Source: Alloalcanivorax xenomutans
GTDB taxonomy: Bacteria; Pseudomonadota; Gammaproteobacteria; Pseudomonadales; Alcanivoracaceae
Reading direction: 5' to 3'
Assembly: GCF_900217905.1 (NCBI RefSeq)
Contig: NZ_OBMO01000031.1
Coordinates: forward strand, 1 to 43,759
Length of the DNA stretch: 43,759 nt
The notes under the pieces are model-generated. The model was given only the letters and a program-made list of their open reading frames with translations, had not been told where the DNA came from and did not search any database. Both the position numbers and the translations under genes were made by a program. The first letter of the stretch is position 1, and each line of letters opens with the position of its first letter. This document shows positions 1 to 43,759 of this stretch, piece by piece.

Positions 1-21
1 GCTGTACCGCGATTTCTTCAT
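1..21 (-). CDS. IS3-family transposase OrfA, N-terminal fragment
   Basis: Seven codons (MKKSRYS) are visible before the window edge. They are preceded by GGAGAACGAC, a good ribosome-binding site six bases from the ATG. This start resembles OrfA helix-turn-helix proteins of the IS3 family, which go on as MKKSRY/F followed by a DNA-binding domain. The gene is incomplete only because the window ends. Confidence 0.45.
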
Positions 22-95
22 GTCGTTCTCCGTTTGCCTCATTGTAGGTCGGAGAACTCTAATTACGCATTCACCGATTTTAGGGGATGGTTACA
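1..95 (-). mobile_element. Terminus of an IS3-like insertion sequence (partial, runs off left edge)
   Basis: Read on the minus strand, the element appears to begin with TGTAACCATCCCC at position 95, the usual 5'-TG end of IS3-type elements. The open reading frame of the neighbouring NotI-type gene is lost exactly at this point. About 75 nt further in, a GGAG ribosome site precedes an ATG that starts a protein MKKSRYS, which resembles the N-terminus of IS3-family OrfA (IS407-like group). Only the first 95 bp are visible, so the second inverted repeat, the target duplication and OrfB cannot be seen. The family call rests on seven residues, the TG end and the gene interruption. Confidence 0.55.
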
Positions 96-307
96 TTGTC
101 AATTAACCGCGCAGGGCAAATAATGATTGGATTCTCTTCTCTGCCATACAAAACGGTACAAGTTCCAATCGAAATTTCCGGATTACTTTTCCTGACCTTG
201 TAACAGGTCTTACCTAGAAATGGGCATTGTTGCTCATCCACAATAGTCTGCCAGTTTTCGTTGGCGACTTTAGTAGAATGGCCAAATAGTTCCAAAACCT
301 TACTCAT
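96..307 (-). pseudogene. NotI-type restriction endonuclease, 3' end removed by IS insertion
   Basis: The start is taken at the ATG at 307, which overlaps the methyltransferase stop as ATGA; a longer reading from 319 adds only four residues. The protein begins MSKVLELFGHSTK and carries the NotI pattern: FGH near residue 10, then Cys28 (in CPFL), Cys35, Cys50 and Cys64 (in ICPARLID). These four cysteines match the Cys4 iron-binding fold of NotI. About 71 native codons remain, then a stop at 80-82 inside the insertion sequence, whereas NotI-family enzymes are several hundred residues long and carry the PD-(D/E)XK nuclease core later. The product should therefore be inactive. It sat behind its cognate methyltransferase as a type II restriction-modification pair. 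Confidence 0.75.
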
Positions 308-1421
308 AAAAGCGACCAACTCCGCTCTTCGGACATATCAAGATATTGTTTGGATATATCAACACCAATGGATTTTCTATTTAGCTGTTTCGCTACCAAA
401 AGAGTCGTTCCTGTGCCACAAAACGGGTCTAACACAATCCCATCTTCTGGGCATGTAGCTAAAATGGGAATCCTGCACAAATCCTCTGGGTACGGCGCAA
501 AATGCAGATCTCGTTTTTGCGTATCCTCTGGAATAATATCCCATACATCTGTTGGTTTGCTTCCCCTTGGATGGTATTTAAGGAAATAAAAACCCTTGTC
601 CCGAAGCTCTTTTGCACGGCCAGAAACCTTCTCTTTATCCGAGTGCGTAGATCGCTGTTGCCCCCGAATAACCATTCTAAAGTCTGACAGCCTGCCTTCT
701 GCAACATCAGATAATATGCTATCCAGGGCTTCACGAGCCAATAATTTTTCTTCATCGCTTAACGCTGTTGACAATTCTATTTGTCGCTTGTAGCGAACTC
801 CTGAAACACCTGTTGCTGAAACTACCGCCCCGTTTACAACTTTTGTTTGGCGAGGCTTAGATCTTATCGAGTCGGCGTCATAGTAGTACTTATTTTTTTA
901 ACAAAATGAAATACATTCTCATGAACATTGCCAAGGCGATCTTTAGTGTTGTCCATACCGCTCTTTACTTTGTTCCATATGACGCTATTCCTAAGAATCC
1001 ATCCTTGGTTATCGGTAAGCTCAAATGCCACACGCCAAGGAATCCCAAGTAACTTCTTGGCTTTGTACGAATCACCTATGTTGAGCCAGAACGACCCATC
1101 ATCTTTTAGAACACGCTTTAGCTCTAGAAAAATTGCGCATAAATCTTTAACGAAGTCTCGATAATCCGACTCTAAGCCAATCCCACCGTTTTCGTACTCT
1201 CTCTTACCCCAGTAAGGGGGTGAGGTTACTACACAATCTATTGATGAATCTGGGAGTTCTTTAAGAACACCTAGTGCATCACCAAGCATCAGCAATGGCG
1301 ATGTCGTTGAACCGCTCTTGTACTCTTCAAGTCTCTCCGAGAAACCATTTTCGATAATTCCTCGTTCACTAAGAAAAGGTGATTCTTTTGCTTTCTGCAT
1401 AATTCTCTCTGTTAAAGCCAT
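304..1421 (-). pseudogene. Beta-class DNA methyltransferase with a -1 frameshift
   Basis: Two reading frames together make one N4-cytosine/N6-adenine methyltransferase of about 372 residues. The upstream part (1421 to 864) has the catalytic TSPPYW motif at residues 66-71; the downstream part (to 304) has the SAM-binding DPFCGTGTT motif. This catalytic-motif-first order is typical of the beta class. The break lies in a run of seven A (minus strand, 893-899) after Lys176. Adding one A restores KKNKYYYDADSIR, a typical family sequence, and an open frame right through to the second half. Its stop overlaps the NotI-type gene start as ATGA, so this is the modification half of the pair. The deletion could be real decay, phase-variable slippage or a sequencing error. 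Confidence 0.85.
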
Positions 1422-1453
1422 TTAGGCCGCAAACTACTCTTTGCCTCAAAGGG

Positions 1454-1509
1454 GCATAACGTCAAAGCTAACCGGCGCCGAAGGCGTCCGGTTGAGCGCC
1501 TTGTTGGGC
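1454..1509 (-). repeat. Integron attC recombination site
   Basis: On the minus strand the 56-bp site starts with R'' GCCCAAC (1509-1503) and ends with R' GTTATGC (1460-1454). Between them is an imperfect palindrome in which GCT/AGC, AACCGG/CCGGTT and CGCC/GGCG pair around a TTC loop, leaving single unpaired C and A bases. Such extrahelical bases are the hallmark of folded attC sites. The GNAT stop codon (1468) lies inside it, common for cassette genes. The GTTGGGC at 2023-2017 is the exact complement of the R'' box, as expected for the 5' boundary of the same cassette. Confidence 0.75.
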
Positions 1510-2007
1510 TGCCTTCCTGTATCTGAGTTCAACTAGCTCTTTGCCATCTATCTCGATGACCTTTGAGGCGCCGTCATGGCTGAATCCAGCCTGCGCGTAG
1601 AAGGCACGCGTTCGCGAGTTCTCTTGCAGTACCCAAAGGGTGATAGAGGTGAACCCATGATAGTGAAGCAGTGACACTGCATCATCCATCAACTCCCTTC
1701 CGATCCCCTCTCCCCAATGCGAATGGTCTAGGTAAATCGCGTACAGCTCACCAATGCCCCGGCCACCGCTGTCCCTCCTTGGAGCGAATGAGGTCCAGCT
1801 GACAACCAGCCCGTCGGAACCAACTGCAACATGAGTGCCATTGGCAGATTCAGATAGTGTTTTGGCCCATCTTTTCTCGCGATCTGCCTTTGAAAGCCGC
1901 GACAGGTCGCCTTCGGGAACAATGCCAGTATATGCGGCACGCCAGGTGTCTACATGGATGCGAGCAATATCTGCCGCGTCGGCTTTATTTGCTGTGCGTA
2001 TGTTCAT
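1468..2007 (-). CDS. GNAT-family N-acetyltransferase (integron cassette gene)
   Basis: About 179 residues from the ATG at 2007 (MNIRTANKADAADIARIHV), which lies 15 nt inside the presumed cassette boundary. The GNAT fold is visible: the N-terminal beta-alpha unit ends in IHVDTWRAAYTGIVP, the acetyl-CoA pyrophosphate loop reads HWGEGIGRELM, and a C-terminal NSRTRAFYAQAGF motif follows. The substrate cannot be told; relatives acetylate aminoglycosides, amino acids, polyamines or protein N-termini. The last 14 or so residues (AAQQGAQPDAFGAG) are encoded by the attC site rather than by the domain. It is co-directional with the methyltransferase downstream. No integrase gene is visible. Confidence 0.85.
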   Translation of the reverse strand: MNIRTANKADAADIARIHVDTWRAAYTGIVPEGDLSRLSKADREKRWAKTLSESANGTHVAVGSDGLVVSWTSFAPRRDSGGRGIGELYAIYLDHSHWGEGIGRELMDDAVSLLHYHGFTSITLWVLQENSRTRAFYAQAGFSHDGASKVIEIDGKELVELRYRKAAQQGAQPDAFGAG

Positions 2008-2185
2008 GGCCCAGCGGCCCAACAGGAATTAGGACACCAGCTCGAATATCCAATGAACGCGCCGGCGTCATATCCCTTTTTCTTGATTTCTCATGACTTG
2101 AAATAAAAGCAGAAAAATCAGCCGCTCACAAACCCCACCGCAGGCTGCCTCCTGATATCTTGCCCAACACTTTACCTCAAAACGC

Positions 2186-2223
2186 AAAAAGGCCGCCAAC
2201 GCTCCCGCGCCGACGGCCTTTAA
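2186..2223 (-). terminator. Rho-independent terminator of guaA
   Basis: On the minus strand, 30 nt after the guaA stop, AAAGGCCG pairs with CGGCCTTT and is followed by a T run and GCG. The hairpin separates guaA from the accessory segment to its left. Confidence 0.75.
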
Positions 2224-2252
2224 GTAAGCCCTTACTTTCAGCCTAAATCAGA

Positions 2253-3824
2253 TCATTCCCACTCAATCGTAGCCGGCGGCTTGGACGAGATGTCATACGT
2301 CACGCGGCTGATGCCCGGGATCTCATTAATGATCCGGCTGGAGACCTTCTCCAGGAACTCGTACGGCAGGTGCGCCCAGCGCGCGGTCATGAAGTCGATG
2401 GTTTCGACGGCGCGGAGGGCCACCACGTATTCGTAGCGGCGGGCGTCGCCGACGACGCCGACGGATTTGACCGGGAGGAAGACGGCGAAGGCCTGGCTGG
2501 TTTTGTGGTAGAGGCCGGCGGCTTTGAGTTCTTCGATGAAGATGTGGTCCGCCAGGCGCAGGGTGTCGGCGTATTCCTTTTTGACTTCGCCGAGGATGCG
2601 CACGCCCAGGCCGGGGCCGGGGAAGGGGTGGCGGTAGACCATGTCGTAGGGCAGGCCGAGCTCGAGGCCGATTTTGCGCACTTCGTCCTTGAACAGTTCA
2701 CGCAGGGGTTCGACGAGCTTGAGTTTCATGTGCTCGGGAAGGCCGCCCACGTTGTGGTGGGATTTGATCACGTGGGCGCCACCGGTTTTGGAGGCGGCGG
2801 ATTCGATCACGTCCGGGTAGATGGTGCCCTGGGCCAGCCAGTTGGCGTTGGTGAGCTTGGCGGCTTCGGCGTCGAAGATGTCGATGAAGGTGTTGCCGAT
2901 GATTTTGCGCTTCTTCTCCGGGTCGGCTTCGCCGGCCAGGCGGGAGAGGAAGTGGTCTTCGGCGTCGACGCGGATGACGCGCACGCCCATGTGGTCGGCG
3001 AACATTTCCATGACCTGGTCGCCTTCCTGGTGGCGCAGCAGGCCGTTGTCGACGAACACGCAGGTGAGCTGGTCGCCGATCGCCTTATGGAGTAGCGCGG
3101 CGACCACGGAGGAGTCGACACCACCGGAGAGGCCGAGGATGACGTCGTCGGTGCCGACCTGTTCTTTGATGGTGGTGATGGCGTCTTCGATGATGTTGGC
3201 CGGGGTCCACAGGGCTTCACAGCCACACAGTTCGCGGATGAAGCGTTCCAGCAGGCGGCCGCCTTGCAGGGTGTGGGTGACTTCCGGGTGGAACTGGACG
3301 CCGTAGAAGCGTTTTTCGTCGTTGGCCATGCCGGCGATGGGGCAGCTGTCGGTGGTGGCGGTAACGACGAAGCCTTCCGGTACCGCGCCGACACGGTCGC
3401 CGTGGCTCATCCACACGTCGAGGTATTCCTGGCCGCCTTCTTCGTGGTCGACGATGCCGTCCAGCAGGGCGCTGCTTTCGGCTTTGGCGACGCGGGCGTA
3501 GCCGAATTCGTGTTTTTCACCGGCCACCACGGCGCCGCCCAGTTGCTCGGCCATGGTTTGCATGCCGTAGCAGATGCCCAGCACCGGCACACCCAGTTCG
3601 AACACCGCTTGCGGCGCTCGCGGGGTTTCGGCGGCGGTGACGGATTCCGGGCCGCCGGAGAGGATGATGCCTTTGGGGTTGAATTCGGCGATGTCCTCGG
3701 CGCTGATATCGAAGGCGCGGATTTCGCAGTAGACGCCGATTTCGCGCACGCGGCGGGCGATCAGTTGGGTGTACTGGGAGCCGAAGTCGAGGATCAGGAG
3801 GCGCTGGGCATGGATGTCTTGCAT
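2253..3824 (-). CDS. guaA: GMP synthase (glutamine-hydrolysing)
   Basis: Converts XMP to GMP with ATP and glutamine, the last step of guanine nucleotide synthesis. The 523 residues show the class I glutamine amidotransferase domain first (residues 8-200), with nucleophile Cys85 in GICYGMQ and the His/Glu pair in VQFHPEVTH. Then comes the ATP pyrophosphatase domain with the PP-loop LSGGVDSS and a C-terminal dimerisation domain ending PPATIEWE. Length and start agree with the family. It follows guaB on the same strand after 205 bp, the usual guaBA arrangement. The very 3' end of guaA is a known integration hotspot for genomic islands, which fits the foreign segment immediately downstream. Confidence 0.98.
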
Positions 3825-3871
3825 GGTCCGTTTCCGGTTAGGGCCGGCGGTTCGGGGCCGGCTTTAAATGC

Positions 3872-3894
3872 AAAGGCCGGCGGTTGGGCCGGCC
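3872..3894 (-). terminator. GC hairpin between guaB and guaA (possible weak terminator or attenuator)
   Basis: GGCCGGC and GCCGGCC arms around a six-base loop lie 48 nt upstream of guaA. On the minus strand they are followed by TTTGCATTT. The T run is poor, so partial termination or an RNA-stability element is as likely. The remaining 3825-4029 gap shows nothing else recognisable. Confidence 0.35.
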
Positions 3895-4029
3895 AGTTCT
3901 ATATCTGTTGCGCTTCGTCGGGGCACCGTGCTTGCCATCCCTGGCGCAACACCCCCTCTCCAGAGCGCCCTGCCCGGCCGTCCATGGCCGGGCGTGAGCC
4001 GCGCTGCGAAGCAGTGCTTCGGTCGCGTC

Positions 4030-5601
<1,572 letters not shown>

Positions 5602-5617
5602 TTAAATTAAGCGGGGC

Positions 5618-5647
5618 ATTATACGGTATGGCGGTCCTTCGCGGCAA
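5618..5647 (-). promoter_or_regulatory. Predicted sigma-70 promoter of guaB
   Basis: Minus strand: -35 TTGCCG (5647-5642), an 18-bp spacer, and a perfect TATAAT -10 (5623-5618). The predicted start near 5611 leaves a leader of about 110 nt before guaB. No PurR-like operator was recognised. Confidence 0.6.
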
Positions 5648-5712
5648 TCGGGGATCGCGGTCCGTCCGCCGCGGGCAATGCACAATAATTGACAGATTCA
5701 GGGATTGGGAAG

Positions 5713-5737
5713 ATTCGCCTGCGGGCAGGCTCCCACA
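5713..5737. repeat. REP-like palindromic element, copy 1
   Basis: ATTCGCCTGC followed by GGGCAGGCTCCCACA. The core GCCTGC/GCAGGC is an inverted repeat. A closely related copy lies at 43622-43646. Elements of this sequence style are common extragenic repeats in Pseudomonas-like genomes. It sits in the guaB-xseA divergent gap. Confidence 0.6.
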
Positions 5738-5790
5738 TCCATGGGCCGCGACGCTTGCGGCGACGGCGGGGGGCGCTTACATTGCGCGGC

Positions 5791-7143
5791 ATGACTTCAT
5801 CACGCACCGAACCCTATTCCATCAGCCGTCTCAACCTGGAAGCCCAGGGACTGCTGGAAGGCAGTTTCCCGCTGATCTGGTTGCAGGGGGAGCTGTCCAA
5901 TCTGTCCCGTCCCCGTTCCGGCCATTGGTATTTCAGCCTCAAGGACGACCGCGCCCAGGTCAACGGCGCCATGTTCCGCAATCGCAATCAGTTGCTGCGC
6001 TTCCAGCCCCGCGACGGCCAGCAGGTGCTGGTGCGCGCCAGGGTCACGCTGTACGTGCCGCGTGGCGGTTTCCAACTGGTGGTGGAGCACATGGAAGAGG
6101 CCGGCGAAGGGGCGCTGCGGGCCCAGTTCGAGGCGCTCAAGGCGAAACTGGAGGCGGAAGGGCTGTTCGCTAGCGAACGCAAGCGCCCCCTGCCCCGCTG
6201 GCCGCGCCGCATCGGCGTGATCACCAGCCCCAGCGGCGCGGCGGTGCGCGATGTGGTGCAGGTGCTGAAACGCCGCTGTCCCGGCATTCCGGTGCTGGTC
6301 TACCCGGCGGCGGTACAGGGCGATGAAGCACCAATGCAACTGCGCCGGGCGTTGGACCTGGCGGTGCGCCGGGCGGATTGCGACGTGCTGGTGATCGGCC
6401 GGGGCGGCGGTTCGCTGGAGGATCTGTGGGCGTTCAATGATGAAGCCCTGGTGCGGGCGGTGGCGGCTTGCCCGATTCCCATTGTCTCGGCGGTGGGCCA
6501 TGAGGTGGACGTGGCGCTGACGGATTTCGCCGCTGATTTGCGCGCGCCCACGCCGTCGGCGGCGGCGGAGCTGGTGAGCCCGGACGGCGAGGCGATTCTG
6601 GCGCGACTGGATCAGTTGCAGCGCCGCCAGCACCGGGCGGTGGCCGGCACGCTGCAATATCGCCGTCAGCGGCTGAGCCAGCTGGCCCACCGGCTGCAGT
6701 TGCGCCACCCGCAACGGGAGCTGGAACAGCGCCGGCAGCAGGTGGACGAATATCAGGCCCGTCTGCAACGGGCGCTGCAGCACAAGCAGACGCTGCTGCA
6801 AGCGCGGCTGGATCGCTTGAAAGGGCGGGTGATGCAGCAGTCCCCGCGTCAGCAGCTGGCGCTGCAGCGGCAACGTCTGCTGGGCCTGCAACGGCGGCTG
6901 CCGGTGCCGTTGCTGCACCAGCGCAGCCAATTGCAGCAGCGGCTCACCGGGCTGGGCCGGCGGTTGCATACCGCCAGTCCGCTGGCGACGCTGGACCGGG
7001 GTTATTCGCTGACGCTGGCCGAGGGCCAGCCGCTGCGTTCGGTGGAAACCCTGCGGGAAGGCCAGACCGTGGAAACGCGGCTGGCGGATGGCCGCTTCGA
7101 ATCCAAAGTCACCCGGCTTCTGCCGTCTTCAGATAACGACTGA
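5791..7143 (+). CDS. xseA: Exodeoxyribonuclease VII large subunit
   Basis: Catalytic subunit of ExoVII, which degrades single-stranded DNA from both ends into oligonucleotides and works with the small subunit XseB (not in this window). The start at 5791 (MTSSRTEPYSISRLNLEAQG) gives 450 residues, the family length. An N-terminal OB-fold (about 8-105) contains WLQGELSNLS. The nuclease domain has GVITSPSGAAVRDV and the conserved GRGGGSLEDLWAFND, then SAVGHEVDVALTDFAADLRAPTPSAAAE. A long Gln/Arg/Leu-rich coiled coil follows, and the C-terminus has the LDRGYSL motif. A TTGACA lies at 5689-5694, but its partner -10 is poor. The 3' end overlaps the convergent kinase gene by 35 bp. Confidence 0.97.
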   Translation: MTSSRTEPYSISRLNLEAQGLLEGSFPLIWLQGELSNLSRPRSGHWYFSLKDDRAQVNGAMFRNRNQLLRFQPRDGQQVLVRARVTLYVPRGGFQLVVEHMEEAGEGALRAQFEALKAKLEAEGLFASERKRPLPRWPRRIGVITSPSGAAVRDVVQVLKRRCPGIPVLVYPAAVQGDEAPMQLRRALDLAVRRADCDVLVIGRGGGSLEDLWAFNDEALVRAVAACPIPIVSAVGHEVDVALTDFAADLRAPTPSAAAELVSPDGEAILARLDQLQRRQHRAVAGTLQYRRQRLSQLAHRLQLRHPQRELEQRRQQVDEYQARLQRALQHKQTLLQARLDRLKGRVMQQSPRQQLALQRQRLLGLQRRLPVPLLHQRSQLQQRLTGLGRRLHTASPLATLDRGYSLTLAEGQPLRSVETLREGQTVETRLADGRFESKVTRLLPSSDND

Positions 7144-8995
7144 GCAACTTCGCCAGCAATTGCCGGCGGTAGGGTTTGGCCAGGTGGTCGTCCATGCCCG
7201 AGGCGAGGCAACGTTCCCGTTCCTCTCCCAAGGCGTTGGCGGTGAGCGCGATGATCGGCACCGGCGAGCGGCCCGCCGCCCGTTCCCAGCGGCGGATCGC
7301 CCGGGTCGCTTCCAGGCCGTCCATCACTGGCATTTGCACGTCCATCAGCACCACGTCGAAGTTTTCTCCCTGAATGGTGTTGAGCGCGGTTTCGCCATCG
7401 CCACAGCTGACCACTTCCAGCCCCAGATTTTCCAGCATGCGCGCCGCCACCATGCGGTTGACCAGGTTGTCTTCCACCAGCAGAGCGCGGCCGCTCAGGA
7501 GGCCATCATCGATGCGCGGGCCATCGCTGGCCAGCTCCCCGGCGACCCGGGCGCGCACACGCAATCGCAAGGTGAAACAGCTGCCCTCTCCGGGCTGGCT
7601 TTTGACGGCCAGATCGCCACCGAGCATTTCCGCCAGGCGCCGGGCGATGGCCAGCCCCAGGCCGGTGCCGCCATAACGGCGTGACGGCGACGCGTCCAGT
7701 TGCGAGAAGGCCACGAACAGGCGGTCGCGCTGGGCGTCGGAGATGCCGATGCCGGTGTCGGTGACGGACAGCGACAGGTTCATCAGGCCGTGCTCGTCGG
7801 CGGCGGCCTGGATGGTCACCCGCACCCCGCCCTGCTCGGTGAATTTCACCGCGTTGGAGATCAGATTGCTGAGAATCTGCCGTAGCCGCGTGGGATCGGA
7901 ATACAGGTCATAGCCTTCCAGTTGCTCCAGCCCTTCCAGCTCCAGGTACAGGCCTTTGTGGCGCGCCACATAGCGGAAAGTGCCGATGCAGTTTTCCAAC
8001 AGCGGGCCGGGGGCGAAGAAGGTCTGATCGATGTCCATGCGCCCGGCTTCGATGCGCGAGAAATCGAGAATGTCGTTGATCACTTCCAGCAGGTGGCCGG
8101 TGGATTCCAGCGCCGCCTGGGTGTACTCGCGCTGCTCCTCATTCTGCTTCGTGGTTTCCAGCAGTTGCAGCATGCCGAGCACGCCATTCATGGGGGTGCG
8201 CAGTTCATGGCTCATCATCGCCAGGAAGTCGGTTTTCGCCTGGCTGGCCTGCTGCGCGCTGCGATGGGCTTGCCGCAATTCCCCCATGGCCCGTTGTTGA
8301 TCGGCGCGGGCGCGCTCCAGACCAGAGGCCAGTTCGTTGATGTCCCGCTGCAGATCCGACAGTTCCCCCTGCAGATGGTGGTCACCGCGGGCGCGGTAAT
8401 CACCGCCGCGAATCACCCGCACCAGACCGGACAGATAGGACAGCGGCTCGGCGATGCGGCGGGCCAGATAACCAGCACACACCAGGCCCACCATCATCGC
8501 CAGCAAGGCCGGCACCAGGCTGGCGGCGAGGATTTCCTTTTGCCGCGCCGCCAGCAGTTCCGGGGCCAGCCCCAGCACCACTTCGCCGACCCGGTCTCCG
8601 GGATCCACATAGCGCTCGGTTTCAGAAGCGGACAGCGGCTGCCGATAGATGCCCGCGCGGAATTCCAGCAGTCCGCCGCGCCCGTCGCTGGTGGCCCGGC
8701 CTTCGCTCAATAACACCTGGCCGGTCTCGTCACGGAACGCCACGTAATAGACGTCCGGGCGTTGCAGTGCCATGTTGGCGTGACGGCGCAGCTCCGAAGT
8801 GTTGCCGGAGAGCACGCCGTACTCGGCGGCGGCGGCCAGCTGGCGGGCCAGGAAGCCGCCCAGTTCGCGCACTTCGTTGTCGGCGTCCTGCAGACGCTGC
8901 CAGGTGAGTGTCACCAGAACCAGAACCAGCATGATCAGCGCCGGTATCACACCGAGCCAGCGCAACTGCCGGCGAATCCCCCCCTGGGCCATCAT
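7109..8995 (-). CDS. Hybrid sensor histidine kinase/response regulator
   Basis: A 628-residue inner-membrane kinase starting at 8995, where ATGA overlaps the upstream stop. In order: TM1 (about 12-32); a periplasmic region of about 120 residues (AEYGVLSGN, as in BarA/GacS-like sensors); TM2 (about 155-177); HAMP (178-232); HisKA with phospho-acceptor His263 in [11 protein letters not shown]; the ATPase domain with N-box Asn381 and G-boxes DTGIGI and GGTGLGLAI; and a C-terminal receiver with Asp552 in [11 protein letters not shown]. There is no HPt domain, so phosphate must leave through a separate HPt/regulator or through the receiver itself. It shares an operon with a periplasmic binding-like protein and a TonB receptor, which suggests ligand-coupled sensing. 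Confidence 0.9.
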
Positions 8996-9846
8996 GGCTG
9001 TTCCTCCCATTTTCGTTGTAACGCCCGGGGTTCCCAAAGCGGCAGGTTATAGGCGCGTGCCACGTGCTCATTGACGCTGATACTGCTGTGCTCGACAAAA
9101 TCCGGCGACGGCCAGTGCCCTTGTCGCCGCCATTGGTCGAGCCAGCGCAATGTTTGCCGTGCCAACGCCGGCAAAGAGGAATGAACACTGGCGACACTGC
9201 CGGCGTTGACGAACCCCTGACCAGGGCCGACCACGGGCACGCGTTGGCGGTAGCCGGAGAGTAAAATGAGTTTGGCGGTGCCGGCGTTGAACAGCGTCTC
9301 GTCTTCCGGCAGTAACAGCAAATCCCACTGTGGCAAGTACCTTCTCAGCAGCGGTCCGATGCCGGCGGCGGAGGAAACCGGCATCCAGTCCAGTTGCAGG
9401 GAAGCGGTGGCCGCCGACGGCAGCGGCTGCCAGGCGCTGTCGGGGCCATACAAAACGCCAACGCGGCTGACTCCGGGAAAGAGGATTTCGATCAGGCGCA
9501 ACTGTTGTTCCAGCGACACGCCACTCCAGATCGCGCTGCACTGGCAATCCCGGCGTCTGGCCTCGTCAACCACCGCCGGCGGCACCGAAACACCCAGCAC
9601 CGGGCCGCCCTCTTCCACCGCGCGCCGAAACGGAGCGGCGCCCAAAGCCAGGGTAACGTCGGCACCACTTTCCACCAGGCTCCAGGGCAGCGCGGACGGC
9701 ACCTGTTCCAGGGCCAGCAGAAAGGCGCCGCGCTGCTGCGGCTGATCGCTGATCACGCGCACGCGCAGCGGGTCGTCGGCCGCCGCCGACAGCGAATATA
9801 ACGCGAGGGTTGCGAGCAGAATCCGGGCCTTCCTTGACCAGCGCAC
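8992..9846 (-). CDS. Periplasmic ABC-type substrate-binding-like protein
   Basis: About 284 residues from a GTG at 9846, which lies nine bases behind GGAGG. The TTG at 9852 is in frame but too close to that site. The N-terminus RKARILLATLALYSLSAAADD is a clear signal peptide. The body (PVLGVSVPP, ILFPGVSRVGVLYGP, WDLLLLPEDETLFN, RVPVVGPGQGFVNAGS) resembles the ABC_sub_bind / TrpX-like family of two-lobed binding proteins. No permease or ATPase adjoins it. Its stop overlaps the kinase start as ATGA, so it is probably translated coupled to the kinase and may be the ligand-binding partner of the sensor. Substrate unknown. Confidence 0.7.
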   Translation of the reverse strand: MRWSRKARILLATLALYSLSAAADDPLRVRVISDQPQQRGAFLLALEQVPSALPWSLVESGADVTLALGAAPFRRAVEEGGPVLGVSVPPAVVDEARRRDCQCSAIWSGVSLEQQLRLIEILFPGVSRVGVLYGPDSAWQPLPSAATASLQLDWMPVSSAAGIGPLLRRYLPQWDLLLLPEDETLFNAGTAKLILLSGYRQRVPVVGPGQGFVNAGSVASVHSSLPALARQTLRWLDQWRRQGHWPSPDFVEHSSISVNEHVARAYNLPLWEPRALQRKWEEQP

Positions 9847-9940
9847 GCTCAATGACCTCCCCGCGGTGCGACACCGATCCGCTCCCCGCCGGTGAAGGCG
9901 AGGAGTCGGACGTTATGGAAAAGGCGTCGCTCCGTCATAG

Positions 9941-12043
9941 TCAGAACCGCAAAGCCAGGGTTAGCCAGAACCGTTCATCAGCCCGATAGCGATTTTCCTC
10001 GAACACCACCGGCTCGTTTTCGAGGAAGTGCTGCACCAACAGGCTGGCCTCCAGGTGGGTCGCCCCCAGGGCACGGCGATAAGCCAGTTGCAGATCCAGG
10101 CGTTCATAAGGGTGATTGTTATAGTCCCGCGCCAGGTAATAGCCGCTGGAAAGCCACCAGTTCCGCAGCACGTGCCATTCCCACAGGGCGCTGCCGCTGT
10201 CACGGGCGGCGAAGCGTAATTCCGTGTCACGGTTGCTGCGGGTATGGATGTGGGCGCCGCTGAGACGCAGCCAGTGATGCGCGCCGGGCCGCCAGCTGAG
10301 CTGCGCTTCGGTACCGCGATGGCTGACCTTGCCGCTGTTGTCGGCGTCAAAATTCACCGGGCTGATGGGGCCGCTGATCAGGTCCCAGAGCTCTTCCTGG
10401 AAATAACGCACATCCAGTTCCACGTCACCGAAGTGGCCGTAGTAACCCCATTCCCGAGAGCGGATACGTTCCGGTTTCAGATTGCCATCGGCCTGTTCGC
10501 TGACAAAGAAGTAGGCCGGATCCCACCCCAGCCAGTCCGCGGTGCGGTCGCCAAAAGGTCCGTTGAGCCGGCTGATCGGCGCGTTGGAATGGGCCTGGTC
10601 CTCGTAGATGTCCGGCGAGCGCAGGCCACGGGCGTATACCCAACGCAAATGGTGTCCGGGCATCAGTTGCCAGGACAAACCGACGCGCGGCGTGAAGTGC
10701 TCGCCGTTGAGGTCATCATATTCCCAGTACCCGCCCAGATTGGCGGTGAGCCGGAACAGCGGCTTCAGCGCCAGATTGGCAAAAGCGCGGCGGCTGACGT
10801 TATCAGCGGTGCCGCTGAGGTAGGTTTGCGAGCTGCCCCGGTCGTAGCGCAGGTTGAGTCCCGCCACCAGCCGCGCCCACGAGTTGATTTGAACGGTATC
10901 CTGGATTTCCAGGTCGTAACGATGCTCGCGCACGTCCAGGTAACTGGTGCCACAAAAACGGTCAGCGCCGCTGCTGAGCAAGTTGGCGTAGCGCTGCTGT
11001 ACCGCCGGGTCGGCGGGCGCGGCGGCCAGTGTGGCGTCAATGTCACCATCGTGGGCCAGATACAGGTCGCGCATTTCCTTCGAGAAAAGCAGGCCGCCGC
11101 CAGCGCCGTGCCGCCCGGTGAGCGGGTCGAAATAACACATGGTCAGCGGCAACTCTTCGTCCGAATACTGGGCGTAACCCGAGACCTTAAGTTGATGCCA
11201 GTCAGACAGTTGGCGTTCCCACACCATGCCGGCAAAGGCGCTGTCGTCGCGCTGTATCGCCAGACGCTGATAATCGCCCAGCCCGCGAAGACTGCTTTCC
11301 GGCGCCCGTTCCAGTTTTGAACGGCTACCGCCGAAGTAAAGGCTGAGCACGTCGCCATTATCCAGTTCCCAGGCTCCGCGACTATTAACGCTTTGGGTGC
11401 GTTTGGCATCGCCGCCCTCCATCGGCGGCAAGCCGGCGTCGTAACCGTCGTCGGCGCGGCTCTCCACGGAGATCCGGAAGGCACTGTCGCCGAGGTGCCA
11501 GCCGCCGCTGACATAGGCGTCACGAATGCCATTGTTGCCGGCGCGCAGACGCACTCTCTGGCCTTCGCTGTCGCGTGGATCGCGACTGATGATATTGATC
11601 ACCCCGGAAAAGGCGTTGGCGCCGTAGGCCGCGGCGGCCGGGCCACGAGTGACCTCAATGCGCTCCACATCCTCCAGAGCGATGGGGAGATCATTCCAGT
11701 TGACCCGCGCCAGTCCCGGCCGATAAACACTGCGGCCGTCCAGCAATACCAGCATGCGGCGATGATCACGGGCCTGGGTGCCGTGATAGGACACTGACGG
11801 TACATTGCCGTCGGCCTTGGCCACGCTCATGCCGGGAACCAGCCGCATGACCTGATACAGTTCCCGGGCGCCGCTGGCGCGAATCATGTCCTGGGTGATG
11901 ATGGTGACACTGGCGGGGACTTCGGAGAGAGGCTGATCGAGGCGGGCCGGGGTCAGCACCCGGGGGATATCCGGGCCGGCCATTTCCTGGGCATGGCTCA
12001 GCCCCACCGTACTTGCCAGTACGGCGGCGGACCAGAGTCGCAT
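9941..12043 (-). CDS. TonB-dependent outer-membrane receptor
   Basis: About 700 residues from the ATG at 12043 (MRLWSAAVLASTVGLSHAQ, signal peptide). The plug domain (about 35-150) has the typical PASVTIITQDMIRASGARELYQVMRLVPGM, MLVLLDGRSVY and VERIEVTRGPAAAAYGANAFSGVINIIS. The remainder reads as a 22-strand barrel with alternating aromatic strands, ending in a phenylalanine (LTLALRF) as outer-membrane insertion requires. The plug resembles the vitamin B12/colicin-type receptor group, but the ligand cannot be assigned. It heads an operon with the binding-protein and kinase genes (88-bp and 4-bp overlap spacing). A transport or ligand-sensing role for the trio is inferred. Confidence 0.92.
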   Translation of the reverse strand: MRLWSAAVLASTVGLSHAQEMAGPDIPRVLTPARLDQPLSEVPASVTIITQDMIRASGARELYQVMRLVPGMSVAKADGNVPSVSYHGTQARDHRRMLVLLDGRSVYRPGLARVNWNDLPIALEDVERIEVTRGPAAAAYGANAFSGVINIISRDPRDSEGQRVRLRAGNNGIRDAYVSGGWHLGDSAFRISVESRADDGYDAGLPPMEGGDAKRTQSVNSRGAWELDNGDVLSLYFGGSRSKLERAPESSLRGLGDYQRLAIQRDDSAFAGMVWERQLSDWHQLKVSGYAQYSDEELPLTMCYFDPLTGRHGAGGGLLFSKEMRDLYLAHDGDIDATLAAAPADPAVQQRYANLLSSGADRFCGTSYLDVREHRYDLEIQDTVQINSWARLVAGLNLRYDRGSSQTYLSGTADNVSRRAFANLALKPLFRLTANLGGYWEYDDLNGEHFTPRVGLSWQLMPGHHLRWVYARGLRSPDIYEDQAHSNAPISRLNGPFGDRTADWLGWDPAYFFVSEQADGNLKPERIRSREWGYYGHFGDVELDVRYFQEELWDLISGPISPVNFDADNSGKVSHRGTEAQLSWRPGAHHWLRLSGAHIHTRSNRDTELRFAARDSGSALWEWHVLRNWWLSSGYYLARDYNNHPYERLDLQLAYRRALGATHLEASLLVQHFLENEPVVFEENRYRADERFWLTLALRF

Positions 12044-12142
12044 TCCACAGTGGTATCGCACCCCGTGCTCCCCCCGCTTGATCCGGAACCGTGCCGTCCC
12101 CACGACGGCAGCCGTTCTCCGTTTTTTCTATCGGAATCCGAG

Positions 12143-13540
12143 TTATTTCTTGATGTGCTTCATCATGCGCCGGCGACGGCGGATCTGCCGATCGGTCAGC
12201 GGATTCTTGCGCCCCTCGTAGGGGTTGTCGCCGGATTTCAGCTCCAGCCGGATCGGCGACCCCTCGATTTTCAGCAGTTCCCGGAACCGGTTCTCCAGAT
12301 AACGCCGGTAACTGACCGGCAATGAATCGGTGCGGTTACCGTGAATCACCACCACCGGCGGATTCGAGCCGCCCAGGTGCGCGTACCGCAGCTTGGCGCG
12401 AAAACGGCCGCTGCGAGGCGGCGGATGGGAATGGGTGATGTCTTCCAGCATGCGCGTCAGGGCATTGCTGCCGATCTTGATGAAAGCGGAATCCCAGGCC
12501 CGCTCCACCAGACCGAACAAGTCGCCGACGCCGGTGCCGTGCAGGGCGGAAATGAATTTTATTTTGGCCCAGGGCACGAATTGCAGGCGGCGATCCAGTT
12601 GCTGCTTGACCCACTCCTTGTGATCGCTTTCCAGACCATCCCACTTGTTCATGGCGATCACCAGGGCGCGGCCGGCTTCCAGCACATAGCCCAACAGGTG
12701 CAGATCCTGGTCACTGATGCCGTCGCGGGCATCCACCACCAGCAACACCACCTGGGCAGCGTCCACCGCCTGCAGCGCCTTGATCACCGAGAATTTTTCG
12801 ATGGTCTCGTGGACTTTTCCCCGGCGGCGCACCCCGGCGGTGTCGATCAGCACATAAGGCCGGCCATTGCGCTCGAACGGCACCTCAATGGAATCCCGGG
12901 TGGTACCGGCCTGGTCGAACACCACCACCCGCTCTTCGCCAAGAATACGGTTGATCAGCGTGGATTTGCCCACATTGGGGCGGCCCAGCACCGCTACCCG
13001 CACGGTGTCCGGGGCTTCCGGTTCTTCCTCTTCACCGGTTTCTTCCGGCTCGGGGAAGACGGCCAGCACCTCGTCCATCAGCGCGCGTACACCACGCCCG
13101 TGGGCGGCGGCGATGGGCAGCACCTGGGTCAGCCCCAGAGCGTAGAAATCCGCCATGGCGGAATCCGGGTCCAGGCCATCGGTCTTGTTCACCACCAGAA
13201 ACACCGGCTTGGGCAGCTTGCGCAACTCCGAGGCCACCTGTTGATCGGCGGCGGTCAGGCCGGCGCGGCCGTCCACCAGGAACAGCACGGCGTCCGCTTC
13301 ACCCACGGCAAGCAGGGCCTGATCGGTCATCGGCCGGTCTATGCCCTCCTCGCTTTCGCCGATACCGCCGGTATCGACCACGATGTAGGGTCGGTCGCCC
13401 ATGCGGCCGTCCCCGTACTTGCGGTCACGGGTGAGCCCGGGAAAGTCCGCCACCAGGGCGTCCCGGGTACGGGTTAGGCGATTGAACAGCGTGGACTTGC
13501 CCACATTGGGGCGGCCCACCAGGGCGATAACCGGTTTCAT
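12143..13540 (-). CDS. der: Ribosome-assembly GTPase Der (EngA)
   Basis: A double-GTPase needed for 50S ribosome maturation. The 465 residues show two complete G domains: GRPNVGKST at about 8-16 with DTGG and NKTD, and a second GRPNVGKST near 185 with DTAGVRRRG and NKWD. A C-terminal KH-like domain follows, ending in a basic tail ([15 protein letters not shown]). Length and order match the family. It lies downstream of bamB, an arrangement common in gammaproteobacteria, separated by about 210 bp containing two palindromic repeats. Confidence 0.98.
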
Positions 13541-13656
13541 GCGGCACTCTGACGGTATATTGGGGCGCTATGGTATTAACTTAGCGGGAAAGTTGCCAAA
13601 TTAATCGGCAATGGCTGGGACGATGGTGTCGGAATGGCTTCGCCTTTCCTCAAACG

Positions 13657-13732
13657 CCCCCTCTCCCCTCAAGGGAGAGGGGGCCGAATAGAAAGGTCTG
13701 TCTCGTCTCCCCTCTCCCTTGAGGGGAGAGGG
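13657..13732. repeat. Pair of CCCTCTCCC-type palindromic repeats
   Basis: Two nearly identical GC-rich palindromes, about 13657-13684 and 13707-13732, each made of CCCTCTCCC and GGGAGAGGG arms around CTCAAG or TTGAGG. They lie between bamB and der. The second is roughly the reverse complement of the first, so RNA through the gap could form either two hairpins or one long stem. They could act as a transcript-stability or weak terminator element. They look like dispersed extragenic repeats. Confidence 0.7.
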
Positions 13733-13750
13733 TGAAAAGAGCGTCCCGGA

Positions 13751-14956
13751 TCAGTCCCGGGCTTCCAGGCGGTAGGCGGCCAGACGGCCCTCGCTGCCAA
13801 GCACGTAGATGACGTCGTCGTGGCGGATCGGCGCGGACACAATGGGCTTGCCGCGATGGCGATAGCGGGCCACCAGCTTGCCGTCGCTCTGATCCATCCA
13901 GTGCAGATAGCCTTCGTAGTCACCGACCACCACCAGGTCATCCTGCACCGCGGTACCGGTGAGGCGGCGGCCATAGAGCTTGTCCTGCTGCCACAGGAAG
14001 GTGCCGCTACGCTGGTCGACGCCGCGAACCAGGCCCTGATCATCGCTGACGAACAGCGTGCCCAGATCGGAACTGAGGCGCTGGTGGCTGGAAATGTCCT
14101 TGGCCCAGTAGGGGCGGCCGTTTTCCCAGTCCAGCACCGCCACCTTGCCTTGGAACGTAGCGGTGAACACACCGCCGTTCTCCACGATCAGGCTGGTGTT
14201 GATGTCCACCAGACGGTCGAGTTCGGAGCGGCCGGTGGGCTCGGCCACCCGGCGCTCCCAGATCGGCGAACCGGTCTGTTCGTCCAGGCACACCACCTTG
14301 CCGCCGGAAAACGCCGCGTAGACACGCCCGGCGGTGACCACCGGCTGTGTGCCGCCCAGCAGAATCAGGTTGGGAATGGCGGTCTCGTACTCCCAGCGCG
14401 GCTCACCGGTTTCACTATCGAGCGCCTGGATACGGCCGTCGATGGTCTGGTACAGCGCCAGGGAACTGGTGCCGGTGGGGGCGGAGAGGATCTCGCTGCT
14501 CAACTGGCGGCGCCACAATTCGCTGCCGTCCTCGGCGGACAGCGCCACCGCCTCGCCTTCCCGGGTGCCGTAGTAGACCTTGCCGTAGCCGGCGAAGAGG
14601 CCGCCGGAGATGCGATCCTCGGTCTTTTTACGCCATTGCCGGTCGCCGTCTTCGCGGTTGAACGCGTAGACCTGACCGTGCACGTCGGCGGCGAACACTT
14701 GCTGGCTGGTCACCGCCGGGCTCAGTTTTATCGAGGTCTCGTCCATGCCGTCGCCGGCATTGGCTTTCCACAGCCGTTTGACCTTGTAGGCACTGTCGAA
14801 GTCCGGCAGATCATTGGGCTCGATGGCGTTGGGGTTGCTGCTGCATCCGGTCAGCACCAGCGCGCCCGCCACCAGGGCCACCAGGCCGCGCGTGGTGAGG
14901 GAGCGGCGCAGACCGCCGGAGGCTTGGGAGGCTTTAAGAGGCTGCATAAATCTCAC
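13751..14956 (-). CDS. bamB: Outer-membrane protein assembly lipoprotein BamB
   Basis: A beta-propeller lipoprotein of the BAM complex that inserts outer-membrane proteins. The 401-residue reading starts at a GTG (14956) overlapping the upstream stop as GTGA; an ATG three codons later (14947) is an alternative. The signal peptide ends at lipobox LTGC with Cys38. The body is a series of PQQ-like repeats (for example GQVYAFNREDG, YYGTREGEAVALSAEDGSELWRRQL, VVVGDYEGYLHWMDQSDG). Neighbours yfgM, hisS and der are the usual ones. Confidence 0.96.
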   Translation of the reverse strand: MRFMQPLKASQASGGLRRSLTTRGLVALVAGALVLTGCSSNPNAIEPNDLPDFDSAYKVKRLWKANAGDGMDETSIKLSPAVTSQQVFAADVHGQVYAFNREDGDRQWRKKTEDRISGGLFAGYGKVYYGTREGEAVALSAEDGSELWRRQLSSEILSAPTGTSSLALYQTIDGRIQALDSETGEPRWEYETAIPNLILLGGTQPVVTAGRVYAAFSGGKVVCLDEQTGSPIWERRVAEPTGRSELDRLVDINTSLIVENGGVFTATFQGKVAVLDWENGRPYWAKDISSHQRLSSDLGTLFVSDDQGLVRGVDQRSGTFLWQQDKLYGRRLTGTAVQDDLVVVGDYEGYLHWMDQSDGKLVARYRHRGKPIVSAPIRHDDVIYVLGSEGRLAAYRLEARD

Positions 14957-15600
14957 GATTGACGGTTCAGGTCATCCAGTTTCATTTGCACGCGGTCACT
15001 TCCCCCCTGGCCGCCCATGGCTTCCAGTGCGGAAGCATAAGCGTCCCGTGCTTCGTCCCATTGCTGCCTGGCCTTGGCGACGTCGCCTTTGAGCTCCAGG
15101 GCCTGCCCCTGCATGGCCTCGGGCCAGGTACGGCCCAATTCCTTGCCGGCGGCGTCCAGCTCGTTCTGGGCGATCAACACTCGCACCAGGCGTAAACGGG
15201 CCACGTGTTCCAGTTCCTTGGTGGCGGGTTTGTCCACCACCAGGCGCAGTTGACTGGCGGCTTCGTCCAGATCGCCGTCCTGCACCGCCAGTTTGGCCAG
15301 TGCCAGATGGGCGTAACCGGCGTAGCTGCTGCCGGCGAACTGGTCGATCAAGGCTTCGGCATTGGTTTTCACCACGCCGGCATCGCCGTCGCCGGCGCCC
15401 GTCGGCATCGCGCCGATCATCTTCTCGTACAGGCCGGAGGCCTTGCCGGCTTCAACGCTTTGATGCTGCTGCCATTGCCGCCAGCCGATCATGGAACCCA
15501 CCGCCAGTACGATCACCACTACCGTGGCCACGCCGTTTTTCTGCCACCAGTTGCGCAGACGCTCGGCTTGTTCTTCTTCGTCACGGATGTAATCGGCCAC
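14953..15600 (-). CDS. yfgM: YfgM-like tetratricopeptide membrane protein
   Basis: A 215-residue protein with a short charged cytoplasmic start (MADYIRDEEEQAERLRNWW), one membrane segment (about 24-42, VATVVVIVLAVGSMIGW) and a periplasmic TPR-like domain (YAGYAHLALAKLAVQDGDLDEAASQLRLV). This matches YfgM/UPF0070, which in E. coli binds SecYEG and the chaperone PpiD and affects periplasmic protein handling. Its position between hisS and bamB is diagnostic, and its stop overlaps the bamB start. Confidence 0.93.
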   Translation of the reverse strand: MADYIRDEEEQAERLRNWWQKNGVATVVVIVLAVGSMIGWRQWQQHQSVEAGKASGLYEKMIGAMPTGAGDGDAGVVKTNAEALIDQFAGSSYAGYAHLALAKLAVQDGDLDEAASQLRLVVDKPATKELEHVARLRLVRVLIAQNELDAAGKELGRTWPEAMQGQALELKGDVAKARQQWDEARDAYASALEAMGGQGGSDRVQMKLDDLNRQS

Positions 15601-15612
15601 CCCTGTTTCTCC

Positions 15613-16893
15613 TTACGCTTGTGATCTTGCGAGACGTTCGGCCAGCCAGTCGGCCAGGTCGGTCTCGGGCAATTGCTGTTGTTCCGCGTCTTCACGCAGC
15701 GGTTTCACCGCCACTTCCCCGCGCGCCACTTCGTCCTCGCCGAGGATCAGCGCGTAGCGGGCGCCGCTGCGGTCGGCTTTTTTCATCTGACTCTTGAAGC
15801 TGCCGCCACCACAATGGGCGACGATGCCGACGCCGGGGAACCGGTCCCGCAGGCGCTCGGCCAGGGCCAGAGCCTGGGACTGCACTTCGCCCATGGCAGC
15901 AATATAGAGTGCCACCGGCGCCGGCAGTTCCGGGTTTTGTTGTTCCAGCAGCAGAATCAGCCGCTCCAGGCCCATGGCGAAGCCCACAGCCGGAGTCGGC
16001 TTGCCGCCCAGTTGCGCCACCAGGCCGTCGTAACGGCCGCCGGCGCACACCGTGCCCTGGGCGCCCAGAGCCCGGGTGGTCCATTCGAATACGGTTTTGC
16101 CGTAATAGTCCAGCCCGCGCACCAAATAAGGGTTGAGGCGGTATTCGATCCCGGCGGCCTCGAGCAACGCACACAGCTTGCTGAAGTGCTCACGGGCATC
16201 GTGGTTAAGAAATTGTTCCAGCCGCGGCGCCTGTTCCAGCACTTCGCGGGTGCCGGCGTCCTTGCTGTCGAGCACGCGCAGCGGGTTGCGTTCCAGCCGG
16301 CGGCGGGAGTCGTCGTCCAGGCGCTCGCTGTGTTCGCGCAGGTAGGCCACCAGGGCATCACGGTAGCGGGCGCGGTCTTCGGCGTCTCCCAGGGAATTCA
16401 GTTCCAGGGTGACCTGATCGGATAAGCCCAGGGCTTTCCACAGGCGCGCGGAGAGCAGAATCACCTCGGCGTCAATGTCCGGCCCGTCCATGCCGAAGGT
16501 TTCCACGCCAATCTGGTGGAACTGGCGATAACGGCCGGCCTGCGGACGCTCATGGCGGAACATGGGCCCGGCATACCAGAGCCGCTGGGTCTGGTTGTAG
16601 AGCAGACCGTGCTCCTCCGCGGCGCGCACGCAGCTGGCGGTGCCTTCCGGACGCAGGGTCAGGCTGTCGCCATTGCGGTCCTCGAAGGTGTACATCTCCT
16701 TCTCGACGATATCGGTGACTTCGCCGATGCCGCGCTTGAACAGATCGGTCTGCTCCAGGATCGGCGTGCGGATCTCCTGGTAGCCATAGGCCGCCAGCAC
16801 CCCGCGCACTTTATCTTCCAGCCACTGCCACAGCGGCGTCTGCTGCGGCAGGATGTCGTTCATCCCGCGAATGGAGGTGATCTTCTTACCCAC
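15613..16893 (-). CDS. hisS: Histidyl-tRNA synthetase
   Basis: A class II aminoacyl-tRNA synthetase of 426 residues. Motif 1 lies in the N-terminal region; motif 2 appears as [21 protein letters not shown]. The two histidine-specific motifs [15 protein letters not shown] and [12 protein letters not shown] are present, and motif 3 is [13 protein letters not shown]-terminal anticodon-binding domain holds [24 protein letters not shown]. The gene lies 12 bp upstream of yfgM and about 130 bp downstream of ispG. Confidence 0.98.
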
Positions 16894-16963
16894 CGGTTCT
16901 CCTTGTTAACGCTCGACGCCCGACGCTGCACGCCCGACGCTTGAAACCCGACCGGAAACAACA

Positions 16964-17022
16964 AACGCCGGAGACTTGCCGCTTTTCGGCGTCAAGCGTC
17001 CGGCGTCCGGCACCCGGCGTTC
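16964..17022 (-). terminator. Inverted-repeat region after ispG (probable terminator)
   Basis: On the minus strand, starting right after the ispG stop, AACGCCGG and CCGGCGTT arms enclose shorter complementary stretches, and the distal arm is followed by TGTTGTTTCC. Variants of CGACGC/GCGTC recur on both sides up to 16915 (for example GACGCTTGA and TCAAGCGTC). A mixed terminator/extragenic repeat is the likely reading. Confidence 0.5.
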
Positions 17023-17023
17023 T

Positions 17024-18142
17024 TTATTCACTACGCGCGATAATACCCTTGGCTTCGTCGTCGCGCATTTTTTGCACCTTGGCGCGCACCATCCGTTCCA
17101 GTTCGCTCACCAGGTCTTCCTGCTTGACGTGGTGGCTTTTCTGGCCGTCCTCGTAGGACAGATTGTTCGGGGTGCCGCCGGTGAGACCGACATCGGCTTC
17201 CCGCGCTTCGCCCGGACCGTTGACCAGGCAGCCGATCACCGCCAGGTCCACGGACTCGTTGATGTCTTCCAGGCGCGCCTCCAATTCGTTGACGGTCTGG
17301 ATCACATCGAAGTTCTGCCGCGAACAGCTCGGGCAGGCGATGATATTGACGCCTTTCTTGCGCAGATTGAGGCTCTTGAGAATATCGAAACCGACGCGGA
17401 TTTCCTCCACCGGGTCGGTGGCCAGGGAAATACGGATGGTGTCACCAATGCCTTCCAGCAGCAGACCGCCAAGCGCCACCGCGGATTTCACCGTGCCGGA
17501 GCGGAACGTGCCCGCCTCGGTGACGCCCAGATGCAGGGGTTGCTCCACCTGGGTGGCCAGCTTGCGGTAAGCCTGCAGGGTCATGAAGACATTGGAGGCC
17601 TTGACGCTGATTTTGAATTCCTGGAAATCGTGGCGGTCGAGAATCTCCGCGTGCCGCAACGCCGACTCCACCAGCGCGTCACTGGTGGGTTCGCCGTATT
17701 TGCGTTGCAGTTCCTTCTCCAGCGAGCCGGCGTTGACCCCGATACGGATCGGAACCCCGTGATCACGGGCGGACTGAATCACCGCCCGCACCCGGTCCTC
17801 ACGACCGATATTCCCCGGGTTGATACGCAGGCAGTCGGCGCCTTCGTCGGCCACCTTCAGGGCGATCTTGTAATCGTAGTGGATGTCCGCCACCAGCGGC
17901 ACCTGCACCTGTTTGCGGATCTTGCCGAAGGCCTCGGCGGCGTCCATGGTCGGCACCGAAACCCGCACGATATCGGCCCCCACCTCTTCCAGGCGGCGAA
18001 TCTGCGCCACCGTGGCGTCCACGTCGCAGGTGTCGGTGTTAGTCATGCTCTGCACGGAGATCGGAGCGTCACCGCCAACGGGCACGGATCCCACATGAAT
18101 CTGCCGGGATTTGCGGCGTTGAATGGAAATTTCCGGTTCCAT
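17024..18142 (-). CDS. ispG: 4-hydroxy-3-methylbut-2-en-1-yl diphosphate synthase (flavodoxin)
   Basis: An iron-sulfur enzyme of the non-mevalonate isoprenoid pathway that reduces MEcPP to HMBPP. The ATG at 18142 ([20 protein letters not shown]) gives 372 residues, the bacterial length. A TIM barrel carries the substrate site ([20 protein letters not shown]). The C-terminal domain holds the 4Fe-4S ligands Cys270 and Cys273 (CPSC), Cys305 (GCLVNGPGE) and Glu312. It follows rodZ, as in most gammaproteobacteria. Its cluster would be supplied by the Suf system encoded further right. Confidence 0.98.
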
Positions 18143-18238
18143 ACTGACTCCTGAAGAGCTGAAACGTCTGATCGACTTATCGCGGCCCGGCACCGGGCCG
18201 GGCATTCAACAGCGTTAGGCGGCCACGGTCATACGGGG

Positions 18239-19165
18239 CTACGGTAAAGAGAAACGCAGCACCTGGCCGGATCCGCTGCCGGGCAGGGTTTCCGTCTTGC
18301 CGTTGAGTGTCATCTCGCTGACCGCGGCGGCGTCACCGACGGTCAGCCGATAAGGGGCTTCGCCATTGAGGGACACACGATCCCCGGCGCTTTGCACACC
18401 TTCCACCAGGCGCTTGCCGGTGGCGTCAACGACCCGGATCCAGCAATCGCGGGAAAAAGCCATTTCCAGCCGGTCGCCGCTGGTTTCCGCCATGGAGGCT
18501 CCGGTTTCGCTGTCCGTGGCGGCCTCATCAGCCGGCTCCGGAGTTCCCGCCTGTGGCTCCACCACCGCGGCCCCGCTGTCCATGCCATTATCCTCCGTAT
18601 TGGAAGACGGCTCCATGACAGGTTCCGGGGCCACCGTTCCGGAGTCCGGGGAGGGCTCCGACGGCGGTGCCGGGGCCAGGTCCGTATCGGACCCGGTGTC
18701 GGCCGGCGCCGCTGGTGACGGCTCCGGCACCACGGATTCTTCCACCGTATCGGGGTGCGTGCCCACCGGCTCGGGCTCGCCGGCCGAGGGCCATAACCAC
18801 CATGCCAGGGCCAGCAGCAACAGGACCAGCAGCACCAGCAGCAACGGCCAGCGCCAGTCGCGCCCGCCACTCAGCGGTTCATGCACGGATTCGGTGGGCG
18901 CCGGCTCCCGGCGGTTCTGGTTCACATGCTGCTGAAAGCGGGACGCCAGTTCCTCGCCGGGCAGGCCGAGCAGACGGGCGTAATTACGTAAATACCCTTT
19001 AATAAAGGGCGGCTCGGGCAAACGCCCGTAGTCATCGTCCTCGAGAGCCTGAAGGTAGCTCATCGAAAGGTGCAGGTGTTCGGACACTTCCTCACGGGTC
19101 ATACCCCGCTCTTCACGCACTCGACGCAACTCGGCGCCGGGCAGTTCCGTCCCTGACTCGCTCAT
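18239..19165 (-). CDS. rodZ: RodZ-like cytoskeleton protein
   Basis: 308 residues from the ATG at 19165, which overlaps the pilF stop (TAATG). An N-terminal helix-turn-helix (about 10-85: LRRVREERGMTREEVSEHLHLSMSYLQALED) binds MreB in known RodZ proteins. A single membrane helix lies at about 104-125 (WPLLLVLLVLLLLALAWWLWP). A long Pro/Ala/Glu/Ser-rich periplasmic linker follows, then a beta-rich DUF4115 domain (about 225-305, SRDCWIRVVDATGKRLVEG). RodZ helps maintain rod shape. The linker is low complexity and likely disordered. Confidence 0.93.
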   Translation of the reverse strand: MSESGTELPGAELRRVREERGMTREEVSEHLHLSMSYLQALEDDDYGRLPEPPFIKGYLRNYARLLGLPGEELASRFQQHVNQNRREPAPTESVHEPLSGGRDWRWPLLLVLLVLLLLALAWWLWPSAGEPEPVGTHPDTVEESVVPEPSPAAPADTGSDTDLAPAPPSEPSPDSGTVAPEPVMEPSSNTEDNGMDSGAAVVEPQAGTPEPADEAATDSETGASMAETSGDRLEMAFSRDCWIRVVDATGKRLVEGVQSAGDRVSLNGEAPYRLTVGDAAAVSEMTLNGKTETLPGSGSGQVLRFSLP

Positions 19166-19941
19166 TAAGGTGCCTCCTGAGCGTCGCGCCACTCCTGCCA
19201 GAGCCGATATTCACGGGAGCCCCGGTGGAGATTCTGCAACGCAAGCTCATAACTGGATTGTTGGTCTTTACGGCCCAACGCATGGGCCAGCCGCACCCCC
19301 AGCCACAACCCGGCGGGGTCCTGTCGACCCACCCGCTGGGTGTATTGTTGGTAATAGTCCCAGCCCAGATCGTAGCGCTGCTCCTGATAATACAGCCGCG
19401 CCAGCTCCAGATTCGGTGTCACGGATCGCGGTTGCAGACGAAGCGCCTTGATAAAGGCTTCTTTCGCCTCCTCCGGCTGGTCCAGGCGCAGATGGCACAG
19501 GCCGATATTGCTATAGGCACTGCCCCGCCCTTCATAACCCGGGTCGTTGGCGACCCGACCGAAAAGCTTGAGCGCTTCCTGGTACCGACCCTGGCTGTAC
19601 AGCAGGGTTCCGTAGTTGTTCAATGCCGGCGCGTAATCGCCGTCGATCCGCAGGGCGCGGTTGTAGTGACGCTCCTCATTCTCCGGATCGCGCTCGTAGT
19701 TATACAACAAGGCCATGGCATTGTGTGCCTTGGCACTGTTGTCATTGAGTGACAGAGCCCGGGAAAAATGTCGCCGGGCCTCGCTGGGATTGCCCTGCTG
19801 AAGATATTGAAGACCAGCGGCGACGCGGCTGGTGACCGCCTCATCCACCTTGACGTTGTTACGACTGCTCTCCACCGCGCAGCCGGACAGCCAAAGGCCT
19901 CCGGCCAGCACCACAACCAAAGAAAAATGTCGTTTTATCAT
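19165..19941 (-). CDS. pilF: Type IV pilus biogenesis/stability lipoprotein PilF (PilW)
   Basis: A 258-residue outer-membrane lipoprotein that acts as pilotin for the PilQ secretin. The ATG at 19941 overlaps the rlmN stop as ATGA. The signal peptide ends at LSGC with Cys21. The rest is a ladder of TPR repeats ([69 protein letters not shown]). Position between rlmN and rodZ is the conserved location of pilF. No other pilus genes are in the window. Confidence 0.95.
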
Positions 19942-21080
19942 ACAGACGCCGCATTGCCATCGGCCTGTTCGGTGCGGTGAAACACCGATTTTTTCCAACG
20001 TTCGGCACGACGGGTGCGGTCCTGCACCGTGCCCACCAGTTGCCCGCAGGCAGCGTCGATGTCATCGCCGCGGGTGGTGCGTACCGTGGTCAGCAGGCCA
20101 TGGTCATTAAGGAATTTATGGAACTCCAGGATGTCTTTTTTCCGGGAGCGCTCATAGCCAGCGTGGGGGAAGGGATTGAAGGGAATCAGGTTGACCTTTA
20201 CCGGAATGCCGTTGAGCAGCTTGACCAACTGCCGGGCGTGCTCCGGTTTGTCGTTCACGTCACGCAGCATCACGTATTCCATGGTGATCGTGTTGTGACG
20301 GTGGGTAATATTGTCGCTGTAGCGTTTGCAGGCGGCCATCAGTTCCGCCAGCGGGTATTTGCGATTGAGCGGCACCAGTTCATTGCGCAGCTCATCATTG
20401 GGCGCGTGCAGACTGACCGCCAGCGCCACATCCAGATCCTGGCTGAGCTGGTCGATCTTCGGCACCACGCCGGAAGTGGACAGGGTAATGCGCTTCTTGC
20501 CGATGCCGTAACCCAGGTCGTCCTTCATGATGCGCATGGCGGTAAGCACTTCGCCGTAATTCAACAACGGCTCGCCCATGCCCATCATCACCACGTTGGT
20601 GATCGGATGCTCGCCCAGATTGCGGCGTGGGCCGAAGGCACGGCCCGCCTGCCAGACCTGGCCGATGATCTCGGCGCTGGTCAGATCGCGCTGAAAACCC
20701 TGTTTACCGGTGGAGCAGAAGCCGCAATCCACGGCGCAGCCCACCTGGGAGGACACACACAGGGTGCCGCGGCGGCCATCGGGGATGAACACGGTTTCCA
20801 CCGCGCCGCCGCCGTCGGCCTCGAACACCCACTTGCGGGTGCCGTCCCGGGAAATACCTTCGTGCAGTACTTTGGGGCCACGAATTTCCGCCACTTCGGT
20901 CAGCTTCTGGCGCAGCGCCTTGCCGACGTCGGTCATCTGGTCAAAATGGTCCGCCTGATGGTGATGGATCCACTTCATCACTTGCTGGGCACGGAACTTC
21001 TTCTCCCCCATTTCGAGGAAGAACGTTTCCATTTGCTCACGGCTGAAACCGAGCAGATTGACCTTTTGCGGGGCACTCAT
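19938..21080 (-). CDS. rlmN: Dual-specificity RNA methyltransferase RlmN
   Basis: A radical-SAM enzyme that methylates C2 of A2503 in 23S rRNA and A37 in some tRNAs. The ATG at 21080 ([16 protein letters not shown]) gives 380 residues. The radical-SAM cluster motif is Cys115, Cys119 and Cys122 (CAVDCGFC). The two mechanistic cysteines are Cys108 ([10 protein letters not shown]) and Cys345 (DAACGQL), with the same spacing as in E. coli. It needs a 4Fe-4S cluster. It overlaps pilF and follows ndk by 58 bp. Confidence 0.97.
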
Positions 21081-21138
21081 GGCTTCCTCCTGCGGCGGCG
21101 TCACGCCCCGCCCTGCGGCGAGGCGTTCACCCACCACC

Positions 21139-21570
<432 letters not shown>

Positions 21571-21685
21571 CGCTGTGTCTTCTCCAGAATTGCATGAATT
21601 TGCATTGCTTGTAGTGAATAGGCGCCCGCGCCATTCGGCCGGCCGCGCCCGTGGACTCGGCCTGGGCGGTCCTCGCCGCGATCCG

Positions 21686-21756
21686 GGGGCCTGAAACCGG
21701 CGGATTATACGCATCCGGGGTTAAATATGATACCGTTGGCGCCGGTTTCAGGCCCC
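21686..21756. repeat. Perfect 17-bp inverted repeat in the ndk-suf gap
   Basis: Arms GGGGCCTGAAACCGGCG and its exact complement are separated by 37 bp that contain the ndk -10 element. It may be a regulatory dyad, a DNA/RNA hairpin or a remnant of a small inverted-repeat element. Confidence 0.75.
21704..21732 (-). promoter_or_regulatory. Predicted ndk promoter
   Basis: A perfect TATAAT -10 (minus strand, 21709-21704). The -35 about 17 bp upstream is weak (TATCAT). It lies inside the loop of a perfect 17-bp inverted repeat (21686-21702 and 21740-21756). Confidence 0.45.
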
Positions 21757-21793
21757 AGGGGCCACCGCCTATCGATCCCATCGCCACTCTGGA

Positions 21794-21845
21794 TTCCACC
21801 CTGCCGTCGGATCCCGTATAATACCTGACTAAATTACTCTGGTAT
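21794..21845 (+). promoter_or_regulatory. suf operon promoter with IscR type-1 binding site
   Basis: -35-like TTCCAC (21794-21799), a 17-bp spacer and a perfect TATAAT -10 (21817-21822). Overlapping the -10 and start region is a 25-bp site (21821-21845) that begins ATACCTGACTAAA and ends CTGGTAT. It matches 23 of 25 positions of the known IscR type-1 consensus (ATASYYGACT...). Holo-IscR bound here should block RNA polymerase, as at the E. coli isc promoter. An IscR with all cluster ligands is encoded in this window. Confidence 0.8.
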
Positions 21846-21854
21846 TCTGAGATT

Positions 21855-23297
21855 ATGAGCAGCCAAGCCGAACTGGACAAAGTCATCCGCTCCGAGTACG
21901 AGGCCGGATTCACCACCCTGGTGGAGTCCGACACTCTGCCGCCGGGGCTCAGCGAAGACGTCATCCGCTTCATCTCCGCCAAGAAAGGAGAGCCGGAGTG
22001 GCTGCTGGAATGGCGTCTGGAAGCCTACCGCAAGTGGCGGGAGATGCCGGAGCCGGAATGGGCCCACCTGCATTACCCGAAGGTGGACTATGACGCTATC
22101 TCCTACTATTCCGCGCCGAAAAGCATGGAAGACCGGCCAAAAAGCCTGGATGAGGTGGACCCGGAACTGCTCGACACCTACAAGAAGCTCGGCATCCCCC
22201 TGCATGAACAGGAAATGCTCGCCGGGGTGGCGGTGGACGCGGTGTTCGACTCGGTTTCCATCGGCACCACCTTCAAGGAAAAGCTGGCCGAGGCCGGGGT
22301 GATCTTCTGCTCCATTTCCGAGGCGGTGCAGGAACATCCGGAACTGGTGCGGAAATACCTGGGCTCCGTGGTGCCCAAGAGCGATAACTTCTTCGCCGGG
22401 CTCAACTCCGCGGTGTTCACCGACGGTTCCTTTGTTTACATCCCCAAGGGCGTGCGTTGCCCCATGGAGCTGTCCACCTACTTCCGCATCAACGAAGCCA
22501 ACACCGGCCAGTTCGAACGCACCCTGATCGTCGCCGACGAAGGCAGCTACGTCAGCTACCTGGAAGGCTGCACCGCGCCGCAGCGTGATGAGAATCAGCT
22601 GCACGCGGCGGTGGTGGAGCTGGTGGCCCTGCCCGGCGCCGAGATCAAGTATTCCACGGTGCAGAACTGGTATCCCGGCGACGAGAACGGCAAGGGCGGC
22701 ATCTACAACTTCGTCACCAAGCGCGGCGTCGCCCATGACAATGCCAAGATCAGCTGGACCCAGGTGGAAACCGGCTCGGCCATCACCTGGAAGTATCCGT
22801 CCGTGGTGCTGCGCGGCGACAACTCCGTGGGCGAGTTCTATTCCGTGGCCCTGACCCGCCACGCGCAACAGGCGGACACCGGCACCAAGATGATCCACCT
22901 GGGCAAGAACACCAGAAGCACCATCGTTTCCAAGGGCATTTCCGCCGGCAAGAGCTCCAACGCCTACCGCGGCCTGGTACGGATGGGCCCACGCGCGGAG
23001 AACGCCCGCAACTTCACCCAGTGTGACTCGCTGCTGCTGGGCGATCGCTGCGGCGCCCACACTTTCCCGTACATCGAATCCAAGCACCCCAGCGCCACGG
23101 TGGAACACGAAGCCACCACCTCCAAGGTGAGCGACGACCAGTTGTTCCTGTGCCGGCAGCGCGGCATTGATCCGGAGAAAGCGATTTCCATGATCGTGAA
23201 CGGCTTCTGCAAGGAAGTGTTCAAGGAACTGCCGATGGAATTCGCGGTGGAGGCCGGCAAGCTACTGGAAGTGAGTCTGGAAGGGGCAGTTGGTTAG
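21855..23297 (+). CDS. sufB: Fe-S cluster assembly scaffold SufB
   Basis: 480 residues, subunit of the SufBC2D scaffold on which Fe-S clusters are built using sulfur passed from SufS through SufE. The SufB/D beta-helix core is seen from about residue 180 on ([40 protein letters not shown]). The conserved C-terminal region has [25 protein letters not shown] with a conserved Cys pair, then [21 protein letters not shown]. It is the first gene after the IscR-box promoter. A 96-bp gap separates it from sufC, larger than the other gaps of the operon. Confidence 0.98.
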
Positions 23298-23393
23298 TTA
23301 ACAGTTAATAGCGAAAACCGGCCCCAGGCCTCGTCCTCCGCAGCGAAGCGTTGTGGGAAAGTCTTAGACAGTTAATTTATAGGCGTTATTTAC

Positions 23394-24149
23394 ATGCTGG
23401 AAATTCGTGATCTGCACGCCGCCGTCAACGGCAAAGCCATTCTCAAGGGTCTGGATCTGACCGTGAACCCGGGCGAAGTACACGCCATCATGGGACCCAA
23501 CGGCTCGGGCAAGTCCACCCTGGCCAATGTTCTGGCCGGCCGTGACAATTACGAGATCACCGGGGGCCAGGCCATTCTGGATGGTCACGACCTGGCGGAG
23601 CTGGAACCGGAGGAGCGCGCCCAGGCCGGCCTGTTCCTGGCGTTCCAGTACCCGGTGGAAATCCCCGGCGTGTCCAACATGGAATTTCTCAAAGCGGCTT
23701 TGGAAGCGGTGCGCAAGGCCCAGGGCAAGGAAGAGTGGGACTCGGTGACGCTGCTGCGCAAGGCCCGCGAAGCCTGCAAGCAGGTCAATCTGGACGCTCA
23801 GTTCCTCAAGCGCGGCGTTAACGAAGGCTTCTCCGGCGGCGAGAAGAAACGCAACGAGATCATGCAGATGCTGCTGATGGAGCCGCGTCTGGCCCTGCTC
23901 GACGAAACCGACTCCGGTCTTGATATCGATGCTCTGCAAACCGTGGCCCGGGGCGTCAACTCCCTGCGCAGCCCGGAGCGCGGCATCGTGCTGGTCACGC
24001 ACTATCAGCGGCTGCTGGATTACATCGTGCCGGACCACGTCCATGTGCTTTCCGATGGCCGCATCATTAAATCCGGCGGCAAGGAACTGGCTCTGGAACT
24101 GGAACAGAAAGGCTACGGCTGGCTGACCGGCGAGGAAGAGTCCGCATGA
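23394..24149 (+). CDS. sufC: Fe-S assembly ATPase SufC
   Basis: ABC-type ATPase of 251 residues that drives conformational change of the SufBCD scaffold. Walker A GPNGSGKST, signature FSGGEKKRNE (the SufC-typical variant) and Walker B LALLDETDSGLD with the SufC-specific DETDSGLD are all present, as is the H-loop (LVTHYQRLLDY). Its stop overlaps the sufD start as ATGA. Confidence 0.98.
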   Translation: MLEIRDLHAAVNGKAILKGLDLTVNPGEVHAIMGPNGSGKSTLANVLAGRDNYEITGGQAILDGHDLAELEPEERAQAGLFLAFQYPVEIPGVSNMEFLKAALEAVRKAQGKEEWDSVTLLRKAREACKQVNLDAQFLKRGVNEGFSGGEKKRNEIMQMLLMEPRLALLDETDSGLDIDALQTVARGVNSLRSPERGIVLVTHYQRLLDYIVPDHVHVLSDGRIIKSGGKELALELEQKGYGWLTGEEESA

Positions 24150-25402
24150 GCCTCCCTTCGAAACAACAGGGCCTCGAACTGAAGACCCTGGCGGTGGAAA
24201 ACGCGCGCCGCTCCGAAGCCGGGGACGCGCTGACGCCGTTGCGCGGTGACAGCCTGAACGCCCTTGAGGCCGCCGTTTTCCCCGACCGTAAAACCGAGCA
24301 GTGGAAATACACTTCCCTGCATCCGCTCACCGACGGCCATCTGAGAACCGCCGCCGACGGCGCCCTGCCCGAGCCGCTGCCGAACCTGGCCGCTCATCGC
24401 CTGGTGATGAGCAATGGCCGCTTGCAGGAAAACCTGAGCCAGTTGCCGGAAGGCGTGACACTGCATCGCCGGGCCGGACAGCGTGACGAGTTGCTGACGC
24501 CGTTCGCGCTCTACAACGGCGCGGCGCTGACGGACGCCATCACTCTGGAAGTGGCCGCCAACACCGAAGTCAGCGCGCCGCTGCACCTGCTGCTGCACGC
24601 CGCCAGCGACACGCCCGCCCATTGCCAGACCCGGGTGGAAGTACTGTTGAATCCGGGCAGCAAGCTGACCCTGATAGAGCATTACATCGGCCAGGGCCCG
24701 GTGCTGAACAACGCGGTGACCGTGATCGAGGCCCGCGACAACGCCAGCCTCACCCACTACCGGCTGCAAAGCGAGCGGGAAGACACCCTGCACATCAGCA
24801 CCTTGCTGTTCCGGCAGACCGGGGTCAGCCGCATCGACAGCTACCAGCTGATGGGCGGCAACCGGCTGCGCCGCAACGACGTACGTGCCCTGCTGGAAAA
24901 AAGCGGTGCCGAACTGAACATGCAGGGCGTGTTCGTGGCCCGTGGCCAAAGCCACATCGACAATCAGCTGTGCGTGGAACACCGCGTGCCACACTGCACC
25001 TCCAATCAGGTGTTCAAGGGTCTGGCCGGCGAAAAGGGCAAGGCGATCCTCAATGGCCGTATTCACATCCACGAGGGTGCCATGGGCACCCTGGCGGAAC
25101 TGAGCAACAAGAACCTGCTGCTGAGTCCCGGCGCGGAGATCTACACCAAACCGGAACTGGAAATTTACAACGATGACGTGAAGTGCGCCCATGGCGCCAC
25201 CGTCGGCCAACTCGACGCCGCCCAGCAGTTCTACCTGCAATCCCGGGGCATCGCGCTGGCGGAAGCCAAGCGCATGCTGAGCCTGGGCTTCGTCAATGAA
25301 CTGATCCTGGCGCTGCCGGACGAGAGCGTGGCGCGGTGGGTGCAGCCGTGGCTGGCGGGGGAATTGAGCCAGTATCCCGGCGCCAACGAGGAAGCGGCAT
25401 GA
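24146..25402 (+). CDS. sufD: Fe-S cluster assembly protein SufD
   Basis: 418-residue paralogue of SufB that completes the SufBC2D scaffold and is needed for iron acquisition. The C-terminal SufB/D beta-helix domain is clear (GRIHIHEGAMGTLAELSNKNLLLSPGAEIYTKPELEIYNDDVKCAHGATVGQLD), including the conserved Cys and His in KCAHG. The N-terminal half is more divergent, as normal for SufD. Overlaps both neighbours by 4 bp. Confidence 0.97.
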   Translation: MSLPSKQQGLELKTLAVENARRSEAGDALTPLRGDSLNALEAAVFPDRKTEQWKYTSLHPLTDGHLRTAADGALPEPLPNLAAHRLVMSNGRLQENLSQLPEGVTLHRRAGQRDELLTPFALYNGAALTDAITLEVAANTEVSAPLHLLLHAASDTPAHCQTRVEVLLNPGSKLTLIEHYIGQGPVLNNAVTVIEARDNASLTHYRLQSEREDTLHISTLLFRQTGVSRIDSYQLMGGNRLRRNDVRALLEKSGAELNMQGVFVARGQSHIDNQLCVEHRVPHCTSNQVFKGLAGEKGKAILNGRIHIHEGAMGTLAELSNKNLLLSPGAEIYTKPELEIYNDDVKCAHGATVGQLDAAQQFYLQSRGIALAEAKRMLSLGFVNELILALPDESVARWVQPWLAGELSQYPGANEEAA

Positions 25403-26613
25403 CTCTGAACGTTTCCGCGCTGCGCGACGCCTTCCCGATTCTCCACCAGGAGGCCAACGGCAAACCGCTGGTGTACCTGGACAACGCCGCCACCACGCAA
25501 AAACCGCGGGTGGTGATCGACGCGATACGGGATTACTACCAGGGCACCAACAGCAACGTGCACCGGGGCGCTCACTACCTGAGTGACCGCGCCACCGCGG
25601 ACTTCGAAGCGGCGCGGGATACCGTGGCGGCGTTCCTCAACGCCGATCGCGAGGAGATCATCTGGACCAAGGGCACCACCGAAGGCATCAATCTGGTGGC
25701 CCAGTGCATCGGCCGCGAGCGGCTCAAGGCCGGTGACGAAGTGCTGATCACTACCCTGGAACACCACGCCAACATCGTGCCCTGGCAGCAGGCCTGCCTG
25801 GCCACCGGCGCCAGCCTCAAAGTGGTTCCACTGCGCGAGGACGGCAGTGTGGATAGCGAGGCGTTCCACCAGTTGCTGAATGAACGCACCCGCATCGTGG
25901 CGCTGTCCCATGTCTCCAACAGCCTGGGCTCGGTGACGCCGGTGGCGGAGTTGATCGCCGCCGCCAAGGCCGCTGGCGCCATCACCCTGGTGGACGGCGC
26001 CCAGGCGGTGTCGCACTTCCCGGTGGACGTGCGCGCGCTGGGCTGTGATTTCTATGCCTTCTCCGGCCATAAGGTGTTCGGCCCCACCGGCATCGGCGCC
26101 CTGTATGGCCGCCGTGAGTTGCTGGAAGCCATGCCGCCTTACCAAACTGGCGGCGAGATGATCGAGGTGGTGACGTTCGAGAAAAGCACCTGGAATCAGT
26201 TGCCGTACAAATTCGAACCGGGGACGCCGAACATCGCCGGCGTGGTCGGTCTGGGCGCGGCCATCCGCTGGCTCCAGGGGCAGGACCGGGACGCGCTGGC
26301 GCGCCATGAGCGGGCCCTGTTGAGCGCCGCCCATGAACAGGCGGAAGCGTTCCCGGGGTTGAAAATCATCGGTAACGCCGCCACCAAGGCCAGTGTATTG
26401 TCGTTCCTGTTGGACGGCGCCCACCCCGCCGATGTCGGCGTGTTGCTGGACAAGCAAGGCGTGGCGGTGCGCACCGGGCATCATTGCTGCATGCCGCTGA
26501 TGGACAGCCTCGGCATTCCCGGTACCGTGCGCGCCTCGTTTTCGATCTACAATACCCTTGATGAGGTGGACGTCCTGTTCCAGGCGCTCCATAAAGTACG
26601 TTCTTTTCTATAG
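25399..26613 (+). CDS. sufS: Cysteine desulfurase SufS (group II)
   Basis: PLP enzyme that removes sulfur from cysteine and hands it to SufE. The ATG at 25399 overlaps the sufD stop; 404 residues. Schiff-base Lys225 lies in AFSGHKVFGPTG. The catalytic cysteine is Cys363 in RTGHHC. The residue after it is a second cysteine (HHCCMPLM), where E. coli SufS has Ala. The overall sequence is group II, in contrast to the group I enzyme at 28678. Confidence 0.97.
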   Translation: MTLNVSALRDAFPILHQEANGKPLVYLDNAATTQKPRVVIDAIRDYYQGTNSNVHRGAHYLSDRATADFEAARDTVAAFLNADREEIIWTKGTTEGINLVAQCIGRERLKAGDEVLITTLEHHANIVPWQQACLATGASLKVVPLREDGSVDSEAFHQLLNERTRIVALSHVSNSLGSVTPVAELIAAAKAAGAITLVDGAQAVSHFPVDVRALGCDFYAFSGHKVFGPTGIGALYGRRELLEAMPPYQTGGEMIEVVTFEKSTWNQLPYKFEPGTPNIAGVVGLGAAIRWLQGQDRDALARHERALLSAAHEQAEAFPGLKIIGNAATKASVLSFLLDGAHPADVGVLLDKQGVAVRTGHHCCMPLMDSLGIPGTVRASFSIYNTLDEVDVLFQALHKVRSFL

Positions 26614-26624
26614 GTGATGATGTC

Positions 26625-26984
26625 ATGACGGTACAGACTTTCGTGCCCGGCCAGGCGCAAATTCACCTGACCGAATCCGCCCGCCGCCAGGCTCTCAAGG
26701 AGATCGAGCGCGCCGGCGCCGCCGGCATCCGCTTGAATCTGGATGAGTCCGGCTGCTCCGGTTATATGTACGTGCTCGACTTTGTCGACGAACCGCGCGA
26801 GAGTGACAAGCGCTTCGACATCGACGGCATTGCGCTCTATGTGCCGGAAAAATGGCTGGTGATGCTCAACGGTCTTGAGATCGATTACGTCACCGAGGGC
26901 GTCAACAGCCTGTTCAAGTTCCGCAACCCCAACGCCACCGGCGAATGCGGCTGCGGTGAAAGCTTCACCGTGCACGAGGTCTGA
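26625..26984 (+). CDS. sufA: SufA/IscA-type Fe-S carrier protein
   Basis: 119-residue A-type carrier (HesB family) that receives clusters from SufBCD and passes them on. The three ligand cysteines are Cys44 (SGCSGY), Cys107 and Cys109 (ECGCGESF). It is 11 bp behind sufS. Among A-type proteins (IscA, SufA, ErpA) the assignment to SufA is from operon context. Confidence 0.92.
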   Translation: MTVQTFVPGQAQIHLTESARRQALKEIERAGAAGIRLNLDESGCSGYMYVLDFVDEPRESDKRFDIDGIALYVPEKWLVMLNGLEIDYVTEGVNSLFKFRNPNATGECGCGESFTVHEV

Positions 26985-26989
26985 AGGTC

Positions 26990-27550
26990 TTGACCAGCAC
27001 CCCTTCTACCTCAGAGCAACGCACCGTGGTGGTCAGCCGGGACGTACCCGCCCGGCGGGTTCCCAACGGCACCCGCATCACCATCAAAAAGAATACCTTC
27101 GTCAACCTGCGTCAGGCGCTGGGCGGCACTTATACGGTGACCGTGAACGGCAATATGGCGCGTATTGACGGCACCGACGCGGATGCCATCGGGCAGCAGC
27201 CGCTGGAGCTGGATTTCGACGCCGCCGAAGCGGACGGTACGGTGCGGGACGAGGATCTTCAGAAGACGCTGAAAACCATCTACGACCCGGAAATTCCGGT
27301 GAACGTTGTCGACCTGGGCTTGGTTTACGGCTGCGATGTGATTCGCAGGGACGACCAGAATGTGGTGCAGGTACGGATGACACTCACCGCCCCCACCTGC
27401 GGCATGGGGCCCGTCCTGGTCGGCGATGTGGAAGACCGGCTGGCCAAGGTGCCCAATGTGGACAAAGTGGAAGTGGCGCTGGTGTTCGACCCGCCCTGGA
27501 GCCGGGATATGATGACGGAAGAGGCCCAACTGGAACTGGGCCTGTTCTGA
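26990..27550 (+). CDS. sufT: Fe-S assembly protein SufT (DUF59/MIP18 family)
   Basis: 186 residues with a TTG start at 26990, five bases behind an AAGGT site, 3 bp after the sufA stop. The N-terminal half (VSRDVPARRVPNGTRITIKKNTFV, LGGTYTVTVNGNMARIDG) is typical of SufT. The C-terminal MIP18/DUF59 domain has YDPEIPVNVVDLGLVYG and the conserved TAPTCGMGPVLVGDVE with its cysteine. SufT is an accessory Fe-S maturation factor found in suf operons; its exact step is not settled. Confidence 0.9.
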   Translation: MTSTPSTSEQRTVVVSRDVPARRVPNGTRITIKKNTFVNLRQALGGTYTVTVNGNMARIDGTDADAIGQQPLELDFDAAEADGTVRDEDLQKTLKTIYDPEIPVNVVDLGLVYGCDVIRRDDQNVVQVRMTLTAPTCGMGPVLVGDVEDRLAKVPNVDKVEVALVFDPPWSRDMMTEEAQLELGLF

Positions 27551-27577
27551 CGGCAGTAATTGAGAAGGTGGTTCAAC

Positions 27578-28030
27578 TTGTCTGATTTCGATATTCGCGC
27601 CATCACCCTCGGTGAGAACGTCACCGCCGAGGATGTCCGTGACGACCTGGAATTCCTGGACGACTGGGAAGAGCGCTACCGCTACATCATCGATCTCGGC
27701 AAGCAACTGCCGGAACTGCCGGACACCCTGCGCACCGAAGACCGCTTCGTGCGCGGCTGCCAGAGCCAGGTATGGCTGGTCACCGACTACGATGACAGCG
27801 AGGGCCGCCTGTATCTGGCGGTGGATTCCGACGCCATCATCGTGCGCGGGCTGGCGGCGATCGTGCTCACCGCCCTCAACCGCCGCTCGCCGGAACAGAT
27901 CGCGGCGGTGGACATGGACGCCTTCTTCCAGGACATCGACCTGTTCGGCCATCTCAGCCCCACCCGTGGCAACGGCCTGCGTGCCATGGTCGCCCGCATC
28001 AAGCAGGAAGCGGCGGCCCTGGCCGCCTGA
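27578..28030 (+). CDS. sufE: Sulfur acceptor SufE
   Basis: 150 residues starting at a TTG at 27578; the AGAAGGTGG ribosome site just upstream would lie inside the coding region if the in-frame TTG at 27560 were used. The persulfide-accepting Cys61 lies in the signature VRGCQSQVW. SufE takes sulfur from SufS and delivers it to SufB. It is the last gene of the operon, convergent with the H-NOX gene, with 18 bp between stops. Confidence 0.96.
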   Translation: MSDFDIRAITLGENVTAEDVRDDLEFLDDWEERYRYIIDLGKQLPELPDTLRTEDRFVRGCQSQVWLVTDYDDSEGRLYLAVDSDAIIVRGLAAIVLTALNRRSPEQIAAVDMDAFFQDIDLFGHLSPTRGNGLRAMVARIKQEAAALAA

Positions 28031-28048
28031 CCCCCAACGTTCCGACGT

Positions 28049-28594
28049 TCAGGCGGCGGGTTCCAGACGCACCACGAAGCGCCGCACGCCGCCGTCCACC
28101 TGCTCCGACTCCAGTATCTCCACCTTCTCCCCATAGAACGCCGCCACGCCGTGGACGCAGCCCAGCGCCAGCAGGCTCAGATCCCGGTGGGAACGGTATT
28201 CCACCTGCAGCACCCGCGGCTCCAGCTCACGGACATCAATGCGCGGCGGCGTCGCCTCCGGGTTCTTCAGACGAATGACCCGCTGGTGAATGCGTTCCTC
28301 CACGTTGAGCAGGAACGCCACCGCGTCCCATTCCCGTGGAATCATCGCCCGGTACATATTGATCAGGGGCGGGATCACCCAGGCGCCGAATTCCTCCAGC
28401 AAATCATCACGGTGCAGCCCGGTGACCGACTGCAGCGCCGCCACCAGGTCCTCCAGATGACTGTCCGGGTAAAGTTGAATCGGTACGTGCAGGCAGTCGG
28501 TCAGGCCCGCTCGGTGGTTGACGTCATCCCATACCGACGGACCATAGCGGTCGGTAACGAAATGACGCAGATGGGCAAGGATCACTCCGTGCAT
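28049..28594 (-). CDS. Stand-alone H-NOX heme-NO/O2-binding protein
   Basis: 181 residues from the ATG at 28594 (MHGVILAHLRHFV), the usual H-NOX start. Proximal heme ligand His103 lies in RIHQRVIRLKNPEATPP, and the propionate-binding YxSxR motif is Tyr133, Ser135 and Arg137 (YRSHR). LLEEFGAW is also family-typical. H-NOX proteins bind NO (and in some cases O2) and normally control a partner histidine kinase or cyclic-di-GMP enzyme encoded beside them. None adjoins it here. It lies 83 bp downstream of the IscS-like gene on the same strand and may be co-transcribed with iscR. Confidence 0.9.
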   Translation of the reverse strand: MHGVILAHLRHFVTDRYGPSVWDDVNHRAGLTDCLHVPIQLYPDSHLEDLVAALQSVTGLHRDDLLEEFGAWVIPPLINMYRAMIPREWDAVAFLLNVEERIHQRVIRLKNPEATPPRIDVRELEPRVLQVEYRSHRDLSLLALGCVHGVAAFYGEKVEILESEQVDGGVRRFVVRLEPAA

Positions 28595-28677
28595 GGTTGG
28601 CTCCGTCCTTTGGTGTGACAACACCTAAGCAAGCAGCACGCCGGTTACGGAGCCTTCCGTCGGACAAAAAGAGCCGC

Positions 28678-29838
28678 TTATCCCCTTTGAGCAGCAGCGT
28701 CACGCAGCCGGGTGACCACCTGCGTCACATTCTGTATTACCGTGTCGATTTGCGTCTCATCGGTGAAGCGGCCCACCGAGAAACGCAGTGAGCCGTGCGC
28801 CAGCGAATCGGACACCCCCATCGCCTTGAGCACATAGGACGGCTCCAGCGACGCCGAGGTGCAGGCGGACCCGGTGGACACCGCCACGCCGGTCAACGCG
28901 GTCAGCAGCATCTCCCCTTCCAACCCTTCGAACGCCACGTTCATATGGCCGGGTAAACGCGGCGCGCCGGCACCGTTGAGGGACACGCCGGGCAGCGTCC
29001 GGATGCCACCCCACAAGCGATCCCGCAACGCGGCGATACGCTCGTTCTCTTCATCCCGGCTGGCCATGGCCAATGACAAGGCCTCGCCCATGGCGACAAT
29101 CTGGTGGGCGGGCAAGGTGCCCGACCGCATGCCCCGCTCATGGCCGCCGCCGTGGATCTGGGCGGCGACCCGGACATCCGGATGGCGCCGCACATAGAGC
29201 GCGCCAATGCCTTTCGGGCCGTAGATCTTGTGGGCACACAGGGAGACCAGGTCCACCGCGGTTTCCCGAACATCCAACGGCAACTTGCCCATGGTCTGGG
29301 CGGCGTCGGTGTGAAACAGAACGCCACGCTCCCGGCACAAGGCGCCAATGGCACCGATGTCGTTGATCACCCCGGTTTCGTTGTTGGCGTGCATGATCGA
29401 CACCAGCACGGTGTCCTCGCGCATCGCCTCTTCCACCGCCCGCGGGGTGATCCGGCCATCCGGCTCCGGCGCCAGATAGGTGACCTCGACGCCACGCCCT
29501 TCCAGCCAGCCGCAGGGGTCCAGCACCGCCTTGTGCTCGGTGGCGGAGGTGATCACATGTCCCCTGCCCCGCTGCTCCAGAACACCTTTGATGGCCAGAT
29601 TGTTGGCCTCGGTGGCACCGCTGGTCCAGACGATCTCCCGGGGATCGGCGTTGAGCGCGTCCGCCACCTGACGACGGGCATTTTCCACCGCCTCCTCCGC
29701 CAGCCAGCCGTAAAGATGGCTGCGCGATGCCGGATTCCCGAAGGTGCCGTCCGGCCCGAGAAAACGCACCATCGCCTCCACCACCCGGGGGTCCACCGGG
29801 GTAGTGGCGGCGTAATCCAGATAAACCGCTTGCGACAT
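28678..29838 (-). CDS. IscS/NifS-like cysteine desulfurase (group I)
   Basis: 386-residue PLP enzyme of the IscS group. Schiff-base Lys204 lies in [12 protein letters not shown]. Catalytic Cys326 sits in the long flexible loop [21 protein letters not shown], which is characteristic of group I enzymes. It follows iscR by 32 bp, so it is probably IscR-controlled. It is shorter than E. coli IscS (404), lacking much of the C-terminal tail. No iscU, iscA, hscA/B or fdx follow. It may supply sulfur for tRNA thiolation, thiamine or molybdopterin rather than act as the main Fe-S desulfurase. That role is inference. Confidence 0.93.
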
Positions 29839-29870
29839 GGATGTTGATTACTGTGTTGATAATGGAAGGA

Positions 29871-30344
29871 TCAAAGCGTGCTGACCGGCACCCGGTTCAG
29901 TTGGCTCTGCGTGATCTTCTGGCGCTCCGCCACCTGACGCACCTCATTGCGGGACACCAGTTCGCCCAGCGTGATGTGCGACAGGAAATCCTGGATCTGA
30001 TCCGACAGATCACACCAGAGGTGGTGTGTCAGACAAATGTGGCCGTCCTGACAATCGCCGTTGCCGCCGCAACGGGTGGCATCCACGGACTCGTCCACGG
30101 CGGCGATCACCGAAGCCACATCAATATCGTCACTGTCCCGGCTCAGCCTGTAGCCGCCGCCGGGACCGCGCACACTGCTCACCAGATGCCGCCGGCGCAA
30201 CTTGGCGAACAGCTGCTCCAGATAGGAAATGGAAATTCCCTGACGCTCGGAGATATCCGCCAGGGATACCGGACCCTCATCCGCATGAAGAGCCAGATCC
30301 AGCATCGCGGTCACCGCGTATCGGCCTTTGGTGGTTAATCGCAT
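29871..30344 (-). CDS. iscR: Fe-S-sensing transcriptional regulator IscR
   Basis: 157-residue Rrf2-family regulator. The ATG at 30344 ([20 protein letters not shown]) is the family start. A winged helix lies at about 1-65. The cluster ligands Cys92, Cys98, Cys104 and His107 are all present at the E. coli positions ([19 protein letters not shown]). In its 2Fe-2S form IscR represses isc/suf genes at type-1 sites. One such site sits at the suf promoter of this window, and a weaker one lies in the gene's own upstream region. It leads an apparent operon with the IscS-like and perhaps H-NOX genes. Confidence 0.97.
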
Positions 30345-30383
30345 ACCCACACCTTTGGTACGTGAATAGGAAGTCAGACTATA

Positions 30384-30408
30384 AAGACCAACCAAATCAG
30401 TCAAGTAT
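30384..30408 (-). promoter_or_regulatory. IscR-box-like site and promoter upstream of iscR
   Basis: Minus strand: ATACTTGACTGATTT matches the left half of the IscR type-1 consensus. The right half is degenerate (about 20 of 25 positions overall). The embedded TTGACT could serve as a -35, with TATAGT about 15 bp on as -10 (short spacer). Autoregulation as in E. coli is plausible, less certain than at sufB. Confidence 0.5.
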
Positions 30409-30504
30409 TATCGGAGAATAATTGATAACCGTTCTCATGTAAAAAGGTCTGAACAAGAAATAGACGGTTGGTTCCCGAAATGGCCCGGATCGACTCCCTC
30501 GTTC

Positions 30505-30533
30505 TTGACAGCGCCCCGGAGCTCACGGACAAT
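30505..30533 (+). promoter_or_regulatory. tRNA-Met promoter
   Basis: A consensus -35 TTGACA (30505-30510), a 17-bp spacer and -10 GACAAT (30528-30533). A GC-rich discriminator (TCGCGGCC) follows, typical of stringently controlled stable-RNA promoters. The predicted start is about 10 nt before the mature tRNA. Confidence 0.75.
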
Positions 30534-30550
30534 TCGCGGCCTTGAAACAT

Positions 30551-30627
30551 GGCAAGGTAGCTCAGCTGGTTAGAGCACAGCACTCATAATGCTGGGGTCG
30601 GCGGTTCAAGTCCGCCCCTTGCTACCA
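30551..30627 (+). tRNA. tRNA-Met (anticodon CAT), elongator type
   Basis: A 77-nt cloverleaf with encoded CCA. Acceptor GGCAAGG pairs with CCTTGCT apart from the terminal arrangement usual for this tRNA. The D-arm is AGCTCAGCTGGTTAGAGC, the anticodon loop is CTCATAA with CAT, and the T-arm GGCGGTTCAAGTCCGCC includes GTTCAAG. The base-paired first position is elongator-like. Its last 24 nt are repeated twice downstream. Confidence 0.93.
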
Positions 30628-30639
30628 AATATCCAGGAA

Positions 30640-30665
30640 AGGCTGCTCAGTTGAGCAGCCTTTTT
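30640..30665 (+). terminator. Terminator of tRNA-Met, copy 1
   Basis: Perfect stem AGGCTGCTC/GAGCAGCCT with a four-base loop followed by TTTTT. Identical hairpins recur in the next two repeat units. Confidence 0.9.
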
Positions 30666-30779
30666 CGTTTCAGGCAGGCCAAGGTTCTGATCCGGGGGCC
30701 GACCCTGCTTTTTCTGGGCTGGGGTCGACGCAGGCGGCCTGCCCGTTCAAGTCCGCCCCTTGCTACCAATATCCAGGAA

Positions 30780-30806
30780 AGGCTGCTCAGTTGAGCAGCC
30801 TTTTTT
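30780..30806 (+). terminator. Terminator, repeat copy 2
   Basis: Same AGGCTGCTC/GAGCAGCCT stem as copy 1 with a six-base T run. Confidence 0.85.
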
Positions 30807-30919
30807 GTTTCAGGCGGGCCAAGGTTCTGATCCAGGGGCCGACCCTGCTTTTTCTGGGCTGGGGTCGACGCAGGCGGCCTGCCCGTTCAAGTCCGCCCCT
30901 TGCTACCATATATCCAGGA

Positions 30920-30947
30920 AAGGCTGCTCAATTGAGCAGCCTTTTTT
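30920..30947 (+). terminator. Terminator, repeat copy 3
   Basis: AGGCTGCTCA/TGAGCAGCCT stem; the loop has one substitution (A for G) compared with copies 1 and 2. Followed by TTTTTT. Confidence 0.85.
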
Positions 30948-31014
30948 GTTTCTGACGGTCCGGACTCGCCTCTTAACGCGCACGAACTCAGATAGAGCAC
31001 CACGAAGGGAGCTT

Positions 31015-31070
31015 TACTCATATACGAGTAAAAAACGAGATTAAAGGCTCTTTTTACTCGTATATGAGTA
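31015..31070. repeat. Perfect 20-bp inverted repeat made of two palindromic half-sites
   Basis: Arms TACTCATATACGAGTAAAAA (31015-31034) and its exact complement (31051-31070) flank a 16-bp loop. Each arm is itself a near-perfect palindrome (ACTCRTA/TAYGAGT), and the two centres are 40 bp apart. AT-rich relative to the surroundings. It lies 19 bp beyond the stop of the minus-strand gene at 31089. It could be a bidirectional terminator, a pair of operators or the edge of a lost mobile element. The rest of 30953-31088 shows no gene. Confidence 0.85.
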
Positions 31071-31088
31071 CAAGAAACCCAGTTCCGT

Positions 31089-31394
31089 CTAACCGCAGGC
31101 GTTACCCGGTACCCGGAAGGGCCGGATCAGGTGTAGCACGAAGGGGCAGCAGATGACCCACCAGGTGGAGAGCGCATTGACCACCGGACCGGATTGCCCC
31201 CAGATGAACGGTATACCGGCATAGCCGGCGTATCCGCATACGGTGGCCAATACGGCGAACCCGAGGTGGAGATACAGGCGCCGCCGGAACGCAAAGGTAT
31301 AGCCCACGCTGAACAGCAACGGAAACAGCCACCAGAACACCATGGTGATGTAATCCCAGGTGGTCATTTCGAATACAAGCTCCACGCTCTCCAT
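31089..31394 (-). CDS. Small hypothetical membrane protein
   Basis: 101 residues with three hydrophobic segments (about 15-33 MVFWWLFPLLFSVGYTF, 42-62 LHLGFAVLATVCGYAGYAGI, 75-92 LSTWWVICCPFVLHLI). Family not recognised. It follows the TPM-domain gene by 39 bp on the same strand and may belong to that operon. No catalytic motif is seen. Confidence 0.6.
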   Translation of the reverse strand: MESVELVFEMTTWDYITMVFWWLFPLLFSVGYTFAFRRRLYLHLGFAVLATVCGYAGYAGIPFIWGQSGPVVNALSTWWVICCPFVLHLIRPFRVPGNACG

Positions 31395-31433
31395 GTCCCT
31401 TCCCTACGGCGCCTTTTTCTTACAACACGTTTC

Positions 31434-32045
31434 TTACAGCACAATCAGATGATTGGGCAGTTCATTCTTCTGCTCGGTGGCCGGCACGTGGGTGATCAAC
31501 TCATCGCCACAGCTGGCCACGCATTCCAGGAAGCCATTCAGGGTATCCCTGGCCTTCACGTGAGCCGTGAAGGTATCGACGATCGACTGCCAGCGTTCGT
31601 TGGGCACGTGGCGGGCAATGCCCTGGTCCGCCAGGATTTCCACGTAGTGCTCCGCTTCGCAGACGAAGATCAAGACGCCGGTACCGCCCTTGGTGTGGTG
31701 CAGCCCCTGATCCAGAAACACCCGCCGGGCCAGGTCCGCGGCGCGGCGCTGTTTCACCGAGGCGGGCACCAGCCGCATCATCAGCGGCGGCCAGCGGAAC
31801 ACCAGCGCCAGCACCACCAGGGTGGTCCACTGTGCCAGCAGCACTTCCAGCGGAGCCAGCCAGATCGGCGTGAAGGCGAGGATCAGTGGCACCAGCAGGG
31901 ACAGCAGCGCCGCCCACATCATCGGAATATAGCGATAATTGTCCGCCTGCCGGGCCAGCACCGTCACCAGCTCGGCGTCGGTGTCCTTTTCCACCGCGGC
32001 AATGGCGCGGGACACCCGGTTTTGGTTCTCTTCATTCAATAACAT
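31434..32045 (-). CDS. TPM-domain membrane protein
   Basis: 203 residues from the ATG at 32045, six bases behind GGAGG; the GTG one codon earlier is too close to that site. The N-terminal part (NRVSRAIAAVEKDTDAELVTVLARQADNY) and C-terminal part (GTGVLIFVCEAEHYVEILADQGIARHV) form a split TPM domain interrupted by two membrane helices (about 41-95). This TPM type accompanies YgcG/LemA-like genes in many proteobacteria. Its function is not established. The start overlaps the upstream TPM gene's stop. Confidence 0.8.
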   Translation of the reverse strand: MLLNEENQNRVSRAIAAVEKDTDAELVTVLARQADNYRYIPMMWAALLSLLVPLILAFTPIWLAPLEVLLAQWTTLVVLALVFRWPPLMMRLVPASVKQRRAADLARRVFLDQGLHHTKGGTGVLIFVCEAEHYVEILADQGIARHVPNERWQSIVDTFTAHVKARDTLNGFLECVASCGDELITHVPATEQKNELPNHLIVL

Positions 32046-32776
32046 CACCAGCCTCCCGAGGCGCCACCGCCCCCAAAGCCGCCGCCTCCACCGCCGAAGC
32101 CGCCGCCGCCGAAACCACCACCGCCGCCGCCAAAGCCGCCCATTCCGCCAATGGCAATCGGTGCCAGCAGGCCTCGCCCACGACGACCACCGCCGCGTCC
32201 GCCGCCGCCGAAGGTCAGCAGCATGGTCAACACCACCAATACGATCAGATAGATCAATGCCTGGAGGTTACTGCCCTTATTGGCTTTCCTGGCCGGGGCG
32301 GTGTACTCGCCATCGATGGCGGCAAGAATGGCCGCGGCCCCCTGTTCGATCCCGGTGAAGTAGTCCCCTTGACGGAACGCGGGCTGGATTTCGTTCTGAA
32401 TAATGGCGTGGGACAACGCATCGGTGAGCACACCTTCGAGTCCGTAGCCCACCTCGATGCGAATCTTGCGTTCCTTGGGCGCGATGATCAGCAAGGCGCC
32501 GTTGTCATGTTCAGCCTGACCGATCCCCCAGGCCCGACCCAACTGATAACCATAGTCCTCGATGGCGTAGCCCTGCAGATCCGGCAGGGTCACCACGACG
32601 ACCTGGTTGGAGGTGCGGCTCTCGGCCTCGGCCAGGCGCTGTTCCAGTGCCCGGGCCTGTTGCGGCGACAGCAACCCGGCATTATCCACCACGCGGCCGG
32701 TCAGAGCGGGGAATTCCGGTGCCGCCCAGGCGGAGGGCAGCACCAGCATCAGCAGAGTGCAGAGCAGTAGTCGCAT
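32045..32776 (-). CDS. YgcG-like TPM-domain protein with Gly-rich tail
   Basis: 243 residues. A signal peptide (RLLLCTLLMLVLPSAWA) precedes a TPM domain (about 30-150: GRVVDNAGLLSPQQARALEQRLAEAE, NGALLIIAPKERKIRIEVGYGLEG). A membrane helix follows (about 170-190, LIYLIVLVVLTMLLTF), then a C-terminus made almost only of Gly, Phe and Arg. This layout is the YgcG/DUF477 family, normally paired with LemA as here. Stop and start overlap both neighbours. Confidence 0.88.
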   Translation of the reverse strand: MRLLLCTLLMLVLPSAWAAPEFPALTGRVVDNAGLLSPQQARALEQRLAEAESRTSNQVVVVTLPDLQGYAIEDYGYQLGRAWGIGQAEHDNGALLIIAPKERKIRIEVGYGLEGVLTDALSHAIIQNEIQPAFRQGDYFTGIEQGAAAILAAIDGEYTAPARKANKGSNLQALIYLIVLVVLTMLLTFGGGGRGGGRRGRGLLAPIAIGGMGGFGGGGGGFGGGGFGGGGGGFGGGGASGGW

Positions 32777-33366
32777 CAGTTGAAGTTAACCTGGGGCGCT
32801 TGTTCCGCCCCTTCCGTGGTGGCTTCGAAGGAAGGCCGTACTTCCATCTCACTGTACAGCATGCTGTGCCAGATACGACCCGGGAAGGTGCGAATCTCGG
32901 TATTGTATTGCTGCACCGCGGTGATGTAGTCCCGGCGCGCCACGGCGATGCGGTTCTCGGTGCCTTCCAACTGCGATTGCAAGGCCAGGAAATTCTGGTT
33001 GGCCTTGAGATCCGGGTAGCGCTCCACCACCACCATCAGGCGCTGCAAAGCAGAACCGAGTTGCTGCTGCGCCGCCTCGAACTGCTGCAGCTTTTGCGGG
33101 TCGTTAATCAGACTTTCATCGGCCTGAATGGAACCGACCTTGGCGCGGGCTTCGGTGACCTCCACCAGCACATCCCGCTCGTGTTCCATGTAGCCCCGTA
33201 CCGTACTGACCAGGTTGGGCACCAGATCCGCGCGCCGCTGATACTGGTTTTCCACCTGTCCCCAGGCGGCCTTCACCTGCTCGTCATAGGTGGGAATGTT
33301 ATTGATGCCGCAGCCGGTAACGCCGAACAGAATCGACAGCAACAGGACAAAACGCCAATGCTTCAT
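32776..33366 (-). CDS. lemA: LemA-family lipoprotein
   Basis: 196 residues from the ATG at 33366, overlapping the GIY-YIG stop as ATGA. A signal sequence ends in a lipobox-like VTGC (Cys19). Then the LemA signature: NIPTYDEQVKAAWGQVENQYQRRADLVPNLVSTVRGYMEHE, all-helical with LMVVVERYPDLKANQNF and RIAVARRDYITAVQQYN. LemA proteins are membrane-anchored helical bundles of unclear role, commonly encoded with YgcG-type TPM proteins. Confidence 0.93.
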   Translation of the reverse strand: MKHWRFVLLLSILFGVTGCGINNIPTYDEQVKAAWGQVENQYQRRADLVPNLVSTVRGYMEHERDVLVEVTEARAKVGSIQADESLINDPQKLQQFEAAQQQLGSALQRLMVVVERYPDLKANQNFLALQSQLEGTENRIAVARRDYITAVQQYNTEIRTFPGRIWHSMLYSEMEVRPSFEATTEGAEQAPQVNFN

Positions 33367-33680
33367 TGCGGGGTCTCCATATCCAAACCGAGGACGTCCA
33401 GCACTTCCTGAACATCGTTTGTATTGCTTTGCCCAATGGCCAGCAACCGCTCCTTGACGGTGCGCGGCTGCGCCTTGATGCGGGCTTCGAGCCGGCAGGC
33501 GCTGGCGCGATCCGCCACCGCCGCCCGCCAAACCAGGGTCACCGGCCGCCGTGCCCGAGTATAACGGGCGCCACGGGGGCCTTCATTGTGCTCCCGGTGA
33601 CGGCGCTCCACATCCGTGGTGACGCCGGTATACAGTGAACCGTCCACGCAGCGCAGTATATAAACCCACCACTGTTGCAT
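33363..33680 (-). CDS. GIY-YIG nuclease-superfamily protein
   Basis: 105 residues with the single-domain UPF0213/YhbQ layout: WWVYILRCVDGSLYTGVTTDVERRHREHNEG. It contains the GIY-YIG-equivalent residues (VYIL and YTG), an Arg in DVERR and a later Glu in CRLEARIKAQ. Likely a small DNA endonuclease acting on nicked or branched DNA, as reported for YhbQ; not shown here. First gene of the lemA-TPM set. Confidence 0.88.
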   Translation of the reverse strand: MQQWWVYILRCVDGSLYTGVTTDVERRHREHNEGPRGARYTRARRPVTLVWRAAVADRASACRLEARIKAQPRTVKERLLAIGQSNTNDVQEVLDVLGLDMETPQ

Positions 33681-33781
33681 GGTTTTACATCTCCCGCGTC
33701 GACAGTTGCTATTATCAAAACATACCCAGCTCCGCCAGCGAAGGCGGCGACACTACAATACAAGGATTTCCGGAGACACGC

Positions 33782-34210
33782 ATGATTACTTATCTCTATT
33801 GGGTACTGGTTGCGATCCTGATTTTTCTCAGTCTGTTCCTGGTCGGTGCCCGCATGGGCAAGTGGAAACCGGCGGTGATTCTGGCGGTGCTGGTGTGGCT
33901 GGCGGGCACCGTGCTGTATTACTTCTGGCTCGAGCAGATCTTCGTCAAGCGGCTGGGCGGCACCATGACGCTGAGCGTGCCGGCGGGGCAGCAGCACATC
34001 GCCGCCACCTGGAAAGGCGATAATCTGTGGATCGAGAACTACGACCCGGAGACCAACCGCTGTATTTTCCGTGAATACTCCCGTGGCAATCTGCTGGAGG
34101 GCCAGGTGGTGATTGAAAACTGTCACCCCCTACGTGCCGGTGGCAGCGCCGACAACAGTGGCGCCGAGGACAGCACCACTATTCCCAAACGCCCACGAAC
34201 CGCGCTTTAA
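33782..34210 (+). CDS. Hypothetical membrane protein
   Basis: 142 residues from the ATG at 33782, behind AAGGATTTCCGGAG. Two membrane helices (about 3-23 TYLYWVLVAILIFLSLFLVG; 31-49 AVILAVLVWLAGTVLYYFW) are followed by a soluble beta-rich domain (TMTLSVPAGQQHIAATWKGDNLWIENYDP). Family not recognised. It diverges from the GIY-YIG gene. Confidence 0.7.
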   Translation: MITYLYWVLVAILIFLSLFLVGARMGKWKPAVILAVLVWLAGTVLYYFWLEQIFVKRLGGTMTLSVPAGQQHIAATWKGDNLWIENYDPETNRCIFREYSRGNLLEGQVVIENCHPLRAGGSADNSGAEDSTTIPKRPRTAL

Positions 34211-34306
34211 CCCGGAAAATGCGCCACCAGCGATCTTCGCCGGTGGCCTTCCCGTCGCCGCGCTGCTATCTTTGAAGGTCGTCCACGCCGATGATTCGCC
34301 TTCCCC

Positions 34307-34657
34307 ATGAAAGTGCGTACCACCAAGGAACAGCAGCGCGAGCGACTGCGCCGGGATATGGAGCGTTTTCTGTCCCGGGGCGGGAGTATCAAGCGCGTGC
34401 CCCCCGGCACCAGCGGCGAGCCCCCGCGAGGTGCCCGACCATTATCTCCGTTCAGCCACACGCCCAGGCCCCCGCGTACCGATTTGTCACGGCTGGCCGC
34501 CACCATCGACGCCCGCAAGCATAAGCCCAAGGTCCGCCGCACCCGATCCGCCGCGCCGCGCCGCCGGCTGATCTATGACGACTTCGGTGAGCCTTTACGC
34601 TGGGTCTGGGGAGACGCCACCACCGCCCCCGACACCCCGGACAAGGAGAATTCATGA
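34307..34657 (+). CDS. Small basic protein with FLSRGG motif
   Basis: 116 residues, rich in Arg, Lys and Pro. The segment DMERFLSRGGSIKRVPPGTSGEPP resembles, from memory, the short conserved core of the Pseudomonas transcription factor SutA (FLSRGGKVQEI), but the rest does not match. It ends in YDDFGEPLRWVWGD, which looks like a conserved short tail. It has no strong ribosome site and overlaps the next gene (ATGA). Function unknown; a small nucleic-acid or RNA-polymerase-binding protein is a guess. Confidence 0.55.
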   Translation: MKVRTTKEQQRERLRRDMERFLSRGGSIKRVPPGTSGEPPRGARPLSPFSHTPRPPRTDLSRLAATIDARKHKPKVRRTRSAAPRRRLIYDDFGEPLRWVWGDATTAPDTPDKENS

Positions 34658-35424
34658 ACCGCCTGATCGCGCTGAGCCTGCTGCTGCTCGGTTCCCTGGC
34701 CCACGCCGACATTATCGAACAGAAAGTGAACCTCCCCGGCGGCGTCGGCACTGGCGTACTGTACATGGACGAGGACCAGGAACGGCTTACCGCCGGGGTC
34801 ATCGTGGTCCACGAATGGTGGGGGCTGAACAATTACATCCGCAACCGGAGCCGGCAACTGGCCGCGGAAGGCTACGTGGCACTGGCCGTGGACATGTACA
34901 ACGAAAAAGTGGCGCAGCACCCCAAGGACGCCAAGGCGTTCATGGAGCAGGCCCTGGCCGAGCCGGAAAAGATGACCGCCCGCTTCAATGCCGCCAAGAC
35001 GCTGCTGCGCAAGATGCAGTATGTGGACGACAACCGGATTTACGCGGTGGGCTACTGTTTCGGTGGCGGCGTGGTGCTGGAGCAGGCCCGCAGGGGCAAT
35101 GATCTGGCCGGCGTGGCCAGCTTCCACGGCACCCTGGCGACGCAAAATCCAGCGGGTCCCGGCGACATCAAGGCACGCATCCTGGTGGCCACCGGGCAGG
35201 CCGACCCCATGGTGCCACCGGAGCAGGTCTCGGCACTGGTGGAGGAACTGAACAACGCCGGCGCGGAATATCAGCTGCTCAGCTTCCCCGACGCCAAGCA
35301 CGGCTTCACCAATCCCGAGGCGGATCAGTTTGGTCAGCGTTTCGACATGCCCCTGGCCTACGACGCCGAAGCCGACCGGGAGAGCTGGCGGGCACTGACG
35401 GAGTTTCTCGATAGCACACCCTGA
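34654..35424 (+). CDS. Secreted dienelactone hydrolase-family protein
   Basis: 256-residue alpha/beta hydrolase with a signal peptide (MNRLIALSLLLLGSLAHAD), so probably periplasmic. The DLH-type triad is visible: Cys135 in GYCFGG, Asp184 in GQADPMVPP and His216 in DAKHGFTNP. The conserved GVIVVHEWWGLNN also fits. Cytosolic DLH opens dienelactone in chlorocatechol breakdown; exported homologues have unknown substrates. It ends about 120 bp before the guanidine operon promoter. Confidence 0.9.
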   Translation: MNRLIALSLLLLGSLAHADIIEQKVNLPGGVGTGVLYMDEDQERLTAGVIVVHEWWGLNNYIRNRSRQLAAEGYVALAVDMYNEKVAQHPKDAKAFMEQALAEPEKMTARFNAAKTLLRKMQYVDDNRIYAVGYCFGGGVVLEQARRGNDLAGVASFHGTLATQNPAGPGDIKARILVATGQADPMVPPEQVSALVEELNNAGAEYQLLSFPDAKHGFTNPEADQFGQRFDMPLAYDAEADRESWRALTEFLDSTP

Positions 35425-35434
35425 CGCCCCTGAA

Positions 35435-35471
35435 TGCACCACCTTCGGGCATGGCGCACCAAACTGGCGCC
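35435..35471 (+). promoter_or_regulatory. Two NtrC-like enhancer sites
   Basis: TGCACCACCTTCGGGCA (35435-35451) and CGCACCAAACTGGCGCC (35455-35471) each resemble the NtrC consensus TGCACCAnnnTGGTGCA (second about 13 of 17). Their centres are 20 bp apart and lie about 110-130 bp upstream of the predicted sigma-54 start, the classic spacing of glnA enhancers. The second overlaps an 11-bp inverted repeat (GGGCATGGCGC ... GCGCCATGCCC, 35448-35478), which could instead be a hairpin. Confidence 0.55.
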
Positions 35472-35546
35472 ATGCCCGCCCCATCCGCAGGCCCTCCACC
35501 CCGTTTTTCCTCCCCCGATCCCCCGCAATCCCTGGCCTGCACCGAT

Positions 35547-35563
35547 TTGGCACCGCTCTTGCT
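35547..35563 (+). promoter_or_regulatory. Sigma-54 (RpoN) promoter of the guanidine operon
   Basis: TTGGCAC-N5-TTGCT: the invariant GG (35549-35550) and GC (35561-35562) are exactly ten bases apart, and the flanks match the -24/-12 consensus TGGCAC-N5-TTGCW. The predicted start is about 35574. No sigma-70 promoter of comparable quality was seen here. Confidence 0.85.
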
Positions 35564-35624
35564 GGTATACCGGCGTGAGGAATCGAATGGCCGGTGGCCA
35601 TCCACACTCGACAATTTGCTTCCA

Positions 35625-35722
35625 ATAGACCGCTAGGGTTCCGATCGGCGCCGCCGATGCCTGGTCCGAGAGCAGTCGACCTTCGCTGAAGGTTACACGG
35701 CGGGACAAAAGCCCGGGAGGAC
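35625..35722 (+). promoter_or_regulatory. Guanidine-I riboswitch (ykkC class)
   Basis: The three conserved blocks occur in order: CTAGGGTTCCG (35633-35643), CTGGTCCGAGAG (35661-35672) and ACACGG followed by CGGGACAAAAGCCCGGGAG (35695-35719). These are the hallmark of the ykkC guanidine-I aptamer, which binds free guanidinium and turns genes on. The aptamer ends about 55 nt before the first start codon. No clear terminator lies between, and AGGAGG precedes the ATG, so translational control is possible. It strongly suggests that the operon acts on guanidine rather than urea. Confidence 0.93.
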
Positions 35723-35775
35723 ACGATGACACCTGTCATTGGATTCCTCTTCGTCCGTAACCCAGGAGGTCCGAC

Positions 35776-36822
35776 ATGACCCGTTTGCTCACCACCGTCT
35801 GCACCACCGCCCTGCTCGCCCTGACGCTCGCCCCCCCTGTCCAGGCCCAGGCCCGGGACAGTTTCAAGGTCTGCTGGTCCATCTACGTGGGCTGGCTGCC
35901 CTGGGACTACGGCGCCGCCGAAGGCATCGTCGACAAATGGGCGGACAAGTACGACATCGACATCGAAGTGGTACAGATCAACGACTACATCGAGTCCATC
36001 AACCAGTACACCGCCGGCCAGTTCGACGGTTGCACCATGACCAACATGGACGCCCTGACCATCCCCGCCGCCGGCGGCGTCGACAGCACCGCGCTGATCG
36101 TTGGTGACTTCTCCAACGGCAACGACGGCATCGTGCTCAAGGACGCCGATAAACTCGAGGCCATCAAGGGCCGTCGCGTCAATCTGGTGGAACTGTCCGT
36201 CTCCCACTACCTGCTGGCCCGGGCGCTGGACAGCGTGGGACTCAGCGAGCGCGACATCACCGTGGTCAACACCGCCGACGCCGATCTGGTATCCGCTTTC
36301 AATACCCCCGACGTGACCGCCCTGGCCACCTGGAATCCGCTGCTGGGTACAATCAAGGAGTCTCCGGAAGCCAATCTGGTGTTCGACTCTTCCAAAATTC
36401 CCGGCGAAATCATCGACCTGATGGTGGTGAACACCGACACCCTGAAAGCCAATCCAGCCCTGGGCAAAGCGCTCACCGGCGCCTGGTACGAAATCATGGG
36501 GCACCTCAATGACAGCGGCTTCCGCCAGCATCTGGCCAATGTCGCCGCCACCGACCTGGACGGCCTGCGGATGCAGCTCGACGCCACCCGTCTGTTCGAC
36601 AAAGCCGAGGACGCGGTCACCTTCACCAACAGCCCGGCGCTGAAGGACACCATGCAGAAAGTGGCGGAATTCTCTTTTGACCACGGTCTGCTCGGCGAAG
36701 GCGCCCCGGATGCCGGCTTCGTTGGCGTGGAAACCCCCGCCGGCGTCTACGGCAACAACGGCAATATCAAACTGCGCTTTGACCCAACCTACATGACGAT
36801 GGCCGTCGAGGGTGAGCTGTAA
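35776..36822 (+). CDS. ABC transporter substrate-binding protein (guanidine/urea type)
   Basis: 348 residues with a cleavable signal peptide (LLTTVCTTALLALTLAPPVQAQA) behind a strong AGGAGG site. It belongs to the NrtA/SsuA/TauA-like periplasmic binding family (WSIYVGWLPWDYGAAEGIVDKWADKYDIDIEV, YTAGQFDGCTMTNMDALTIPA, ATWNPLL). Aromatic residues near the start (WxxYVGWLPW) fit a small cationic ligand. Such proteins accompany carboxylase genes under ykkC riboswitches and are presumed to bring in guanidine. First gene of the operon. Confidence 0.9.
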   Translation: MTRLLTTVCTTALLALTLAPPVQAQARDSFKVCWSIYVGWLPWDYGAAEGIVDKWADKYDIDIEVVQINDYIESINQYTAGQFDGCTMTNMDALTIPAAGGVDSTALIVGDFSNGNDGIVLKDADKLEAIKGRRVNLVELSVSHYLLARALDSVGLSERDITVVNTADADLVSAFNTPDVTALATWNPLLGTIKESPEANLVFDSSKIPGEIIDLMVVNTDTLKANPALGKALTGAWYEIMGHLNDSGFRQHLANVAATDLDGLRMQLDATRLFDKAEDAVTFTNSPALKDTMQKVAEFSFDHGLLGEGAPDAGFVGVETPAGVYGNNGNIKLRFDPTYMTMAVEGEL

Positions 36823-36861
36823 CCGGCCCCTCGTGCCTTGTCACCGCCCACAGGAGTCGCC

Positions 36862-37677
36862 ATGAAGAAGTTGATCAACCGGCAACCCGGACGGGTCGCC
36901 ACCTGGGCGCTGGGGCTGTTGCCCTTCGCCCTTCTGCTGGTGGTGTACCTGCTGGCTTCCGACGCCCGCCTGGAAGCCAACCCCAACGACAAACTGCTGC
37001 CGGCGTTCAGTGCCATGGGCGATGCCATTCAACGCATGGCGTTCGAACCCAGCAAGCGCAGCGGCGAGTACCTGTTATGGGCGGATACCCTGGCCAGCCT
37101 CACCCGCCTGGCCATCGGCGTCGGCATCAGCGCCTTGATGGGACTGGTCTTCGGCATTGTCACCGGCACCCTGCCCTATGCCCGCGCCGGGTTGTCCCCG
37201 CTGATCACCGGGCTGTCGCTGGTGCCGCCGATGGCGATCCTGCCGATCCTGTTCATTCTGTTCGGGCTCGGCGAACTGGCCAAGGTGATGCTGATCATCA
37301 TCGGCATTACGCCTTTTCTGATCCGCGACTTGCAGCAAAGGGCCCGGGAGATCCCCGCCGAGCAGGTGATCAAGATGCAAACGCTCGGCGCCAACACCTG
37401 GCAGATCATTCTGCGTCTGGTGTGGCCGCAGATCATGCCGCGCCTGATCAGCGCGGTGCGGCTGTCATTGGGCTCCGCCTGGCTGTTCCTGATCGCCGCC
37501 GAAGCCATCGCCGCCACCGAAGGGCTGGGTTATCGCATCTTCCTGGTGCGCCGCTACCTGTCCATGGACGTGATCCTGCCCTACGTGCTCTGGATCACCC
37601 TGCTGGCGTTCGCCATCGACTTCCTGCTGGCCCGCTATTCCCGCTGGCGTTACCCCTGGTTCCACGGCAGTCACTGA
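36862..37677 (+). CDS. ABC transporter permease (guanidine/urea type)
   Basis: 271 residues starting at 36862 behind CAGGAG. It has about six membrane helices, a leading cytoplasmic segment, and the EAA loop in QQRAREIPAEQVIKMQTLGANTWQIILRLVWPQI. It is a member of the NrtB/TauC-like group, 39 bp downstream of the binding protein gene. It forms the channel for the imported substrate. Confidence 0.93.
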   Translation: MKKLINRQPGRVATWALGLLPFALLLVVYLLASDARLEANPNDKLLPAFSAMGDAIQRMAFEPSKRSGEYLLWADTLASLTRLAIGVGISALMGLVFGIVTGTLPYARAGLSPLITGLSLVPPMAILPILFILFGLGELAKVMLIIIGITPFLIRDLQQRAREIPAEQVIKMQTLGANTWQIILRLVWPQIMPRLISAVRLSLGSAWLFLIAAEAIAATEGLGYRIFLVRRYLSMDVILPYVLWITLLAFAIDFLLARYSRWRYPWFHGSH

Positions 37678-37696
37678 GCAAAGCGAGGAGAAGCCC

Positions 37697-38479
37697 ATGG
37701 CTATCATCGAAATGAACAATCTGTGGAAGGAATACGGCGACCAGGTGGTGCTGGAACGCCTCAACGCCGAGGTGCGGGAAGGGGAATTCGTCACCCTGGT
37801 CGGCGCCTCCGGCTGCGGCAAGACCACCTTTCTGAAAATGCTGCTCGGCACCGAATCGCCCAGCCGGGGCAAGTTGCTGCTGGACGGCGCGCCGATCCCG
37901 GATCAGCCGGACGAGACCCGCGGCATCGTGTTCCAACGCTATTCCGTGCTGCCGCATCTGAGCGCGCTGGAAAACGTCATGCTGGCCGACGAGTTGCACC
38001 GACACAAACTCATCGGCCGCGCCTTCGGCGGCAAACGCAAAGCCTTGAAGGACGCCGCCATGGCCATGCTGGAATCCGTGGGGCTGACCCAGGCCGCCGG
38101 CAAGTTTCCCCACGAGCTGTCCGGTGGCATGCAACAGCGTCTGGCCATCGCCCAGGCATTGATGAAACGGCCGCGCATTTTGCTGCTGGACGAACCCTTC
38201 GGCGCGCTCGATCCCGGCATCCGCCGCGACATGCATCACCTGGTGCTGGATCTGTGGCGGCAACAGGGCCTGACCATCTTCATGGTCACCCATGACCTCG
38301 CCGAAGGCTTTTACCTCGGTACCCGGCTGTGGGTATTCGACAAGACCCGCCTGGACCCGCAAGCCCCCGGCGCCTACGGCGCGCGCATCACCTACGACCT
38401 GCCAGTGGGAGATTGCGACAAAGGCACGCTCACGGCCATCCAGGAGCAGGCGGACGCCACCGCCCGCACCATGGCCTAG
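37697..38479 (+). CDS. ABC transporter ATP-binding protein (guanidine/urea type)
   Basis: 260 residues. Walker A GASGCGKTT, Q-loop in VFQRYSVLPHL, signature LSGGMQQR, Walker B ILLLDEPFGALD and H-loop VTHDLAEG. NrtD/TauB-like. It pairs with the permease to form the importer. GGAGAAG lies nine bases before the ATG. Confidence 0.95.
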   Translation: MAIIEMNNLWKEYGDQVVLERLNAEVREGEFVTLVGASGCGKTTFLKMLLGTESPSRGKLLLDGAPIPDQPDETRGIVFQRYSVLPHLSALENVMLADELHRHKLIGRAFGGKRKALKDAAMAMLESVGLTQAAGKFPHELSGGMQQRLAIAQALMKRPRILLLDEPFGALDPGIRRDMHHLVLDLWRQQGLTIFMVTHDLAEGFYLGTRLWVFDKTRLDPQAPGAYGARITYDLPVGDCDKGTLTAIQEQADATARTMA

Positions 38480-38516
38480 CGCCCGTTTTGATTTGGAAAC
38501 GTACAAGGAGACCTTC

Positions 38517-39233
38517 ATGACCGAACCGCTGTACGACTACACCATGCCCGGTGGCGCCCATTGGTCGTTTCGCCTGCGCCGTGGCACCGCTCTGCGTCTC
38601 ACCGATCTGGAAGGCGGCGCCAACGTCGGCATGCTGTTCTACAACCCGGAAGAAAAACTGGAGCGTTACAACGCTCCGGACACCCTCAAGGGTCAGCACA
38701 CCTTCAAACTGACCCGCGGTAATTGTCTCTACTCCGACATGGGCCGGGTGTTCGCTTCCATTGTCGACGACAGCTTCGGCTGGCACGACACCGTCTGCGG
38801 TAACCTGGACGATGCCCGCCTGCTGGAGAAATACGGTGAGCACAATTACCAGCAATACCGCAACGACTGGACTCTGAGCGGCCACGCCAGTTTCCTCACC
38901 GAGTTGGCAAAATATGGCCTGGGAGAGCGAGACCTGGCCGCCAATCTCAATCTGTTCAGTAAGGTGGTCACCGACGATAACGGACAGCTGCGTTTCGACG
39001 CCGGCGCCGCCCGCGCCGGGGCGCAAATCACCCTGCGTTTCGAGATGGACACGCTGGTGGTGATGCACACCTGCCCGCACCCGCTCAATCCCGCCAGCGA
39101 CTATCCACGCAAACCAGTGCGGGTGGAAATGCTCACCGCCGCGCCGGTGGCAAAGGACGATTACTGCCTGAATTTTCGTCCGGAAAACGCCCGCGCCTTC
39201 GAAAACAACCGCCTCTATCACCTGGGCCTTTAG
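38517..39233 (+). CDS. Urea carboxylase-associated protein (DUF1989), probable carboxyguanidine deiminase subunit
   Basis: 238 residues from the ATG at 38517 behind AAGGAG. DUF1989 fold: YDYTMPGGAHWSFRLRRGTALRLTDLEGGANVGMLFYNPEEKLERYNAPDTLKGQHTF, then GWHDTVCGN and the conserved MHTCPHPLNP near the C-terminus. A pair of such proteins was shown in other bacteria to form a carboxyguanidine deiminase that turns carboxyguanidine into allophanate. Which of the two subunits this is cannot be settled by eye. Confidence 0.88.
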   Translation: MTEPLYDYTMPGGAHWSFRLRRGTALRLTDLEGGANVGMLFYNPEEKLERYNAPDTLKGQHTFKLTRGNCLYSDMGRVFASIVDDSFGWHDTVCGNLDDARLLEKYGEHNYQQYRNDWTLSGHASFLTELAKYGLGERDLAANLNLFSKVVTDDNGQLRFDAGAARAGAQITLRFEMDTLVVMHTCPHPLNPASDYPRKPVRVEMLTAAPVAKDDYCLNFRPENARAFENNRLYHLGL

Positions 39234-39242
39234 GAGACCATC

Positions 39243-39881
39243 ATGATTCGGGAAAGTCAGCTGAAGCCCGCCGATGCTCATTTCCGCGACACCGTCCCCG
39301 CCGGCGATTACTTTCTTAAAGTGCTGAAGGAAGGCGAGACCCTGCGCATCCTCGATCTGGAAGGCAACCAGGCGGCGGACACGCTGTTTTTCAATGCCAA
39401 GGACACCGCCGAGCGCTACAGCGCCATGGACACCATCCGCGAACAGGGCAACGTCTTCCTCACCGCCGGCACCGTGCTGCGTTCCAACCGCAACCGGCCG
39501 ATGCTGGAAATCACCGCTGACACCTGCGGCCGCCACGATACCCTCGGCGGCGCCTGCGCCACGGAAAGCAACACCGTGCGTTACGCGCTGGAAAAACGCT
39601 GCATGCACGCCTGCCGGGACAGCTGGATGCGGGCCGTTAACGAAAATGAGGAATACGGGCTGAGCAAGCGCGACATCACCCACAACATCAATTTTTTCAT
39701 GAACGTCCCGGTGACCGCCGAAGGCGGCCTCACCTTCGCTGACGGGATTTCCGCACCGGGCAAGTATGTGGAAATGAAAGCGCTGATGGATATCACCGTG
39801 CTGATTTCCAACTGCCCGCAGCTCAATAACCCGTGCAACGGCTACAACCCCACGCCCATCGAAGTGCTGATCTGGCACTGA
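39243..39881 (+). CDS. Urea carboxylase-associated protein (DUF1989), second deiminase subunit
   Basis: 212 residues, nine base pairs behind its paralogue. It shares the same fold: [55 protein letters not shown] and the C-terminal [24 protein letters not shown]. It has extra cysteines (MHACRDSW). Together with the previous protein it is expected to deaminate carboxyguanidine between the carboxylase and allophanate hydrolase steps. Confidence 0.88.
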
Positions 39882-39964
39882 CTATCGGAATAAGGCGCCG
39901 GGGACGACCCCGGAAGCCGGACGCTTACGGCGGGACGACCCGCCATCGCCGCAGAGCCGACATC

Positions 39965-42900
39965 ATGTTCAAGAAGGTACTGATCGCCAACCGTGGCGCC
40001 ATCGCCACCCGAATCATCCGTACCCTGAAAACCCTGGGCGTCACCAGCGTCGCGGTCTACGCCGACGCGGACGCCGATTCCCGCCACGTGAGCCTGGCCG
40101 ACGAGGCTTACTGTCTGGGCGACGGCAGCGCCGCCAGCACCTATCTGAATCAGGATAAGTTACTGACACTGATGGCCGAACAGCAGGTGGATGCGGTGCA
40201 TCCCGGCTATGGTTTTCTCAGTGAGAACCCGGATTTCGTCGAGCGTTGCGAAGCCCAAGGCATCGCCTTTATCGGCCCCACCCCGGAACAGATGCGGGAC
40301 TTCGGCCTCAAACACACCGCCCGCCAGCTGGCGGAAGACAATCAGGTGCCGCTGCTGCCGGGCACCGGTCTGCTGACCGATCCGGAACAGGCGCTGGCCG
40401 CCGCCACCGGCATCGGCTATCCGGTGATGTTGAAAAGCACGGCCGGCGGCGGTGGTATCGGCATGCAGATTTGCCACGATGCCGAATCGCTGCGCAAAGC
40501 CTGGGACACGGTACGCCGGCTCAGCGCCAACAACTTCTCCAACGATGGCGTGTTCCTGGAAAAATACATTGAGCGCGCCCGCCACATCGAAGTGCAGGTG
40601 TTCGGCGATGGAAAAGGCCAGGCGGTGACGCTCGGCGAGCGTGACTGCTCCGCCCAGCGCCGCCATCAAAAAGTGGTGGAGGAAACCCCGGCGCCCAATC
40701 TTCCCGAAGAGGTTCGGCGCACTTTGCACGACACCGCACGGCGTCTGATGGCGGCGGTGCATTACCGCAACGCCGGGACCGTGGAATTCATTCTCGACCA
40801 GGATACCAACCGCTTTTACTTCCTGGAGGTGAACACTCGCCTGCAGGTGGAGCACGGCGTCACCGAGCAGGTTTACGGCGCCGACCTGGTGTCCTGGATG
40901 GTGCGGCTGGCCGCCGGCGAACTACCGCCGCTGGAACACCTGGCCGGCGATCTCACGCCGCACGGTCATTCGATCCAGGTACGTCTCTATGCGGAGGATC
41001 CGAACAAGGATTTCCAGCCCAGTGCTGGTCTGCTGACCACCGTGCGTTTTCCTGAAGCGGACGGCCAACGGCTGCGGCTGGACCATTGGATCGAAGCGGG
41101 ACTGACCGTATCCCCGCTGTACGACCCGATGCTGGCCAAGGTCATCGTTCACGAGGATGATCGCGAGCGCGCTCTGGCTGCCCTGGAGCAAGCGCTCGGC
41201 GACACTCTGGTGGAAGGCATCGAAACCAACCGCGAGTATGTGCTGGCGATCCTCGCCGACCCGGCGTTTCGGCAAGGCCGCATGACCACTCGCTATCTGA
41301 ACGACTTCCGCTACCAACCCGATACCCTGGATGTCCTTGCCGGCGGTACCCTGACCACCGTCCAGGATTATCCCGGGCGCGGCGGCTACTGGCCGGTGGG
41401 CGTGCCGCCGTCCGGCCCGTTCGACAGCCTCAGTTTCCGCCTCGGTAACCGGTTGCTGGGCAACGACGAGAATGCGGCCGGCCTGGAATGCACGCTCAAT
41501 GGCCCGACCCTGCGCTTCAACCGCGACACCCGGATCGCGCTGACCGGCGCGGATATGGGCGCCACGCTCGACGGCGAGTCCGTGCCCCGCTACCAGGCGG
41601 TGACGGTGATCGCCGGCCAGACGCTGAAGCTGGGCAAGGTCAACGACACCGGTGCCCGCGCTTACCTGGCCGTGGCTGGCGGCATTCAATGCGAACCCTA
41701 CCTGGGCTCACGCAGCACTTTTACGCTGGGTCAGTTTGGCGGCCACGGCGGCCGGGCTCTGCGCACCGGCGATGTGTTGCATCTGAGCCCGCACGGCGCG
41801 GTCCCGCAAGCCATCGAGGTGCCACCCGCGCTGAAGCCGAAGCTGCGCGATACCTGGACATTGCGAGTCATCTACGGTCCCCATGGCGCACCGGACTTCT
41901 TCACCGACAACGACGTCGCCACCTTCTTCAGCAGCGATTGGCAGGTCCATTACAACTCCAGCCGCACCGGCATACGACTGGTGGGGCCGAAACCGGAATG
42001 GGCCCGCAGCGACGGCGGCGAAGCCGGCATGCACCCTTCCAACATCCACGATAACGCCTATGCGGTGGGTACCATTGATTTCACCGGCGATATGCCGGTG
42101 ATTCTGGGCCCGGATGGTCCGTCGCTCGGTGGCTTTGTCTGTCCCGCCACGGTGATCAAAGCCGACCTGTGGAAACTGGGACAGCTGAAAGCCGGGGATA
42201 AAGTACGCTTTCAACCGGTCTCCCTGGAAGACGCCGACCGTCTGTGTGAAGAACAGGACCGCTGTCTGCAACACCTGAACGCACCCGAACTGGTAGTGAA
42301 GTCCGCCCCTGTGATCACCCCGGTACTGGACCGCCTGCCGGAGGAGGAAGCCGGTGTGGAGGTAGTCTACCGAGCCGCCGGTGACCGTTATGTGCTGGTG
42401 GAATACGGTCCACTGGAACTGGATTTGCGCCTGCGTTTCCGGGCTCACGCCCTGATGCTGTGGCTGGAGCAGCAGCGGATTGACGGCGTGCTGGAACTGA
42501 CCCCCGGCATTCGTTCCCTGCAGATTCATTTCGATCCACGGCAGCTGCCGCGCAACACCTTGTTAACGCTATTGAAGGAAGCAGAACTGTCCTTGCAGCA
42601 ACAGGATGATTTGCAAGTGCCGTCACGTATCGTTCATCTGCCACTGAGCTGGGACGACGAGGCCTGCCGGCTGGCGATCCAGAAATATATGCAATCGGTG
42701 CGCAAGGACGCGCCCTGGTGTCCGAGCAATATCGAATTCATCCGCCGCATCAATGGCCTCGACAGCATCGACGAGGTCAAACGGATTCTGTTCGAGGCCA
42801 GCTATGTGGTGATGGGGTTGGGTGATGTTTACCTGGGCGCCCCGGTGGCCACGCCTTACGATCCCCGTCACCGGCTGGTCACCACCAAATACAATCCGGC

Positions 42901-43555
42901 GCGCACCTGGACCGCGGAAAATTCCGTCGGCATCGGCGGTTCCTATTTGTGTGTGTACGGCATGGAGGGCCCGGGTGGCTATCAATTCGTCGGCCGCACC
43001 CTGCAAATGTGGAATCGCTATCGCACCACCGAGGCCTTCACCAAACCCTGGCTGCTACGGTTCTTCGATCAGATTCGCTTCTACGAAGTCAGCGCCGGGG
43101 AACTGCAACGAATCCGCCGGGACTTTCCCAAAGGCGACTACCCGCTCAAGGTGGAAGAGACCACATTCAGCCTCAATGCTTATCAGGATTTTCTGCGGCG
43201 CAATGACGACAGCATCCGGGCCTTCACCGGGCAGCGGAACCAGGCCTTCGAAGAGGAACTGCAACGTTGGGTGGAAAGCGGCCAGATTCATTTCGAGTCG
43301 CAACAGGATCTGAATGGCGACGACGGCGACGGTCTGCCGGAAGGCACGCCGGTGGAATCCCCCACCGCCGGCAACATCTGGCAACTCAACGTGGCCGAGG
43401 GCGACAATGTGGAAGCCGGCCAGGTGGTGGCAATCCTGGAATCCATGAAGATGGAGATCGAAGTCACCGCCCCGGAAGCCGGCCAGGTGCTGCATATAGC
43501 GCGGCAGGAAGGCCAGCAGATCAACGCCGGCCAGGCCATCATGGTGCTGGGCTAG
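39965..43555 (+). CDS. Biotin-dependent urea/guanidine carboxylase
   Basis: 1196 residues from the ATG at 39965. In order: biotin carboxylase (1-450; [44 protein letters not shown]), a KipA-like carboxyltransferase half (about 460-770; [31 protein letters not shown]), a KipI-like half (about 795-880), the urea-carboxylase-specific C-terminal stretch ([20 protein letters not shown]) and a biotinyl domain with Lys1162 in ESMKME. This is the urea carboxylase architecture. The guanidine riboswitch and DUF1989 partners point to guanidine as substrate (carboxyguanidine as product). The distinguishing Asp/Asn residue could not be placed by eye. No allophanate hydrolase follows within the window. Confidence 0.93.
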
Positions 43556-43621
43556 CAGCCGGACCACGCAGCCGCTGTAAAAGCTTGCCTGCAAGCAAAT
43601 ACCCAACACCGGAAGGCCGGG

Positions 43622-43646
43622 ATTCGCCAGCAGGCTGGCTCCCACA
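43622..43646. repeat. REP-like palindromic element, copy 2
   Basis: ATTCGCCAGCAGGCTGGCTCCCACA, same element type as at 5713-5737. A partial inverted neighbour (GCTGTGGGAG) follows at 43663-43673. It occupies the gap after the carboxylase gene; the rest of 43556-43695 shows no gene. Confidence 0.6.
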
Positions 43647-43695
43647 GTTTGGACTACGAAGCCGCTGTGGGAGATTCTATGGTGCCCTGCAACGC

Positions 43696-43758
43696 TTAAA
43701 AGAGCTTTGCGGGGCAATATTCTTGTTGCTGCTTCATCAGGGCGAAGGCGGTGCGGGC
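43696..43758 (-). CDS. C-terminal fragment of a protein running off the right edge (possible IS110-type transposase)
   Basis: An open frame on the minus strand gives ARTAFALMKQQQEYCPAKLF and a TAA stop (43698-43696). The pattern resembles the tail of IS110-family transposases (ARTAFALL... PAKLF), but only 20 residues are visible and the assignment is tentative. Confidence 0.35.
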   Translation of the reverse strand, partial: ARTAFALMKQQQEYCPAKLF

Positions 43759-43759
43759 G

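Follow-up and report, generated by a model that had tools for sequence, protein, structure and literature searches.

The question raised by this locus, from a marine, Alloalcanivorax-like bacterium, is how an operon that appears to serve guanidine assimilation is regulated when its leader carries, one after the other, sequences resembling NtrC sites, a sigma-54 promoter and a guanidine riboswitch. The window, i.e. the whole stretch of DNA that was analysed, is one complete contig comprising 43,759 of the 4,350,020 bases of the genome. On the basis of motifs, genome content and comparison with relatives, it is very probable that the region in front of the operon acts as a control region with two serial inputs, NtrC-P/sigma-54 first and a guanidine riboswitch second. 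The operon comprised the following features.

35776–36822, forward strand: substrate-binding protein of an ABC transporter (TIGR03427, 528 bits; family name ‘putative urea’)
36862–37677, forward strand: ABC permease (family-model matches)
37697–38479, forward strand: ABC ATP-binding protein (family-model matches)
38517–39233, forward strand: UAAP1 (DUF1989; TIGR03425, 343 bits, the scan beginning two codons 5' of the likely ATG)
39243–39881, forward strand: UAAP2 (DUF1989; TIGR03424, 334 bits)
39896–39943, forward strand: Guanidine-II riboswitch (RF01068, 39.5 bits), directly 5' of the carboxylase gene
39965–43555, forward strand: urea/guanidine carboxylase of 1196 residues (TIGR02712, 1866 bits)

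As expected for a guanidine-carboxylase operon, a carboxylase, two DUF1989 proteins and an ABC transporter were found under a guanidine riboswitch. The riboswitches and the deiminase partners point to guanidine, rather than urea, as the operon substrate, and guanidine is likely to be the substrate of the TIGR03427-type binding protein also. UAAP1 and UAAP2 are each likely to be a subunit of carboxyguanidine deiminase; we take them to be CgdA/B, with A and B left unordered, in agreement with the description of the Vreelandella operon. Two guanidine sensors of different classes are present, Guanidine-I at the start of the operon and Guanidine-II before the carboxylase gene, the second of which did not figure in the finding of the initial annotation. 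Among the matches listed for the transporter protein, which may omit the window's own genome or very near genomes, the best named one was from Alloalcanivorax balearicus (97 %).

Upstream of the transporter genes the following elements were identified.

34654–35424, forward strand: dienelactone-hydrolase family gene (Pfam DLH, 164 bits), the upstream bound of the regulatory region
35435–35451, forward strand: NtrC-type dyad 1, TGCACCACCTTCGGGCA, 12/14
35455–35471, forward strand: NtrC-type dyad 2, CGCACCAAACTGGCGCC, 11/14
35548–35563, forward strand: sigma-54 −24/−12 box TGGCACC-GCTC-TTGCT, TGGCACCGCTCTTGCT, with GG-N10-GC, 11/12
35574, forward strand: predicted transcription start, the C of GC being taken as −12
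35622–35721, forward strand: Guanidine-I riboswitch aptamer (RF00442; Rfam covariance model, 89.9 bits)
35715–35749, forward strand: tentative candidate for an expression-platform hairpin, in which GGGAGGA at the aptamer end would pair with TCCTC around ATGACA/TGTCAT

NtrC sites are recognized by a dyad consensus, scored here against TGCACCA-N3-TGGTGCA, and by pairing on the same face of the helix, whilst sigma-54 promoters possess GG-N10-GC in a TGGCAC-N5-TTGC context. The sigma-54 consensus has also been quoted as GGcacg-N4-ttGC (PMC5491218). The initial annotation had described two NtrC-like sites 20 bp apart and, about 80 bp further on, a perfect sigma-54 promoter. Both dyads were located, with a start-to-start distance of 20 bp, and the gap from dyad 2 to the box measured 76 nt. 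The core of the promoter was indeed perfect (GG at 35549–35550 and GC at 35561–35562, with a spacing of exactly 10), whereas the wider box, at 11/12, was not a full match; recomputing the start from the box returned the position originally proposed, close to 35574. NtrC-like matches in the window alone were near chance, six being found (up to three mismatches) compared with 2.8 expected. A third, weaker NtrC-like site (TGCACCGATTTGGCACC, 35538–35554, 10/14), possibly a chance occurrence, shares positions with the −24 element of the sigma-54 box. Another exact sigma-54-type box, which may likewise have arisen by chance, lies on the minus strand of the window at 1825–1840 (TGGCACTCATGTTGCA); no NtrC dyad of at least 10/14 was detected in the 300 nt upstream of it and the ORF downstream has only 74 codons.

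The guanidine aptamer proposed to lie downstream of the promoter was identified as Guanidine-I, the covariance model being matched over its full length (1–107 of 107 positions; 89.9 bits, the cut-off being 63 bits). The switching step that would follow is the weakest part of the proposed mechanism. The candidate platform hairpin appears in a single predicted fold, GGGAG could pair downstream in 130 of 138 leaders, only slightly above the 108–122 of 138 found in letter shuffles, and the predicted fold of the complete leader does not surpass those of shuffles (z −0.92). A terminator scan of positions 35400–35800 returned one weak terminator-like site, at 35724–35741. In the accessible text of Sinn et al. 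(PMC12508155), Gd-I presumably acts by destabilizing an intrinsic terminator. In A. dieselolei, dRNA-seq detected the Guanidine-I leader as one of a set of short RNAs that form distinct read peaks and are described as ‘mainly’ having their own start sites (PMC9788540, in part), and this short RNA could be an aborted leader. The same source suggests export as the role of the A. dieselolei locus; the gene content of the operon read here argues for uptake and use rather than export. A 17-codon ORF at 35726–35779, the stop codon of which overlaps the transporter start codon, was considered as a leader peptide and rejected, as neither its frame nor its length was conserved when judged by eye in the leaders of 70 named loci.

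The placement of the box was compared across genomes. Searches for Guanidine-I covered three partly overlapping sets of genomes, from the family (40 of 46 with a match), the class (29 of 369) and the phylum (43 of 398). Transporter-protein matches added 80 named loci, in which the aptamer was found by letter pattern in 70 and by Rfam in eight more (total 78). The 214 pooled aptamers were reduced to 185 by removing near-duplicates and three with short or masked flanks; this set combines covariance-model coordinates with pattern matches in the named loci and omits three listed places (one of G004 and two that scored under the Rfam threshold). A box of at least 10/12 was present within 200 nt upstream of 153 of these 185 non-redundant aptamers, which are not phylogenetically independent, compared with 0/185 on the opposite strand; at a threshold of at least 9/12 the counts were 167/185 and 8/185. 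By set, boxes of at least 10/12 preceded 69 of 83 named aptamers, 15 of 17 from the same family, 25 of 27 from the order, 37 of 43 from the class and seven of 15 from other classes, and 32 of the 185 aptamers had no such box. In a set selected by letter pattern, a procedure that misses some aptamers, the box was found in 131 of 156; the adjoining 200 nt further upstream contained none, shuffles gave a mean of 2.0 and random windows from the named loci contained it in 42 of 5000 cases.

A scan from −200 to +100 nt detected 157 boxes of at least 10/12, each of which starts upstream of the aptamer. Most (103/157) lie at −80 to −61, and 14 form a second cluster from −30 to about −20. For the 12 boxes with the latest predicted starts, transcription would begin between −2 and +6 in aptamer-model coordinates; the first six positions of the model are unpaired, and the RNA would therefore begin at the aptamer but outside its paired core. 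This placement fits what a functional promoter needs. It is the cross-genome comparison, not the window alone, that lifts the elements far above chance; the proposal of a sigma-54/NtrC promoter stacked on a guanidine riboswitch is borne out in that the elements are present and their layout is conserved, and the architecture is widespread, not singular. In three Pseudomonas loci (L105, L110 and L116), two successive substrate-binding-protein genes at about 3.2–4.9 kb are each preceded by a sigma-54 box and Guanidine-I, and the whole control unit looks to have been duplicated there.

The identity of the activator was addressed through the enhancer regions, defined as the 105 nt beginning 140 nt before the box. 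With no motif given, the top 6-mer was GCACCA/TGGTGC, found in 92 of 131 enhancer regions compared with 8.8 in letter shuffles. For the dyad test, near-duplicates were trimmed slightly differently, giving 183 aptamers, 151 of them with a box: dyads of at least 11/14 occurred in 51 of the 151 box-bearing regions compared with 0.75 in dinucleotide shuffles, and dyads of at least 10/14 in 107 compared with 8.2. After more stringent removal of redundancy, a dyad of at least 11/14 was present in 26 of 79 regions, compared with 0.8 in shuffles. None of 200 permuted palindromes matched the performance of the real dyad. Spacings between paired dyads were concentrated at 20–21 or 30–31 bp (38/66), with a smaller peak of nine at 13 bp, and dyad-to-box positions kept a 10.5-bp period (n=107, R 0.52; P about 4e-13, a value that ignores shared ancestry).

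It is improbable that, with a genuine sigma-54 promoter and riboswitch, an activator other than NtrC drives the operon. The genome encodes RpoN (490 bits) and one NtrC above the family cut-off (749 bits), but also six further NtrC-like activators (208–367 bits) below the ntrC cut-off that could be candidates, and in other classes none of the seven box-bearing loci had a dyad of at least 10/14. The activator claim therefore extends no further than Gammaproteobacteria as defined by GTDB, a class that takes in the former Betaproteobacteria. Within that class, the emergence of the NtrC-type half-site unsupplied and the 10.5-bp phasing of the dyads argue for NtrC, as does the finding that the genome's own glnA carries the same kind of sites, and homologous carboxylase genes are ntrC-dependent in B. 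cenocepacia (PMC5491218, in part). On a plasmid of Caballeronia sp. NK8 (Burkholderiales), an operon with Gd-I and Gd-II has a sigma-54 box, scoring 11/12, at −49 from the aptamer, and a dyad scoring 11/14 lies at −143. In five loci from other classes of the phylum (L170, L196, L197, L199 and L203), the box lies only 26–27 nt before the aptamer, the RNA is predicted to start at about the first base of the aptamer and no NtrC dyad of at least 10/14 was found; boxes without dyads suggest the use of another activator in those classes.

Elsewhere in the 4.35-Mb genome, the exact pattern TGGCAYN5TTGCW occurred 20 times, compared with seven for a reversed-pattern control, and the 20 boxes included those of glnA and nirB (both identified through family models) and of atzF. 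The box of glnA is accompanied by the paired upstream dyads TGCACTATAATGGTGCG and TGCACGGCATTGGTGCT, and the grammar of sigma-54 box and NtrC dyad seen at the operon is used by glnA too. A dyad of at least 10/14 was found within 300 nt upstream of 11 of the 20 exact boxes, a few of these dyads overlapping the box, and not every box need therefore be an NtrC target. The gene for allophanate hydrolase, the enzyme that completes the pathway, is atzF (over both cut-offs) and lies on contig 4 with its own sigma-54 box (L238 1501–1516; contig position 195582) and a weak NtrC-like site (10/14). No guanidine riboswitch was found on contig 4, the one Guanidine-I and two Guanidine-II matches of the genome being located on contigs 9 and 32.

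Dyad 2 lies inside a 31-bp inverted repeat (35447–35477) with perfect 10-bp arms (35447–35456 and 35468–35477). The position of these arms right after the stop codon of the hydrolase gene would suit a terminator of that gene that merely resembles an NtrC site, which is nevertheless a very improbable reading: the scan of 35400–35800 flagged nothing at the repeat, no T-run follows it and, in relatives, GCACC dyads retain their phasing with the box. Both roles could coexist, and the repeat, just past the hydrolase gene, may form a hairpin in the mRNA of that gene as a second role. It is extremely improbable that a housekeeping promoter or read-through drives transcription, with the sigma-54 box incidental and the riboswitch as sole regulator, since, although the upstream gene is co-directional and the short leader RNA reported from A. 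dieselolei cultures grown as in that study might mean expression without nitrogen stress (PMC9788540, in part), a simple scan of 35400–35800 revealed no sigma-70-type promoter and the box was present in 153/185 cases compared with 0/185 on the opposite strand.

Loci concerned with export provided a contrast to the assimilatory operon, drawn with Guanidine-II loci, a different aptamer class from Guanidine-I. Of 190 Guanidine-I aptamers found by pattern, 185 were followed by a match to one of the operon proteins of the window and five were unclassified, leaving no Guanidine-I exporter set for comparison. In the genome itself, the exporter gene sugE is preceded by a Guanidine-II aptamer, and the roughly 245 nt examined upstream contain neither a sigma-54 box nor a GG-N10-GC core. 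None of the eight exporter-linked Guanidine-II loci, own sugE included, had a box of at least 10/12, although one (L226) has under 80 nt upstream and the SMR identity of the exporters rests on Pfam for three of the eight and on inspection by eye for the remainder. Amongst the other Guanidine-II loci, a box of at least 10 was found in two of 14 (L224 and L236). In this small sample, sigma-54 accompanies assimilation, not export. Two Guanidine-II aptamers (L224 and L229) precede what looks, on inspection by eye, like a fatty-acid desaturase gene; L224 has a sigma-54 box of 11/12, and a 70-residue piece of its protein gave no Pfam match.

Control by NtrC-P/sigma-54 followed by the guanidine riboswitch would operate as follows. 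Under nitrogen limitation, NtrC-P would bind the two phased dyads and activate RNA polymerase–sigma-54 at 35548–35563, giving RNA that starts near 35574 and the leader of which is predicted by the covariance model to fold the Guanidine-I aptamer. Judging from the behaviour of the riboswitch family, in the absence of guanidine the 3' end of the aptamer would join the downstream hairpin and the RNA would stop or be left untranslated, whereas in its presence the transporter, the deiminases and the carboxylase would be made, the carboxylase under the further Guanidine-II switch. From what is known of sigma-54/NtrC promoters and of Guanidine-I riboswitches, the net result would approximate an AND gate of nitrogen need and guanidine; the word ‘only’, used of both inputs in the initial annotation, appears too strong. 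Allophanate hydrolase, with a sigma-54 box and no riboswitch on another contig, and the exporter, with a riboswitch and no sigma-54 box, would each receive one of the two inputs. A broader hypothesis was considered to have slightly better than an even chance: a strict serial AND gate on guanidine assimilation across Gammaproteobacteria, with an essentially leak-free promoter that yields the riboswitch RNA solely in nitrogen hunger and an aptamer that settles the fate of every transcript, export escaping the nitrogen gate, the first described conserved unit of a sigma-54 promoter and a metabolite riboswitch (within the searches made), and other classes retaining the pair partly, with a changed activator. 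If this is true, the majority of the assimilatory Guanidine-I riboswitches sampled from Gammaproteobacteria function only during nitrogen shortage, and the distinction between guanidine as food (sigma-54 gated) and as a compound to be exported (outside the sigma-54 gate) would be explained. Experiments in ammonium-rich medium may then miss the riboswitch and guanidine utilization, as the switch RNA would not be made, and the purpose of guanidine in bacteria would become testable with simple reporters.

A search of the open-licence PMC literature, as far as its text was accessible, revealed no paper joining sigma-54 or NtrC with a guanidine riboswitch. In the accessible portions, the terms sigma, rpoN and ‘nitrogen limit’ were absent from a 2025 review (PMC12186494), a study of P. 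putida under nitrogen limitation listed urt genes only, with no ‘guanidin-’ (PMC7801951), a Paraburkholderia rpoN study had no urea carboxylase (PMC5748707), and work on E. coli NtrC (PMC9159945) and two further papers (PMC11647477 and PMC11410670) held nothing for or against. The initial annotation's view that there is no well-described example of the combination fits this literature, but the ntrC dependence of homologous carboxylase genes in Burkholderia, which a transcriptome table had already recorded (PMC5491218), and NtcA control of gifB are precedents in part.

The closest operon is that of Vreelandella boliviensis (PMC12508155, in part), which like the window has an ABC transporter, cgdA/B and gca, with Gd-I at the start and Gd-II before gca; unlike the window it includes atzF and mgdH/L inside the operon, an atzF lying here on another contig. 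The homologous Gd-I binds guanidine with a KD of 44 uM, and the operon is strongly up on guanidine compared with ammonium. A term search of the accessible text found neither ntr nor rpoN, the single ‘sigma’ being a supplier name, and the published guanidine-versus-ammonium proteomics alters both inputs together and cannot separate a nitrogen effect from a guanidine effect. In B. cenocepacia H111 (PMC5491218, in part), homologous carboxylase and transporter genes are present and strongly ntrC-dependent under nitrogen limitation: in an ntrC mutant the urea carboxylase (BCAS0272) changed by log2 −6.0, and the transporter and ‘aminomethyltransferase’ genes are listed as na(m). The accessible text mentions riboswitches 0 times; in a related operon, that of Caballeronia, Gd-I is combined with a sigma-54 box and an NtrC-type dyad, as in the window. 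A computed sigma-54 regulon survey (PMC12316311) includes 102 predicted sigma-54 genes of COG3665, 59 % of them named urea carboxylase; its accessible text contains no occurrence of ‘guanidin-’ and ‘riboswitch’ once, in a reference title. At Synechocystis gifB (PMC6316151, in part), a global nitrogen regulator (NtcA) and a ligand riboswitch (glutamine) act serially on one mRNA, as is proposed here; unlike at the window, NtcA represses, the promoter as described has no sigma-54, and the ligand and purpose differ. Set beside these systems, the two-input control region is real and conserved, and the combination is new as described within the literature searched, its parts being known.
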